Source: Tiliqua scincoides (taxonomy: Eukaryota > Chordata > Lepidosauria > Squamata > Scincidae). Taken from it: a stretch of DNA of 64,000 nt. Positions 1 to 64,000 of the stretch are shown here, piece by piece. The position numbers and the translations under genes are program-made. Every line of letters starts with the position of its first letter. The first letter of the stretch is position 1. The notes below the pieces were generated by a model. The model did no database searches and was not told the origin of the DNA. It saw nothing but the letters and a program-made list of their open reading frames with translations. The DNA lies in NCBI RefSeq assembly GCF_035046505.1, contig NC_089830.1:23600284-23664283 (forward strand), written 5' to 3'.

Positions 1-287
1 CCCATTCTTTTCAATATTTTATTTTTAATGTATTATTGATGCTGCCATGGGATGTGACTACATTGGGGGAGATAAGTGCTTTTAACAAGCTACTATGTAT
101 ATTCTTTTAACAATGATAGTCAGTGGGACTTACTCCTGGGTAAGCATGGTAGGATTTCAGTCTAGGATTGTTAACAATTGCCCTGCTTTATGATGTCACT
201 TCCGGTCATGACATCACTTCTGGCGGGTCCTGACAGATTCTCATTCTAAAAAGTGGGTCCCAGTGCTAAGTGTGTGAGAACCACTGA
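1..287. repeat. End of a short interspersed repeat (hAT-like MITE family)
   Basis: The stretch ends in GAGAACCACTG and carries the repeated phrase GATGTCACTTCC / CATGACATCACTTC followed by a GGGTCCTGACAGATT block. The same phrases in the same order occur at 14041-14176 and 56617-56985, so this is a dispersed family. The left end is outside the window. Assignment to hAT rests only on the CAGTGGTTCTC-like terminus. Confidence 0.45.
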
Positions 288-744
288 TTTAGAGGGATGT
301 GATGCTATCTGTAGGGGCCTTCCCCTGGAGGGGCCTGGAACAGGCTTGTTCCTCCCCAGGGAGGCCTCAGATTGGCTGGAGGGAGAGGGGGTTCCAGCAC
401 CCTTGTCCTCCTCCCTAGCAGAGCTGCCAAACCTGGCCTAGGAGCAGAAGCTGTTGACCTCACAGCTCCCTGCTTCACACTGACTGCCTCTCATCCCTGG
501 CCTCCCTGTTTTATGGAGCAAGCCTGCCCCCTTTGGCCCCTCCCCTTCCTCCAGGTGGGGCAGAAAAGGCCTTTCCTGTTCCTGGCTTGTTTCCTTCTGT
601 GTTCCTTGTTTGCCCTGCCAGCCCCTTCTGGCTGCTTGAGGTGAGCCAACCCGCTTTGCCCCCTTTGGGGGCAGTGAAGCCTCCCCACCCTGGGCAGGGG
701 GTGCCTGCTCCCAGGTAAGTCGGGGGTCAGGGCATCTGGGAGGA
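288..744. other. Intergenic, no gene recognised
   Basis: GC-rich sequence with overlapping short open frames on both strands. No domain, splice-supported exon or repeat family was recognised. Confidence 0.5.
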
Positions 745-1400
745 GCCCCGACACTATCCCTGACTCATATTGGCCTAAATCCAACTGGAGTTCGGGAGGG
801 CAAAGCCTTCTGCAGAAAGGCATCAGAATCTGTGCTGAAGTCCATCTTAGAGAGCAATCCTTTGCATGTCTACAAAGACGATTGGCCCATTCAGTTACAT
901 GAGACTTTTTCCTGTTGATTGCAGCCTTAGAGGATTAGTAGGCACACTGGGGAGCTTAATAGAAATGCAACATCACACTTTGTAAGGCACACAATCCAGC
1001 AGAGGTGTACACAGAAATATAGACTCTTTTCACTGCTTATAGTCCTACAGTTATATCTCTGTTTTCTGCATGACATAAATGGCTACTAACAATCTGTGCT
1101 GTCGAGTGTCCTCATTTTGGATGTGTGTAAACCAAATAAATCAAGTGTTTGATAAACCATTGCAACTGGTGGTCACTGTTTTCTCCTTCTGGGCCCAAAA
1201 AGATCCTGCAAACTAGTCTTTCTATTGAAAGACCCTCTGCAAGATGCTGAGTTGGGGGATGGAATGAGACATCGGTCTCAACTGGGCCAAGAGCAAAGGT
1301 GAAGAACTTCAAGCCTGAAAGATCCCTGGGCCTTCTCATCAACTTCTCAGTGGGTCCTGATGGAAAAATTCTATAATGGGTCACAAACTCCCCTAAAGGA
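745..1400 (+). repeat. Old diverged copy of the IRG duplicon 3' flank
   Basis: This segment aligns by eye to the downstream part of the recent duplicons (about 26000-27000 in the first). Shared blocks include GAGTGTCCTCAT followed by TTGGATGTGTG, AAAAAGATCCTGC, AAGCTGCTGAGTT-like text and the CTAAAGGAGACC end. It is clearly more diverged than the three recent copies. It lacks the solo LTR present at the matching place in those copies and has a single GTCTA there (about 870), so it preserves an empty insertion site. It suggests another IRG unit lies or lay just upstream of the window. Confidence 0.65.
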
Positions 1401-1450
1401 GACCCACTTAGCCCCCACTGTCAGAATTCCCTTGTGATCTCCAGCTACAA

Positions 1451-1600
1451 CAGGGGTGGGCAAACATTTTGGCAGGAGGGCCACATCATCTCTCTCACAC
1501 TGTGTCGGGGGCCAGGGGGAAAAAAAAGAATTAATATACATTTCAAATTTGAATAAATTTACATAAATTAATACATTGGAGACAGAACTTATATGAATGG
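1451..1600 (-). mobile_element. Partial hAT-type MITE, same family as 9458-9919
   Basis: CAGGGGTGGGCAAAC followed by TTTTGGCAGGAGGGCCACAT is the reverse complement of the right end of the elements at 9458-9919 and 57973-58429. Similarity fades after the TTATATGAATGGATGAA block, so the copy is truncated. Confidence 0.6.
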
Positions 1601-2149
1601 ATGAATTTTACTTCGCTTTTTTATAATACACATGAGAACGATAATGAAAACAGGCACTCTCCTCCCCCCTTCCAGAACAGAAAGCACAGATTGAGCATAA
1701 GTTTATGAGAGGCAAGAAAAAACATGGAAGACTTAGGAATTTGATTTCAGCAGAAATGGCAAACCTGACCCATGGATCTGATGGCCACACTCCCCCCCCC
1801 CCACAGAACATAAAGAAGACTGAGACATAACTGCATCTAGTTGGCATCCTTCAGTCACGGAAGACTATGGTATTGCGCTCTGAATGGTGGTTCTGGAACA
1901 GAGTGTCCTCTCCAGTGCGCAAAGCCTGGGTAGAGTAGGTATGGATGATAGGCTGTTACCCATGCAGCAAATCCCCCTCTCCATGTCGCTGAAATGGTCC
2001 AATGGAAAGGCAGAGGCCAATACGGTTGGTTCCAGCGGCGTCGCAGGAGTTGCCAGAACGTGACTGTGTTCAGCCATGAACTGCCTCTGGGACTCCGGCT
2101 CCTGATTTTTCCTTGAGGTTGACTCCTGAAGCCTTTTCCATAACTGGAT
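1601..2149. other. Intergenic, no gene recognised
   Basis: Unique-looking sequence with short C and G runs. No coding or RNA feature is supported. Confidence 0.4.
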
Positions 2150-2455
2150 ATACAGGAATTTTTAATATTTTCCTGTATATATTAATATTAAATAAATATT
2201 AATATTAAAATATTTAATATAATATTTTAAAATATTTATAATATTAATAATATTTATTAATAATAAAATATATTAATATAGTCTAATATATTTTAATATT
2301 ATTAAATTATTATATTTTAATATAATAAAATATATTAAAATATAATAATTATTTAATATTCATAATATTAAAAATATTTAATATAAATATTAAAAATATT
2401 AATATGTAATATTAAATTAATATTTAAATATATTAATATTTTAAAAACATCAGGA
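2150..2455. repeat. AT-rich low-complexity tract (TAATATT-like)
   Basis: About 300 bases composed almost only of A and T in degenerate TAATATT / AAATATT words, flanked on both sides by the phrase CAGGAATTTTTAATATTTTC (at about 2152 and 2451). The flanking direct repeat suggests slippage expansion within an older AT-rich core. Confidence 0.85.
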
Positions 2456-3078
2456 ATTTTTAATATTTTCCAAACAGAAAAGGGAGACCCAGAAGGAAGC
2501 CACGCTGCCCAAAGCCCCACCACACCAGAGACAGCAGAGTAAAAAGTAGAAAAGTAAAAGCAGATACATCTGGGATGAAAAGAGCATCAGCAAGTGACAA
2601 AATGGGAGGCACCAGGTGTTTTTAAACAGAAACAGAACCAAACCAGGAATGGGGGGTAGGGAGTGGGAATAACAGCAGGAAAAGGCAGTGATGCACATGG
2701 GGAGATCAGCAGAAAACAGCACTTGAGCAAAGGAGGTTGCAGGCAGCAAAGAAACCAACCACAGACTTGGACCAGGGCAGGTGCGTAGGGGGTGGGGAAA
2801 GCGCCCAGGAAGAGGCACTAAATGCAGCTGCTGGGCACCTGGTTCCTTTGCGTGGCCCCTTTTGGGGGGTGGTGGTGGTGGTGAAGCAAACTTGGTGAAG
2901 GCACATCCTTGACTGTATCAATTTGTGTCTCCATGTAGTTGGTACCTTCATTTACCTGCTCCCCCCCCAAGAGAAACCAAGCAAAGGAACCGTGTGCCAA
3001 GCAGCTGTGGAGCTGTCCACATGCCCCTAGCGATGCCATTTGCCAATACTGAAGGGAAAGTACAGAAGACCAAAGACC
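2456..3078. other. Intergenic, no gene recognised
   Basis: Contains a short GGT microsatellite near 2870 and otherwise unique sequence. The open frames on both strands are short and match no protein family I know. Confidence 0.4.
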
Positions 3079-3247
3079 AGGGTGACCAGATCCCACGGAG
3101 GACAGAGTGCTTCTGCCTTGTCTAGAAGAGGGAATTTGGGCAGGTGCAGCTTTTTAAACCCTTCCACGTTGAGCTGCACCTGCCCAAATTCCCTCTTCTA
3201 GACAATGGTTATGGCACTCTGTCCTCCATGAGATCTGGTCACCCTGC
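3079..3247. repeat. Long near-perfect inverted repeat (hairpin or fold-back element)
   Basis: Two arms of about 75 bases (3079-3153 and 3171-3247) are reverse complements with a few mismatches. Matching blocks are CAGGGTGACCAGATC, GGAGGACAGAGTGC and a long identical run from TGTCTAGAAGAGGG to AGGTGCAGCT. The spacer is about 17 bases. A transcript would fold into one long stem. It is either a fold-back DNA element or a local inverted duplication. Confidence 0.85.
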
Positions 3248-3688
3248 CAAAGACCTTTTGGCAACATCCATCCTTGAAAGCAGAGAATTTCTTCCTTGCT
3301 GTGCGTCCATGGAGTGCATTGTCCTTGCATGCCTTGTTGGAGAAAAGATGGCTAAGAGGTGATGTAACAACGGTCTGGAAATAATTCTCTTCTTCCACTG
3401 GAGGAAGCAAGGCACCTGCATCCTGTTACCCTCCCCTGCACTTGACATCCAGAGATAAGCAGTGTCTAAAACCCAGAGGTTGCACACAGCCATTATGACA
3501 TGTAACCCGTGATGGACCATTCTTCCAGTTTTGACCAGCCTACGGCGCCAAGAAAAATCTTTGAAAGCAGGATGGAGTTTCCATTCCACATCTTCGTATT
3601 ACCTTCTGGAAATGCTTGAGGATGTTTCATGTTCCCAGCCTCACCAGGGACTGGAAGCTTGCACATCAGTCAGCAGCACATCAGTGCA
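3248..3688. other. Intergenic, partly repeat-derived
   Basis: Holds phrases also seen near 19900-20090 (text around 'CAGAGGTTGCA', 'TTTTGACCAG', 'CTCACCAGGG CTGGAAGCTT'), so part of it is a relic of the CR1-tail-associated repeat found at the left edge of the duplicons. No gene is supported. Confidence 0.4.
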
Positions 3689-3866
3689 GGGCCCAATCCT
3701 ATCCATCTTTCCAGCACTGGTGCAGCCACAGTACAGTCCCGAAGTAAGAGAACAAATGTTCCCAAACCTTGAGGAGGCCTCTGTGATTGCCCCCCCCCAG
3801 TGGATGCAGTGCACACCCCATTGGCACAGCTGCATCGGCACTGGAAAATTGGATAGGATTGGGCCC
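3689..3866. mobile_element. Short palindromic-ended MITE
   Basis: Begins GGGCCCAATCCTATCCATCT and ends with its reverse complement, AATTGGATAGGATTGGGCCC. It is 178 bp with terminal inverted repeats of about 25 bases continuing into CCAGCACTGG / GCACTGGAAA. It has no coding capacity. Related termini occur at 50813, 61298 and 61855. The superfamily is not determined. Confidence 0.7.
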
Positions 3867-3949
3867 TCAATCCCCTCTGCCAGGGCGGCGGCCCTGCATG
3901 AGCTCAACTAGATCTTGCTGGCAAATTTCTGCTGCAGGAGGTTTCCTGG

Positions 3950-4330
3950 GGATAAGGAGACATTTTTCCCTACCCAGGGGTAATGAGTGGGAAAACAGTG
4001 GATTTTTGCAGCGTTCCACAGGACAAATCCTGCTATTTAAGAACTTAGAATTAAGGACTTGGTTCACTGCACAATAACTTCTCCTTCCGGAACATTCTCC
4101 TCCCCCAGTTCTGCGATGGATGAACCAGAGAAGGTTCTTAGCTGGGACTTTCTGATAGAGCTACTTTTATTTTGTTAGAGACTGGAGGCTCTTTCTAAGG
4201 GAGATTTGTCAGGAACGGGGAGGGAAAAGCACCCTGTGAAACAGGCAGCCAACTAACCAGATTGTCGGTTCAGAGGTTACACCCTTCAGCTCCCCATGCA
4301 AGCTGGCCCTGAGCAGAAGTATTTTCTAGG
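3950..4330 (+). promoter_or_regulatory. Diverged promoter and leader exon of the broken IRG
   Basis: Aligns to the promoter-leader block of the recent duplicons (20640-20996 and 22240-22287). It shares GTTCACTGCACA, the CATTCTCCT block, GCCAACTAACC/GACTG, GGTTCAGAGGTT and the end TTTTCTAG|GTAAGGAG, a good splice donor with the GT at 4330. Where the intact copies have the ISRE core TTTCGCTTTC this copy reads TTTTATTTTG, and where they have the GAS core TTCCATGAA it reads TTCCACAGG. This copy has therefore probably lost interferon control. A 3.5-kb intron would lead to the acceptor at 7797. Confidence 0.6.
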
Positions 4331-4755
4331 TAAGGAGAAAGAGGAAATTCTGACAAGGGAAAGGGACTCCTTGAGTGTTTGACCCAATGCTCTTGTCCCC
4401 ATACTATTCTGTTGCTAACAGTCCAATCCTAACTAACCATCCCCCTGCCACCAGTGCAGTTGGACCAACAGAGCATGTGCTGCATCCCGTGGGGGGGTAG
4501 TTATAAGGGACTGCTCAGGGTAATGTTCCCTTGCCCTTTGGCATCCTCTGATACCCCAGTCACTCATTGGTTCTGTGCCAGCCATTTTGCCGAGGGGTGT
4601 AAGGGAGTAAGGAGGGTAAGGGAGAAAAAAGGGGAGAGGCACAGGGAATGGATTCTGGGGCACACCAGTGCCACCAAGTACACCCCTCCCTCCCCATTCC
4701 ACCTCCTCCCTGTCCCCATCCTGCCCAGACACACCACCATTCCTTCCCCCTAACC
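4331..4755. other. Non-coding, presumed intron of the broken IRG
   Basis: Contains 'GTCCAATCCTAACTAACC' and other MITE-like text also seen near 22500. No ORF is supported. Confidence 0.4.
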
Positions 4756-5300
4756 CAGGGGTTGGCAACCTGCGGTTCTAGAGCCGCATGCGGCTCTTTC
4801 AGCTGTCTGCTGCAGCTCCTCCAGGTGAAAGTGGCAAAGAATGTGACAGGAGGCACCTGAGCTGGGAGGGCAGGCTGCTTCCCTCCGCCCCCTGAGCTCA
4901 CTGCCCTCCTCTCCCTTCACGCCTACCTGCCCCGCATTGGTTTCCCTTTTCAATTTTGCGGCTCTGCAGGCTTAAGGACCCTGTTTTTCCCTTCCCCAAC
5001 TCTCCAGCAGGCTCAGCCAATCAGCATCCAGCAGGCTTCTGGCTTTTTTGGTTGGAATGGCTCAGGGCCCTTCACTGGCTGACCACCAGCCAATCCTGAG
5101 CCGCCTTCCTCCTCAGCCATTGCGAGCCCTTGCAGCCCGCCTTTCCCTGAGCAGGTCCCCACTCAGTGCAAGGAGAGGCTTTTCCTCCACAGCAGAGGAG
5201 ACATCCTGTGTGTCTACTCAGTAGTAAGCCCCATTACAGTGGATGAAGCTTGCTCCCAGGAAAGGGTGCCTGGGATTGCAGCCGTGGAGCCTGCTCCTAT

Positions 5301-6030
5301 GTAAGAACATAAGAACAGCCCCACTGGATCAGGCCATAGGCCCATCTAGTCCAGCTTCCTGTATCTCACAGCGGCCCACCAAATGCCCCAGGGAGCACAC
5401 CAGATAACAAGAGACCTCATCCTGATGCCCTCCCCTACATCTGGCATTCTGACTTAACCCATTCCTAAAATCAGGAGGTTGCGCATACACATCATGGCTT
5501 GTACCCCGTAATGGATTTTTCCTCCAGAAACTTGTCCAATCCCCTTTTAAAGGCGTCTAGGCTAGACGCCAGCACCACATCCTGTGGCCAGGAGTTCCAC
5601 AGACCGACCACACGCTGAGTAAAGAAATATTTTCTTTTGTCTGTCCTAACCCGCCCAACACTCAATTTTAGTGGATGTCCCCTGGTTCTGGTATTATGTG
5701 AGAGTGTAAAGAGCATCTCCCTATCCACTCTGTCCATCCCCTGCATAATTTTGTATGTCTCAATCATGTCCCCCCTCAGGCTCACTTTTCTAGGCTGAAG
5801 AGGCCCAAACGCCATAGCCTTTCCTCATAAGGAAGGTGCCCCAGCCCAGTAATCATCTTAGTCGCTCTCTATTGCACCTTTTCCATTTCCACTATGTCTT
5901 TTTTGAGATGCGGCAACCAGAACTGGACACAATACTCCAGGTGTGGCCTTACCATAGATTTGTACAATGGCATTATAATACTAGCCGTTTTGTTCTCAAT
6001 ACCCTTCCTAATGATCCCAAGCATAGAATA
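5301..6030 (-). mobile_element. CR1/L2-type LINE 3' end
   Basis: Read on the minus strand, an open frame at 5815-5492 encodes the end of a non-LTR reverse-transcriptase polyprotein, with RGDMIETYKIMQG, RTRGHPLKL and FFTQRVVGLWNSWP, the signature C-terminus of CR1/L2 ORF2. The minus-strand 3' end is ATGTTCTTATGTTCTTAC, an octamer-type tail like those of CR1 elements. The fragment is 5'-truncated, as is usual for LINEs. It sits between two copies of the hAT element's internal repeat. Confidence 0.85.
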
Positions 6031-6482
6031 TGTGTGTCTACTCAGTTGTAAGCCCCATTACAGAGGACGAAGCTTACTCCCAGGAAAGGGTGCCTGGGAT
6101 GGCAGCCTTGAAGCCTGCTCAAGGCCAAGTGCAAGGACGGGTGAGTGGGAGCCCGGGCAGGTCTGTTCCAGAGTAAGCCCCAATGTAGTCCCTGGGCTAC
6201 TCCCAGGAAGGTGTGGAGGGCTGTATCCTCAGCCTCCTCCTGTGCAGGTCTACTCACAAGTAAGCCCCACTGTAGTCAGTGGGGCTTCCTCCCAGGAAGG
6301 TGTGGAGGGCTGCAGCCTCAGCCCCCTCCTATGCAGGTCTACTCACAAGTAGTCAGTGAGGCTTCCTCCCAGGAAAGTGTGGAGAGGACTGCAGCCTGAG
6401 AGCTCCAACCAACTTGTCTGCTCAGAAGTCCCATTGTAGTCAATGGGGCTTACTCCCAGAATAGTGTGGAGAGGGTTGCAGC
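6031..6482 (+). repeat. Imperfect ~90-bp tandem repeats inside the hAT element
   Basis: Five units here (and a sixth at about 5205-5290, beyond the LINE insertion) share TCTACTCA-AAGTAAGCCCC, AGTCAGTGGGGCTT, CTCCCAGGAA and GGGCTGCAGCC. Single diverged copies of the same phrase occur at about 120, 55243-55310 and 61570-61640, so the monomer also exists as a dispersed repeat. Confidence 0.75.
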
Positions 6483-6890
6483 CTGAGTGAGGGAGGGTGG
6501 GCAGGCAGGCAGGGCATTGAGGGAGGGTGGGCAGGCAGGCAGGGCATAAGCTGGTTGCCCCCACCTTCCTCCCCAGCTCTGGCTTCTTCTCTTCCCCACC
6601 TCTGGAGTCTGTGTCCTTTTTTACTTCCAGCAGGGTGCCTCTGGAAGGTGGGGGGAGTTCTTTAGTATCAATGTAAGATAAGCAGATGTCATAACCACCA
6701 TATGTATTGGAATCCTGGAAGATCTGGTGAGGAGGTAGATGTGGTGTCAGCAGTGGCCCCTTTAAGGGTAAGGCCTGGGCATCCAGCAGAGTGTGCTGCA
6801 CAGCTGCAGCCACTTGAAGGCAATAGGGCCCTCAGGGATATAAGGAGCTCCTGAGGAAGGGGGTGTGGGTTATAGAAGGAGTGCAGGTTG

Positions 6891-6979
6891 GATAGGATAG
6901 GATAGGATAGGATAGGATAGGATAGGATAGGATAGGATAGGATAGGATAGGATAGGATAGGATAGGATAGGATAGGATA
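6891..6979 (+). repeat. (GGATA)n microsatellite
   Basis: About 18 uninterrupted pentamer units, so recent or still active expansion and probable length polymorphism. Confidence 0.97.
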
Positions 6980-7822
6980 CTGATTTGACTGACTTTGGAA
7001 TATGATCTTGGACTGTGACTTGGCTTATTGACTTTGGACTCTGCCCTGGATACTCTGACTGTCTTTGTGACTAATGGACTGCTGGAGACACTGGAGTTTG
7101 GTGTGTGGCTGCTGTGCCCAAGACCTGCTGAGGACCCAGGGTCTGCTGTAGTGGTGGGAGGCTGCTGGCAAGAGAGAGGACCTCTGCAGATTTAACAGGC
7201 AAGTTACCCTGGAGGTGGGGTCCAGCAGGACTGCAGGGCAGAATCAGGGTCATTTGTTGGGGGAAAGAAAGGGAGCTAATTTGCTTAAAGTGGGCTTAAT
7301 TCTCCAGGCAGAGAATGGCCTTGGAATCAGGCAAAACACCATAGAGGAACAGGCGTCTGAAAACACAGAACAAGAACGTATGACAAAACTAACTAAAAGC
7401 TACAAGAGGGGGCTACATTATAAAAATGGGACCTATAAGAGCATAAAGGTGAAAAAAAAACTATATATGCAGTATTATCTTCATTTTAGGTGCCAAAAGG
7501 GTTTTGTGGCTCCTGAGGTTTTTTTCCCTCTGGAAAATGAGTCCAAATGGCTCTTTGAGTGTTTAAGGTTGCTGACCCCTGCACTAACCCATGCTGGGCT
7601 TACTTGCTTTCCTCTCTTCTCACTGTATGAAGTGCCATGTACCTACCTATCTGGTGCTATAATAATACTAACTGCCCAGTCCTGTGCTGCATACACAGGT
7701 GCTTGCCACCACTGCACCAGTGCTTGCCGCCACTAAGGTGCCATCAAGCACATAAAGTCTAAAAGCCCACAAACACAATGTTCCTTTCCTTTCTTAGATC
7801 AAGGGAAAGATCCCAAACCATC

Positions 7823-9310
7823 ATGGATAATCCTGCTATGAAACCAATGAGAGATTATTTTGATGGGATGAAGGCTGCTTTGGATCAAGCACTGCTACCG
7901 GAAGTGATAACCAAAAGCTATCAAAACATCAATTTATTTGAAAAGACCACCCTGGACATTGCCATCACAGGGGTGTCGGGCACCGGGAAGTCATCCCTTG
8001 TAAATGCCCTGCGAGGCCTGGATGACAATGATGATAAAAATAATGCAGCCAAGACTGACGTGATACAAGGGACATCACATCCCGAAATATATCCACATCC
8101 CTTATGGCCAAATGTCACCCTTTGGGTCCTACCAGGAATCGGGACCAAAGGCTTTCAAGCTGCAAGATATCTAAAGCAGGTACAATTTGACAAGTATGAT
8201 CTGTTCATCGTTCTTTCCTCCAGCCGTTTCACCGAGAATGATGCCAATTTGGCCCGTGAAATTCAGAAAAGGAAGAAGAAGTTTTACTTTGTGCATTCCA
8301 AAATAGATGTTGATCTGGGGAATGAGCGTCGGATAAAAGACTTCAGGCAGGAGACAACACTCAAGAAGATTAGGAACAATTGCTATATACGCACATTTGC
8401 AAAAGCCCAGGGTCTTTCTCATCTCCAGATGGGATTTGGACAAGTATGATTTTCCCTTCCTGGAAATGACCTTAGAAGAGGAATTGGATTTATCTGAAAA
8501 CACCCTTGACATTGCCATCGTAGGGGTGACGGGAGCTGGTAAGTCATCCCTTGTGAATGCCATGCGAGGCCTGGATGATGATGATTATAAAAATAATGCA
8601 GCCAAGACTGTTTTCCAAAATAGATATAGATCTGAGGAATGAATGCCTGAGAAGAGATTTCAGGGTGGAGAGAACCCTTGAGAAGGAATGATGGCTATCA
8701 ACAATTGAAACAGCCAAGAGTTTTTCTCATCTCCAGATGGAATTTGGACAATTATGACTTTCCCCTCCTGCAAATGACCTTAGAGGAGGAGGTGGATAGT
8801 CTCAAGAGTCAAGTCTTAATTCTGGCAATACCACCTGTCTCCAGAGAAATTCTGGAGCAGAAAAAGAAAACCATGAAAAAGGTTATATTGGTGCAGTCCC
8901 TGTTGTCTTTTGATCTTGAGGCCATTCAATTTCCAGGTCTCTCTTTTCCTTTTGACATTGCCATCCTGGTGAGAATCTTGAGGCCTTTCTGCAGGGTTTT
9001 CAGCTTGAATGAAGTCTCCCTCAGTAGAGTTGTAAAACTGGTGGGCAAACACGAAGATGTTCTGAGTTCTGCTATCCACAAGTCCCCCATGGCCAGTGAG
9101 TTCACCCCAGAATTTGTATTCCGTCTTTTGTGAAAGTCATTGGTCTATTCAACACTGATGGGGCTGGAGTTTGCTCTTGATTTTGTGCCTGGACTGAGCT
9201 CTATAACTGGTGGAGGACTTTCATTCACAACCACATTCATGATGCTGGAGGATTTTTTGAATGATGTCATAGAAGACACCAAGAGCATCCTTGCTAAAGT
9301 TTCTGAGTGA
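7823..9310 (+). pseudogene. Broken double-G-domain immunity-related GTPase (IRG)
   Basis: Homologous along its whole length to the three intact 579-residue IRGs. A splice acceptor (TTTCTTAG, exon from 7798) precedes ATGG at 7823, as in the intact genes. The first GTPase domain reads open to about 8390, with P-loop GVSGTGKS at about 7974 and an SKID G4 motif. A frameshift near 8390-8400 then moves PRVFLISRWDLDKYDFP into another frame. That frame runs directly into a second P-loop, GVTGAGKS, so the fused architecture was already present. After AAKT about 80 codons of the second domain, including its DLPG motif, are deleted. The helical domain reads from about 8690 in a further frame and is cut by a TGA at 9131-9133. 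Homology continues to the usual end LAKVSE. A working protein is excluded, though a truncated first-domain product cannot be ruled out. Confidence 0.92.
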
Positions 9311-9457
9311 GCATGAGGAGCCCAAAGTCAAGATCCAAGCCAGCCATTGGGAAAGGGAGAAGTTGCCTGGATGCATTATACCCTGCACCAAAACGGATGC
9401 AGCAGAAAACACTGGATTTCAATTCCTGTTATTCTTTATTCTGATTTTCCTTTAGAC

Positions 9458-9919
9458 CAGGGGTGCCCAAACCCTGGCCCTGGGGCCACTTGCGGCCCTC
9501 GAGGACTCCCAATGCAGCCCTCGGGGAGCCCCCAGTCTCCAATGAGCCACTGGCCCTCCTGAAATTAGTTGGAGCCCGTACTGGCCGGATGCAACTGCTT
9601 TTAGTGTGAGGGCAACTGTTTGACCTCTCGCGTGAGCTGTGGGACGAGGGCTTCCTCCACTGCTTGCTGTTTTATGTCTGTGATGCAGCAGTGGCAGTGA
9701 AGGAGAGGTTGGCCTTGCTTTGTGCAAGGCCTTTTATAGGCCTTGAGCTACTGTAAGACCTTCATTCATTCATATAAGTTCCATCTCTAATATATTCATT
9801 TATGTTAATTTATTCAAATTTGAAATGTAAATTAATCCTTTCTTTCCCTGGCCCCCGACTGGCCCCCCAGTGTCAGAGAGATGATGTGGCCCTCCTGCCA
9901 AAAACTTTGGACACCCCTG
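9458..9919. mobile_element. hAT-type MITE with perfect 8-bp target duplication
   Basis: 462 bp, from CAGGGGTGCCCAAAC to CTTTGGACACCCCTG, flanked on both sides by CTTTAGAC. There is no ORF. The same family inserted at a nearly identical target at 57973-58429 and is partly present at 1451-1600. Confidence 0.92.
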
Positions 9920-9927
9920 CTTTAGAC

Positions 9928-10310
9928 TAATAAATGGTCTAAACCATAAAACTTGAGCATTCGGGTTGCAAGTGCAGTCAATGCATCTCTGGCTACTTGT
10001 AGATAAAGGCTTTTTCTGGGGTTCAGGCATGCTGATTAAATGCACCTGACAGTCAACAGCCGCATGAGTTCTGTGAGTCTGGTCCCTGCTTGTCCCAAGC
10101 AGAGATGCTGACCCCCCTTTTCTTGAAATCACAATGTCCCTACCCAAAATGGAAATGAGAGATGGGCGATAGCAGGAAGCAGGAAGCACCAGTGATGGTC
10201 TTCATTTTGCTATGGATTGGATTCCTGTCGGCTGCTCTGGCTTCCTTGTGACAAAGAGCAGGGCATTCGTATTTCAAAAATAAAATAAAATCTACAAAAC
10301 AGGGCAGGGC
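9928..10310 (+). repeat. Diverged copy of the IRG 3' flank
   Basis: Aligns with 25040-25430 behind the first intact double-G IRG: GAGCATT-GGGTT, TAAAGGCTTTTTCTGGGGTTC, AATTAAATGCACCT, TTTTCTTGAAATCACAAT, AAATAAAATAAAATCT. So the older duplication that produced the broken IRG included its downstream DNA. The A-rich end carries AATAAA words that could be the polyadenylation site of these genes. Confidence 0.7.
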
Positions 10311-13300
10311 AGGGTGAGTAGAAGAGGCAATTGGGGGAACCCTATGCTTAAGCTTTTGCTGACTAGTAAACCACCACCCCCACCCCACTACTGCAGGTGA
10401 GTGTCCAAAACACTTGATCCTTCTTTCCTGTGCAAAGGCTCCAGCATCAGGCAATCTCAGAGGCAGATTTAGCTTGCGTGCCCTGAGCTAGTACAAGCAA
10501 CTGCTCTGCCTTTCACTTGCATAGAATCAAGGTAATGTTAGGGCTTTGACCCCCTCCTAAAATAAATCCAATTGCTTCGCTCCAATGAGAAATATTGCTA
10601 TCTAATCACATTCTCAGATGCACCTTACACCCAAATATGAACACGAAAACAGAGGTTCTAGACTGTCCCGGATCAGTACAGCATTTTTTCAAAATAATCA
10701 TTCTATGCATGCATTCCAATCCTAGCAGGATAGCTACTAGATTCTTGCAAAATCACCTTAGTTGCATTTGTGAGCATGGAGCATGAGGTCTTGCAAAGAG
10801 ATGTCGTTTGGTGCAGCTCAGCTCTGGCAAACTCCCTTTATCCAACTTTCTTTGGTGTCCATAGTATGACCCCATTCCAGCTATATGCACAGTTGGTGTA
10901 TGTTTGCCCTGGGAAAGGTAATATGGGGCTCTTACCCAGCAATAGGGATCACATTGCTTGGGATCCTTTCAACAGGCTGAATTGAGATCACAAAAGGAGT
11001 CAAGTGAACATAGTTCCCAAGGACCTGTGTATGTGTCTGTGTTGGGTCTAATCCCAAACTCTAGAGGAAGCTCAGTTATTGATCTAGTTCTTCAATCTTC
11101 CAGGGCCAGGTGAGGAACACTGGAGAAGGTGAGGTCTACAGCTAGTGGGGTAGTGGTGGTATCAAAAATATTTTGGAGCCTATCCGTTGTAAACTGTGAA
11201 AAGGAAGAGCTGAGAATTCAACCAGAGGCAGCAACTTAACATAAGGATAGAGTCTGGGGTGTGCGTGTGCCCACAGTGGTGTCACTAGGGGGTGTGTTGA
11301 GGGTGGGGGTGACAGCACCACTGGCCAAAATTTTGGAAACCTTTTGGAAAATTTGTATTTAAGAATAATACCATCATGTTACATATCATTGGAAAGGAAA
11401 TTTCAAGCAGAATGGAATGAAACAAACAATATATTACATATGTTATATATTAAAATAATATATGGGGGGGGGGTTACACCAACCCTAGTAACACCACTGC
11501 ATTTAGGCTGGCATATGATATTGCAATTTATTCTGTATGGCCTGGTACAGGAGGAGATCCATCATGGGCAGGTCTCACAATGAGCTCTTGCATCAGGTGA
11601 GGCAAACCCTCGTGATGCCTCTGACTTTGTGGACCGTTTGTCAGGGTCACACTGACCACCTGTAATCCATGCACCACAGGTTGGGATCCATCTAAATCAA
11701 ATATTCAGTTGACATTTAGGTTTTGGGTCCGGGGTTCATTTAGCTACAGGTCAAAACACAAATAACTGCTAGGTCAATGAACAAACAATTACACATAAGA
11801 GCAAATATGCTCTCAGTATATGACCTTAGGACAGCACATAAATCATTAAAACGGCACTTTCCCTACATTCCAGCTTTATTTCATCAGCCCTGTCCGTGTG
11901 TACCCACTTCCAGCAATTTTCAGGAATATACTCTTATACTTTTACTTTTTAACTCTTCAGGAAGAAAACACAGACTCCTTCCCTGGAGTTTTTGAAACTC
12001 CAGGTCAGCAGCCTTGAGAGGGGGTCTTTCACTCAGGGAGGGGAAGAAAAGAAGACCAGGTATCTTGCAGCCTACTTCTTGAAGATCCCTGGGCAAGAGG
12101 CTCTCCTGGTTCTTCAGCGACTCCAAACAAAGCTTGGCCATCAAAGGTAAGCACATCTCTCCTGACATCCGTTTTGTCCATCTTCTGGGAGCCGTCTCCA
12201 CACTGGGAGAACCTGCACCCAAATGGCCCTGTGAATATCCACGTCTGTTAAGTGCCAGGAGATGCTGACCGGGCAGAGACCCTGACTCCTTAGGTGTGTT
12301 GAAGGGGTCTCAATTGGCAGTGACTACCCAGAAAAGCAATGTTGGGGGTTAGATGGATAGCGCATGAAAAACGTCAAGGTGGTATACAGAGGGGGCACTG
12401 TAAAAAGTCAACTCTGTGTTGGGAAGGAATGAATAGATGGGGGGGGGGGGGAAGATGGCAAATAAACACACCTTTTTCCAGTCCTGGTTATCTCGTTAAA
12501 CTGTGCTTGGGGTCTCACTAGAAGCACAGGTGAGGACACTTGTGGGGCAGGGTTTGGTACACTACTACGTAGGACATGCAGAAAGCAAGAAATTCTTCCT
12601 GTGATGAATCCCGTGTGACAATGTGTTGAATTTTTTTTTAAAGGTAATAAATATGATTCACTATGCAAATTAAATAATTTGGCTAGCAAGTGATTGAAAT
12701 GATCTATACCCCAGTTATTATGAATCATTGTATAACCCAGGAGTGAGCAGAAGGTCACTCTGGTAGCTCTAACAGTGATGGAAAATAACTCCAAAGCCTT
12801 TGCCCCCTCACCTTTCTGCTTTGAATTTTTTCATGTGTCCTTAAGACCCTTCGCCAACCAACCACTTTGTGACATGTTCCACCTCCCCAAGCCTGCATTT
12901 TGTGCTGGGAGCTCCCAGGGCTCTGGCATTAAAACAAAGTTACTCCCACAGACTTGAAGTTTGCCAATTCCTGGTGTAAAGAATCTGATTTCAGGACAAA
13001 AAAAAAATGCTATTCGAACACCAAATGATGCCCCCTTTGGTCCCCCCCTTTTTTTTACAGATCAAATCACCCCAGTTTTCTTCCTTCTTTCAAATCCCTC
13101 TCCTTTTAAGTAGAGAAGAAAACACCATGGCACCATTTTGCTTTTCTCTACAGGTTCTTCATGGGTCCTGGTGGGGTTGCTGTTCTGCCCCCGAGAACGA
13201 GCCCACAGTTTGCTGCCTGAAGCAGGCCGCGTCACTTTGCTTCATGATGGAGCCAGCCTTGTTTATGTCCCCCAAAGGCGACCATGCAATTTTTGCTGTT

Positions 13301-14040
13301 GAAAATGACAATGATCTCTGGCATTGCTAGAAGATAAATAACGATGGCCAAAGAGACTCTTCATTGTGAAATAATTGCTGTGCACCCACTAACAGTGGTG
13401 TAGCCAGGGCAGGATGGGGGGGCACTCTGAGTGCAAGCCAGAAAGGCAGAACACAGCAAGTCATCTCCTCCTCATGTGCAGAGCCACCAGTACACCCTTG
13501 TCCAGACTGGTGTCGTTTTAAAAAAGTGGGTTCAGTTGCTAAAAGGGTTGGGAATCACTGCTTTATTGGAAAGGCTTGTTGTCTTTTACAGATTCCCACT
13601 CCCCCACCCCCATATTGGAGCCTCATTTCCTCTCCTCATCACTCTGGGGTTTTAATGCTATTTAGAAGGAAGCTTTAAATCTCAATCCAGCCCCCCCCCC
13701 CCAAAAAAAAAAAACAAAAAAAAAACACAACATGGTAGATTTAAAATTGATTTTGTCCCAAATCACACTGAACTGGTTTAAACATAAGAACTGGGCATTG
13801 GGTCAGGCTGAAAATCTTACGGCTTGTTTTTTTTTGGGGGGGGGAGGGTTTGAGGTTTTTGAAAGCAGGCTACAGAGAGAATTCACTTGGTGGAACAAGG
13901 ATGGTTTCCCCTTCTCATCTCCCCTTATTTAATCATGTCTTTTACTTTAATTATTAATCATTATTCATTTTAATTTAATTATTTATAACCTGCCTATCTA
14001 GGGAAAATGGCACAATTTCAGTGTTTGCTGCATTATCACG
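10311..14040. other. Intergenic, no gene supported
   Basis: Mostly unique sequence with poly-G and poly-C runs (11465, 12441, 13690, 13837). A possible leader-exon donor, CATCAAAG|GTAAGC, lies at about 12147 with GA-rich sequence upstream, and could serve the IRG at 14948. The ISRE and GAS words of the duplicon promoters are absent, so this is not called as a promoter. Confidence 0.4.
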
Positions 14041-14176
14041 AAAACACTTCCCACTTGATGATGTCACTTCCAATCATGACATCACTTCCAGATTAATGAC
14101 ATTACTTCCAGTGGGTCTCAGACAGATTGTTATTCTCAAACGTGGTTCCCAGTGCTAAAAGTTTGAGAACCACTGG
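14041..14176. repeat. MITE-like repeat, same family as 1-287
   Basis: Carries GATGATGTCACTTCC, CATGACATCACTTCC, GGGTCTCAGACAGATT and the terminus GAGAACCACTG, matching 1-287 and 56617-56985. Confidence 0.55.
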
Positions 14177-14307
14177 TATAAGAGAATCTATGGAACCTAA
14201 CCCCATTCAACCCATAGCATTAATGATTCAGTAACTGCAATTTCCGTATTTGCTGTTTTTTTTCAGGAATCTAATCCCAGCGGATAATGAAAATTGACTG
14301 TATATAA

Positions 14308-14535
14308 CAGCGATTTTCAACCTTTTTCAGTTCATGGCACACTGACAAGGCATTAAAATTGTCAAGGCACACCATCAGTCTTTGGACAATTGACCTGGCA
14401 CACCATGCTGCCAGTGGAGGCTCATATCTTCCATTGGCCCTACTAATAAATGGCCTTCCCCCAAATTCCTGTGGCACACCTGTGGACCACTTACGGCACA
14501 CCAAAGTTCCATGGCACAGTGGTTGAAAATGACTG
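14308..14535. mobile_element. hAT-type MITE, 228 bp
   Basis: Ends CAGCGATTTTCAACC and GGTTGAAAATGACTG are inverted repeats, flanked by GTATATAA and GAATATAA (7 of 8 match). Internally it repeats GGCACACC. A second copy of identical length is at 59160-59387. Confidence 0.85.
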
Positions 14536-14639
14536 GAATATAATATCAAAGGTTCATCAACATCCACATGAATTCTAAACAATTTTTAAGACAAGACTTA
14601 CCATTTCAGAAACCAGCAAGGCTTGTTCTTCTACCTGTT

Positions 14640-14896
14640 TTAAGATTTAATCTATGATTAGGATCTCTACCATCTTATCTAGAACAGATGTTAGGCTGAT
14701 CAACCTGTAATTTCCTGAGTCCCCCCCTCTCTCCTTTTTTAAAGATAGGCATGACATTAGCTATCCTCCAGTCCTCTGGCACAGTGGCCATTTTAAGGAA
14801 TCTCCATTGGTGGAGATAGAGCTTCAGGAACCAATTTTCTACAATGACTAAATCCATTTTGTCAAAGCAAAGTGCAAATGGAATATTAACTAGCAT
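14640..14896 (-). mobile_element. CR1-type LINE fragment (reverse transcriptase)
   Basis: The minus strand encodes VPEDWRIANVMPIFKKGERG, the conserved start of the CR1-clade reverse-transcriptase domain (family form EDWRIANVIPIFKKGDRGDPGNYRP). It ends just upstream of the IRG exon at 14932, in its presumed intron. Confidence 0.85.
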
Positions 14897-14947
14897 GTGC
14901 CCATAATCACAACATCTCTTTGTGTTTTCAGATCACACACTGCAACA

Positions 14948-16234
14948 ATGGGAATTGTTGCAACAAAAGCATTTATAAGAAATGAACTTGCTGAAATAAA
15001 GGCTGCTTCAGAAGGAAAATCTATCCAAGAAGTGGCAGACCAAGTTCAACAAGAGTTGAATTTATTAGAAAACACCACACTCAACATCGCCATCACAGGG
15101 GTGTCAGGTGCTGGGAAATCATCCCTGGTCAATGCCTTGAGGGGTGTGGCAGATGATGACGAGGGTGCGGCTCGGACTGGACTGTTAGAAACAACAGTGA
15201 ATCCAGCAAGATATCCACATCCCAAATTCCCCAACGTCGTAATATGGGATCTCCCAGGAATTGGGACACCTGAGTTCAAATCGAATGAATACCTAAAGAG
15301 GGTGAATTTTAGCCGGTACGATTTCTTCATCATCGTTTCCGGTGATCGCTTCACTCAACATGACACCAAACTGGCTGATGAAATTTGGAAAATGAAAATG
15401 AAGTTCTACTTTGTGCGCACCAAAATAGATACCGGTTTAGATTCAGAAAGAAGGAAACGGGGCTTTGATGAGAAAGCCACCCTTGAAATGATAAGGAATT
15501 ATTGTGGTGAAAATTTGAGGAAAGCAGGAGAATCTTCTCCAAAGGTTTTTCTGATATCCAGTTGGCACCCAGAGAAGTATGATTTCCCCCTCCTACAAGA
15601 AACCTTGATGAATGGCTTAGATGACCTCAAGAGAGAGGTATTAATGATGGCCCTGCCAACTTGTTCCAAAGAAGTCTCAGAGAGGAAAAAGGCTGCAATG
15701 GAGAGTCTCATATGGAAATTCGCTCTTAGGTCATGTGCTATTGGGGCCATTCCTGTCCCAGGTCTCTCTTTTGTTTGTGATGTTGTCATCCTGGTGCATG
15801 CAATGGAACGGTTCTGCAATGTCTTTGGCTTGGATGAAGTTTCCCTACAAAAGGTTGCGGATAGTGTTGGTCAGCCAGTCAGTGAGTTGAAGTCTGCTAT
15901 CAAAAAGTCCCCACAGGCTGGTGAGATCAAAGCAGAGTTTGTCATCGATCGCTTGAGCAGGATGGCACTGTGTGCATCAGCAAGAGCGGTAGAATCTGCT
16001 CTGGGTCTCATACCAGTGCTTGGCTCCCTCACTGGTGCGGGACTGTCTTTTGTCACCACATACTGGGTGCTGAAGAGCTTTCTGAATGATGTTATGGAAG
16101 ATGCTGAGAATGTTCGTGCTAAAGCTGTTGAATTGGGCAAAAAGAGTTCTAAGAAAATATCTGTACATCCACTTGGAAAGAGGTCCACCACATATAGATG
16201 CGCAGAAGACAAAAATATCAAAACTCAAGCTTAG
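14948..16234 (+). CDS. Single-domain immunity-related GTPase (IRG, GKS type)
   Basis: Encodes 428 residues, the usual IRG length. IRGs are interferon-inducible dynamin-like GTPases that bind and disrupt pathogen-containing vacuoles or act on organelle membranes. The G domain has P-loop GVSGAGKS (51-58), a switch Thr in ETTVNPARYPHP, DLPG (101-104) and TKID (158-161), so it is a GKS type. The helical domain includes GAIPVPGLSFVCDVVIL and LGSLTGAGLSFVTTYWVL. The tail is Lys-rich (KKSSKK). I chose the ATG at 14948, although the frame is open from 14897, because a splice acceptor (TGTTTTCAG, exon from 14932) lies between them. The context AACAATGG is good. The resulting start MGIVAT fits the N-myristoylation rule (Gly2, Thr6), as in mouse Irga6 and Irgb10. 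It is clearly diverged from the double-G genes next door. Orthology to a named mammalian IRG cannot be set from here. Confidence 0.93.
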   Translation: MGIVATKAFIRNELAEIKAASEGKSIQEVADQVQQELNLLENTTLNIAITGVSGAGKSSLVNALRGVADDDEGAARTGLLETTVNPARYPHPKFPNVVIWDLPGIGTPEFKSNEYLKRVNFSRYDFFIIVSGDRFTQHDTKLADEIWKMKMKFYFVRTKIDTGLDSERRKRGFDEKATLEMIRNYCGENLRKAGESSPKVFLISSWHPEKYDFPLLQETLMNGLDDLKREVLMMALPTCSKEVSERKKAAMESLIWKFALRSCAIGAIPVPGLSFVCDVVILVHAMERFCNVFGLDEVSLQKVADSVGQPVSELKSAIKKSPQAGEIKAEFVIDRLSRMALCASARAVESALGLIPVLGSLTGAGLSFVTTYWVLKSFLNDVMEDAENVRAKAVELGKKSSKKISVHPLGKRSTTYRCAEDKNIKTQA

Positions 16235-16473
16235 AAAAGAAAGGAAATTAGATTTGAATTTCCAAATACAAGTTTTTCTTCTTCTTAACTTTGCTGGCAA
16301 CCATCATCATCATCATCATCTTATAGCTGGGGAATGCTGAGACTGAGAGGGAATGACTCACCTTCAACCATCTCTCAAGAGTTCATGACAGAAGTGATAT
16401 TCAAACAGGCAGTGGTGTAGCTATGGTGGGGCTGGGCGGGGGGATTTCATTGTCCAGGTGCCATACCTTAAGG
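16235..16473 (+). other. Downstream of the single-domain IRG
   Basis: Short CAT microsatellite near 16302-16320. The phrase 'GCAGTGGTGTAGCTATGG' near 16409 resembles ends of another reptile MITE family. No clear polyadenylation signal was picked. Confidence 0.35.
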
Positions 16474-16948
16474 CACTGGTTTCCAATCTGTGGTCAGTGG
16501 ACCTCAGGTGGTCTGCAAGACTCTGAGAAGTGGCCTGCAAGTTCTCAGGAAAAAAAGCCTTTGATCACTTCCAGCATCTCAGAGTGAGCTCTCCCCCATG
16601 GTCCACCAGATTGGGTAGTGAACAGACTGCCTGCATCTGGCCCTGAAGTGTTGGCTGTGGCTGTGGGTTGTCTGTTCTCCGCCCTCTCTAACTGTCCATG
16701 GGGAGCGCTGGCTCAGGAGATGCTTCCCCACTGACCACCAGAGAGGGCGGAGAATGGACTGCCCACAGCCGGCAACAAAACAGCAACCCACACATCTCTA
16801 TATAATAAATCTCAAATAAATCTTCTCTAATTATCACAAGTTTAATTGTATTTTTTGTGTGCTGGGGATGGGGGGCTTGCATGTGGTCCATGGCAATTCC
16901 AATTTTTACCTCAGTGGTCCATGGGCTTGTAAAGATTGGGAATCACTG
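16474..16948. mobile_element. hAT-type MITE with perfect 8-bp target duplication
   Basis: 475 bp, flanked on both sides by CCTTAAGG. Ends CACTGGTTTCCAATCT and AGATTGGGAATCACTG are imperfect inverted repeats (13 of 16). There is no transposase ORF. Confidence 0.88.
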
Positions 16949-17849
16949 CCTTAAGGGGTGCCAACTTGCACCCCCGACTGCCAGTTTCCTGCGCTGCTTC
17001 CCCCCCCCCTACAGCAATTTGCTGTCTGCAACTGGCCAGTGGGACCAGCAGCACTGAAAAGGCTGGGCATGTGAACAGGGATTCACTCAGCATAGGACAG
17101 CTGGCACAGGCCAGCAAACAGGCCAGATGAGGGGTGTGCATGGCCGATGGGTGCACATCTGTTGACGGTCCCCGATTGGCAAGGGGAGGGCTGCCTTGGA
17201 GCAGGTATGTGCTTACTTGAGAGTGAGTTTGGCTCTGACTTCCCCTGCAAAGGCTGCATGAGACTCCCGCTTGTTTGAACTTGGGGTTAAGAAGCACACT
17301 GCTGAAAGGGTATGCACCTACTGCACAAACAGCCAGGGGTTCAGCCGTGCAAATGTGCCCCATTTACGCCCCGCTGCCTCTTGCTTGTGTCGCTTTCCTT
17401 ATGACAGCAAAAGGGGCACCCAAAGGTTCTTCACGCATGGACACGGACATGGACCAGGGTCAGGTCTTAGTGGGTATGTTCAGGCAGGTGAAGTTGGAGC
17501 AGGACTCTCAGTTGTTGCCCCTGCAGAGCTTGCTCACCACCTGCATCGAGGAAGAGCGGGGCAAAGAGAGTGGCAAGAGTCTCAAGAAGAGGGTGGAGTT
17601 ATGACATGCTCGGAGTGGTTGCGCGTTGCTCTTAGCAGTCAATGATTGTTTTACTTCGCTGCTTTTTGAGAAAAAAGTCAAGAAAAAAAAAACTTATTCC
17701 AGATCCTACCCCTGGGCAGCCTGGTGCAGCTCTTGGATGCTTGGATCTGTGCCACCTCTTTAGGTGTCAGCCCCATTGGGGATGCTGCTGTGCAACACGG
17801 GGTAAGGGGAAGCAATTCCCCTTGCTCTGGACTGCGCTGATTTCGGCCA
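16949..17849. other. Intergenic, no gene recognised
   Basis: GC-rich unique sequence. Two overlapping + strand open frames of 109 and 124 codons at 17271-17645 have no recognisable domain. Confidence 0.4.
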
Positions 17850-18030
17850 TTACCCTGCCCTTATAGTTTGGGGTGGTCTTAACTCTCCCAATGCTCAATT
17901 TTAGCAGATGTCCTAACCTGTCCTGTAGAGCAGGCCCACTGGGCTGCCTGCTTCAGGACAGGTTAGGACATCCGCTAAAATTTAGTGTTGGGAGAGTTAA
18001 GACCACCCCAAACTATAAGGGCTAGGGCGT
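17850..18030. repeat. Inverted repeat built from two CR1 LINE pieces
   Basis: Arms 17858-17935 and about 17945-18022 are reverse complements with few mismatches (CCCTTATAGTTTGGGGTGG, TCTTAACTCTCCCAA, GATGTCCTAACCTGTCCTG). The CTCAATTTTAGCAGATGTCC text matches the CR1 segment at 5655-5680 (CTCAATTTTAGTGGATGTCC), so both arms derive from the same LINE region in opposite orientation. Confidence 0.8.
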
Positions 18031-18640
18031 TAAACAGATATCCCCCAGCATCAGCATCTGGGACCTGTTAGTCAAGAAGGAGTGGAACCACCACAGAGCA
18101 GTGCCCACAAGCCTGCTGATTCTGGCCAGGTGACCAAGGAGAATTCCATGGTCATTGGTATCAAAAACCACTGAAAGGTCCAGCAGGACCAGCAGGGACA
18201 CACCTTCTCAATCTAATCCTTGGTGAAGTTCATCTGTCAGAGTGACCATGGCCATCTCTGTCCCAAAACCTGGCCTGAAGTCAGACTGGAATGGGTCCAT
18301 ATAATCTTTCTCATCTAGGAACCCCTGGAGCTGGGATGCCACCACTCTCTCAATCACCCTCTCCATGAAAAAGATTGGAAACTGGCCAATAAATTGTTTA
18401 AAAACCAGAGATAGCTTTTTTAAGGAGGGGGTTCAAAATTGCAGTCTTCAGGATGTTGGGCGTCACTCTCTCCCGCAAAGCTGAATTTACAATGGGTTCC
18501 ATCCAATCAGCCAGCCTGGCCCATGCATCTCGTGTTAGCCAAGCTGGACAAGGGTCAAGCTGGCACAAAGATGGTCTCAAGCTCCAGAGGATTCTGTCCA
18601 CATCCTTAGACTGTATACATTGAAAAGAATCTCAAATGGT
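18031..18640 (-). mobile_element. L2/CR1-type LINE reverse-transcriptase fragment
   Basis: The minus strand encodes LDPCPAWLTRDAWARLADW, then ERVTPNILKTAILNPLLKK, then after interruptions DYMDPFQSDFRPGFGTEMA and SLLVLLDLSVVFDTNDHGIL, the order found in non-LTR reverse transcriptases. Frames are interrupted, so it is a decayed copy. Confidence 0.85.
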
Positions 18641-19740
18641 GGGATTGGCAGATGTCATAGGGATAGCTACCGGAACAGTTGAGTCCAATTCGTGATGAAT
18701 ACAATCGGTTTTCTCTGCAAAGTGTTTGAGGTGGGAAGAGTGTGATGGACTCTGAAAGGTGGTCTGTATCCTGTGCTTGGACATGGTAGGCAAGGCAGGG
18801 TGGGGAGACCTGGGATTCCCCAGTGTTCCCGCCCCTCCATTGATTTCTATGAGCACCATTTGATGCTGCTACTGGCCAAACACTCACCCTGCGCCCAATT
18901 TCTCTTCAGGCTGCAGCCTTGCCAGAGGGGGCAGAAACAACATCATGCACAGAGTGACCTTGCAATGTCCCCAGACGCAAAGACTGCTTGCCCCCCCCAA
19001 GGGGTTGCACCCTGGGGCAGCCCCCCTGGGGCAGCAACAAAAGAGGGCTGTTGCCATCAGGCCTGTGGGGCTGATGCAACTCCCAGGCCAACACTGAAGA
19101 CTGCTGTTGGCCTGGGAGTTGCATCCCTGGGAGTTAGGGAGCAGTTAGGGCTCCCTAACTGCTGTTAGGGAGCCCTGGAAAGGGGACCCATTTTCTCTTT
19201 GGTAAAGCCCCTTACACATTTTTTGTGTGTTAGTTCCCAACCAAAAGCACACTGAGAAGTGCCTGGTTGTCCCCATCTCTTGGTTCAGTCAGGCAGATGA
19301 CCCTTTCTAGCTTCTTAGACATTGATCTGACCTGGTGGGGAGCAAGATACCACATGAATACATGGGGGGGGGCACACACAACTGCAGACCTGCACCCCCA
19401 CTCCGCAGAGATAATGCTGATGGTTGTCACTGCCTTAGCCTGCCCACCTCCTCTTTGCTACCCACCTCACAGCCAGGCCAGCCCTGAAACAATCCATGTA
19501 GTCTGTCATATTGTCAATTCCCCACACTCCCCCTCAACCTACCAGAGCTAACCCCCATCCCTGTTTCCCTTGACATTGGGGAAACAGCTGAACAGGTCAG
19601 TCAAAGGCGCACCTTTGCAAAGAGCAAATATTGGCTTCTATATACAAATATTTGCACCTGGATTTACACATGCAAAACAAAGAGGATTTGGCAGACCTTA
19701 CAATGAAGTAATCAAAAGGGTTGTGCCAGGATAGCAGGCT
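18641..19740. other. Intergenic, no gene recognised
   Basis: Contains a small inverted repeat around CCAACACTGAAGACTG at 19080-19130 and a local GTTAGGGAGC tandem near 19133-19175. No supported gene. Confidence 0.4.
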
Positions 19741-20015
19741 AAGAACATAAGAAGAGCCCTGCTGGATCAGGCAAAGAGCCCATCTAGCCCAACTTCCAGT
19801 ATCTCACAGGGGTCCACCAGATGCCCCGGGAGCACTCAGGACAACAAGAAACCTATACCACTCCCTGGCATCTGGCATTCAGAAGTAAGCTACCCCTGAA
19901 CCCAGAGGTTGCATATACCCATCATGGTTTGTAACCCACAATAGATTTTTCCTCCTGCTTTGACCAGTCTATGGTACCAAGAAAAGTATCACTGCAAACA
20001 GGATGGCATTTCTGT
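19741..20015 (-). mobile_element. CR1 LINE 3' tail, left edge of the duplicated block
   Basis: Begins AAGAACATAAGAAGAGCCCT and continues with the GGATCAGG, CCCATCTAG and TATCTCACAG text of the CR1 tail seen whole at 5301-5480. It runs up to the breakpoint where the first duplicon starts. Confidence 0.75.
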
Positions 20016-20189
20016 CCCACATCTTCTTCTTACTACTTGGCAATGCTTGGGGAAGTTCCTTGTTCTGATCCTCACCAGGGCCTGGAAGCTTGACCATCGC
20101 TCAGCATCAAGCAGCCAGGATACCTACTGACCATGTGATCTTGTGGATCACTTTGTGGATCTCGTTTAGGACCAAATGATACAGCAAAA

Positions 20190-20640
20190 TGGAGGGGGGG
20201 GGTCCCTTTTCCTCAGGCAGGTTGGCAGGAACAGGGCTCCTGCGCTCCAGATTTCTGCTGAAATGTCTGGGAACATTGTCTCCAGTGCAAGGGGAAGTTG
20301 GGCACAGTTGTGTTTATAAGAACCTGGTATGTTTCATTAAAAGGACAAGACAGACAAAAGGAATAGGAAGACTGCTGCTTCTGTTTGCTCTTCACATACA
20401 AAAACTTACTAGAGCCTTCCTGACCTCTTCCATTCTTTGCAAGGCACCTCTGTTTTCCTGGCTTCCTTGTCTTCCCTCTTTCTCTCTTCCATCTTATATT
20501 ATCTGGGTAAAAAATTCTGGAGTGAGAGGATGTGGACAGGGGAGGGCCTACTTATTCAATAAAAAGTAGCTGGGAAAAACCCTCGCACCACCGGCTTGAC
20601 AACAGCTGATGTCCTTGTGATCTTTATTTGCAGCAACCAA
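20190..20640. other. Upstream region of IRG copy A
   Basis: No gene. It is repeated at 29142-29600 and 37354-37810. Its short open frames persist in all copies only because the copies are nearly identical. Confidence 0.5.
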
Positions 20641-20649
20641 CATGTGACT

Positions 20650-20840
20650 TTTCACTTCTCAGAGAGGAAAAACAGTAGTTTTTTTCCAGCAAATTTCCAT
20701 GAAGATGAATCCTGGAGCCTGACCAGTTCACTGCACAGTCCTTGCTCCTTTGGAAACGTTCTCCTGGCCCAGGTCTGTGATGGGCGGACCGGAGAAGGGT
20801 GTTGGCTGGCACTTCGTGGAATAAAGTTACTTTCGCTTTC
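20650..20840 (-). promoter_or_regulatory. Candidate interferon-response promoter, copy A (IRF core, GAS, ISRE)
   Basis: Three motifs lie within 190 bases: TTTCACTT at 20650-20657 (minus AAGTGAAA, the IRF core AANNGAAA); TTCCATGAA at 20695-20703 (GAS core TTCNNNGAA, bound by STAT1); and TTTCGCTTTC at 20831-20840 (minus GAAAGCGAAA, a perfect ISRE GAAANNGAAA). Mouse IRG promoters are known to use ISRE and GAS. A leader-exon donor follows at 20996. The motifs are read directly; function is inferred. Confidence 0.65.
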
Positions 20841-20842
20841 AC

Positions 20843-20996
20843 CAGAGACTGAAGGCATTCTTGGTTACCAGGAAAGACAAGGGAGATTAGTCAGAAGTGA
20901 GGAAGCAAACACAGGCTTTCGAACAGGCGGCCAACTGACGGTTCAGAGGTTGCCCCTTCAGCTCCTCAGAGAAGCCCCTTCCCCTTCCCCATAAAG
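20843..20996 (+). other. Candidate non-coding leader exon, IRG copy A
   Basis: Sequence between the ISRE and a strong donor, ATAAAG|GTAAGC (GT at 20997). An alternative donor, TTTCTAG|GTAAGA (GT at 22288), aligns to the single donor of the older copy at 4330. So an insertion of about 1.2 kb has split the ancestral leader region and either donor could be used. The acceptor is TTCCTTAG at 23121. The transcription start is not determined. Confidence 0.45.
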
Positions 20997-21388
20997 GTAA
21001 GCCACTCTTGCTTGATATCTTCCTTCTCATGCTCCTTCTTTCCTGCAGGCCACTGGCTGCTTGTGTGATTCTTGCACAGATGAGATTTTTTCATCAATGA
21101 TACCCGTCAGAGCACAGGAGGAGCTGTGGCAGGGTGGAGGGAGGCTTTAACACTTCTGCCACCATCCTGAGCCAGATGACCCCCAGGAAGGGAAGCCCAC
21201 CTAGGTACTATTCAGCATTAGACCTTCCCTCCATTGCAGCACAATCCTAGTCCAGACCAGGCATTTGCACCGCTGATTTTTAAGAAGACAAAACCAAGCA
21301 GAAAAGGGACAAACTGCACAGGGGAAATGGGGGAGGAAAACAGTGGAGCAAGTGATGGCTAAGAGGGGTTATGGGCCCCTTCCCTTCT

Positions 21389-21665
21389 CATAAGAACAGC
21401 CCTGCTGGATCAGGCCACAGGCCCATGTGGTCCAGCTTCCTGTATCTCACAGCGGCCCACCAAATGCCCCAGGGAGCACACCAGATAACAAGAGACCTGC
21501 AAGGCCTCCTGGGAATTGTAGTTAAGAACATAAGAACAGCCCCACTGGATCAGGCCAGAGGCCCATCTAGTCCAGCTTCCTGTATCTCACAGCGGCCCAC
21601 CAAATGCCCCAGGGAGCACACAAGACAACAACAGATCTGCATCCTGGTGCCCTCCTTTGCATCTG
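21389..21665 (-). repeat. Dimer of CR1-tail repeat (copy A)
   Basis: Two head-to-tail copies of TAAGAACAGCCC...GGATCAGGCC...AGCACAC joined by CCTGCAAGGCCTCCTGGGAATTGTAGT, exactly the monomer and linker of the 14-unit array at 45073-46981. An inverted single copy lies at 22352-22432. The same dimer is at 30351-30627 and 38563-38839. Confidence 0.85.
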
Positions 21666-22679
21666 GCATTCTGACATAGCCCAATTCAGTGTGAACTTAC
21701 ATGCATTGGAGCAACCTCCAGATAGCCCTTGAGCTGTGCTCTGCTCCAAAAAGATTTCTGGGAGAAGGGGGGTTATTCTGTCACAGCCTGCAACCCCTTA
21801 AGAAGATGTTGTTTTGTGCTTGCCACTGAAAAGCAAGGCGCACATTTGAGTGACAGTCTTCCCCAGTCACTTGTGAGGAGAGAGAACCAGAGACCAGTTG
21901 CATTGTTTACCATCCCTGCTTAAATCAGAAATGAACAGGGAGGAGTAAGTAGCAGTGTTTCAAAGTCTGAGCCCTATGCAGGACAAGATGAGTCTTACAA
22001 GATGAGACTATGACTTTGAACATCTATTCCCAGACATGCTTTTGAGACATGCATGAGTATCACATGCAATGGGGGAAATCTATTGCATGGGCTGGGACTG
22101 TGTGCAGCGGCCAATGCCGAGACTCGGTGGAACGGCATAGAAGGTGGAGGGGGACAAGGCTGAAGGTGCAACCATAGAAAGCTTTCATTCTGGGGACTGG
22201 AATGAAATAATGGGGAGGAAGCAACAATCAAAGTGTAGCGTTTTCAATCCCTCACACAAACTGGCACTAAGCATAAGTAGTTTCTAGGTAAGAAGAGGGA
22301 GAAAGGGAGAAAGAGATGCAGGGAGGTGGCAGTGAGTTCTTGTGCTCAATGAAGCATCTGGTGGGCTGCTGTGAGATGCAAGAAGCTGGACTAGATGGGT
22401 TCTGGGCCTGATCCAGCAGGGCTCATCTTACGTAAAATTCTGACCAAGGAAAGGGAGTCCATGAACTTTTGGCCCAATGCTCTTGTCTGCATACTATTCT
22501 GTTTCAAACGGCCCTACCCCAACTTACCCACCCACCACGAATGCAGTTGGGCCAATGAAGGGTGTGCTGGGGTGGGCAGACACAGAGGCCTCCTCAAGGA
22601 AAAAAAACATTTGTTCCTCAGTGGGTCTCTTCAGATCAGTGCCAGTCATTTTTCCAAGGAAAGTAAGGGAGTCAGGTGA

Positions 22680-22888
22680 TTAAGGGTGCAGTCCTTACCC
22701 CTTATGTCAGTGCTTTCCAGCACTGGCACAGCGGTGCCAATGGGACGTGTGCTGCATCCTGCAGTTGGGTGTCACTCACGGAGGCCTCCTCAAAGTAGGT
22801 GAATGTTTGTTCCCTTAACTCAGAGCTGCATTGCCCTTATGCCAGGCCTGGAAATCACTGACATAAAGGGTTAGGATTGCACCCTAAG
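22680..22888. mobile_element. MITE with ~38-base inverted ends (copy A)
   Basis: Starts TTAAGGGTGCAGTCCTTACC and ends GGTTAGGATTGCACCCTAAG. Arms extend to CAGTGCTTTCCAG / CTGGAAATCACTG. The TTAA at the left end and TAAG at the right hint at a piggyBac-type TTAA site, with one side mutated. Repeated at 31634-31842 and 39846-40054. Confidence 0.6.
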
Positions 22889-23146
22889 GGGGAGAGGAGC
22901 AGGGATAGGATTCTGGTGCATGCACCCCTCCCACCCCCCTTTCACCTCCCACCCATCCCATCCCTGCCCAGAAACACCCCATTCCTCCCACCCCCACCCC
23001 ATGCCAGTCATACCTGTGTTCCTTGCTTCTCTCTGCATAAAATGCCTTGAAATACATGATGCAATAGCAACCGCAGCCTGTAAGTCAACAAGCACTATAT
23101 TCCTTTCTTTTCCTTCCTTAGATCAAGTGAAGGAACACAAACGGCC

Positions 23147-24886
23147 ATGGATGATCTCAACATGGAACCATTTGTAACAGATGATTTTGATGAGATGAAG
23201 GCTGCTTTGGATCAAGCAGAACTGCCAGAAGTGATAGCTCAAGCCCGTAAAAAGTTTGATTTATTTGAAAAGACCACTCTGGACATCGCCATCACAGGGG
23301 TGACGGGAGCCGGGAAGTCGTCCCTCGTAAATGGCATGCGAGGCCTGGATGATGATGATAATGAAAATAATGCAGCCAAGACGGATGTGGTGGAAGGAAC
23401 CAAGCAGCCAGAAAGATATCCACATCCTTTCTTGCCAAACATCACAATGTGGGACCTACCAGGAATAGGGACAGAAAACTTTCAAGCTGCCAGATATCTA
23501 AAGCAGGTAAATTTTGACAAGTATGATTTTTTCATCATCGTTTCCGCCACCCGTTTCACTGAGAATGATGCCAGATTGGCTCGTGAAATTCAGAAAAGGA
23601 AAAAGAAGTTTTATTTTGTGCGTTCCAAAATAGATGTTGATCTGGAGAATGACAAGCGGAAAAGAGATTTCAGGGAAGAGAAGACCCTCATGAAGATAAG
23701 GAATGACTGCTATCAACATTTGGAACAGCCCAGGGTTTTTCTCATCTCCAGATGGAATTTGGACAAGTACGACTTTCCCCTCTTGCAAATGACCTTGGAG
23801 ACGGAGTTGAATGTACCTGGAAAGACCACCCTTCACATTGCCATCACAGGGATGTCAGGTACTGGTAAATCGTCCCTTGTAAACGCCATGAGAGGTCTGG
23901 ATGATGGTGATGATAAAGCAGCCAAGACTGATGCGTTTGTAGGATCAACAGATTCAGAAGGATATGTGCACCCCTTATTTCCAAACGTCACAATTTGGGA
24001 CCTACCGGGAATAGGGACATCAGTATTTCAAGTATCAAACTATGTAAAACAAGTGTATTTTGACAAGTATGACTTGTTCATCATTGTTTCCTCAATGCGT
24101 TTCTCTGAGTATGATGCCAACTTGGTCCATGAAATTCAGAAGAGGAAGAAGAAGTTTTACTTTGTGCGTTCCAAAATAGATCTTGATCTGGAAAATGAGA
24201 GCCGGAAAAAAGATTTCAAGGAGGAGAAAACGCTCGAGAAGATAAAGAATGATTGCTATCAACGTTTGACAAAATCAGATCAGCTTCCTCCAAGGGTTTT
24301 TCTCATCTCCAGATGGCATTTGGACAGGTATGACTTCCCCCGCCTGCAAATGACCTTAGAAGAGGAGCTGGATGATCTCAAGAGTCAAGTGTTAATTCTG
24401 GCCATGCCGGCTTTCTCCAGAGAAATTCTGGAAAAGAAAAAGAAAGCCATGAAAAAGGTTATATGGATGCAAGCCGTGTTGTCTGCTGCTCTTGGGGCCA
24501 TTCCAGTTCCAGGTCTCTCTTTTCCTTGTGACATTGCCATCTTGGTAGGAACTTTGAGGCTTTTCTGTAATGTTTTTGGCTTGGATAATGCTGCCATCGG
24601 TAAACTTGCAAATCGGGTTGGCAAAAATGAAGCCGTTTTGAGGTCCGCTATTAAAAAAACCCCCATGGCTAGTGAGATCACCCCACAATTTGTAGCCCAT
24701 CTGTTGCAAAAGTCAGCACTCTGTGCAACGCTGATGGGGCTGGAGTTAGTTCTTGATTTTGTGCCTGTAGTGGGCTCTCTAACTGGTGGAGGCCTTTCAT
24801 TTGCCACCACGTTCTACATGCTGAGGGGTTTTTTGAACGATGCTGAAGAAGATGCCAAGAATGTTCTTGCTAAGGTTTCTGAGTGA
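23147..24886 (+). CDS. Double-GTPase-domain immunity-related GTPase, copy A
   Basis: Encodes 579 residues; a normal IRG has about 400-430. Order: short N-terminal helices (1-44); G domain 1 (about 45-218) with P-loop GVTGAGKS (51-58), T85, DLPG (103-106) and SKID (160-163); G domain 2 (about 228-407) with P-loop GMSGTGKS (235-242), DLPG (285-288) and SKID (342-345); then one helical domain (408-579) with GAIPVPGLSFPCDIAIL and VVGSLTGGGLSFATTFYML. G1 passes into G2 at LETELNVPGKTTLHIAITG, so the first unit's helical domain and the second unit's N-helices are missing. In G2 the residue aligned with T85 is S267, a possible change at the G2/switch threonine. Start: acceptor TTCCTTAG, exon from 23122, Kozak GCCATGG. 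Expected role is interferon-induced, membrane-directed cell-autonomous defence; that is inferred from the family. Differs from copy C only by Asn5. Confidence 0.95.
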   Translation: MDDLNMEPFVTDDFDEMKAALDQAELPEVIAQARKKFDLFEKTTLDIAITGVTGAGKSSLVNGMRGLDDDDNENNAAKTDVVEGTKQPERYPHPFLPNITMWDLPGIGTENFQAARYLKQVNFDKYDFFIIVSATRFTENDARLAREIQKRKKKFYFVRSKIDVDLENDKRKRDFREEKTLMKIRNDCYQHLEQPRVFLISRWNLDKYDFPLLQMTLETELNVPGKTTLHIAITGMSGTGKSSLVNAMRGLDDGDDKAAKTDAFVGSTDSEGYVHPLFPNVTIWDLPGIGTSVFQVSNYVKQVYFDKYDLFIIVSSMRFSEYDANLVHEIQKRKKKFYFVRSKIDLDLENESRKKDFKEEKTLEKIKNDCYQRLTKSDQLPPRVFLISRWHLDRYDFPRLQMTLEEELDDLKSQVLILAMPAFSREILEKKKKAMKKVIWMQAVLSAALGAIPVPGLSFPCDIAILVGTLRLFCNVFGLDNAAIGKLANRVGKNEAVLRSAIKKTPMASEITPQFVAHLLQKSALCATLMGLELVLDFVPVVGSLTGGGLSFATTFYMLRGFLNDAEEDAKNVLAKVSE

Positions 24887-26135
24887 GTGTGAAGAGCCAA
24901 AAATGAAGATCCAAGCCAGCCATTGGGAGTGGGAAAAGCTGGATGCATTACATACAGGACCAAAACAAAAGCACAGAAATTCCTTTAAAGTATAAACTGT
25001 TTACAATCAGAAATTCAAATTAAATTAAATGAATACTTGGACTGATCCAAGAAAGCTGAGCATTTAGGTTACAAATCCAGGCACTGTAGCTCTGGCTCCT
25101 TGGAGGTAAAAGCTTTTTCGGGGTTCCTGTATGCTAATTAAATGCACCTATCATTCAAAAAGGCACACAGGGATCGGAAGTCTCCTGTTGCTGGTCCCTC
25201 CTTGCCCAGCTAGAGATGCTGAAGCCCCTTTTTTGAAATCACAATATCCCTAGCCGAAATGGAAATTAGAGATGAGAAATATCAGCTCAGGAAGCCCCGT
25301 GATATAGTCTTTGTTTTGCTATGGATTTGGTTCAGATTTGATTCCTGTTGGTTGCTTTGGTTTCCTTGTGGAAAAGAGCAGGGTATTAACATTAAAAAAA
25401 ATAAAAATAAAATCTGTATAAAATTAGCCAGTCTTGCTGGAAAGTCCCAGGCTGATTGGTGACTCATTATTGTGGAAGCTTCTATCCCCAGCCCCATCAC
25501 ATGGTTGAGACGTTCAGAGCGCTGAGCTCCGCCAGTCCCATCCCACCCCTGCTTCTTCCCACACCATGCCTCCTCCCACCCTCTCTCCTCCCTCCCCCCA
25601 TGTCTCCCCTGCCCCGGAATGCTTCCCACGCCTCCCCTCACCCTCACTCACCTCTCCACCGCCAGGCAACTGCCAGGTGGTGGAATGTGGGCCTAGCACT
25701 GGAGCTGGCCCAGCGCAGGCTTGCGCTCTGCGAACTCAGGCGCTGGGCCCACATTGCGGTTCACAAACGTGTCTTATGGCAAGTTTGCAACACTGCATGC
25801 TGTCGGTGAACCAGTGTGCACTGCTCAGGATCGGGCCCTAAGTCTGCTTAATTCCTCCCCTCGTTAGTAATCCCTTGGAGAAGGATACTGCCTTTCCTGG
25901 CTTTTTTCTTTCTTTCTTCAAAGGCAAGTGTTTTGGAAGGCGTCCGGGATCAGACTCACTGGACCTGGGCAGTACGCTCCTGTTTCTGCCACTGCCCTGA
26001 GACTTGGAGGGATGCGACACTGTCCCTTACAAACATTTGTCTTAATCCAGCTGGGTTGGGGCAAGAAAACAACTGCGGGAAAGCTGGACGCACTGTAGTG
26101 GAGTCCATCTCAGAGAGCAATGCTATGCATGTCTA
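24887..26135 (+). other. 3' flank of IRG copy A
   Basis: Probable 3' UTR and beyond. AATAAA words occur at 25400-25411 in an A-rich stretch that is conserved in the older copy at about 10280, a plausible polyadenylation region. A C-rich CT tract is at 25540-25670. The phrase GGATCGGGCCCTAAG at 25828 looks like a MITE end. No second gene. Confidence 0.5.
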
Positions 26136-26630
26136 TGTTAGCTCTCTGCCCAGGCAGAGCCAGAGACAAAGCTAACTAGTTGGTTCATGGAAAGTTGCAG
26201 GCAGCTGAGTCACACTGAGTCAGCAGAATTACTCTGCACCTGAGCCTGCCACACCCTAGTTAACAGGGCAGAATCCGATTGGGTGCTCGGACTACTTAAA
26301 CCCCAGTCTGCAGCTCCACCACTGCAGTAGGTGTTGAACTGTGATACTGCTGCCGGAGACTTTGACCAACTGATAACTGTGTGTTGTATATGCTGTGAAA
26401 GACCTTGGACTGGCTAACTGACTGTGTTTTGTGGATACTGATTTGGATAAGGTAAAACTGGACTGCTGCACTCTATGTGTATGACCTGGACTGTATTTTG
26501 CCTACTCTTTCCGTGAACCCCCTTGCTTTAGTATACGTCAGCTAATTCAAGGACTCTGCTGTGTCTGCTGGTCTTTGTGCACCCTGCTCTACCCTGGGAC
26601 ACACCTAAGGTTCCTCTCCAATACTTAACA
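26136..26630. mobile_element. Solo LTR (copy A), fossil of an LTR element
   Basis: 495 bp, TGTTAGC at the left and CTTAACA at the right (TGTTA/TAACA ends), bounded on both sides by GTCTA, a 5-bp target duplication. A TTAAACCCC promoter-like box is in the middle. No internal genes remain, so only the LTR is left. The family (endogenous retrovirus or Gypsy kin) is not determined. The homologous older flank at 745-1400 lacks it. It is therefore younger than that duplication and older than the three-copy expansion. Confidence 0.8.
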
Positions 26631-26635
26631 GTCTA

Positions 26636-27076
26636 CACAGAAGGCTGACACATTCCGTTCCAGGAGACTCTCTCTCAAGTGTGTAGGATACAATTCCTAC
26701 AATTGTATCTCTGTTTTCGGCGTAACGTAATTGGTTACTCACATCAATCCCTTCTATTGAGTGTCCTCATCTTGGATGTGTGCAAGCAAAATAAACCAGA
26801 GTTTGACTGCACTGCAGCTGGTGGCCAGAGCTTTTTTCTTCTGGATCCAAAAAGATCCTGCCAACCAGCATGTCTAGTGAAAGGCACCCTACAAGCTGCT
26901 GAGTTCGGGGATGGAAAGGTTCCTGGGCTTTCTCAGAAACTTATCAGGGGTTTTTGATGAAAATGTTCCAGAACAGATCACAAGCTTCCCTAAAAGAGAC
27001 CTAAGGGGGGGCAGTCCCAGAGGTCTCATCTGGGTCAGTCTCCACTACCTTAACGAACCTACTTGAACTTGCTCCA
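26636..27076 (+). other. Distal part of duplicon A
   Basis: Non-coding. It aligns with 1010-1400 of the older copy and ends in a G run and the CAGTCCCAGAGGTCTC text before the 259-bp array. Confidence 0.6.
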
Positions 27077-29148
27077 GTGCTTTCGTTGGTGCAAGCCCAA
27101 GTGGACCTAGGAAGGGAGATGGCATATTGGTAGCATCGCATTTCTGTCCCACATCTTCTTCTTACTACTTGGCAATGCTTGGGGAAGTTCCTTGTTCTGA
27201 TCCTCACCAGGGCCTGGAAGCTTGACCATCATTCAGCAGCTCAGCATGAAGCAGCCAGGATACCTACTGACCATGTGATCTTGTAGATCACTTTGTGGAT
27301 CTCATTTAGGACCAAATGATACAGCAAAATGGAGGGTGCTTTCGTTGGTGCAAGCCCAAGTGGACCTAGGAAGGGAGATGGCATATTGGTAGCATCGCAT
27401 TTCTGTCCCACATCTTCTTCTTACTACTTGGCAATGCTTGGGGAAGTTCCTTGTTCTGATCCTCACCAGGGCCTGGAAGCTTGACCATCATTCAGCAGCT
27501 CAGCATGAAGCAGCCAGGATACCTACTGACCATGTGATCTTGTAGATCACTTTGTGGATCTCATTTAGGACCAAATGATACAGCAAAATGGAGGGTGCTT
27601 TCATTGGTGCAAGCCCAAGTGGACCTAGGAAGGGAGATGGCATATTGGTAGCATCGCATTTCTGTCCCACATCTTCTTCTTACTACTTGGCAATGCTTGG
27701 GGAAGTTCCTTGTTCTGATCCTCACCAGGGCCTGGAAGCTTGACCATCATTCAGCAGCTCAGCATGAAGCAGCCAGGATACCTACTGACCATGTGATCTT
27801 GTAGATCACTTTGTGGATCTCATTTAGGACCAAATGATACAGCAAAATGGAGGGTGCTTTCGTTGGTGCAAGCCCAAGTGGACCTAGGAAGGGAGATGGC
27901 ATATTGGTAGCATCGCATTTCTGTCCCACATCTTCTTCTTACTACTTGGCAATGCTTGGGGAAGTTCCTTGTTCTGATCCTCACCAGGGCCTGGAAGCTT
28001 GACCATCATTCAGCAGCTCAGCATGAAGCAGCCAGGATACCTACTGACCATGTGATCTTGTAGATCACTTTGTGGATCTCATTTAGGACCAAATGATACA
28101 GCAAAATGGAGGGTGCTTTCGTTGGTGCAAGCCCAAGTGGACCTAGGAAGGGAGATGGCATATTGGTAGCATCGCATTTCTGTCCCACATCTTCTTCTTA
28201 CTACTTGGCAATGCTTGGGGAAGTTCCTTGTTCTGATCCTCACCAGGGCCTGGAAGCTTGACCATCATTCAGCAGCTCAGCATGAAGCAGCCAGGATACC
28301 TACTGACCATGTGATCTTGTAGATCACTTTGTGGATCTCATTTAGGACCAAATGATACAGCAAAATGGAGGGTGCTTTCGTTGGTGCAAGCCCAAGTGGA
28401 CCTAGGAAGGGAGATGGCATATTGGTAGCATCGCATTTCTGTCCCACATCTTCTTCTTACTACTTGGCAATGCTTGGGGAAGTTCCTTGTTCTGATCCTC
28501 ACCAGGGCCTGGAAGCTTGACCATCATTCAGCAGCTCAGCATGAAGCAGCCAGGATACCTACTGACCATGTGATCTTGTAGATCACTTTGTGGATCTCAT
28601 TTAGGACCAAATGATACAGCAAAATGGAGGGTGCTTTCGTTGGTGCAAGCCCAAGTGGACCTAGGAAGGGAGATGGCATATTGGTAGCATCGCATTTCTG
28701 TCCCACATCTTCTTCTTACTACTTGGCAATGCTTGGGGAAGTTCCTTGTTCTGATCCTCACCAGGGCCTGGAAGCTTGACCATCATTCAGCAGCTCAGCA
28801 TGAAGCAGCCAGGATACCTACTGACCATGTGATCTTGTAGATCACTTTGTGGATCTCATTTAGGACCAAATGATACAGCAAAATGGAGGGTGCTTTCGTT
28901 GGTGCAACCCCAAGTGGACCTAGGAAGGGAGATGGCATATTGGTAGCATCGCATTTCTGTCCCACATCTTCTTCTTACTACTTGGCAATGCTTGGGGAAG
29001 TTCCTTGTTCTGATCCTCACCAGGGCCTGGAAGCTTGACCATCATTCAGCAGCTCAGCATGAAGCAGCCAGGATACCTACTGACCATGTGATCTTGTAGA
29101 TCACTTTGTGGATCTCATTTAGGACCAAATGATACAGCAAAATGGAGG
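27077..29148 (+). repeat. 259-bp tandem array, 8 units, between duplicons A and B
   Basis: Unit starts GTGCTTTCGTTGG at 27077, 27336, 27595, 27854, 28113, 28372, 28631 and 28890, a constant period of 259. Units are almost identical. Variants are CATTGG in the third and GCAACCCC in the eighth. In each unit the first ~62 bases are the end of a duplicon (to GGTAGCATCG) and the rest is the start of a duplicon (CATTTCTGTCCC to AAATGGAGG). Confidence 0.96.
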
Positions 29149-29611
29149 GGGGGTCCCTTTTCCTCTGGGCAGGTTGGCAGGAACAGGAGCTTCAAGGGCT
29201 CCTGCGCTCCAGATTTCTGCTGAAATGTCTGGGAACATTGTCTCCAGTGCAAGGGGAAATTGGGCACAGTTGTGTTTATAAGAACCTGGTATCTTTCATT
29301 AAAAGGACAAGACAGACAAAAGGAATAGGAAGACTGCTGCTTCTGTTTGCTCTTCATATACAAAAACTTACTAGAGCCCTCCTGACCTCTTCCATTCTTT
29401 GCAAGTCACCTCTGTTTTCCTGGCTTCCTTGTCTTCCCTCTTTCTCTCTTCCATCTTATATTATCTGGGTAAAAAATTCTGGAGTGAGAGGATGTGGACA
29501 GGGGAGGGCCTACTTATTCAATAAAAAGTAGCTGGGAAAAACCCTCGCACCACCGGCTTGACAACAGCTGATGTCCTTGTGATCTTTATTTGCAGCAACC
29601 AACATGTGACT

Positions 29612-29802
29612 TTTCACTTCTCAGAGAGGAAAAACAGTAGTTTTTTTCCAGCAAATTTCCATGAAGATGAATCCTGGAGCCTGACCAGTTCACTGCACAG
29701 TCCTTGCTCCTTTGGAAACGTTCTCCTGGCCCAGGTCTGTGATGGGCGGACCGGAGAAGGGTGTTGGCTGGCACTTCGTGGAATAAAGTTACTTTCGCTT
29801 TC
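29612..29802 (-). promoter_or_regulatory. Candidate interferon-response promoter, copy B
   Basis: Same three motifs as copy A: IRF core TTTCACTT (29612-29619), GAS TTCCATGAA (29657-29665), ISRE TTTCGCTTTC (29793-29802). Leader donor ATAAAG|GTAAGC with GT at 29959. Confidence 0.65.
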
Positions 29803-31633
29803 ACCAGAGACTGAAGGCATTCTTGGTTACCAGGAAAGACAAGGGAGATTAGTCAGAAGTGAGGAAGCAAACACAGGCTTTCGAACAGGCGCCCAACTGA
29901 CGGTTCAGAGGTTGCCCCTTCAGCTCCTCAGAGAAGCCCCTTCCCCTTCCCCATAAAGGTAAGCCACTCTTGCTTGATATCTTCCTTCTCATGCTCCTTC
30001 TTTCCTGCAGGCCACTGGCTGCTTGTGTGATTCTTGCACAGATGAGATTTTTTCATCAATGATACCCGTCAGAGCACAGGAGGAGCTGTGGCAGGGTGGA
30101 GGGAGGCTTTAACACTTCTGCCACCATCCTGAGCCAGATGACCCCCAGGAAGGGAAGCCCACCTAGGTACTATTCAGCATTAGACCTTCCCTCCATTGCA
30201 GCACAATCCTAGTCCAGACCAGGCATTTGCACCGCTGATTTTTAAGAAGACAAAACCAAGCAGAAAAGGGACAAACTGCACAGGGGAAATGGGGGAGGAA
30301 AACAGTGGAGCAAGTGATGGCTAAGAGGGGTTATGGGCCCCTTCCCTTCTCATAAGAACAGCCCTGCTGGATCAGGCCACAGGCCCATGTGGTCCAGCTT
30401 CCTGTATCTCACAGCGGCCCACCAAATGCCCCAGGGAGCACACCAGATAACAAGAGACCTGCAAGGCCTCCTGGGAATTGTAGTTAAGAACATAAGAACA
30501 GCCCCACTGGATCAGGCCAGAGGCCCATCTAGTCCAGCTTCCTGTATCTCACAGCGGCCCACCAAATGCCCCAGGGAGCACACAAGACAACAACAGATCT
30601 GCATCCTGGTGCCCTCCTTTGCATCTGGCATTCTGACATAGCCCAATTCAGTGTGAACTTACATGCATTGGAGCAACCTCCAGATAGCCCTTGAGCTGTG
30701 CTCTGCTCCAAAAAGATTTCTGGGAGAAGGGGGGTTATTCTGTCACAGCCTGCAACCCCTTAAGAAGTTGTTGTTTTGTGCTTGCCACTGAAAAGCAAGG
30801 CGCACATTTGAGTGACAGTCTTCCCCAGTCACTTGTGAGGAGAGAGAACCAGAGACCAGTTGCATTGTTTACCATCCCTGCTTAAATCAGAAATGAACAG
30901 GGAGGAGTAAGTAGCAGTGTTTCAACGTCTGAGCCCTATGCAGGACAAGATGAAGATGAGACTATGACTTTGAACATCTATTCCCAGACATGCTTTTGAG
31001 ACATGCATGAGTATCACATGCAATGGGGGAAATCTATTGCATGGGCTGGGACTGTGTGCAGCGGCCAATGCCGAGACTCGGTGGAACGGCATAGAAGGTG
31101 GAGGGGGACAAGGCTGAAGGTGCCACCATAGAAAGCTTTCATTCTGGGGACAGTAATGAAATAACGGGGAGGAAGCAACAATCAAAGTGTAGCGTTTTCA
31201 ATCCCTCACACAAACTGGCACTAAGCATAAGTAGTTTCTAGGTAAGAAGAGGGAGAAAGGGAGAAAGAGATGCAGGGAGGTGGCAGTGAGTTCTTGTGCT
31301 CAATGAAGCATCTGGTGGGCTGCTGTGAGATGCAAGAAGCTGGACTAGATGGGTTCTGGGCCTGATCCAGCAGGGCTCATCTTACGTAAAATTCTGACCA
31401 AGGAAAGGGAGTCCATGAACTTTTGGCCCAATGCTCTTGTCTGCATACTATTCTGTTTCAAACGGCCCTACCCCAACTTACCCACCCACCACGAATGCAG
31501 TTGGGCCAATGAAGGGTGTGCTGGGGTGGGCAGACACAGAGGCCTCCTCAAGGAAAAAAAACATTTGTTCCTCAGTGGGTCTCTTCAGATCAGTGCCAGT
31601 CATTTTTCCAAGGAAAGTAAGGGAGTCAGGTGA

Positions 31634-31842
31634 TTAAGGGTGCAGTCCTTACCCCTTATGTCAGTGCTTTCCAGCACTGGCACAGCGGTGCCAATGGGAC
31701 GTGTGCTGCATCCTGCAGTTGGGTGTCACTCACGGAGGCCTCCTCAAAGTAGGTGAATGTTTGTTCCCTTAACTCAGAGCTGCATTGCCCTTATGCCAGG
31801 CCTGGAAATCACTGACATAAAGGGTTAGGATTGCACCCTAAG
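31634..31842. mobile_element. MITE with ~38-base inverted ends (copy B)
   Basis: Duplicated along with the segment; same ends as 22680-22888. It was present before the duplications and did not insert separately. Confidence 0.6.
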
Positions 31843-32124
31843 GGGGAGAGGAGCAGGGATAGGATTCTGGTGCATGCACCCCTCCCACCCCCCTTTCACC
31901 TCCCACCCATCCCATCCCTGCCCAGAAACACCCCATTCCTCCCACCCCCACCCCATGCCAGTCATACCAGTGTTCCTTGCTTCTCTCTGCATAAAATGCC
32001 TTGAAATACATGATGCAATAGCAACCGCAGCCTATAAGTCAACAAGCACTATATTCCTTTATATATACACTTTGATATTCCTTTCTTTTCCTTCCTTAGA
32101 TCAAGTGAAGGAACACAAACGGCC

Positions 32125-33864
32125 ATGGATGATCTCGACATGGAACCATTTGTAACAGATGATTTTGACGCAATGAAGGCTGCTTTGGATCAAGCAGAAC
32201 TGCCAGAAGTGATAGCTCAAGCCCGTAAAAAGTTTGATTTATTTGAAAAGACCACTCTGGACATCGCCATCACAGGGGTGACGGGAGCCGGGAAGTCGTC
32301 CCTCGTAAATGGCATGCGAGGCCTGGATGATGATGATAACGAAAATAATGCAGCCAAGACGGATGTGGTGGAAGGAACCAAGCAGCCAGAAAGATATCCA
32401 CATCCTTTCTTGCCAAACATCACAATGTGGGACCTACCAGGAATAGGGACAGAAAACTTTCAAGCTGCCAGATATCTAAAGCAGGTAAATTTTGACAAGT
32501 ATGATTTTTTCATCATCGTTTCCGCCACCCGTTTCACTGAGAATGATGCCAGATTGGCTCGTGAAATTCAGAAAAGGAAAAAGAAGTTTTATTTTGTGCG
32601 TTCCAAAATAGATGTTGATCTGGAGAATGACAAGCGGAAAAGAGATTTCAGGGAAGAGAAGACCCTCATGAAGATAAGGAATGACTGCTATCAACATTTG
32701 GAACAGCCCAGGGTTTTTCTCATCTCCAGATGGAATTTGGACAAGTACGACTTTCCCCTCTTGCAAATGACCTTGGAGACGGAGTTGAATGTACCTGGAA
32801 AGACCACCCTTCACATTGCCATCACAGGGATGTCAGGTACTGGTAAATCGTCCCTTGTAAACGCCATGAGAGGTCTGGATGATGGTGATGATAAAGCAGC
32901 CAAGACTGATGCGTTTGTAGGATCAACAGATTCAGAAGGATATGTGCACCCCTTATTTCCAAACGTCACAATTTGGGACCTACCGGGAATAGGGACATCA
33001 GTATTTCAAGTATCAAACTATGTAAAACAAGTGTATTTTGACAAGTATGACTTGTTCATCATTGTTTCCTCAATGCGTTTCTCTGAGTATGATGCCAACT
33101 TGGTCCATGAAATTCAGAAGAGGAAGAAGAAGTTTTACTTTGTGCGTTCCAAAATAGATCTTGATCTGGAAAATGAGAGCCGGAAAAAAGATTTCAAGGA
33201 GGAGAAAACGCTCGAGAAGATAAAGAATGATTGCTATCAACGTTTGACAAAATCAGATCAGCTTCCTCCAAGGGTTTTTCTCATCTCCAGATGGCATTTG
33301 GACAGGTATGACTTCCCCCGCCTGCAAATGACCTTAGAAGAGGAGCTGGATGATCTCAAGAGTCAAGTGTTAATTCTGGCCATGCCGGCTTTCTCCAGAG
33401 AAATTCTGGAAAAGAAAAAGAAAGCCATGAAAAAGGTTATATGGATGCAAGCCGTGTTGTCTGCTGCTCTTGGGGCCATTCCAGTTCCAGGTCTCTCTTT
33501 TCCTTGTGACATTGCCATCTTGGTGGGAACTTTGAGGCTTTTCTGTAATGTTTTTGGCTTGGATAATGCTGCCATCGGTAAACTTGCAAATCGGGTTGGC
33601 AAAAATGAAGCCGTTTTGAGGTCCGCTATTAAAAAAACCCCCATGGCTAGTGAGATCACCCCACAATTTGTAGCCCATCTGTTGCAGAAGTCAGCACTCT
33701 GTGCAACGCTGATGGGGCTGGAGTTAGTTCTTGATTTTGTGCCTGTAGTGGGCTCTCTAACTGGTGGAGGCCTTTCATTTGCCACCACGTTCTACATGCT
33801 GAGGGGTTTTTTGAACGATGCTGAAGAAGATGCCAAGAATGTTCTTGCTAAGGTTTCTGAGTGA
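32125..33864 (+). CDS. Double-GTPase-domain immunity-related GTPase, copy B
   Basis: 579 residues, same architecture as copy A, with both P-loops, both DLPG and both SKID motifs intact. Differences from copy C are Ala16 for Glu16 plus a few silent changes; from copy A also Asp5 for Asn5. Codons 15-16 read GACGCA where A and C read GATGAG, three changes within four bases in an otherwise near-identical gene. Acceptor TTCCTTAG with exon from 32101. The intron just upstream carries a TTTATATATACAC stretch shared with C but not A. Expected expression and role as for copy A. Confidence 0.95.
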   Translation: MDDLDMEPFVTDDFDAMKAALDQAELPEVIAQARKKFDLFEKTTLDIAITGVTGAGKSSLVNGMRGLDDDDNENNAAKTDVVEGTKQPERYPHPFLPNITMWDLPGIGTENFQAARYLKQVNFDKYDFFIIVSATRFTENDARLAREIQKRKKKFYFVRSKIDVDLENDKRKRDFREEKTLMKIRNDCYQHLEQPRVFLISRWNLDKYDFPLLQMTLETELNVPGKTTLHIAITGMSGTGKSSLVNAMRGLDDGDDKAAKTDAFVGSTDSEGYVHPLFPNVTIWDLPGIGTSVFQVSNYVKQVYFDKYDLFIIVSSMRFSEYDANLVHEIQKRKKKFYFVRSKIDLDLENESRKKDFKEEKTLEKIKNDCYQRLTKSDQLPPRVFLISRWHLDRYDFPRLQMTLEEELDDLKSQVLILAMPAFSREILEKKKKAMKKVIWMQAVLSAALGAIPVPGLSFPCDIAILVGTLRLFCNVFGLDNAAIGKLANRVGKNEAVLRSAIKKTPMASEITPQFVAHLLQKSALCATLMGLELVLDFVPVVGSLTGGGLSFATTFYMLRGFLNDAEEDAKNVLAKVSE

Positions 33865-35124
33865 GCGTGAAGAGCCAAAAATGAAGATCCAAGCCAGCCA
33901 TTGGGAGTGGGAAAAGCTGGATGCATTACATACAGGACCAAAACAAAAGCACAGAAATTCCTTTAAAGTATAAACTGTTTACAATCAGAAATTCAAATTA
34001 AATTAAATGAATACTTGGACTGATCCAAGAAAGCTGAGCATTTAGGTTACAAATCCAGGCACTGTAGCTCTGGCTCCTTGGAGGTAAAAGCTTTTTCGGG
34101 GTTCCTGTATGCTAATTAAATGCACCTATCATTCAAAAAGGCACACAGGGATCGGAAGTCTCCTGTTGCTGGTCCCTCCTTGCCCAGCTAGAGATGCTGA
34201 ACCCCCTTTTTTGAAATCACAATATCCCTAGCCGAAATGGAAATTAGAGATGAGAAATATCAGCTCAGGAAGCCCCGTGATATAGTCTTTGTTTTGCTAT
34301 GGATTTGGTTCAGATTTGATTCCTGTTGGTTGCTTTGGTTTCCTTGTGGAAAAGAGCAGGGTATTAACATTAAAAAAAATAAAAATAAAATCTGTATAAA
34401 ATTAGCCAGTCTTGCTGGAAAGTCCCAGGCTGATTGGTGACTCATTATTGTGGAAGCTTCTATCCCCAGTCCCATCACACGGCTGCAAAGTTGACACGTT
34501 CAGAGCGCTGAGCTCTGCCAGCCCCTCCCATCCTGCTCCTTCCCACACCATGCCTCCTCCCGCCCTCTCTCCTCCACCCCCCACCTCTCCCCTGCCCCAG
34601 AATACCTCCCACGCCCCCCCCCACACCTTCACTCACCTCTCCACCGCCAGGCAACTGCCAGGTGGTGGAATGTGGGCCTAGCACTGGAGCTGGCCCAGCG
34701 CAGGCTTGCGCTCCGCGAACTCAGGCGCTGGGCCCACATTGCGGTTCACAAACGTGTCTTATGGCAAGTTTGCAACACTGCATGCTGTCGGTGAACCAGT
34801 GTGCACTGCTCAGGATCGGGCCCTAAGTCTGCTTAATTCCTCCCCTTGTTAGTAATCCCTTGGAGAAGGATACTGCCTTTCCTGGCTTTTTTCTTTCTTT
34901 CTTTCTTCAAAGGCAAGTGTTTTGGAAGGCGTCCGGGATCAGACTCACTGGACCTGGGCAGTACGCTCCTGTTTCTGCCACTGCCCTGAGACTTGGAGGG
35001 ATACGACACTGTCCCTTACAAACATTTGTCTTAATCCAGCTGGGTTGGGGCAAGAAAACAACTGCGGGAAAGCTGGACGCACTGTAGTGGAGTCCATCTC
35101 AGAGAGCAATGCTATGCATGTCTA

Positions 35125-35619
35125 TGTTAGCTCTCTGCCCAGGCAGAGCCAGAGACAAAGCTAACTAGTTGGTTCATGGAAAGTTGCAGGCAGCTGAGTC
35201 ACACTGAGTCAGCAGAATTACTCTGCACCTGAGCCTGCCACACCCTAGTTAACAGGGCAGAATCCGATTGGGTGCTCGGACTACTTAAACCCCAGTCTGC
35301 AGCTCCACCACTGCAGTAGGTGTTGAACTGTGATACTGCTGCCGGAGACTTTGACCAACTGATAACTGTGTGTTGTATATGCTGTGAAAGACCTTGGACT
35401 GGCTAACTGACTGTGTTTTGTGGATACTGATTTGGATAAGGTAAAACTGGACTGCTGCACTCTATGTGTATGACCTGGACTGTATTTTGCCTACTCTTTC
35501 CGTGAACCCCCTTGCTTTAGTATACGTCAGCTAATTCAAGGACTCTGCTGTGTCTGCTGGTCTTTGTGCACCCTGCTCTACCCTGGGACACACCTAAGGT
35601 TCCTCTCCAATACTTAACA
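35125..35619. mobile_element. Solo LTR (copy B)
   Basis: Same 495-bp solo LTR with GTCTA on both sides, carried by the duplicon rather than inserted anew. Confidence 0.8.
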
Positions 35620-36065
35620 GTCTACACAGAAGGCTGACACATTCCGTTCCAGGAGACTCTCTCTCAAGTGTGTAGGATACAATTCCTACAATTGTATCTC
35701 TGTTTTCGGCGTAACGTAATTGGTTACTCACATCAATCCCTTCTATTGAGTGTCCTCATCTTGGATGTGTGCAAGCAAAATAAACCAGAGTTTGACTGCA
35801 CTGCAGCTGGTGACCAGAGCTTTTTTCTTCTGGATCCAAAAAGATCCTGCCAACCAGCATGTCTAGTGAAAGGCACCCTACAAGCTGCTGAGTTCGGGGA
35901 TGGAAAGGTTCCTGGGCTTTCTCAGAAACTTATCAGGGGTTTTTGATGAAAATGTTCCAGAACAGATCACAAGCTTCCCTAAAAGAGACCTAAGGGGGGG
36001 CAGTCCCAGAGGTCTCATCTGGGTCAGTCTCCACTACCTTAACGAACCTACTTGAACTTGCTCCA

Positions 36066-37360
36066 GTGCTTTCGTTGGTGCAAGCCCAAGTGGACCTAGG
36101 AAGGGAGATGGCATATTGGTAGCATCGCATTTCTGTCCCACATCTTCTTCTTACTACTTGGCAATGCTTGGGGAAGTTCCTTGTTCTGATCCTCACCAGG
36201 GCCTGGAAGCTTGACCATCATTCAGCAGCTCAGCATGAAGCAGCCAGGATACCTACTGACCATGTGATCTTGTAGATCACTTTGTGGATCTCATTTAGGA
36301 CCAAATGATACAGCAAAATGGAGGGTGCTTTCGTTGGTGCAACCCCAAGTGGACCTAGGAAGGGAGATGGCATATTGGTAGCATCGCATTTCTGTCCCAC
36401 ATCTTCTTCTTACTACTTGGCAATGCTTGGGGAAGTTCCTTGTTCTGATCCTCACCAGGGCCTGGAAGCTTGACCATCATTCAGCAGCTCAGCATGAAGC
36501 AGCCAGGATACCTACTGACCATGTGATCTTGTAGATCACTTTGTGGATCTCATTTAGGACCAAATGATACAGCAAAATGGAGGGTGCTTTCGTTGGTGCA
36601 AGCCCAAGTGGACCTAGGAAGGGAGATGGCATATTGGTAGCATCGCATTTCTGTCCCACATCTTCTTCTTACTACTTGGCAATGCTTGGGGAAGTTCCTT
36701 GTTCTGATCCTCACCAGGGCCTGGAAGCTTGACCATCATTCAGCAGCTCAGCATGAAGCAGCCAGGATACCTACTGACCATGTGATCTTGTAGATCACTT
36801 TGTGGATCTCATTTAGGACCAAATGATACAGCAAAATGGAGGGTGCTTTCGTTGGTGCAACCCCAAGTGGACCTAGGAAGGGAGATGGCATATTGGTAGC
36901 ATCGCATTTCTGTCCCACATCTTCTTCTTACTACTTGGCAATGCTTGGGGAAGTTCCTTGTTCTGATCCTCACCAGGGCCTGGAAGCTTGACCATCATTC
37001 AGCAGCTCAGCATGAAGCAGCCAGGATACCTACTGACCATGTGATCTTGTAGATCACTTTGTGGATCTCATTTAGGACCAAATGATACAGCAAAATGGAG
37101 GGTGCTTTCGTTGGTGCAACCCCAAGTGGACCTAGGAAGGGAGATGGCATATTGGTAGCATCGCATTTCTGTCCCACATCTTCTTCTTACTACTTGGCAA
37201 TGCTTGGGGAAGTTCCTTGTTCTGATCCTCACCAGGGCCTGGAAGCTTGACCATCATTCAGCAGCTCAGCATGAAGCAGCCAGGATACCTACTGACCATG
37301 TGATCTTGTAGATCACTTTGTGGATCTCATTTAGGACCAAATGATACAGCAAAATGGAGG
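36066..37360 (+). repeat. 259-bp tandem array, 5 units, between duplicons B and C
   Basis: Unit starts at 36066, 36325, 36584, 36843 and 37102, period 259. Units 2, 4 and 5 carry the GCAACCCC variant that is rare in the first array (only its last unit). The two arrays have therefore been homogenised partly independently. Confidence 0.96.
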
Positions 37361-37823
37361 GGGGGTCCCTTTTCCTCTGGGCAGGTTGGCAGGAACAGGA
37401 GCTTCAAGGGCTCCTGCGCTCCAGATTTCTGCTGAAATGTCTGGGAACATTGTCTCCAGTGCAAGGGGAAATTGGGCACAGTTGTGTTTATAAGAACCTG
37501 GTATCTTTCATTAAAAGGACAAGACAGACAAAAGGAATAGGAAGACTGCTGCTTCTGTTTGCTCTTCATATACAAAAACTTACTAGAGCCCTCCTGACCT
37601 CTTCCATTCTTTGCAAGTCACCTCTGTTTTCCTGGCTTCCTTGTCTTCCCTCTTTCTCTCTTCCATCTTATATTATCTGGGTAAAAAATTCTGGAGTGAG
37701 AGGATGTGGACAGGGGAGGGCCTACTTATTCAATAAAAAGTAGCTGGGAAAAACCCTCGCACCACCGGCTTGACAACAGCTGATGTCCTTGTGATCTTTA
37801 TTTGCAGCAACCAACATGTGACT

Positions 37824-38014
37824 TTTCACTTCTCAGAGAGGAAAAACAGTAGTTTTTTTCCAGCAAATTTCCATGAAGATGAATCCTGGAGCCTGACCAG
37901 TTCACTGCACAGTCCTTGCTCCTTTGGAAACGTTCTCCTGGCCCAGGTCTGTGATGGGCGGACCGGAGAAGGGTGTTGGCTGGCACTTCGTGGAATAAAG
38001 TTACTTTCGCTTTC
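37824..38014 (-). promoter_or_regulatory. Candidate interferon-response promoter, copy C
   Basis: IRF core TTTCACTT (37824-37831), GAS TTCCATGAA (37869-37877), ISRE TTTCGCTTTC (38005-38014). Leader donor ATAAAG|GTAAGC with GT at 38171. Confidence 0.65.
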
Positions 38015-39845
38015 ACCAGAGACTGAAGGCATTCTTGGTTACCAGGAAAGACAAGGGAGATTAGTCAGAAGTGAGGAAGCAAACACAGGCTTTCGAACAG
38101 GCGCCCAACTGACGGTTCAGAGGTTGCCCCTTCAGCTCCTCAGAGAAGCCCCTTCCCCTTCCCCATAAAGGTAAGCCACTCTTGCTTGATATCTTCCTTC
38201 TCATGCTCCTTCTTTCCTGCAGGCCACTGGCTGCTTGTGTGATTCTTGCACAGATGAGATTTTTTCATCAATGATACCCGTCAGAGCACAGGAGGAGCTG
38301 TGGCAGGGTGGAGGGAGGCTTTAACACTTCTGCCACCATCCTGAGCCAGATGACCCCCAGGAAGGGAAGCCCACCTAGGTACTATTCAGCATTAGACCTT
38401 CCCTCCATTGCAGCACAATCCTAGTCCAGACCAGGCATTTGCACCGCTGATTTTTAAGAAGACAAAACCAAGCAGAAAAGGGACAAACTGCACAGGGGAA
38501 ATGGGGGAGGAAAACAGTGGAGCAAGTGATGGCTAAGAGGGGTTATGGGCCCCTTCCCTTCTCATAAGAACAGCCCTGCTGGATCAGGCCACAGGCCCAT
38601 GTGGTCCAGCTTCCTGTATCTCACAGCGGCCCACCAAATGCCCCAGGGAGCACACCAGATAACAAGAGACCTGCAAGGCCTCCTGGGAATTGTAGTTAAG
38701 AACATAAGAACAGCCCCACTGGATCAGGCCAGAGGCCCATCTAGTCCAGCTTCCTGTATCTCACAGCGGCCCACCAAATGCCCCAGGGAGCACACAAGAC
38801 AACAACAGATCTGCATCCTGGTGCCCTCCTTTGCATCTGGCATTCTGACATAGCCCAATTCAGTGTGAACTTACATGCATTGGAGCAACCTCCAGATAGC
38901 CCTTGAGCTGTGCTCTGCTCCAAAAAGATTTCTGGGAGAAGGGGGGTTATTCTGTCACAGCCTGCAACCCCTTAAGAAGTTGTTGTTTTGTGCTTGCCAC
39001 TGAAAAGCAAGGCGCACATTTGAGTGACAGTCTTCCCCAGTCACTTGTGAGGAGAGAGAACCAGAGACCAGTTGCATTGTTTACCATCCCTGCTTAAATC
39101 AGAAATGAACAGGGAGGAGTAAGTAGCAGTGTTTCAACGTCTGAGCCCTATGCAGGACAAGATGAAGATGAGACTATGACTTTGAACATCTATTCCCAGA
39201 CATGCTTTTGAGACATGCATGAGTATCACATGCAATGGGGGAAATCTATTGCATGGGCTGGGACTGTGTGCAGCGGCCAATGCCGAGACTCGGTGGAACG
39301 GCATAGAAGGTGGAGGGGGACAAGGCTGAAGGTGCAACCATAGAAAGCTTTCATTCTGGGGACTGGAATGAAATAATGGGGAGGAAGCAACAATCAAAGT
39401 GTAGCGTTTTCAATCCCTCACACAAACTGGCACTAAGCATAAGTAGTTTCTAGGTAAGAAGAGGGAGAAAGGGAGAAAGAGATGCAGGGAGGTGGCAGTG
39501 AGTTCTTGTGCTCAATGAAGCATCTGGTGGGCTGCTGTGAGATGCAAGAAGCTGGACTAGATGGGTTCTGGGCCTGATCCAGCAGGGCTCATCTTACGTA
39601 AAATTCTGACCAAGGAAAGGGAGTCCATGAACTTTTGGCCCAATGCTCTTGTCTGCATACTATTCTGTTTCAAACGGCCCTACCCCAACTTACCCACCCA
39701 CCACGAATGCAGTTGGGCCAATGAAGGGTGTGCTGGGGTGGGCAGACACAGAGGCCTCCTCAAGGAAAAAAAACATTTGTTCCTCAGTGGGTCTCTTCAG
39801 ATCAGTGCCAGTCATTTTTCCAAGGAAAGTAAGGGAGTCAGGTGA

Positions 39846-40054
39846 TTAAGGGTGCAGTCCTTACCCCTTATGTCAGTGCTTTCCAGCACTGGCACAGCGG
39901 TGCCAATGGGACGTGTGCTGCATCCTGCAGTTGGGTGTCACTCACGGAGGCCTCCTCAAAGTAGGTGAATGTTTGTTCCCTTAACTCAGAGCTGCATTGC
40001 CCTTATGCCAGGCCTGGAAATCACTGACATAAAGGGTTAGGATTGCACCCTAAG
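39846..40054. mobile_element. MITE with ~38-base inverted ends (copy C)
   Basis: Third segmental copy of the element at 22680-22888. Confidence 0.6.
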
Positions 40055-40336
40055 GGGGAGAGGAGCAGGGATAGGATTCTGGTGCATGCACCCCTCCCAC
40101 CCCCCTTTCACCTCCCACCCATCCCATCCCTGCCCAGAAACACCCCATTCCTCCCACCCCCACCCCATGCCAGTCATACCAGTGTTCCTTGCTTCTCTCT
40201 GCATAAAATGCCTTGAAATACATGATGCAATAGCAACCGCAGCCTATAAGTCAACAAGCACTATATTCCTTTATATATACACTTTGATATTCCTTTCTTT
40301 TCCTTCCTTAGATCAAGTGAAGGAACACAAACGGCC

Positions 40337-42076
40337 ATGGATGATCTCGACATGGAACCATTTGTAACAGATGATTTTGATGAGATGAAGGCTGCTTTGG
40401 ATCAAGCAGAACTGCCAGAAGTGATAGCTCAAGCCCGTAAAAAGTTTGATTTATTTGAAAAGACCACTCTGGACATCGCCATCACAGGGGTGACGGGAGC
40501 CGGGAAGTCGTCCCTCGTAAATGGCATGCGAGGCCTGGATGATGATGATAACGAAAATAATGCAGCCAAGACGGATGTGGTGGAAGGAACCAAGCAGCCA
40601 GAAAGATATCCACATCCTTTCTTGCCAAACATCACAATGTGGGACCTACCAGGAATAGGGACAGAAAACTTTCAAGCTGCCAGATATCTAAAGCAGGTAA
40701 ATTTTGACAAGTATGATTTTTTCATCATCGTTTCCGCCACCCGTTTCACTGAGAATGATGCCAGATTGGCTCGTGAAATTCAGAAAAGGAAAAAGAAGTT
40801 TTATTTTGTGCGTTCCAAAATAGATGTTGATCTGGAGAATGACAAGCGGAAAAGAGATTTCAGGGAAGAGAAGACCCTCATGAAGATAAGGAATGACTGC
40901 TATCAACATTTGGAACAGCCCAGGGTTTTTCTCATCTCCAGATGGAATTTGGACAAGTACGACTTTCCCCTCTTGCAAATGACCTTGGAGACGGAGTTGA
41001 ATGTACCTGGAAAGACCACCCTTCACATTGCCATCACAGGGATGTCAGGTACTGGTAAATCGTCCCTTGTAAACGCCATGAGAGGTCTGGATGATGGTGA
41101 TGATAAAGCAGCCAAGACTGATGCGTTTGTAGGATCAACAGATTCAGAAGGATATGTGCACCCCTTATTTCCAAACGTCACAATTTGGGACCTACCGGGA
41201 ATAGGGACATCAGTATTTCAAGTATCAAACTATGTAAAACAAGTGTATTTTGACAAGTATGACTTGTTCATCATTGTTTCCTCAATGCGTTTCTCTGAGT
41301 ATGATGCCAACTTGGTCCATGAAATTCAGAAGAGGAAGAAGAAGTTTTACTTTGTGCGTTCCAAAATAGATCTTGATCTGGAAAATGAGAGCCGGAAAAA
41401 AGATTTCAAGGAGGAGAAAACGCTCGAGAAGATAAAGAATGATTGCTATCAACGTTTGACAAAATCAGATCAGCTTCCTCCAAGGGTTTTTCTCATCTCC
41501 AGATGGCATTTGGACAGGTATGACTTCCCCCGCCTGCAAATGACCTTAGAAGAGGAGCTGGATGATCTCAAGAGTCAAGTGTTAATTCTGGCCATGCCGG
41601 CTTTCTCCAGAGAAATTCTGGAAAAGAAAAAGAAAGCCATGAAAAAGGTTATATGGATGCAAGCCGTGTTGTCTGCTGCTCTTGGGGCCATTCCAGTTCC
41701 AGGTCTCTCTTTTCCTTGTGACATTGCCATCTTGGTGGGAACTTTGAGGCTTTTCTGTAATGTTTTTGGCTTGGATAATGCTGCCATCGGTAAACTTGCA
41801 AATCGGGTTGGCAAAAATGAAGCCGTTTTGAGGTCCGCTATTAAAAAAACCCCCATGGCTAGTGAGATCACCCCACAATTTGTAGCCCATCTGTTGCAGA
41901 AGTCAGCACTCTGTGCAACGCTGATGGGGCTGGAGTTAGTTCTTGATTTTGTACCTGTAGTGGGCTCTCTAACTGGTGGAGGCCTTTCATTTGCCACCAC
42001 GTTCTACATGCTGAGGGGTTTTTTGAACGATGCTGAAGAAGATGCCAAGAATGTTCTTGCTAAGGTTTCTGAGTGA
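40337..42076 (+). CDS. Double-GTPase-domain immunity-related GTPase, copy C
   Basis: 579 residues. Protein is identical to copy A except Asp5 for Asn5, and to copy B except Glu16 for Ala16. All GTP-binding motifs of both G domains are intact and the ORF is uninterrupted. By eye only about five base changes separate it from copy A over 1740 bases, so the copies are very young or kept alike by gene conversion. Acceptor TTCCTTAG with exon from 40312; start GCCATGG. It probably shares control with A and B through the repeated promoter block, giving a dosage effect. Confidence 0.95.
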   Translation: MDDLDMEPFVTDDFDEMKAALDQAELPEVIAQARKKFDLFEKTTLDIAITGVTGAGKSSLVNGMRGLDDDDNENNAAKTDVVEGTKQPERYPHPFLPNITMWDLPGIGTENFQAARYLKQVNFDKYDFFIIVSATRFTENDARLAREIQKRKKKFYFVRSKIDVDLENDKRKRDFREEKTLMKIRNDCYQHLEQPRVFLISRWNLDKYDFPLLQMTLETELNVPGKTTLHIAITGMSGTGKSSLVNAMRGLDDGDDKAAKTDAFVGSTDSEGYVHPLFPNVTIWDLPGIGTSVFQVSNYVKQVYFDKYDLFIIVSSMRFSEYDANLVHEIQKRKKKFYFVRSKIDLDLENESRKKDFKEEKTLEKIKNDCYQRLTKSDQLPPRVFLISRWHLDRYDFPRLQMTLEEELDDLKSQVLILAMPAFSREILEKKKKAMKKVIWMQAVLSAALGAIPVPGLSFPCDIAILVGTLRLFCNVFGLDNAAIGKLANRVGKNEAVLRSAIKKTPMASEITPQFVAHLLQKSALCATLMGLELVLDFVPVVGSLTGGGLSFATTFYMLRGFLNDAEEDAKNVLAKVSE

Positions 42077-43339
42077 GCGTGAAGAGCCAAAAATGAAGAT
42101 CCAAGCCAGCCATTGGGAGTGGGAAAAGCTGGATGCATTACATACAGGACCAAAACAAAAGCACAGAAATTCCTTTAAAGTATAAACTGTTTACAATCAG
42201 AAATTCAAATTAAATTAAATGAATACTTGGACTGATCCAAGAAAGCTGAGCATTTAGGTTACAAATCCAGGCACTGTAGCTCTGGCTCCTTGGAGGTAAA
42301 AGCTTTTTCGGGGTTCCTGTATGCTAATTAAATGCACCTATCATTCAAAAAGGCACACAGGGATCGGAAGTCTCCTGTTGCTGGTCCCTCCTTGCCCAGC
42401 TAGAGATGCTGAAGCCCCTTTTTTGAAATCACAATATCCCTAGCCGAAATGGAAATTAGAGATGAGAAATATCAGTTCAGGAAGCCCCGTGATATAGTCT
42501 TTGTTTTGCTATGGATTTGGTTCAGATTTGATTCCTGTTGGTTGCTTTGGTTTCCTTGTGGAAAAGAGCAGGGTATTAACATTAAAAAAAATAAAAATAA
42601 AATCTGTATAAAATTAGCCAGTCTTGCTGGAAAGTCCCAGGCTGATTGGTGACTCATTATTGTGGAAGCTTCTATCCCCAGTCCCATCACACGGCTGCAA
42701 AGTTGACACGTTCAGAGCGCTGAGCTCTGCCAGCCCCTCCCATCCTGCTCCTTCCCACACCATGCCTCCTCCCGCCCTCTCTCCTCCACCCCCCACCTCT
42801 CCCCTGCCCCAGAATACCTCCCACGCCCCCCCCCCCCACACCTTCACTCACCTCTCCACCGCCAGGCAACTGCCAGGTGGTGGAATGTGGGCCTAGCACT
42901 GGAGCTGGCCCAGCGCAGGCTTGCGCTCCGCGAACTCAGGCGCTGGGCCCACATTGCGGTTCACAAACGTGTCTTATGGCAAGTTTGCAACACTGCATGC
43001 TGTCGGTGAACCAGTGTGCACTGCTCAGGATCGGGCCCTAAGTCTGCTTAATTCCTCCCCTCGTTAGTAATCCCTTGGAGAAGGATACTGCCTTTCCTGG
43101 CTTTTTTCTTTCTTTCTTTCTTCAAAGGCAAGTGTTTTGGAAGGCGTCCGGGATCAGACTCACTGGACCTGGGCAGTACGCTCCTGTTTCTGCCACTGCC
43201 CTGAGACTTGGAGGGATGCGACACTGTCCCTTACAAACATTTGTCTTAATCCAGCTGGGTTGGGGCAAGAAAACAACTGCGGGAAAGCTGGACGCACTGT
43301 AGTGGAGTCCATCTCAGAGAGCAATGCTATGCATGTCTA

Positions 43340-43834
43340 TGTTAGCTCTCTGCCCAGGCAGAGCCAGAGACAAAGCTAACTAGTTGGTTCATGGAAAGTT
43401 GCAGGCAGCTGAGTCACACTGAGTCAGCAGAATTACTCTGCACCTGAGCCTGCCACACCCTAGTTAACAGGGCAGAATCCGATTGGGTGCTCGGACTACT
43501 TAAACCCCAGTCTGCAGCTCCACCACTGCAGTAGGTGTTGAACTGTGATACTGCTGCCGGAGACTTTGACCAACTGATAACTGTGTGTTGTATATGCTGT
43601 GAAAGACCTTGGACTGGCTAACTGACTGTGTTTTGTGGATACTGATTTGGATAAGGTAAAACTGGACTGCTGCACTCTATGTGTATGACCTGGACTGTAT
43701 TTTGCCTACTCTTTCCGTGAACCCCCTTGCTTTAGTATACGTCAGCTAATTCAAGGACTCTGCTGTGTCTGCTGGTCTTTGTGCACCCTGCTCTACCCTG
43801 GGACACACCTAAGGTTCCTCTCCAATACTTAACA
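43340..43834. mobile_element. Solo LTR (copy C)
   Basis: Third segmental copy of the 495-bp solo LTR with GTCTA flanks. Confidence 0.8.
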
Positions 43835-44564
43835 GTCTACACAGAAGGCTGACACATTCCGTTCCAGGAGACTCTCTCTCAAGTGTGTAGGATACAATTC
43901 CTACAATTGTATCTCTGTTTTCGGCGTAACGTAATTGGTTACTCACATCAATCCCTTCTATTGAGTGTCCTCATCTTGGATGTGTGCAAGCAAAATAAAC
44001 CAGAGTTTGACTGCACTGCAGCTGGTGGCCAGAGCTTTTTTCTTCTGGATCCAAAAAGATCCTGCCAACCAGCATGTCTAGTGAAAGGCACCCTACAAGC
44101 TGCTGAGTTCGGGGATGGAAAGGTTCCTGGGCTTTCTCAGAAACTTATCAGGGGTTTTTGATGAAAATGTTCCAGAACGGATCACAAGCTTCCCTAAAAG
44201 AGACCTAAGGGGGGGGGGCAGTCCCAGAGGTCTCATCTGGGTCAGTCTCCACTACCTTAATGAACCTACTTGAACTTGCTCCACTGCTTTCGTTGGTGCA
44301 AGCCCAAGTGGACCTAGGAAGGGAGATGGCATATTGGTAGCATCGCTACCAATGCCACCACCCCCCCTTCTTGGTCTTGACACACACCTCTCTTTGCCCT
44401 GGTCTCTTGGTGCCAATTGGAGGCTCACATCCATGTGCTGGTGTGGTGGCCTAGTGGTCATTCTGCTGACCCAGCAGGAGTTGAGCTGCCCCAAGAGGGC
44501 ATCTAGTGTCCAAGTCTTCTATCCTGTGAATAGCTGTGTTGTAAAGGAGAAAAGGGTCTCCAAA

Positions 44565-44800
44565 CTCAAACCTTGACAGGCTCATATCATTCTGCCCCAA
44601 ACCACCAGCAGAGGGCCACACAATCCCTGTCTGACAACCGTTTACTGCTTTGCTCAACTCTTCCATCTGATAGCTGAGAATCACTTGCCCTGGCCTGTCT
44701 CCTGGTACGTGGATGGACCAAGGGCAGAGGTTCACTTTCGCTGGATCCACCAAGTCAGACAGGCCAATCTGTGCCCATTTGCAGATTATTTGCAGATAAA
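44565..44800. repeat. Direct repeat L, with CTCF-like and ISRE-like words
   Basis: About 230 bases that recur at 47145-47375 at clear but reduced identity. They share CACCAGCAGAGGGCCAC, TTGCTCAACTC, CTTGCCCTGGCCTGTCTCC, GTGGATGGACCAAGGGCAG and GTTCACTTTCGCTG. CCAGCAGAGGGC at 44605-44616 fits the CTCF core. TTCACTTTCGCT at about 44731 resembles an ISRE with one mismatch. Confidence 0.75.
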
Positions 44801-44866
44801 GTCTGCTGTCTCTGCAGATTAATCCCCCCTGCAAATTATTGCAGATTATTTGCAGTTAAAGTCTCC

Positions 44867-45064
44867 TTAATTCCTCCCCTAGTTAGTTATCCCTTGGAGA
44901 AGGATACAGGCGTTCCTCCCTTCCCACCCCCCCAAAGGCAGATGTTTTGGAAGGTGTCTGGGATCAGACTCACTGGACCCGGGCAGTATGCTCCTGTTTC
45001 TGCCACTGCTTTGAGACTTGGAGGGATGTGATGCTGTCCCTTACAAACATTTATCTTAATCCAG
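44867..45064 (+). repeat. Diverged fragment of IRG duplicon 3' flank
   Basis: Matches 25850-26050: TTAGTTATCCCTTGGAGAAG, GATGTTTTGGAAGG, GGGATCAGACTCACTGGACC, CTTACAAACATTT. It is more diverged than the recent copies and cut off by the 140-bp array, so it is a relic of an older duplication on the right side of the cluster. Confidence 0.75.
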
Positions 45065-45072
45065 TGCTCCCT

Positions 45073-46981
45073 GAACATAAGAACAGCCGCACTGGATCAG
45101 GCTATAGGCCCATCTAGTCCAGCTTCCTGTATCTCACAGCGGCCCACCAAATGCCCCAGGGAGCACACCAGATAACAAGAGACCTGCAAGGGCTCCTGGG
45201 AATTGTAGTTAAGAACATAAGAACAGCCCCACTGGATAAGGCCACAGGCCCATCTAGTTCAGCTTCCTGTATCTCACAGCGGCCCACCAAATGCCCCAGG
45301 GAGCACACCAGATAACAAGAGACCTGCAAGGCTTCCTGGGAATTGTAGTTAAGAACATAAGTACAGCCCCACTGGATCAGGCCACAGGCCCATCTAGTCC
45401 AGCTTCCTGTATCTCACAGCAGCCCACCAAATGCCCCAGGGAGCACACCAGATAACAAGAGACCTGCAAGGCTTCCTGGGAATTGTAGTTAAGAACATAA
45501 GAACAGCCCCTCAGGATCAGGCCACAGGCCCATCTAGTCCAGCTTCCTGTATCTCACAGCGGCCCACCAAATGCCCCAGGGAGCACACCAGATAACAAGA
45601 GACCTGCAAGGCCTCCTGGGAATTGTAGTTAAGAACATAAGAACAGCCCCCCTGGATCAGGCCACAGGCCCATCTAGTTCAGCTTCCTGTATCTCACAGC
45701 GGCCCACCAAATGCCCCAGGGAGCACACCAGATAACAAGAGACCTGCAAGGCTTCCTGGGAATTGTAGTTAAGAACATAAGAACAGCCCCTCAGGATCAG
45801 GCCACAGGCCCATCTAGTCCAGCTTCCTGTATCTCACAGCAGCCCACCAAATGCCCCAGGGAGCACACCAGATAACAAGAGACCTGCAAGGCCTCCTGGG
45901 AATTGTAGTTAAGAACATAAGAACAGCCCCCCTGGATCAGGCCACAGGCCCATCTAGTTCAGCTTCCTGTATCTCACAGCGGCCCACCAAATGCCCCAGG
46001 GAGCACACCAGATAACAAGAGACCTGCAAGGCTTCCTGGGAATTGTAGTTAAGAACATAAGAACAGCCCCTCAGGATCAGGCCACAGGCCCATCTAGTCC
46101 AGCTTCCTGTATCTCACAGCAGCCCACCAAATGCCCCAGGGAGCACACCAGATAACAAGAGACCTGCAAGGCCTCCTGGGAATTGTAGTTAAGAACATAA
46201 GAACAGCCCCCCTGGATCAGGCCACAGGCCCATCTAGTTCAGCTTCCTGTATCTCACAGCGGCCCACCAAATGCCCCAGGGAGCACACCAGATAACAAGA
46301 GACCTGCAAGGCCTCCTGGGAATTATAGTTAAGAACATAAGAACAGCCCCCCTGGATCAGGCCACAGGCCCATCTAGTTCAGCTTCCTGTATCTCACAGC
46401 GGCCCACCAAATGCCCCAGGGAGCACACCAGAAAACAAGAGACCTGCAAGGCCTCCTGGGAATTATAGTTAAGAACATAAGAACAGCCCCACTGGATCAG
46501 GCCACAGGCCCATCTAGTTCAGCTTCCTGTATCTCACAGCGGCCCACCAAATGCCCCAGGGAGCACACCAGATAACAAGAGACCTGCAAGGCCTCCTGGG
46601 AATTGTAGTTAAGAACATAAGAACAGCCCCCCTGGATCAGGCCACAGGCCCATCTAGTTCAGCTTCCTGTATCTCACAGCGGCCCACCAAATGCCCCAGG
46701 GAGCACACCAGAAAACAAGAGACCTGCAAGGCCTCCTGGGAATTATAGTTAAGAACATAAGAACAGCCCCACTGGATCAGGCCACAGGCCCATCTAGTTC
46801 AGCTTCCTGTATCTCACAGCGGCCCACCAAATGCCCCAGGGAGCACACCAGATAACAAGAGACCTGCAAGGTTTCCTGGGAATTGTAGTTAAGAACATAA
46901 GAACAGCCCCACTGGATCAGGCCATAGACCCATCTAGTCCAGCTTCCTGTATCTTACAGCGGCCCACCAAATGCCCCAGGG
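45073..46981 (-). repeat. 140-bp tandem array of CR1 tail, 14 units
   Basis: Units begin AAGAACATAAGAACAG at 45211 and then every 140 bases to 46891, plus a first unit at 45073. Each is a CR1 3' tail piece plus the linker CCTGCAAGG-CTCCTGGGAATTGTAGTT. Unit types alternate (CCTCAGGATC with TAGTCC against CCCTGGATC with TAGTTC; ACCAGATAAC against ACCAGAAAAC), giving a 280-bp higher-order repeat in the middle and right part. The dimer inside each IRG duplicon (21389-21665) shows the likely seed. Confidence 0.95.
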
Positions 46982-47144
46982 AAATGGGGCAAATGCCCTG
47001 GCTTCATCACCTCGTCTACATAACCTTTAAAGGCACAGGATATAATAAGAGGCATACTGAAGCCTCTTGAAAGGTCATGTTGCTATGAAGTCCATCCAGG
47101 AATTGGAACTGACTGGCAAGGAACCTGGAACAAGGGCAGGGTCG

Positions 47145-47375
47145 CCAAACTGAAGCCTTGACTGGTTGCTATCGTTGTACCCTGAATCACCAGCAGAGGG
47201 CCACCCAAACTGACAACTGTTCAGTGCTTTGCTCAACTCCTCCATCTGATAGCAGAGAAGTGCTTGCCCTGGCCTGTCTCCTGGTGCGTGGATGGACCAA
47301 GGGCAGAGGTTCACTTTCGCTGACTCCACCCAATCAGACATGCCGATCTGTGCCCGTTTGCAGATGATTTAAATC
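47145..47375. repeat. Direct repeat R, partner of 44565-44800
   Basis: Same ordered words as the left partner, with CCAGCAGAGGGC at 47190-47201 and TTCACTTTCGCT at about 47311, followed by GATTTAAATCCC. With its partner it flanks the 140-bp array and part of the older duplicon relic. Confidence 0.75.
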
Positions 47376-49960
47376 CCAGCCTGAGGATGTCCTGGGCTCT
47401 TTGCTTTGACTGTCACAGGGTAAACATTGATTATAGCTGTGCAATCCCCCCCCCCCCCACACTTTGGCTGGGGTTTAGATCCCCTCTCCCGTTGTTGGGA
47501 AGAATCCTCTCAAAATGATTTGACTCCCTGTGAAATGATAGTTGCATGCTGAGTATCACCCGCTCACCCCACACGCTGGATGGGGAGACCACAACAGGCC
47601 ATTGGCTGAGCAAAAGTTAAAATCAGCTCCACTCTTTTTTACCCCTTATACTTCGGTTGCGGGTGAGGAGCTGTGGCCACCACTTTCAGGAATGCTGCTT
47701 GCTTGTAAGCCATAGATGGGGGGGGGGGCTGTCTCTGGGGCCCAGGGCCTCATGCAACTTGTCATTGATTCAGATGATAACGTGCAAATTTGCAACCAAC
47801 TGTTGCGTGTCTGGAGCATATGCAACAACGAACATGGACTTTTTCATTTGAGAAATGTTGGCTGTTCCTGGCAGTGCTAGCAGGGAAATCACGGTTGCTC
47901 AAGAGAACTTGGTTCATTGGGAAACAAAAGTTCCTTGTCCTGCATCCTTCCCTCTCGTCTCCCCATTTGACAGGTAGACCACAACAGAGTGTGACTGTCC
48001 CAGAGTCAAATCTGCTTTTTCTGATGAGTTGCACTGCCTACTTGTTCCTGATCCCACAAATGCAGAAAAGCCCCCCCCCACACACACACAAAAGACTTCC
48101 TGTTGCTCAGAAGCAACAGGCCACCACATCTGAGCAAGAGGGTGACTTAACCTCGCTCACAAACGGTAAGCTACCCTCTTCCTCTGTTGCTTTCCTGAAG
48201 AACTGGAGGCAAGTAAGTGGGGCTTATGCTTGGAATTTGTTAGAGGGTGATGGACTTTTTGCCATCAATTTATTCTGGAAGGAAGAAGAGTGGTTTTCTC
48301 CATGCTCATGTGGAAGGACAAAAGAAAAGGTGGGAACATGGGTTCCCCAGATTCCCACCCTTGCATTCTTTCCACATAGTGGCACCCTGCTTTGGGTGGG
48401 CGGGCTGGGAAGGAATTTGGACCCAGTGTCTGAATGGCTTGGGTGGCCTGATTTTTAGCCTCCTTGAAGTGTCTACTTTTATAATTGGATGTGACATTCA
48501 AACCTGTTTGCTGCCACGCTTGGGTGGGTCTTGACCTGTGTCAAGGGGAAGTTAGGGCAGGGGTTGTCTAGAATGAGAAGTTTCTCTTGGAGTTGATGTG
48601 AGCCTCCGATGTCTTTGAAGGGCAGGCCAAGTGGAAGCGCCACCAGCACGGTCCTGAGACGATGAACACAGGTTCCAAAAAGCTTTTCAGAAGGAAGTCC
48701 CTCCCCTCCAAACTGACAAGGAAAATTGAGCCCTATGGCGGTTGGGGGTCACTGATACATCCACGCGCCCTTATTTCCTGTGCGCAGATGGTTTTCCAAT
48801 CCTCCTGCTTATTGCATGAAACATAAGGTGAACATCCAACAAGGAAGCAGGGCTTGCCGGCAAGAGTGTTAGCTGGCAAGAGTGTTGGGCTGCAGCACAT
48901 GCAAACCAAATCTATTTAATGAAACGAAACATAGTCAGGAAGACACCATCTGATTAAAAGAAACATAAAATAGTTTTCCGTTCTGCTTTCCTAAACCTAT
49001 AAAGATGTCAGCCAGAATAAAGAAGACAAGGGATCATATTCACTTGGCTCTTTCTAGAATCACCTGTGGGACATCACTGGGTGGGTGGGTGGCGGCGGCG
49101 AAGGAGTAATGGATTCTGTTTACAAATGCTGAGATAAGATGCCTTGCAAGGTGGGGGTGGGGGCTCAGCATGGCTCTCAGCAGGCAGGTGGGGAGGAGGA
49201 GCCACAGGGCTGCCCTTAGGAGCAGCAAGTAACGCCAGGACCATGTAGGGGGGAGAGAAAGAGATGCCCATACAGTAGACAGCCAATGGGGGAGGGGTTG
49301 CAGTAACTGCATTTGGCCAATTACACTTTTCTTTTTTTTTAGAAAGTTTTCTATATTGGGTCAATTTTCCACATCAGATTAGTATTGGTGTTGGCCCCCG
49401 TCCAGCCCCCTGTCCCTCCTCGATGGGCTCCCACCCCACTTTCTTGGCCACAGTGGGAGGCGGCCTCATTCCCTTCATGGTCGTCCTCCCTGCCGTCATT
49501 CCTCCCCCTTCTTCCTCTTCCCGGCTCCTTATGAGGCTTTGGAGAATTGCCAGACATTTTTGAGTGCAGTTCCAGACTTGCCCCATCATCTTGGGGGCAA
49601 TCTTGGGGACTCCTGCTGAACCTTCACAACCCTGGCAATGATGAGAGGCTGCTGTTAGAGAGTTCTCTGGAAGGCTGTCTGGTAGCTTCTGGGGCACGCT
49701 GGTTCTGGGGCTGGGGCAAGCCCAGGGAAGGAGCCAAGTGGAGGAGAAGGACAGGTAAAGCATCCCCTGCCCCACTGCTGAATTCTGAGGCTTTCTTGTT
49801 CAGCCAGCAACCTTCAGCGTGTCAAGGGCTAGCCAGCATGGAGGAGGAAGCATCTGATGTTGATGAGTCCATGCTGTCACACAACCCCACAGATTTCAAG
49901 TTAAGATTCAGGTTCATAAAGTCTGGTTCATGAAGTCAGGCTCATAGTCTGCTGAAGAGG
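47376..49960. other. Intergenic, no gene supported
   Basis: Contains poly-C (47449), poly-G (47720) and CA (48078) runs. A 222-codon + strand frame at 47790-48458 is open but has no recognisable domain. Nothing I can call as an exon. Confidence 0.4.
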
Positions 49961-49967
49961 ATCCCCT

Positions 49968-50098
49968 AGCACCTAACCCCATGTTTTCCCATAGAAATGA
50001 TGAGAGTGGGCTCAATGATTCAGTATCCGCTAAGTCAATATCCACTAGGTTTTTCAGGAACGCAACCCTAGTGGATGATAACTAACTGTATCTACAGT
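49968..50098 (+). repeat. Dispersed repeat, partner of about 14190-14305
   Basis: Shares CCTAACCCCAT, CCATAG, AATGATTCAGTA, TTTTTCAGGAA and GGATGATAA/GGATAATGA followed by AACTGTAT / GACTGTAT with the earlier locus. Family not determined. Confidence 0.45.
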
Positions 50099-50354
50099 AT
50101 TCGGCAGAGGTTGATCGTTTGTGGTTATATCTGCATATGATAATATATGCTGTAGGTCTCAGATCATCTACAGCTTGTGAGTGCCTGAACTGCACAAACC
50201 GGACCCTCCCTACTCCTTGGTCATTACTGGATGATAGCGGCTGGGAAGGTTTACCCCAATGCAGGCTGCAGCTCAGATGGAATAATAACATAGACATCTC
50301 CCTTTCTCAGGTTCCGCCTCCCAGTGCCCTGCAAATCCGTGATTGTTTCTCACC

Positions 50355-52907
50355 ATGAAAGGCTGGCATATTGCTGCGACGGTCTGCGGTCTGGTCAGCC
50401 TCTTGTTGCTCCTCACAGCCCTGGGCTCAGACCACTGGCTGGCACACAACAATGCCTACTTCGGCCTCTGGAAAATTTGCGTTGATTTGCCTCTATCCAG
50501 GGAGTGTACTGACTTTGGGATAAACGCTGATGGTAAGTTCTCCCTTCCCCTGGATTGAGAAATAAGTAAGAGGTCACACAAAACCAGGCCTCAACTTTAT
50601 TCCCAAACAACACTGTTAACCTAAAGTCCGGTGCAGAGGATAGAACCTTCTTCCTAATATTACTTGTATCAAAGCAGACAACCGGTCTGGTGTTGCAGCT
50701 GCAAAAACCTCCCACACTTTTGCCACCAAGTCTTTTGTTTCTTCCCATGAAGCCAAAGGGGTCATAGATACTCCCAGAATCATACCCCACCCCCAAGACG
50801 ACCCTCTAAGGGCCCAATCCTATCCAACTTTCCAGCAGTGAGAGAGTGTGCACTGCATCCTGTGGCGGGTGGGGCAGTCACAGAGGGTTCTTCAAGGTAA
50901 GGGAAAGTTTGGGCTCTAAGACCCATGCCCTGACTCCCTCTTTAAAGGCTGAATCCACCCCCTTGGTGAGAAGAAACATACATGAACATTAATTCAACAT
51001 TCAACTATAAATATAGACATGTTGGCGCCAACATGATGGCCACACCAAAATTCCTTTCTGGTCATGAAACCTGGTGAACATCCATGAGAAAAGAAGGTAG
51101 GAGTGAGGAGTTCAGCTTTCTGCGTCTCCCCTCTCCCCACAATCATTGGGGCAACCATCCTTCCTCTCAGAAGGATACATGGCAAAGAGTTGACTACCCT
51201 CTTTTCTAACTAGTGCTAACTGTAACTCCAACCAACCCCCCCCCATGTCATGCATCCAACCCCAGTCTTGCACGCTGAGCAGCTGGGTGAGGGGACTTTT
51301 CTGGGTTGCATCCTACAAAACATGGCCATGTTTACGTCCTGTTGACGTTCAGGGACTTAAGTTACTCCTGACTCACAGCAGCTCAGTCAGGATTCACTTG
51401 TTAGGATACAACCCTCAGTGAGATGCCCAGAGTCTCAAAATATAAATGAACATTAATTTAAAAATTGGATCAATTTTCAACAATTTACAGCCCATGCATT
51501 GCCATTCCCCATAAACCTGGGGTTGAGATATTTCCTGAGACTTCAGAGTGGGTTTTGTCCATCCCTCATTGATGCGTTTAATCCCCCTTTCCCCGCCTCT
51601 CTTTGGCCTTCCTGTAGGTTATGTCCACGCCACACGAGCTTTTCTGATTCTGGGGGCGTTTGCTGGTTTCATTTCCTGTGGGACGCTTTGTGCCCTGATC
51701 TTTTGCTCTGAAATGGGCTCCATTCGCCGAATCGCCATGATTTCCAGCTATGTTGCAGGTACGGCAAAGACATCCCCTTCCTGTTTGCTTCCACAGGGAC
51801 TCTTCCAACTCAACAAGTCACTGAACTCAATCCTGATGCTTGAACGTTCCCAAATCCGGTGCTTGGAAGGCTTGATCTGAAGTGAAATTCTGATCCTGAC
51901 CAAAATGCCGAGCTTGAGTGGAACAAAATTATTTGAGGCTGGGAGCAAGCCCTGTTACTTGGCTAGGAATGGGTCTGAGGTCAATTCTCGGGGGGCGGAG
52001 GGGAGGCTACCCTCCAGTCAGAGCAGAGTTGTGCAACATTGGTTCCAGTGGTTCAGAGATGCAGGAAGTGTGAATGATCTGGGCAGGGCTGAAACATGTG
52101 GAGCCTGCATTTCAGAGCTACTGAGCAATGGCCAATAACCTCTACCTGTTGCACGCCAGTGTTTGACCTCAGGAACTCTCCGCCGAGGAACATCAATGCC
52201 TGTCCTGCCTTGGAGCGCAGCTGCCTATGAGCTTAGCTTGCCACGCACTTGTCACTTCTCCCTCTGTTGCCAGTTTTCATCCCACCTCCTGGGCACAGCT
52301 GACATCCAGCATCTCTACCCACTTGCCCCTGTGGAGCTCTGCCAGGTGACAACATGGTCCTCTGAGTATTCTTCATGCCTCCTTTTTGTCTCCTAGGTGT
52401 TCTTGTGCTGATTGCCATGGCCACGTACACAGGAGCCAGTGGAGCAAGCAGATTTTATTCATGGTCATTTGGCTTGGGTTGGGCCTGCGTTCCTCTGTTC
52501 CTTTTAACCGGTGAGAATCTGTGGATTGTGAATACTGAGATGGGCTTGTTCATTTCAATGCTCTTCCTCGTTGTCCAAACTCCAGACAGGTTATTTGTGA
52601 ATGTTCCACCTAAGCCCTTTGAATTCCAGGCACTGTCATCGCTAGATGGGGGTCGGCGCCTTAAGTTTTGCAGGGAGCCTCCCCTTTGGAGCCATGTGGG
52701 CAGGGGTGGGGGAAACGGAGGCGACATTGCTACATCCGCTCTTGGCTCAGAGGGCCAGAGTGCGATTCCACTGATCCGAGCAGGGAGATTCCGATGGGAT
52801 GGGTGGCCCAGGTTCCTGGGGTATGCCCCGTTCTGTTGCACCTGCTTCCCTGATCACACTGTTTTCCTCCCACGACAGGTGGACTTACTCACATGATACA
52901 AACATAA
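50355..52907 (+). CDS. NKG7: NKG7-like four-pass membrane protein (PMP22/claudin superfamily), 4 exons
   Basis: Exons 50355-50532, 51618-51758, 52397-52510 and 52879-52907 join in phase 1 at every junction with GT-AG introns and give 153 residues. Human NKG7 has 165 residues and four exons. TM1 is about 5-25. The first extracellular loop has W28, the superfamily signature GLW (37-39), C42 and C51. TM2 is about 67-89 after YVHATRAF, matching human YIHVTQTF. TM3 is about 98-117 with IAMATYT, matching VVAMAVYT. TM4 is about 129-144 in FYSWSFGLGW, matching FFSWSFYLGW. The last exon adds only GGLTHMIQT, a short cytosolic tail. The ATG at 50355 has a CACC context. NKG7 sits in cytotoxic granules of NK and T cells. 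LIM2 and CLDND2 are relatives, but the YVH and FYSWSF blocks favour NKG7. The small last exon is the least certain part. Confidence 0.8.
50533..51617 (+). other. Intron 1 of the NKG7-like gene
   Basis: Starts GTAAGT, ends CCTGTAG. A GGGCCCAATCCTATCCAACT MITE end lies at about 50810. No nested gene seen. Confidence 0.7.
51759..52396 (+). other. Intron 2 of the NKG7-like gene
   Basis: GTACGG donor and TCTCCTAG acceptor. Nothing else recognised. Confidence 0.7.
52511..52878 (+). other. Intron 3 of the NKG7-like gene
   Basis: GTGAGA donor. The acceptor CCCACGACAG has a modest pyrimidine tract (TTTTCCTCCC). Confidence 0.6.
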
Positions 52908-53194
52908 GCGGAGTTCTGAGCAGCGGGAGAGATGGGGCAGCCTCCTGAGGGCGACACGCGGAGCTACATTGAAAGTGTGTGACCCAGGCACAGCCTGCAG
53001 GTGAAGCGAACTGGATTTGGCCCAAAGTCTATTCCTGAGAGGCTGACTGATTGTGACAACAAAAGGATGGACTTGGATTTGGAATCAGATGTTCTGATTA
53101 GGATTCCGACGTCCCCAGAGTGTGGCCAGAGGCTGAGCCTTTCTCCTCCGCATCCTTTGCTTTCTTTGCTTAGCTGTATCTCAAAACTATGTGA
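52908..53194 (+). other. Region behind the NKG7-like gene
   Basis: Likely contains its 3' UTR. No convincing AATAAA signal found before the LINE fragment. Confidence 0.35.
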
Positions 53195-53584
53195 GCGCTT
53201 TGAGGAAGAAACCCTTGCTTCTTGTTATGGAACTCCCTTCCCCTTGACCTGAGAATGGCTCCCTCCCTCGAGACCTTTCGGCGAGGCCTGAAGACCTTGT
53301 TGTTTACACAAGCCTTCTGACTCTATGGCCTTTTTAACATCTTTTATACATCTTTTAGTTCTTTACAGGCGTGATTCCTCTTTGAACTGCTGTTTTATGC
53401 TCTTTTTATTCTGACTTTTGCCTGATTACTGTTTTTATGGTTTCTCTTAATGTGTTTTTAATATGTTTTTATCTGTTAAATTATGTTTTAATCTGGTTTT
53501 TTTTTTAATATGTTGTAAGCCGCCCTGGGTCCCTTTGGGGAGAAGGGCGGGATAAAAACAAAGTTTATTATTATTATTATTATT
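53195..53584 (+). mobile_element. L2/CR1-type LINE 3' end with ATT tail
   Basis: A frame encodes WNSLPLDLRMAPSLETFRRG then LKTLLFTQAF and stop, the C-terminus of a non-LTR ORF2. It is followed by a T-rich 3' UTR, the phrase TAAGCCGCCCTGGGTCCCTT, GGGCGGGATAAAAA and an (ATT)n tail, a layout common in reptile LINEs. Confidence 0.85.
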
Positions 53585-53668
53585 CTCTTTTTCTAGCCTT
53601 TGAATTGCAGCTGAATGAAACCTCTTATCAACTATGCTTTTGTCTCCAGTCTTGCATGATGTTTAGCC

Positions 53669-53944
53669 CAGGGGTGTGGAAGACCCAAGGGCCGGATGTG
53701 GCCCCTGGAAGCAATATCTCCAGCCCCCATCGTAAGTGGACTCTCCCAGCTTGATAATTGGGCTCTCTTACCTTGATGTTATGAACAAGATTTGCACATT
53801 TTCTCATTTGCAGCTAATGAGTTTCTATGTGAGAACAAAGTGCTTATTTCTGGCCATCATCTGCTTAATGATGTCACTTCCAGTCCTCAGCAGGTGCCTT
53901 GAGTGCTATTCAGCCCACTATATCAAACAGGTTTGACACCCCTG
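53669..53944. mobile_element. hAT-type MITE, 276 bp
   Basis: Ends CAGGGGTGTGGAAGACC and GGTTTGACACCCCTG, flanked by GTTTAGCC and GGCTAGCC (6 of 8). Internal GGCCGGATGTGGCCC. Confidence 0.7.
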
Positions 53945-53952
53945 GGCTAGCC

Positions 53953-54874
53953 TTTTTCAGGTTGGCTGATGTTCCTGGGGGTGCTTTTCTAGACACATGC
54001 TACAGGGGCATACACATATGATATGTGCCGGTTCCGAGTTCAGCGGCCAGTGACTCCAAACTCTCAGCCGACTGGCATTTAAGAAAGGAGGAGGCCAGAG
54101 TGAAGGTGCCACCACAAAGGACTTTTATTGTGGGGATGATATTAATACAGGAGTAGAGAGGGGGATTTTGAGAAGAAGAATTGTGACATGAATATGTACA
54201 GTTTAGGCCTAGTAACATGTAAAGCCTGAACCAAGCTAAAACAGTAACACAGAAGTGGCTTGCAGTTCCTAGCTGCTAGGAATTTACAACTCAATGGAAG
54301 GTGATAATGTAGCACCTAGGCAGCCAGAAAGACACCCATCAAGGATGGAATGCAGCTGTAGATCTCCAGGGGGGAGGGAAGAGCTGAGAGGGCAAGCATC
54401 CAGCCCCACTTCCGGAGGACAGGGTCTTTGGTCTTTGTCTCTTGGTGAGATAGGTGGTGGGTGCACATCCTGCCCCACCAGGACCATGTGGCCCATAGGT
54501 AACTGGGGCTGAGGATCTACAAAAGAAGCTGACCCAGGTGAGAGTCAGAGAATAATAGAGTTAGCCAGTTAGCTTTGTTGTTTTATGCTGATATGTTTCC
54601 TAGAAGTTTTTATGCCTCTAGCATTTGCTACCTTTTGTATCTTTTTGTAACCCTATGTACTTAATAAAGTAAAAATCCTTTTACCATGTTGGTTCATTGT
54701 CTGTTGGGGACAAAGGTTCAGAATCCTGCCTAGCCGTTCAGCAAGCTACCAAAAATCCTCATTGTGGACTAGTAACTTGAGGACTGAGACTTTAAGTAAA
54801 GAAAGTGCTCAGTGCCTACAAGGGATATAGTTAAGCCTAAAGGGTCTTGGTTTCCCTGGACTGAGGCACTGTCT
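53953..54874. other. Intergenic before the assembly gap
   Basis: Includes a block (54085-54150, GTGAAGGTGCCACCACAAAG then TTTTATTGTGGGGATGAT) that resembles text at 61103-61150, so it is a dispersed repeat. An AATAAAG near 54663 lies in T-rich sequence. Affiliation unclear. Confidence 0.35.
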
Positions 54875-55074
54875 NNNNNNNNNNNNNNNNNNNNNNNNNN
54901 NNNNNNNNNNNNNNNNNNNNNNNNNNNNNNNNNNNNNNNNNNNNNNNNNNNNNNNNNNNNNNNNNNNNNNNNNNNNNNNNNNNNNNNNNNNNNNNNNNNN
55001 NNNNNNNNNNNNNNNNNNNNNNNNNNNNNNNNNNNNNNNNNNNNNNNNNNNNNNNNNNNNNNNNNNNNNNNNNN
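54875..55074. other. Assembly gap (200 N)
   Basis: Exactly 200 unknown bases, probably a placeholder length. Open frames reported across it have no meaning. Confidence 0.99.
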
Positions 55075-57964
55075 GTTCCAGTTTACTAATGACCTCCTTG
55101 AAAACAGGATGCCCCAAATTGGATGCATTATAGGGTGGAACTAGCGCTGCTTGTGAGCTGGGCACTCTGCCTGTGTTTGTGGCAGCCAGGGATGGTATAT
55201 GTGAATATCGGGACGGGGACGGTCATTGGAGATAGAGACTCGGGCTGCAATCCTATCCACACTTTCCTGAGAGTAAGTCCCACTGAACAAAATGGACATA
55301 CTTCTGAGTAGACCTGGCTAGGTTTGTGCCCTCAGAGGCAGCGAGAAAGAGAGTTGTACATTGGTCAAAGCCACTTTTGGGGGGCAGAGCCACCAGCACA
55401 ACCACACTCCTGGGAATCCGATGAAGCGATTCCCCCCCCCTGCATTGTAGGAGTTATTCCATGTGGTTCTGCCTAAATAAATAAAGCAATATAACAAAGC
55501 AGTTGCCTGATTGTTCAGGCTGATGTCAGCCCCCACAGGAAATGGCCAAACTTTGGCTCTACAGAGCAACTCCCCCCACTCTTCCTGCCTGAAAAAGATG
55601 CCCTGGCTGCCTTTTTGGAATTTTCCATGACTGATTAATGCTTGCTTGGTGTGCAAGCCAACCTTTTAATCAAAAAAACTACACTCCAGGAGTTTCCTGC
55701 CTTGGAGTAAACAAATTGGTTAAGGACACAAAAGGATTTCCTTCCCACCCATCCCCCTCCCTGGCCTCTAAAGCATGAAGGCACTGTTGCTAGATAGAAC
55801 ATTAGAAGCACCCCCCTCAAGTTGGGGGGTAAGCCAGCAAGTTCTTTGTGAACTCGTCCCACAAAATCTGCAGTGTTTCCATATGGAACTGTGGGTGCAA
55901 AAAGCTGGGACCTCTTTGCCAACCACCTGTGACCCACCCTTCGCTATGATTTGTGAGCTGCTCATGGACCTGCACGAAGAATCCTCGTTCCTTCATCTAC
56001 CCGAGAATGGCTGTGCCATTTGGCACCCAGGACAGGTATTGCCTCTCTCTTTACTTCCCCATTCTTTCCCCCTCTTTCCCCTGCATGCACTCTCGGAGCA
56101 AAACCAAAGTCTCCAGACCAATGATTTTCAGCCACTGAGCCGCAGGACATTGGTGCGCCGGGAACAGGACTGGTTTTAAGCCAATTGGACCAAGTGGTTC
56201 CAACTGGGCCCTGCATCTAAGGGGGTCCTGCACTAGTGTTATATGTAATTTTATATTAAGATGTGCTTAGATCAATTTATAACTCACACACACTTCTTAA
56301 GTGTGCATTTTGATTGCTTTCCATTCTACCTTAGAGCTTAAAAGTCTCCAATTTCTCAAACTGAGTTGGGACCCACTAGGTGGGTCCCAAGTCAGTTTCA
56401 GTTGGTTCACATAGCACCTAGCTCAGCTGCCATTGAAAATACAGAGCAGAAAATACAGAATACATAGCTGGTGGGCGGGAGAGAGGCCTGGTGCTTTGCC
56501 CTGAATGGGTGGGAAGATGGGACACTGGAAAGGGCTGTGTGACTGGAGAAGGACGACAGCAGAAGCATGCTGTGTAAGGGGACCTTTGGCTGATCACAGC
56601 TTACGTTTGAAGCCTAAATGGATGATGTCACTTCTGGCCATGACATCACTTCCAGGTTAATGACATCACTTCTGATGGGTCCTGACAGATTGCCATTCTA
56701 AACAATGAAGTCCCTAACTGCACATCTAGTTCTCCAGTTCAGCCTTTTGGGTACCCTGGAATGATTATAGAGGTTTGGGGGGAACAGTCCTTGACTTTAT
56801 AGGCAGACTCTTGCAAATGTCTACAAACACATAAGGTCTCTAGCAGCTTCAGGAGTACAGGACTGTGATTATTAATTTTTTAAAAAATTATCAATAAATA
56901 AATATATCTTGTTAGTGGGTCGCAACAGATTGTCATTTTAAAAAGTGGGTCCCGGTACTAAAAAGTTTGGGACGCACTGCTATATAGCTTCCTGTTTTTA
57001 ACCATTTCCTATTTGCCCTGCGTGTCTCAGCACTGAGCGTAGCTAGTGAAAATTTCCCCCTTTGAGGTTTAGCATTCATACCGACTTCTTTTTACCCCCA
57101 GGTGTGGGCACTGCAAACAGACACCTGTAAATTCAACCTCCAGGCACCCAGGTCAGGCAGTAGCAGAGATGCTGACCTTTACCTGGGTAGGCCTAGCAGA
57201 GATGGAATGTCCCAAAATGTCCAGCCCCCGATAAGATACTAGGTGGCAAGACACCTAGCTGGGACTTTGTGGTTTTGTGAATCTATTTCAAAAGGATATG
57301 AGTCTCTGTTGCTTCGACTTGCTGTCATGGAATCTGATCTGGTCTTGAACCTTGGAAACTTTCCTTTGTCTTGTTTTTGGTTGTGCTTGAAAAGGGGCAG
57401 TGCATCACCATATTTGGGGAAAGGATGTCTCTGATGCTTGCTGGTATGAAAACTGGAATATAAAGTGTAATCTGGCTGAACTGAGCCAAAGTCACCACTT
57501 ACAGACTGCCTTTTGCACTTTGTCTCGTCTCTAATTTTTCAACTGAAATCTCAACGGACGAACAGGTGTCACCTTGCAACCTGGACTGTGGACATTGATT
57601 AATTTCACATCAGGAAACCCATTCTTTGCCTCCTAGGCACATCCAGCTGGTCATTTGATCAACTGGTCTTTTGGTCAACACAGCTAAGACGAAACACCGC
57701 AAAGGCCAGGGTGGGGGAAAGCCAGCAGAGTCAACTTGGCGGGTTCTCACGATGCACCAACTAGATAAGCTTTCCAGAGCTCACATAGCAATTGCACATG
57801 GGGGCAGGGGGCCTGAAGATACACTGGCCTGATGATACACTGGCCTGATGGTGACTATGTCCATTTTGACCGTAAATGTCACAAATGAGCAAGAAGGATC
57901 GTAATTCTTCCTGCCTGTGAATAAATCCCACCATCGAAGCAGGTGGCTTCAATTAATGAAATTG
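55075..57964. other. Intergenic with MITE fragments
   Basis: Holds a reverse copy of the 90-bp repeat monomer (55243-55310) and family members of the 1-287 MITE (56617-56705 with terminus near 56977). No gene recognised. Confidence 0.4.
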
Positions 57965-57972
57965 CTTTAGAT

Positions 57973-58429
57973 CAGGGGTGCCCAAACCCCGGCCCTGGGG
58001 CCACTTGTGGCCCTCGAGGACTCCCAATGTGGCCCTCTGGGAGCCCCCAGTCTCCAATGAGCCTCTGGCCCTCTGGAGATTTGTTGGAGCCCGCTCTGGC
58101 CCCACACAACTGATCTCAGCATGAGGGTGACTGACCTCTCGTGTGAGCTGTGGGATGAGGGCTACCTCCACTGCTTGCTGTTTCACGTCTGTGATGCAGT
58201 AGCGGCAGCAAAGGAAAGGCCAGCTTGCTTTGTGCAAGGCCTTTTATAGGCCTTGAGCTATTGCAGGACCTTCATTCATTCATATAAGTTCATCTTTAAT
58301 ATATTCATTTATGTAAACTTATGTAAATTTATTCAAATTTTAAATGTAAATTAATTCTTCCCCCCCGGCCCCCGACACAGTGTCAGAGAGATGATGTGGC
58401 CCTCCTGCCAAAAACTTTGGACACCCCTG
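57973..58429. mobile_element. hAT-type MITE, sister of 9458-9919
   Basis: CAGGGGTGCCCAAAC to CTTTGGACACCCCTG, 457 bp, flanked by CTTTAGAT and CTTTAGAG (7 of 8). Target very like the CTTTAGAC of its sister. Confidence 0.9.
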
Positions 58430-59159
58430 CTTTAGAGGTTTGCCTCCATGATGGTTCTGCTTCCAATAAAACAAACTTCTATGGAAAACCAATGGAGAAA
58501 TGTTTGACACTTTTAAAGTGACATATTGGGGCCCCCAATACTAGTTTCCCTCCCCCCTTTTTCTTCAGGTGCGAAAATGGGCAGGGGTGTGTGACAAAAG
58601 TTTGCTGGTGTCTAGAAACCACTTCCAGCTGCACCTGGGTGTCTGAGCCCTAGAGAAAATGAAACCGAGCTGCTTGGGTGTGTTTTCTTGAAAGTAGACG
58701 AACGTGTCTCAGTTCTTACTGAAGGTCAAGCAAAAAGGCTCCTTCTGAAGGCCAGTCAGAGGGGTTCCTTCTGGTGGGAACACCCCCTGAACGGTCTCGA
58801 TTCAACAAACGTGGAGCTCAGCAAATACATCAGAAGGTTCCCCCACCACCACAGTAAGAACAGAGGATTGAGTGACTGCATGAAGGATCCTCGTTCCTTC
58901 ACCAACCCAAGAACTGATATGCCATCTGGCACCCAGTACAGAGATTGCCTCTCTCTTCTCTTTCCTGTTTTGACCAACTTTAGGCCAGGCACAGGCCTGA
59001 GAAACTTTAAAGGTCTGAGCCGCTATGCATCTTAGATGCTTGCTAGGAAACTTTCATGCTAAAAAAATAGCTCAGGTCTTCAAAGAGATATCGTCCTGTG
59101 GCTTCCTTTTTTTTTTTTTTTGCTGTGGTTAAGCTTTAAAAGAGAACTTGAAGCTACAT
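58430..59159. other. Intergenic, no gene recognised
   Basis: Shares CTGCA(C/T)GAAG(A/G)ATCCTCGTTCCTTCA with 55970-55995, so part is a dispersed repeat. A T run lies at 59107-59121. Confidence 0.35.
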
Positions 59160-59387
59160 CAGTGATTTTCACTTTTTTTCATCTCGTGGCACACTGTCAA
59201 GGCACTAAAATTGTGAAGGCACACCATCAGTTTTTTGACAATTGACAAAACACACCGTGCTGTTGGTGGAGGACTCACATTCCCAATGGCTCTACTAATA
59301 ATTGACCCTCCCCCAAACTCCCATGGCACACCTGCAGACCATTCGCGGCACACCAGTGTGCCATGGGACAGTGGTTGAAAATGGCTG
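59160..59387. mobile_element. hAT-type MITE, 228 bp, sister of 14308-14535
   Basis: CAGTGATTTTCAC at the left and GTGGTTGAAAATGGCTG at the right; same length and GGCACACC repeats as its sister. Flanks AGCTACAT and TGTTACAT match weakly. Confidence 0.75.
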
Positions 59388-60476
59388 TGTTACATGCTAA
59401 GCACATCTTTGGCATAAGGCAAAGCTAAGCAGAGAGTCCTTTGACAGGTTTGTCATTCATATCAGTTCATCTTTAAACATCAGGTGAGGAAGTTTGGTGG
59501 AGCAGATATCTCTGCTCCAGATATCAGAGGCCATCAGTGGTCCTGTTCTTCAGGATGAACCCATCAGTGGCGCTTTTCTTACAGACGGTCTACTCTGACA
59601 TCCTCATTTGTGCATTCACACCTCCTCAGGAAATCTGCTCAGCGTTAAGCAGTATGCCACAGTGTTTCTCAGACCCGTCTAACTATATCTATATATCTGT
59701 GCTTAACGCATCTGTTAAGGGTGCAATCCTATCCTGTGCTGGAACAGCAAGCCAAGAGGCTTGTGCTGTATCCAGTGCAGGATAGAGGCTCAAAGAGGCT
59801 CAGCCAGAGGTAAGGGGAAACATTCCCTTTACTGCTGGATAAGGCACCCTGGTCCCTATGGGTCTCCTTGAACTCCTTGAGTCCGAGGAGAGTGGAGTGG
59901 CTTCAAGCTGCTCTGAGCTCCCTGGGAATGGGGGTTGAGATCCGGCATAACTGCCGGGTCCCAGCCCTGCCTCCCGCTCCCCACCTGCCCACCGCTGGGG
60001 CCACCCACTGCCTGACCTCCATCCACCCCAGAACGCCTCCCTCCTGCTTCCTCCCCACCTTCTCCCTGCCCACCCCAGAGTCTTGCGTTGGCCAAGCTTG
60101 GTGACACAAGACTCAGAGCCTCCTTCGGCACAGAAGTTTGTGTCAGCTTCTGCAGGCCAGTGAGCCTCTATGTGCCGACCTTGACGACTCCTGAGGAGGC
60201 GCAAATGTGCCTTACAGCACGTTTGCGACCCTCCTGGGCCGGTGCATGTCCGCTGGCCCAACGTGCTGTCTGGATTGCACTGCACAAGGTGCAACATGAC
60301 AATTGCTTTCTCATGTACACAGGAAATAGAGAAATGAAAACTAACAGTGGGTGACCACAATGGAGAAGTTAGAGGCCCTGCCCAAGAAATACAGATAGCA
60401 TCTTAAGGAACTGATACAAAGACAGACAATGCAGGCTCATTCTCCTAGCTAGTTAAATTTTATCAGCTGTGATTCC
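59388..60476. other. Intergenic with a MITE-like stretch
   Basis: TTAAGGGTGCAATCCTATCC at 59715 is the left end of the family at 22680-22888; a possible right end (GGATTGCAC) lies near 60272. The 186-codon minus frame across it is repeat-derived and not called as a gene. Confidence 0.4.
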
Positions 60477-60880
60477 CAAACTGTGGGTCAGGACTCACCA
60501 ATGGCTCGCGACCAGATTTTGGGTGGGTTGCAAAACTTACCAGCTGATAGTTAACACGGAAAATATACTGTGCCCTATGGAAACTGAAGCAAAGTGGCAC
60601 ATGCCCATTTAGTATCGCGTGGTGACCGCGCCTCGGCCCATTTTGAAGGGAAGGCCAAGAGCGAACACGCCACCAGAATGGTCCCAAGCCAATGAACATG
60701 GAGCTCAACAAATGTTCCAGAAGGTGGTTCCCCACTCCACCATAATAACAAGGATAGAAACAGAGGCTTGAGCTGCAGGTAAAGTGAAACTTATTTTAAA
60801 GTCTCAAGTAACTAGGTGGGTCTCAACAGGCCGTTGTTTTAAAAAGCAAGTCCCGGTGTTAAAAAGTCTGGGAACCACTG
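60477..60880. mobile_element. hAT-like MITE
   Basis: CTGTGATTCCCAAACT at the left and AGTCTGGGAACCACTG at the right form 16-base imperfect inverted repeats. No clear target duplication. Confidence 0.55.
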
Positions 60881-61297
60881 AGCTAAGACAAATGCGTTAA
60901 AAGTCAGGGTGGGTAAAAGCCAGGGTAGGGGTGGGGGAAAGCCAGCAGACAGCCGTCTTGGAGGGCACGCACAGTGCACCAACCAGATTTGTATTTTAGA
61001 GCTCACAGAGCAATTGCACGTGGGGGTGAGGAGTTTCTCTTGTGTGTGCAGGGCCAAACACACAACTCAGTGGTTTGGCACAGAAGGAAAAAGGGGAGGG
61101 GGTGAAGGTGCAACAACAAGGACTTGATTGTGGGGATAAGCATGCAGCAGGGATAATTGCAGCAGGCAAGGGGAATGCAACTCAAAAATGCCATGCCATG
61201 CAGCTTATTTGCAGAACCAGGCCCAGCAGTGCCTGGGTTGGAGGCCTGGGATGGATTTCAGGCCCTCTCCCCCTGAAACATTTTAACAGTGGACTAA
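60881..61297. other. Intergenic, no gene recognised
   Basis: Contains GTGAAGGTGCAACAACAAGG, related to 54095-54125. No ORF of interest. Confidence 0.35.
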
Positions 61298-61407
61298 CAG
61301 CCCAATCCTAATCAACTTTCCAAGGTTGATGCAGCCGCAGTGTAGCCCCAAAGGAAAGGGGCAAAGGATGAGCCCCCCCCCAATCATCCCCAAAAGTCAG
61401 ATGCCTG

Positions 61408-61444
<37 letters not shown>

Positions 61445-61875
61445 ATAGAGACAAAAGAAGGAAGGAGGGGAGGAAGTCAGAATGAAAGGGGGAGAAGCAA
61501 ACAAGGAACAGAGAGGAGAGACGGAACAAATGTGGGTGGGGGGAGAGAGAAGAAGAAAGGTGCCTGGCAGTGCAATCCTATACACATTTACCTGGAAGTA
61601 AGTCCAGTTGTGGTCAATGGGGCTTACTCTCAGGTATGTGTGCGGTGGTCTCAGGGAGGGAGTGCACAACACAGGAGGGAGGAAGAGATGAGGCGAGGGG
61701 GGGGCAGAGAGAGGAAGGATAGAAGGAAGTAGCAGGGTCACCAAGGGGCGTAACTAGAGGGGGGTAGAAAGCACTAAGTTTTGCAAGGAGCCTCCCCGTG
61801 CATGAGTATGCAGTTCATACCCCATTGGTACTGTGGCATCAGCACTGAAAAACTGAATAGGATTGGGCCCTCAAG
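61298..61875. mobile_element. MITE of the GGCCCAATCCTA family with internal expansion
   Basis: Left AACAGCCCAATCCTAATC, right AATAGGATTGGGCCCTCAA. Inside are an (AG)n run and a 90-bp-repeat monomer (61570-61640), probably later additions to a ~180-bp element like 3689-3866. Confidence 0.5.
61410..61443 (+). repeat. (AG)n microsatellite
   Basis: About 17 AG units. Confidence 0.95.
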
Positions 61876-64000
61876 CTGCAATAGTGTCAGCTCAGCCTTC
61901 ACTGTGACTATGCAGGCACGTAGGGCTTCCAGGTAGCCCCCCAGAATGCCTTGTGGTATGACATCGCCTGGGAGCTCCACGCATTGTGTCACCCTAACCT
62001 TGGACCTCACCATATATCACTGCCCTGCCCTAAGTCGTGGAAGTCACGTCAGCTGACCACATGTCAGAAAATTTCACCATCTCCGCATCTGAAAGACACT
62101 GCACTTCCAAGGCTAACTGTACTGCACTACAAGCGTATGCCAAGAGAAAGGAGGGACCCAGGCATTTTGTCATGACAATTACAGGTACTGTTGTTGTCTC
62201 TCAGTCAACTGGATCCCTCCCCACGGTTCCCTCTGGACGCCCGCTGCTGGTGGTCTTGTGGCAGATCATGGCAAGAGGGCGTTTTGGTCCTTTGCATATC
62301 CGTTTCTCTGGAAGTGATCATTTGGCTTTTCAATCTTATTTGCCTCCCTGTGAATGCAAACGAACTAAAACCAGTTGGAAGAAGGAATGACATTCACCCT
62401 GGGTTCTGTTGATGGTAGGATGAGAGGGCTCAGTTAAGAAAGGATTTTTTTTGCTGTCAGCTCTCTAACTGTAAATTATTTTTTAATGTTGCCATTAAGG
62501 GACAGAATGCCTCTGAGTGTGTGAATGAAATACCTCCTAGAGGTTGCAGAAGCATCAGTGTGGAGCCACCCAGTGGGCAACATGATGTCACCTCCCCCCC
62601 TGTGTCTGCACATCACTTTTTGGCTTCCAGAATGGCTCTGATTACCAATCGAAGGAACCAATCGAAGCCTAGAGGCTGGTGGGAGGGCCATTCTTTGCTG
62701 CCTCTGCTGCTCCAAGCACTCAGGCAGCTAGTGCTGTGCAACCCCCCCCCCATGGAGAGCTTGGAAAAACCCCAGAGCGCCACAGGGGGTAGGCTGCACA
62801 AGCCACCCCCCTCAAGCTATGCCACTGGATTGCAGAAAACCATATGCTCTCACCCAGTGGTGCTTATGTATGTGTATAACAAATAATTGGTTTGCTTTGG
62901 GGAGACAGATGAAAAAAGTTGTACATTGGCTGGGGGCGTATAGGGGGTGCAGTGACCCTTTTGGGGCCACTCCTGATTGAACGCCATTCACTCAGAGGGC
63001 TCATGTTTCTGCCTTTGTTTTGCTGAGTGATAACCAATAAGAACCAGCTTTAAAAACGATACAATAAAACGTATTCCTTGACACACTGATTTGTCTGATT
63101 CTATAGAAGGAATTTTAGAAAGAGAAGTTCAGTTCCACTGAGTTCCGCTGTGATCCTGCTGAAGACTTTTCGATGAATGGTGCCCCCCCAGGTGGTCATT
63201 TGGGTTATGACCTGTGTCAGATCTGCGTACCCTGGGGTAGTTGTGGACTCCCGTCCAGGAAAGCTTCTTGAAATAAAGTTGTTAGCCTTGTGAATGTGTC
63301 ACAAGACTCTTGGTGGTCTTATTCAGAGTTTGAGAGGGTCTGGATGTTTTTTGCAGGAGGGACGGAGGAGAAAGGTACTTGCCATGGCTTTCCCTGAAGT
63401 GTTTCATTTGAAAGCACGGAGCAGACCCCTTCCCACTCCAGGTGATTTCTTCTTTCCCAGTATATTGGGGTTTATGCACTCTTTGGGGGGGGGGTTTGCC
63501 TTGCCTTCGCTTAGAGTTGTTCGCTTGAAGTTGACCTTTCCCAAAAGCAAAGCACCAGATCTTTATACCTGTCCTTCCACGCCTTGCATTTGAATGTTTT
63601 CTAACATTCAACCGCTTGCTTGGGGGTCTTCTACAGGACCCAGCCCATCACCTCCCCGAAGTGGGACACCAGAGGTCACCGTCTCCCCTTGCATGATGCC
63701 CGACTGCATCCAGGACCAGCAGCATACGTTGGACACTGGTTGCTACTCAGGAGCCCCCAGAACACCTGGTGGTCCATCGACACAACTCTTCAAATGGTGT
63801 CTCCTGTGCAATGCCATAGCTGCCCGGAATGGCTCCAATGGGGGGGGGGGAGCATTTACACTGCACACTGTGGCACCTTTGGCACTTAGCGCTTTGCCCC
63901 CCTCTAGCTACGCTACTGCAAACATCTCATGCTGTTGTTGCCTTTTCCTGCCTGTTCCTGCTATTGGGGTTCTTAGGAGACCTCGGTGACAATGCAAGAG
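61876..64000. other. Intergenic, no gene supported
   Basis: A frame at 62034-62182 reads a short Cys-containing, N-glycosylation-site-rich peptide up to an ACAG|GTACTG donor-like site, but no partner exon is clear. Text at 62795-62830 and 63890-63920 (CTAGCTACGCTACTGCA) looks like ends of another MITE family. G runs occur at 63484 and 63841. Confidence 0.35.

What the first reader, a model, noticed from the sequence alone, without database searches (positions are those of the whole stretch)
23147..24886. IRG with two GTPase domains fused directly and only one helical domain
Seen: one 579-codon ORF with two full sets of G1, DLPG and SKID motifs and a single C-terminal helical domain. The first domain joins the second at LETELNVPGKTTLHIA with no helical region between. 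Known: IRGs act as GTP-dependent assemblies through G-domain contacts, and mouse tandem IRGs join two whole IRG units, each with its helical domain. Inference: this protein may form a built-in G-domain pair, which would be a different way of controlling assembly on pathogen membranes. I know of no described IRG with this layout.
Basis: partly seen in the sequence, partly recalled or inferred. Interest (0 to 1): 0.88.

Follow-up and report, generated by a model that had tools for sequence, protein, structure and literature searches.

The report
IRG defence GTPase with doubled G domain
A vertebrate genome, from an unknown but probably reptilian species, carries three intact copies of an immune-defence GTPase whose GTP-binding domain was duplicated inside the gene, giving a two-headed protein on one helical body in which the second head has lost its catalytic residue; an older, decayed relative 15 kb away has the same join, so the layout is real and old.

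Summary
The 579-codon ORF at 23147-24886 encodes N-terminal helices, two complete IRG G domains and one C-terminal helical domain. The domains are joined by about 7 residues (NVPGKTT). Intact, nearly identical copies lie at 32125-33864 and 40337-42076. A diverged (about 81% identical), broken paralogue at 7823-9310 carries the same G1-G2 join. The layout is therefore neither an assembly error nor a recent accident.

It arose by an in-frame internal duplication of about 552 bp within the single coding exon, not by fusing two IRG genes. G1 and G2 form one clade (100/99) apart from the neighbouring ordinary IRG and mouse IRGs. Both domains evolved under purifying selection (dN/dS 0.28; pN/pS 0.33 and 0.37).

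New here: G2 keeps the nucleotide-binding motifs but has Val where Irga6 has catalytic Glu106, and G1 keeps the Glu. Mutating Glu106 in Irga6 abolishes hydrolysis but can leave assembly intact. So I predict one hydrolysing head and one GTP-holding head.

The very short linker makes the proposed built-in head-to-head pair unlikely. A bivalent, outward-facing connector is more likely (inferred). I found no described IRG with this layout in the open-access literature searched. Species, expression and function are undetermined.

The parts
23147..24886 (+). two-G-domain IRG, copy 1, 579 codons, single coding exon
23147..23266 (+). N-terminal helices (residues 1-40; helices 11-23 and 26-42)
   Evidence: model secondary structure; alignment to single IRG
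23267..23812 (+). G1: GVTGAGKSS, DLPG, SKID; catalytic Glu83 (Irga6 Glu106) present
23807..23833 (+). G1-G2 join, EL-NVPGKTT, 7-residue linker
23822..24373 (+). G2: GMSGTGKSS, DLPG, SKID; Val265 in place of catalytic Glu106, Ser267 in place of Thr108
24374..24886 (+). C-terminal helical domain and stop codon
32125..33864 (+). copy 2 of the two-G IRG, intact (7 nt differences from copy 1)
40337..42076 (+). copy 3 of the two-G IRG, intact (5 nt differences from copy 1)
7823..9310 (+). diverged two-G IRG pseudogene with the same join (about 8462-8510); frameshift near 8385, internal loss in G2 near 8610, stop at 9131
14948..16234 (+). ordinary single-G IRG (428 aa, begins MGIVATK)
20829..20840 (-). 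GAAAGCGAAAGT, exact match to the IRF/ISRE core; also at 29791-29802 and 38003-38014
   Evidence: 7 matches in window, 1.0 expected; the array triples two of them
20997..21002 (+). candidate splice donor AAAG|GTAAGC of an untranslated first exon
   Evidence: inferred
23101..23121 (+). splice acceptor TCCTTTCTTTTCCTTCCTTAG, 25 nt before the ATG; same position and similar sequence in the pseudogene and the single IRG
4062..4296 (+). block upstream of the pseudogene, 68% identical to 20726-20968 (promoter/first-exon region of the intact gene); IRF site decayed

Best explanation
It is an IRG of the GKS (effector-like) type in which the G-domain segment, about 552 bp or codons 38-221, was duplicated in tandem and in frame inside the single coding exon. 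The protein is one ordinary IRG body (N-terminal helices, one G domain, C-terminal helical domain) carrying an extra G domain (shown by sequence). G1 should bind and hydrolyse GTP. G2 should bind GTP but not hydrolyse it, because the catalytic glutamate is Val (inferred from Irga6 mutants). Because the heads are tethered back to back by 7 residues, their nucleotide faces should point outward rather than at each other. Each molecule could then pair with two other IRG subunits at once and act as a cross-linker or long-lived nucleator of assemblies on a pathogen vacuole, with G2 as a GTP-held arm (inferred). An upstream IRF/ISRE site suggests interferon induction (inferred).
For: Layout. Shared join in a paralogue about 19% diverged. 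Internal origin: G1, G2 and pseudogene G1 form one clade, 100/99; dS is 0.58 for G1-G2, 0.44 for G1-pseudogene G1 and about 1.3 to the single IRG; GAT microhomology at the join. Constraint on both domains: dN/dS 0.28; pN/pS 0.33 and 0.37. Catalytic asymmetry: G1 Glu83, G2 Val265, with the Irga6 Glu106 mutant data in PMC3042988. Linker 222-228 and one IRG body over model residues 9-579, Z about 35, 3.6 A over about 350 residues. Promoter and splice signals.
Against: Bivalency, membrane action and interferon induction are untested. Gly103 of the Irga6 interface is Asp in both heads, so pairing may differ from Irga6. No transcript was examined.
Confidence: 0.4

Rival explanations
1. Built-in G-domain pair: G1 and G2 of one chain form the IRG head-to-head dimer in cis, giving pre-assembled or self-activating GTPase.
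For: Two intact nucleotide-binding G domains in one chain; IRG assembly uses the G interface (PMC4774019).
Against: The linker is 7 residues, at most about 25 A, between the poles opposite the nucleotides (from knowledge of the fold). The interface residue Gly103 is Asp in both heads and G2 lacks Glu106.
Confidence: 0.15
2. Decoy or regulator: the extra G domain is bait for pathogen factors or an inhibitor of other IRGs, as the N-terminal half of mouse Irgb2-b1 binds the Toxoplasma pseudokinase ROP5 and shields Irga6.
For: Two-G IRG polypeptides of mouse serve this role (PMC3810784, PMC6420625). One head is predicted not to hydrolyse. Copy number is amplified in a recent array.
Against: No divergent selection was seen: both G domains are constrained and the three copies barely differ. 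No pathogen partner is known.
Confidence: 0.25
3. Structural tolerance: the second G domain adds little, and the protein works as an ordinary IRG with a redundant head.
For: An IRG body superposes over the whole chain with one G domain left over (biased alignment); G2 has lost the catalytic Glu.
Against: G2 keeps its binding motifs and shows constraint similar to G1.
Confidence: 0.17
4. Assembly or annotation artefact.
For: Three near-identical copies in one array; copies 2 and 3 differ by only about 0.2%.
Against: The same join occurs in a separate paralogue about 19% diverged; the ORF is intact in three copies with distinct flanks and different 259-bp repeat numbers.
Confidence: 0.02

Closest known systems
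Irga6 (IIGP1), Irgb10, Irgb6 of mouse (single-G GKS IRGs)
   Same: Pfam IIGP, same G motifs, N- and C-terminal helical parts, coding region in one exon
   Different: One G domain; catalytic Glu106 present in that domain
Mouse tandem IRGs (Irgb2-b1 and others)
   Same: Two IRG G domains in one polypeptide
   Different: Two whole IRG units from two long exons joined by splicing (about 94 kDa), each with its own helical domain; here one exon, one helical domain, and an internal duplication
Zebrafish irgg-irgq1 tandem transcript
   Same: Two truncated IRG-type units, the second with doubtful GTPase function (PMC1297648)
   Different: Made from two adjacent genes, both truncated at the C terminus, the second a quasi-GTPase with altered nucleotide motifs; here the motifs are intact and the helical domain is present
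GIMAP8
   Same: Immune GTPase with several G domains in one chain (PMC4201521)
   Different: AIG1/septin-related family, three G domains, no IRG helical domain
EngA/Der
   Same: Two G domains directly in tandem followed by one C-terminal domain (PMC3466195)
   Different: Bacterial ribosome-assembly GTPase; unrelated C-terminal domain

Membership tests
IRG (IIGP) family | Match to Pfam IIGP PF05049 above the curated cut-off | tested here: met
   485.5 bits against a cut-off of 24
IRG (IIGP) family | G1, G3 and G4 nucleotide-binding motifs | tested here: met
   GxxxxGKS, DLPG, SKID in both G domains
IRG (IIGP) family | Composite helical domain from N- and C-terminal helices | tested here: met
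   Sequence match to the C-terminal domain, N-terminal helices, superposition on Irga6 with Z about 35
IRG (IIGP) family | One G domain per helical domain | tested here: not met
   Two G domains, one helical domain; filed as a variant of the family
IRG GKS subfamily | GKS P-loop and catalytic Glu106 | tested here: inconclusive
   GKS in both; Glu106 kept in G1, Val in G2
IRG (IIGP) family | Interferon induction | not testable with these tools
   IRF/ISRE-type site upstream of each copy is only suggestive
Mouse-type tandem IRG | Two complete IRG units, each with a helical domain, from two spliced exons | tested here: not met
   One uninterrupted exon and no helical region between the G domains
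Quasi-IRG (IRGQ) | Radically altered nucleotide-binding motifs | tested here: not met
   P-loop, DLPG and SKID intact in G2

The most novel reading that the evidence does not exclude
An IRG with one hydrolysing and one permanently GTP-held head on a single helical body, working as a bivalent node that branches or locks IRG coats on pathogen vacuoles: an assembly logic not described for IRGs or, as far as I know, for other dynamin-related immune GTPases.
Probability: 0.3. Interest if true: 0.8.

Novelty: new variant of a known kind. Interest (0 to 1): 0.62.

Why it matters
How IRG proteins assemble on pathogen membranes is still unsettled. A natural IRG with two unequal G domains on one helical body separates G-domain pairing from helical-domain assembly, and GTP binding from hydrolysis, so both can be tested in one molecule. 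It also suggests that IRG diversity outside mammals and fish includes domain layouts not seen in mouse.

Tried and rejected
Own-genome search: no genome is held for this window. Relatives of the vertebrate proteins in viral and genome collections: none found, nor in phage records; only distant bacterial IRG-like single-G GTPases were found, used as outgroup and for the model alignment. First structure prediction with a 7-row alignment was too poor to use (pLDDT 51). Rfam and tRNA scans of the window gave nothing. Pfam on eight other ORFs gave nothing. Assembly artefact and fusion of two different IRG genes were rejected: shared join in the pseudogene, G1 and G2 in one clade. Literature searches for reptile or two-G IRGs found no description, but the library holds only open-licence papers. 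Foldseek and VIA matches cannot show how G1 and G2 pack.

Full report
Observation. The window has a 579-codon ORF at 23147-24886. Pfam IIGP matches it at 485 bits in two stretches. Searching each half against the PDB matches mouse IRGs separately: residues 1-226 match the N-terminal helices and G domain of Irgb10, Irgb6 and Irga6, and the second half matches a G domain plus helical domain. Chance openness is about 1e-13.

Copies. The gene lies in a recent array of three units, 98.4-99.7% identical over about 7-8 kb. All three coding regions are intact and differ by 4-7 nucleotides. Between units lie arrays of a 259-bp repeat with 8 and 5 copies. Copies 2 and 3 differ by about 0.2%, so allelic duplication of one of them cannot be excluded, but this does not affect the finding.

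The decisive observation for reality. A diverged relative at 7823-9310 aligns without break across the join: 7781-8591 matches 23105-23917 at 81% identity. Its own join reads LEEELDLSENTLDIA. It is a pseudogene: the frame changes near 8385, part of G2 is missing near 8610, and a stop lies at 9131. The two-G layout therefore existed before these loci separated.

Origin. The pseudogene join equals the end of a G domain (GAGCTGGAT) run into the start of the G segment (TTTGATTTATTTGAA) with a GAT overlap. This is an in-frame tandem duplication of about 552 bp, codons 38-221. G1, G2 and pseudogene G1 form one clade with support 100/99, apart from the neighbouring single IRG and three mouse IRGs. 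dS is 0.58 between G1 and G2, 0.44 between G1 and pseudogene G1, 0.32 between the helical domains of fusion and pseudogene, and about 1.3 to the single IRG. The order is: split from the single IRG, internal duplication, locus duplication, decay of one locus and recent triplication of the other. I give no date, because the species and its rate are unknown.

Constraint. dN/dS between G1 and G2 is 0.28. Changes unique to G1 and to G2 have pN/pS of 0.33 and 0.37 over 146 codons. Both domains have been kept.

Catalytic asymmetry (new here). Mapped onto Irga6, both domains keep Lys82, Ser83, Thr102, Asp164, the G4 SKID motif, Arg159 and Asn191. Catalytic Glu106 is Glu83 in G1 but Val265 in G2, and Thr108 is Thr85 in G1 but Ser267 in G2. 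Gly103 is Asp in both. In Irga6, no Glu106 mutant could activate hydrolysis, though E106A, D, Q and N still oligomerised, and most interface mutants bound GTP normally (PMC3042988). In the Irga6 dimer Glu106 is moved into the active site by the partner's ribose (PMC4774019). I infer that G2 binds GTP, may pair, but does not hydrolyse. The pseudogene G1 has Gln at this site, but it is decayed.

Geometry. In the better model (pLDDT 72.5, pTM 0.56) the last helix of G1 ends at 221 and the first strand of G2 begins at 229. One canonical IRG superposes on model residues 9-579 with about 350 residues aligned, Z about 35 and 3.6 A, leaving one G domain as an addition. This superposition is partly expected from how single-G rows were split in the alignment and is weak evidence. 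From general knowledge of the fold, the start of strand 1 and the end of helix 5 lie opposite the nucleotide, while the IRG dimer forms across the nucleotides. A 7-residue link can span about 25 A, less than the expected separation in a head-to-head dimer. A cis pair is therefore unlikely; two outward faces are more likely. This is inference.

Gene structure and regulation. A splice acceptor just upstream of the ATG (23101-23121) is found at the same place in the fusion, the pseudogene and the single IRG, matching the IRG plan of untranslated leader exons plus one coding exon (PMC6420625). A block at 20726-20968 is conserved upstream of the pseudogene at 4062-4296 (68%). It contains an exact IRF/ISRE core, GAAAGCGAAAGT, at 20829-20840 and is followed by a candidate donor at 20997. 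The IRF site has decayed in the pseudogene. One such site within the 2.5 kb upstream has a chance probability of about 0.04 (from the expectation), so this is suggestive only. The fusion begins MDDL, without the glycine needed for N-myristoylation; the single IRG begins MGIVATK.

Comparison with known systems. Mouse tandem IRGs join two whole units by splicing (PMC3810784; PMC6420625). Zebrafish irgg-irgq1 joins a truncated IRG to a truncated quasi-IRG (PMC1297648). GIMAP8 and EngA show that several G domains in one chain occur in other GTPase families (PMC4201521; PMC3466195). None has this layout. The protein is an IRG by sequence and fold, with one defining feature (one G domain per helical domain) not met, so I file it as a new variant.

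Limits. No eukaryotic sequence database, transcript data or coordinates were available. Function is inferred.

Noticed in passing
window 27077-29149 and 36066-37361: Arrays of a 259-bp repeat, 8 and 5 copies, 99% identical, between the IRG units; they may have promoted the array's expansion.
   Followed up: no
window 45073-46982; also 21389-21641, 30351-30603, 38563-38815: 140-bp repeat (CATAAGAACAGCCCCACTGGATCAGGCC...), 13.6 copies next to the third unit and about 1.8 copies in each unit's putative intron.
   Followed up: no
window 14948-16234: Ordinary IRG beginning MGIVATK, which looks like an N-myristoylation signal that the two-G genes lack.
   Followed up: no
L001-L014, L071, L072: Bacterial IRG-like single-G GTPases with IRG-type helical domains on plasmids, genomes and two IMG/VR contigs; the Deinococcus plasmid has a second GTPase-domain gene directly downstream.
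   Followed up: partly
window 54875-55074: A 200-base run of N, an assembly gap, outside the IRG array.
   Followed up: no
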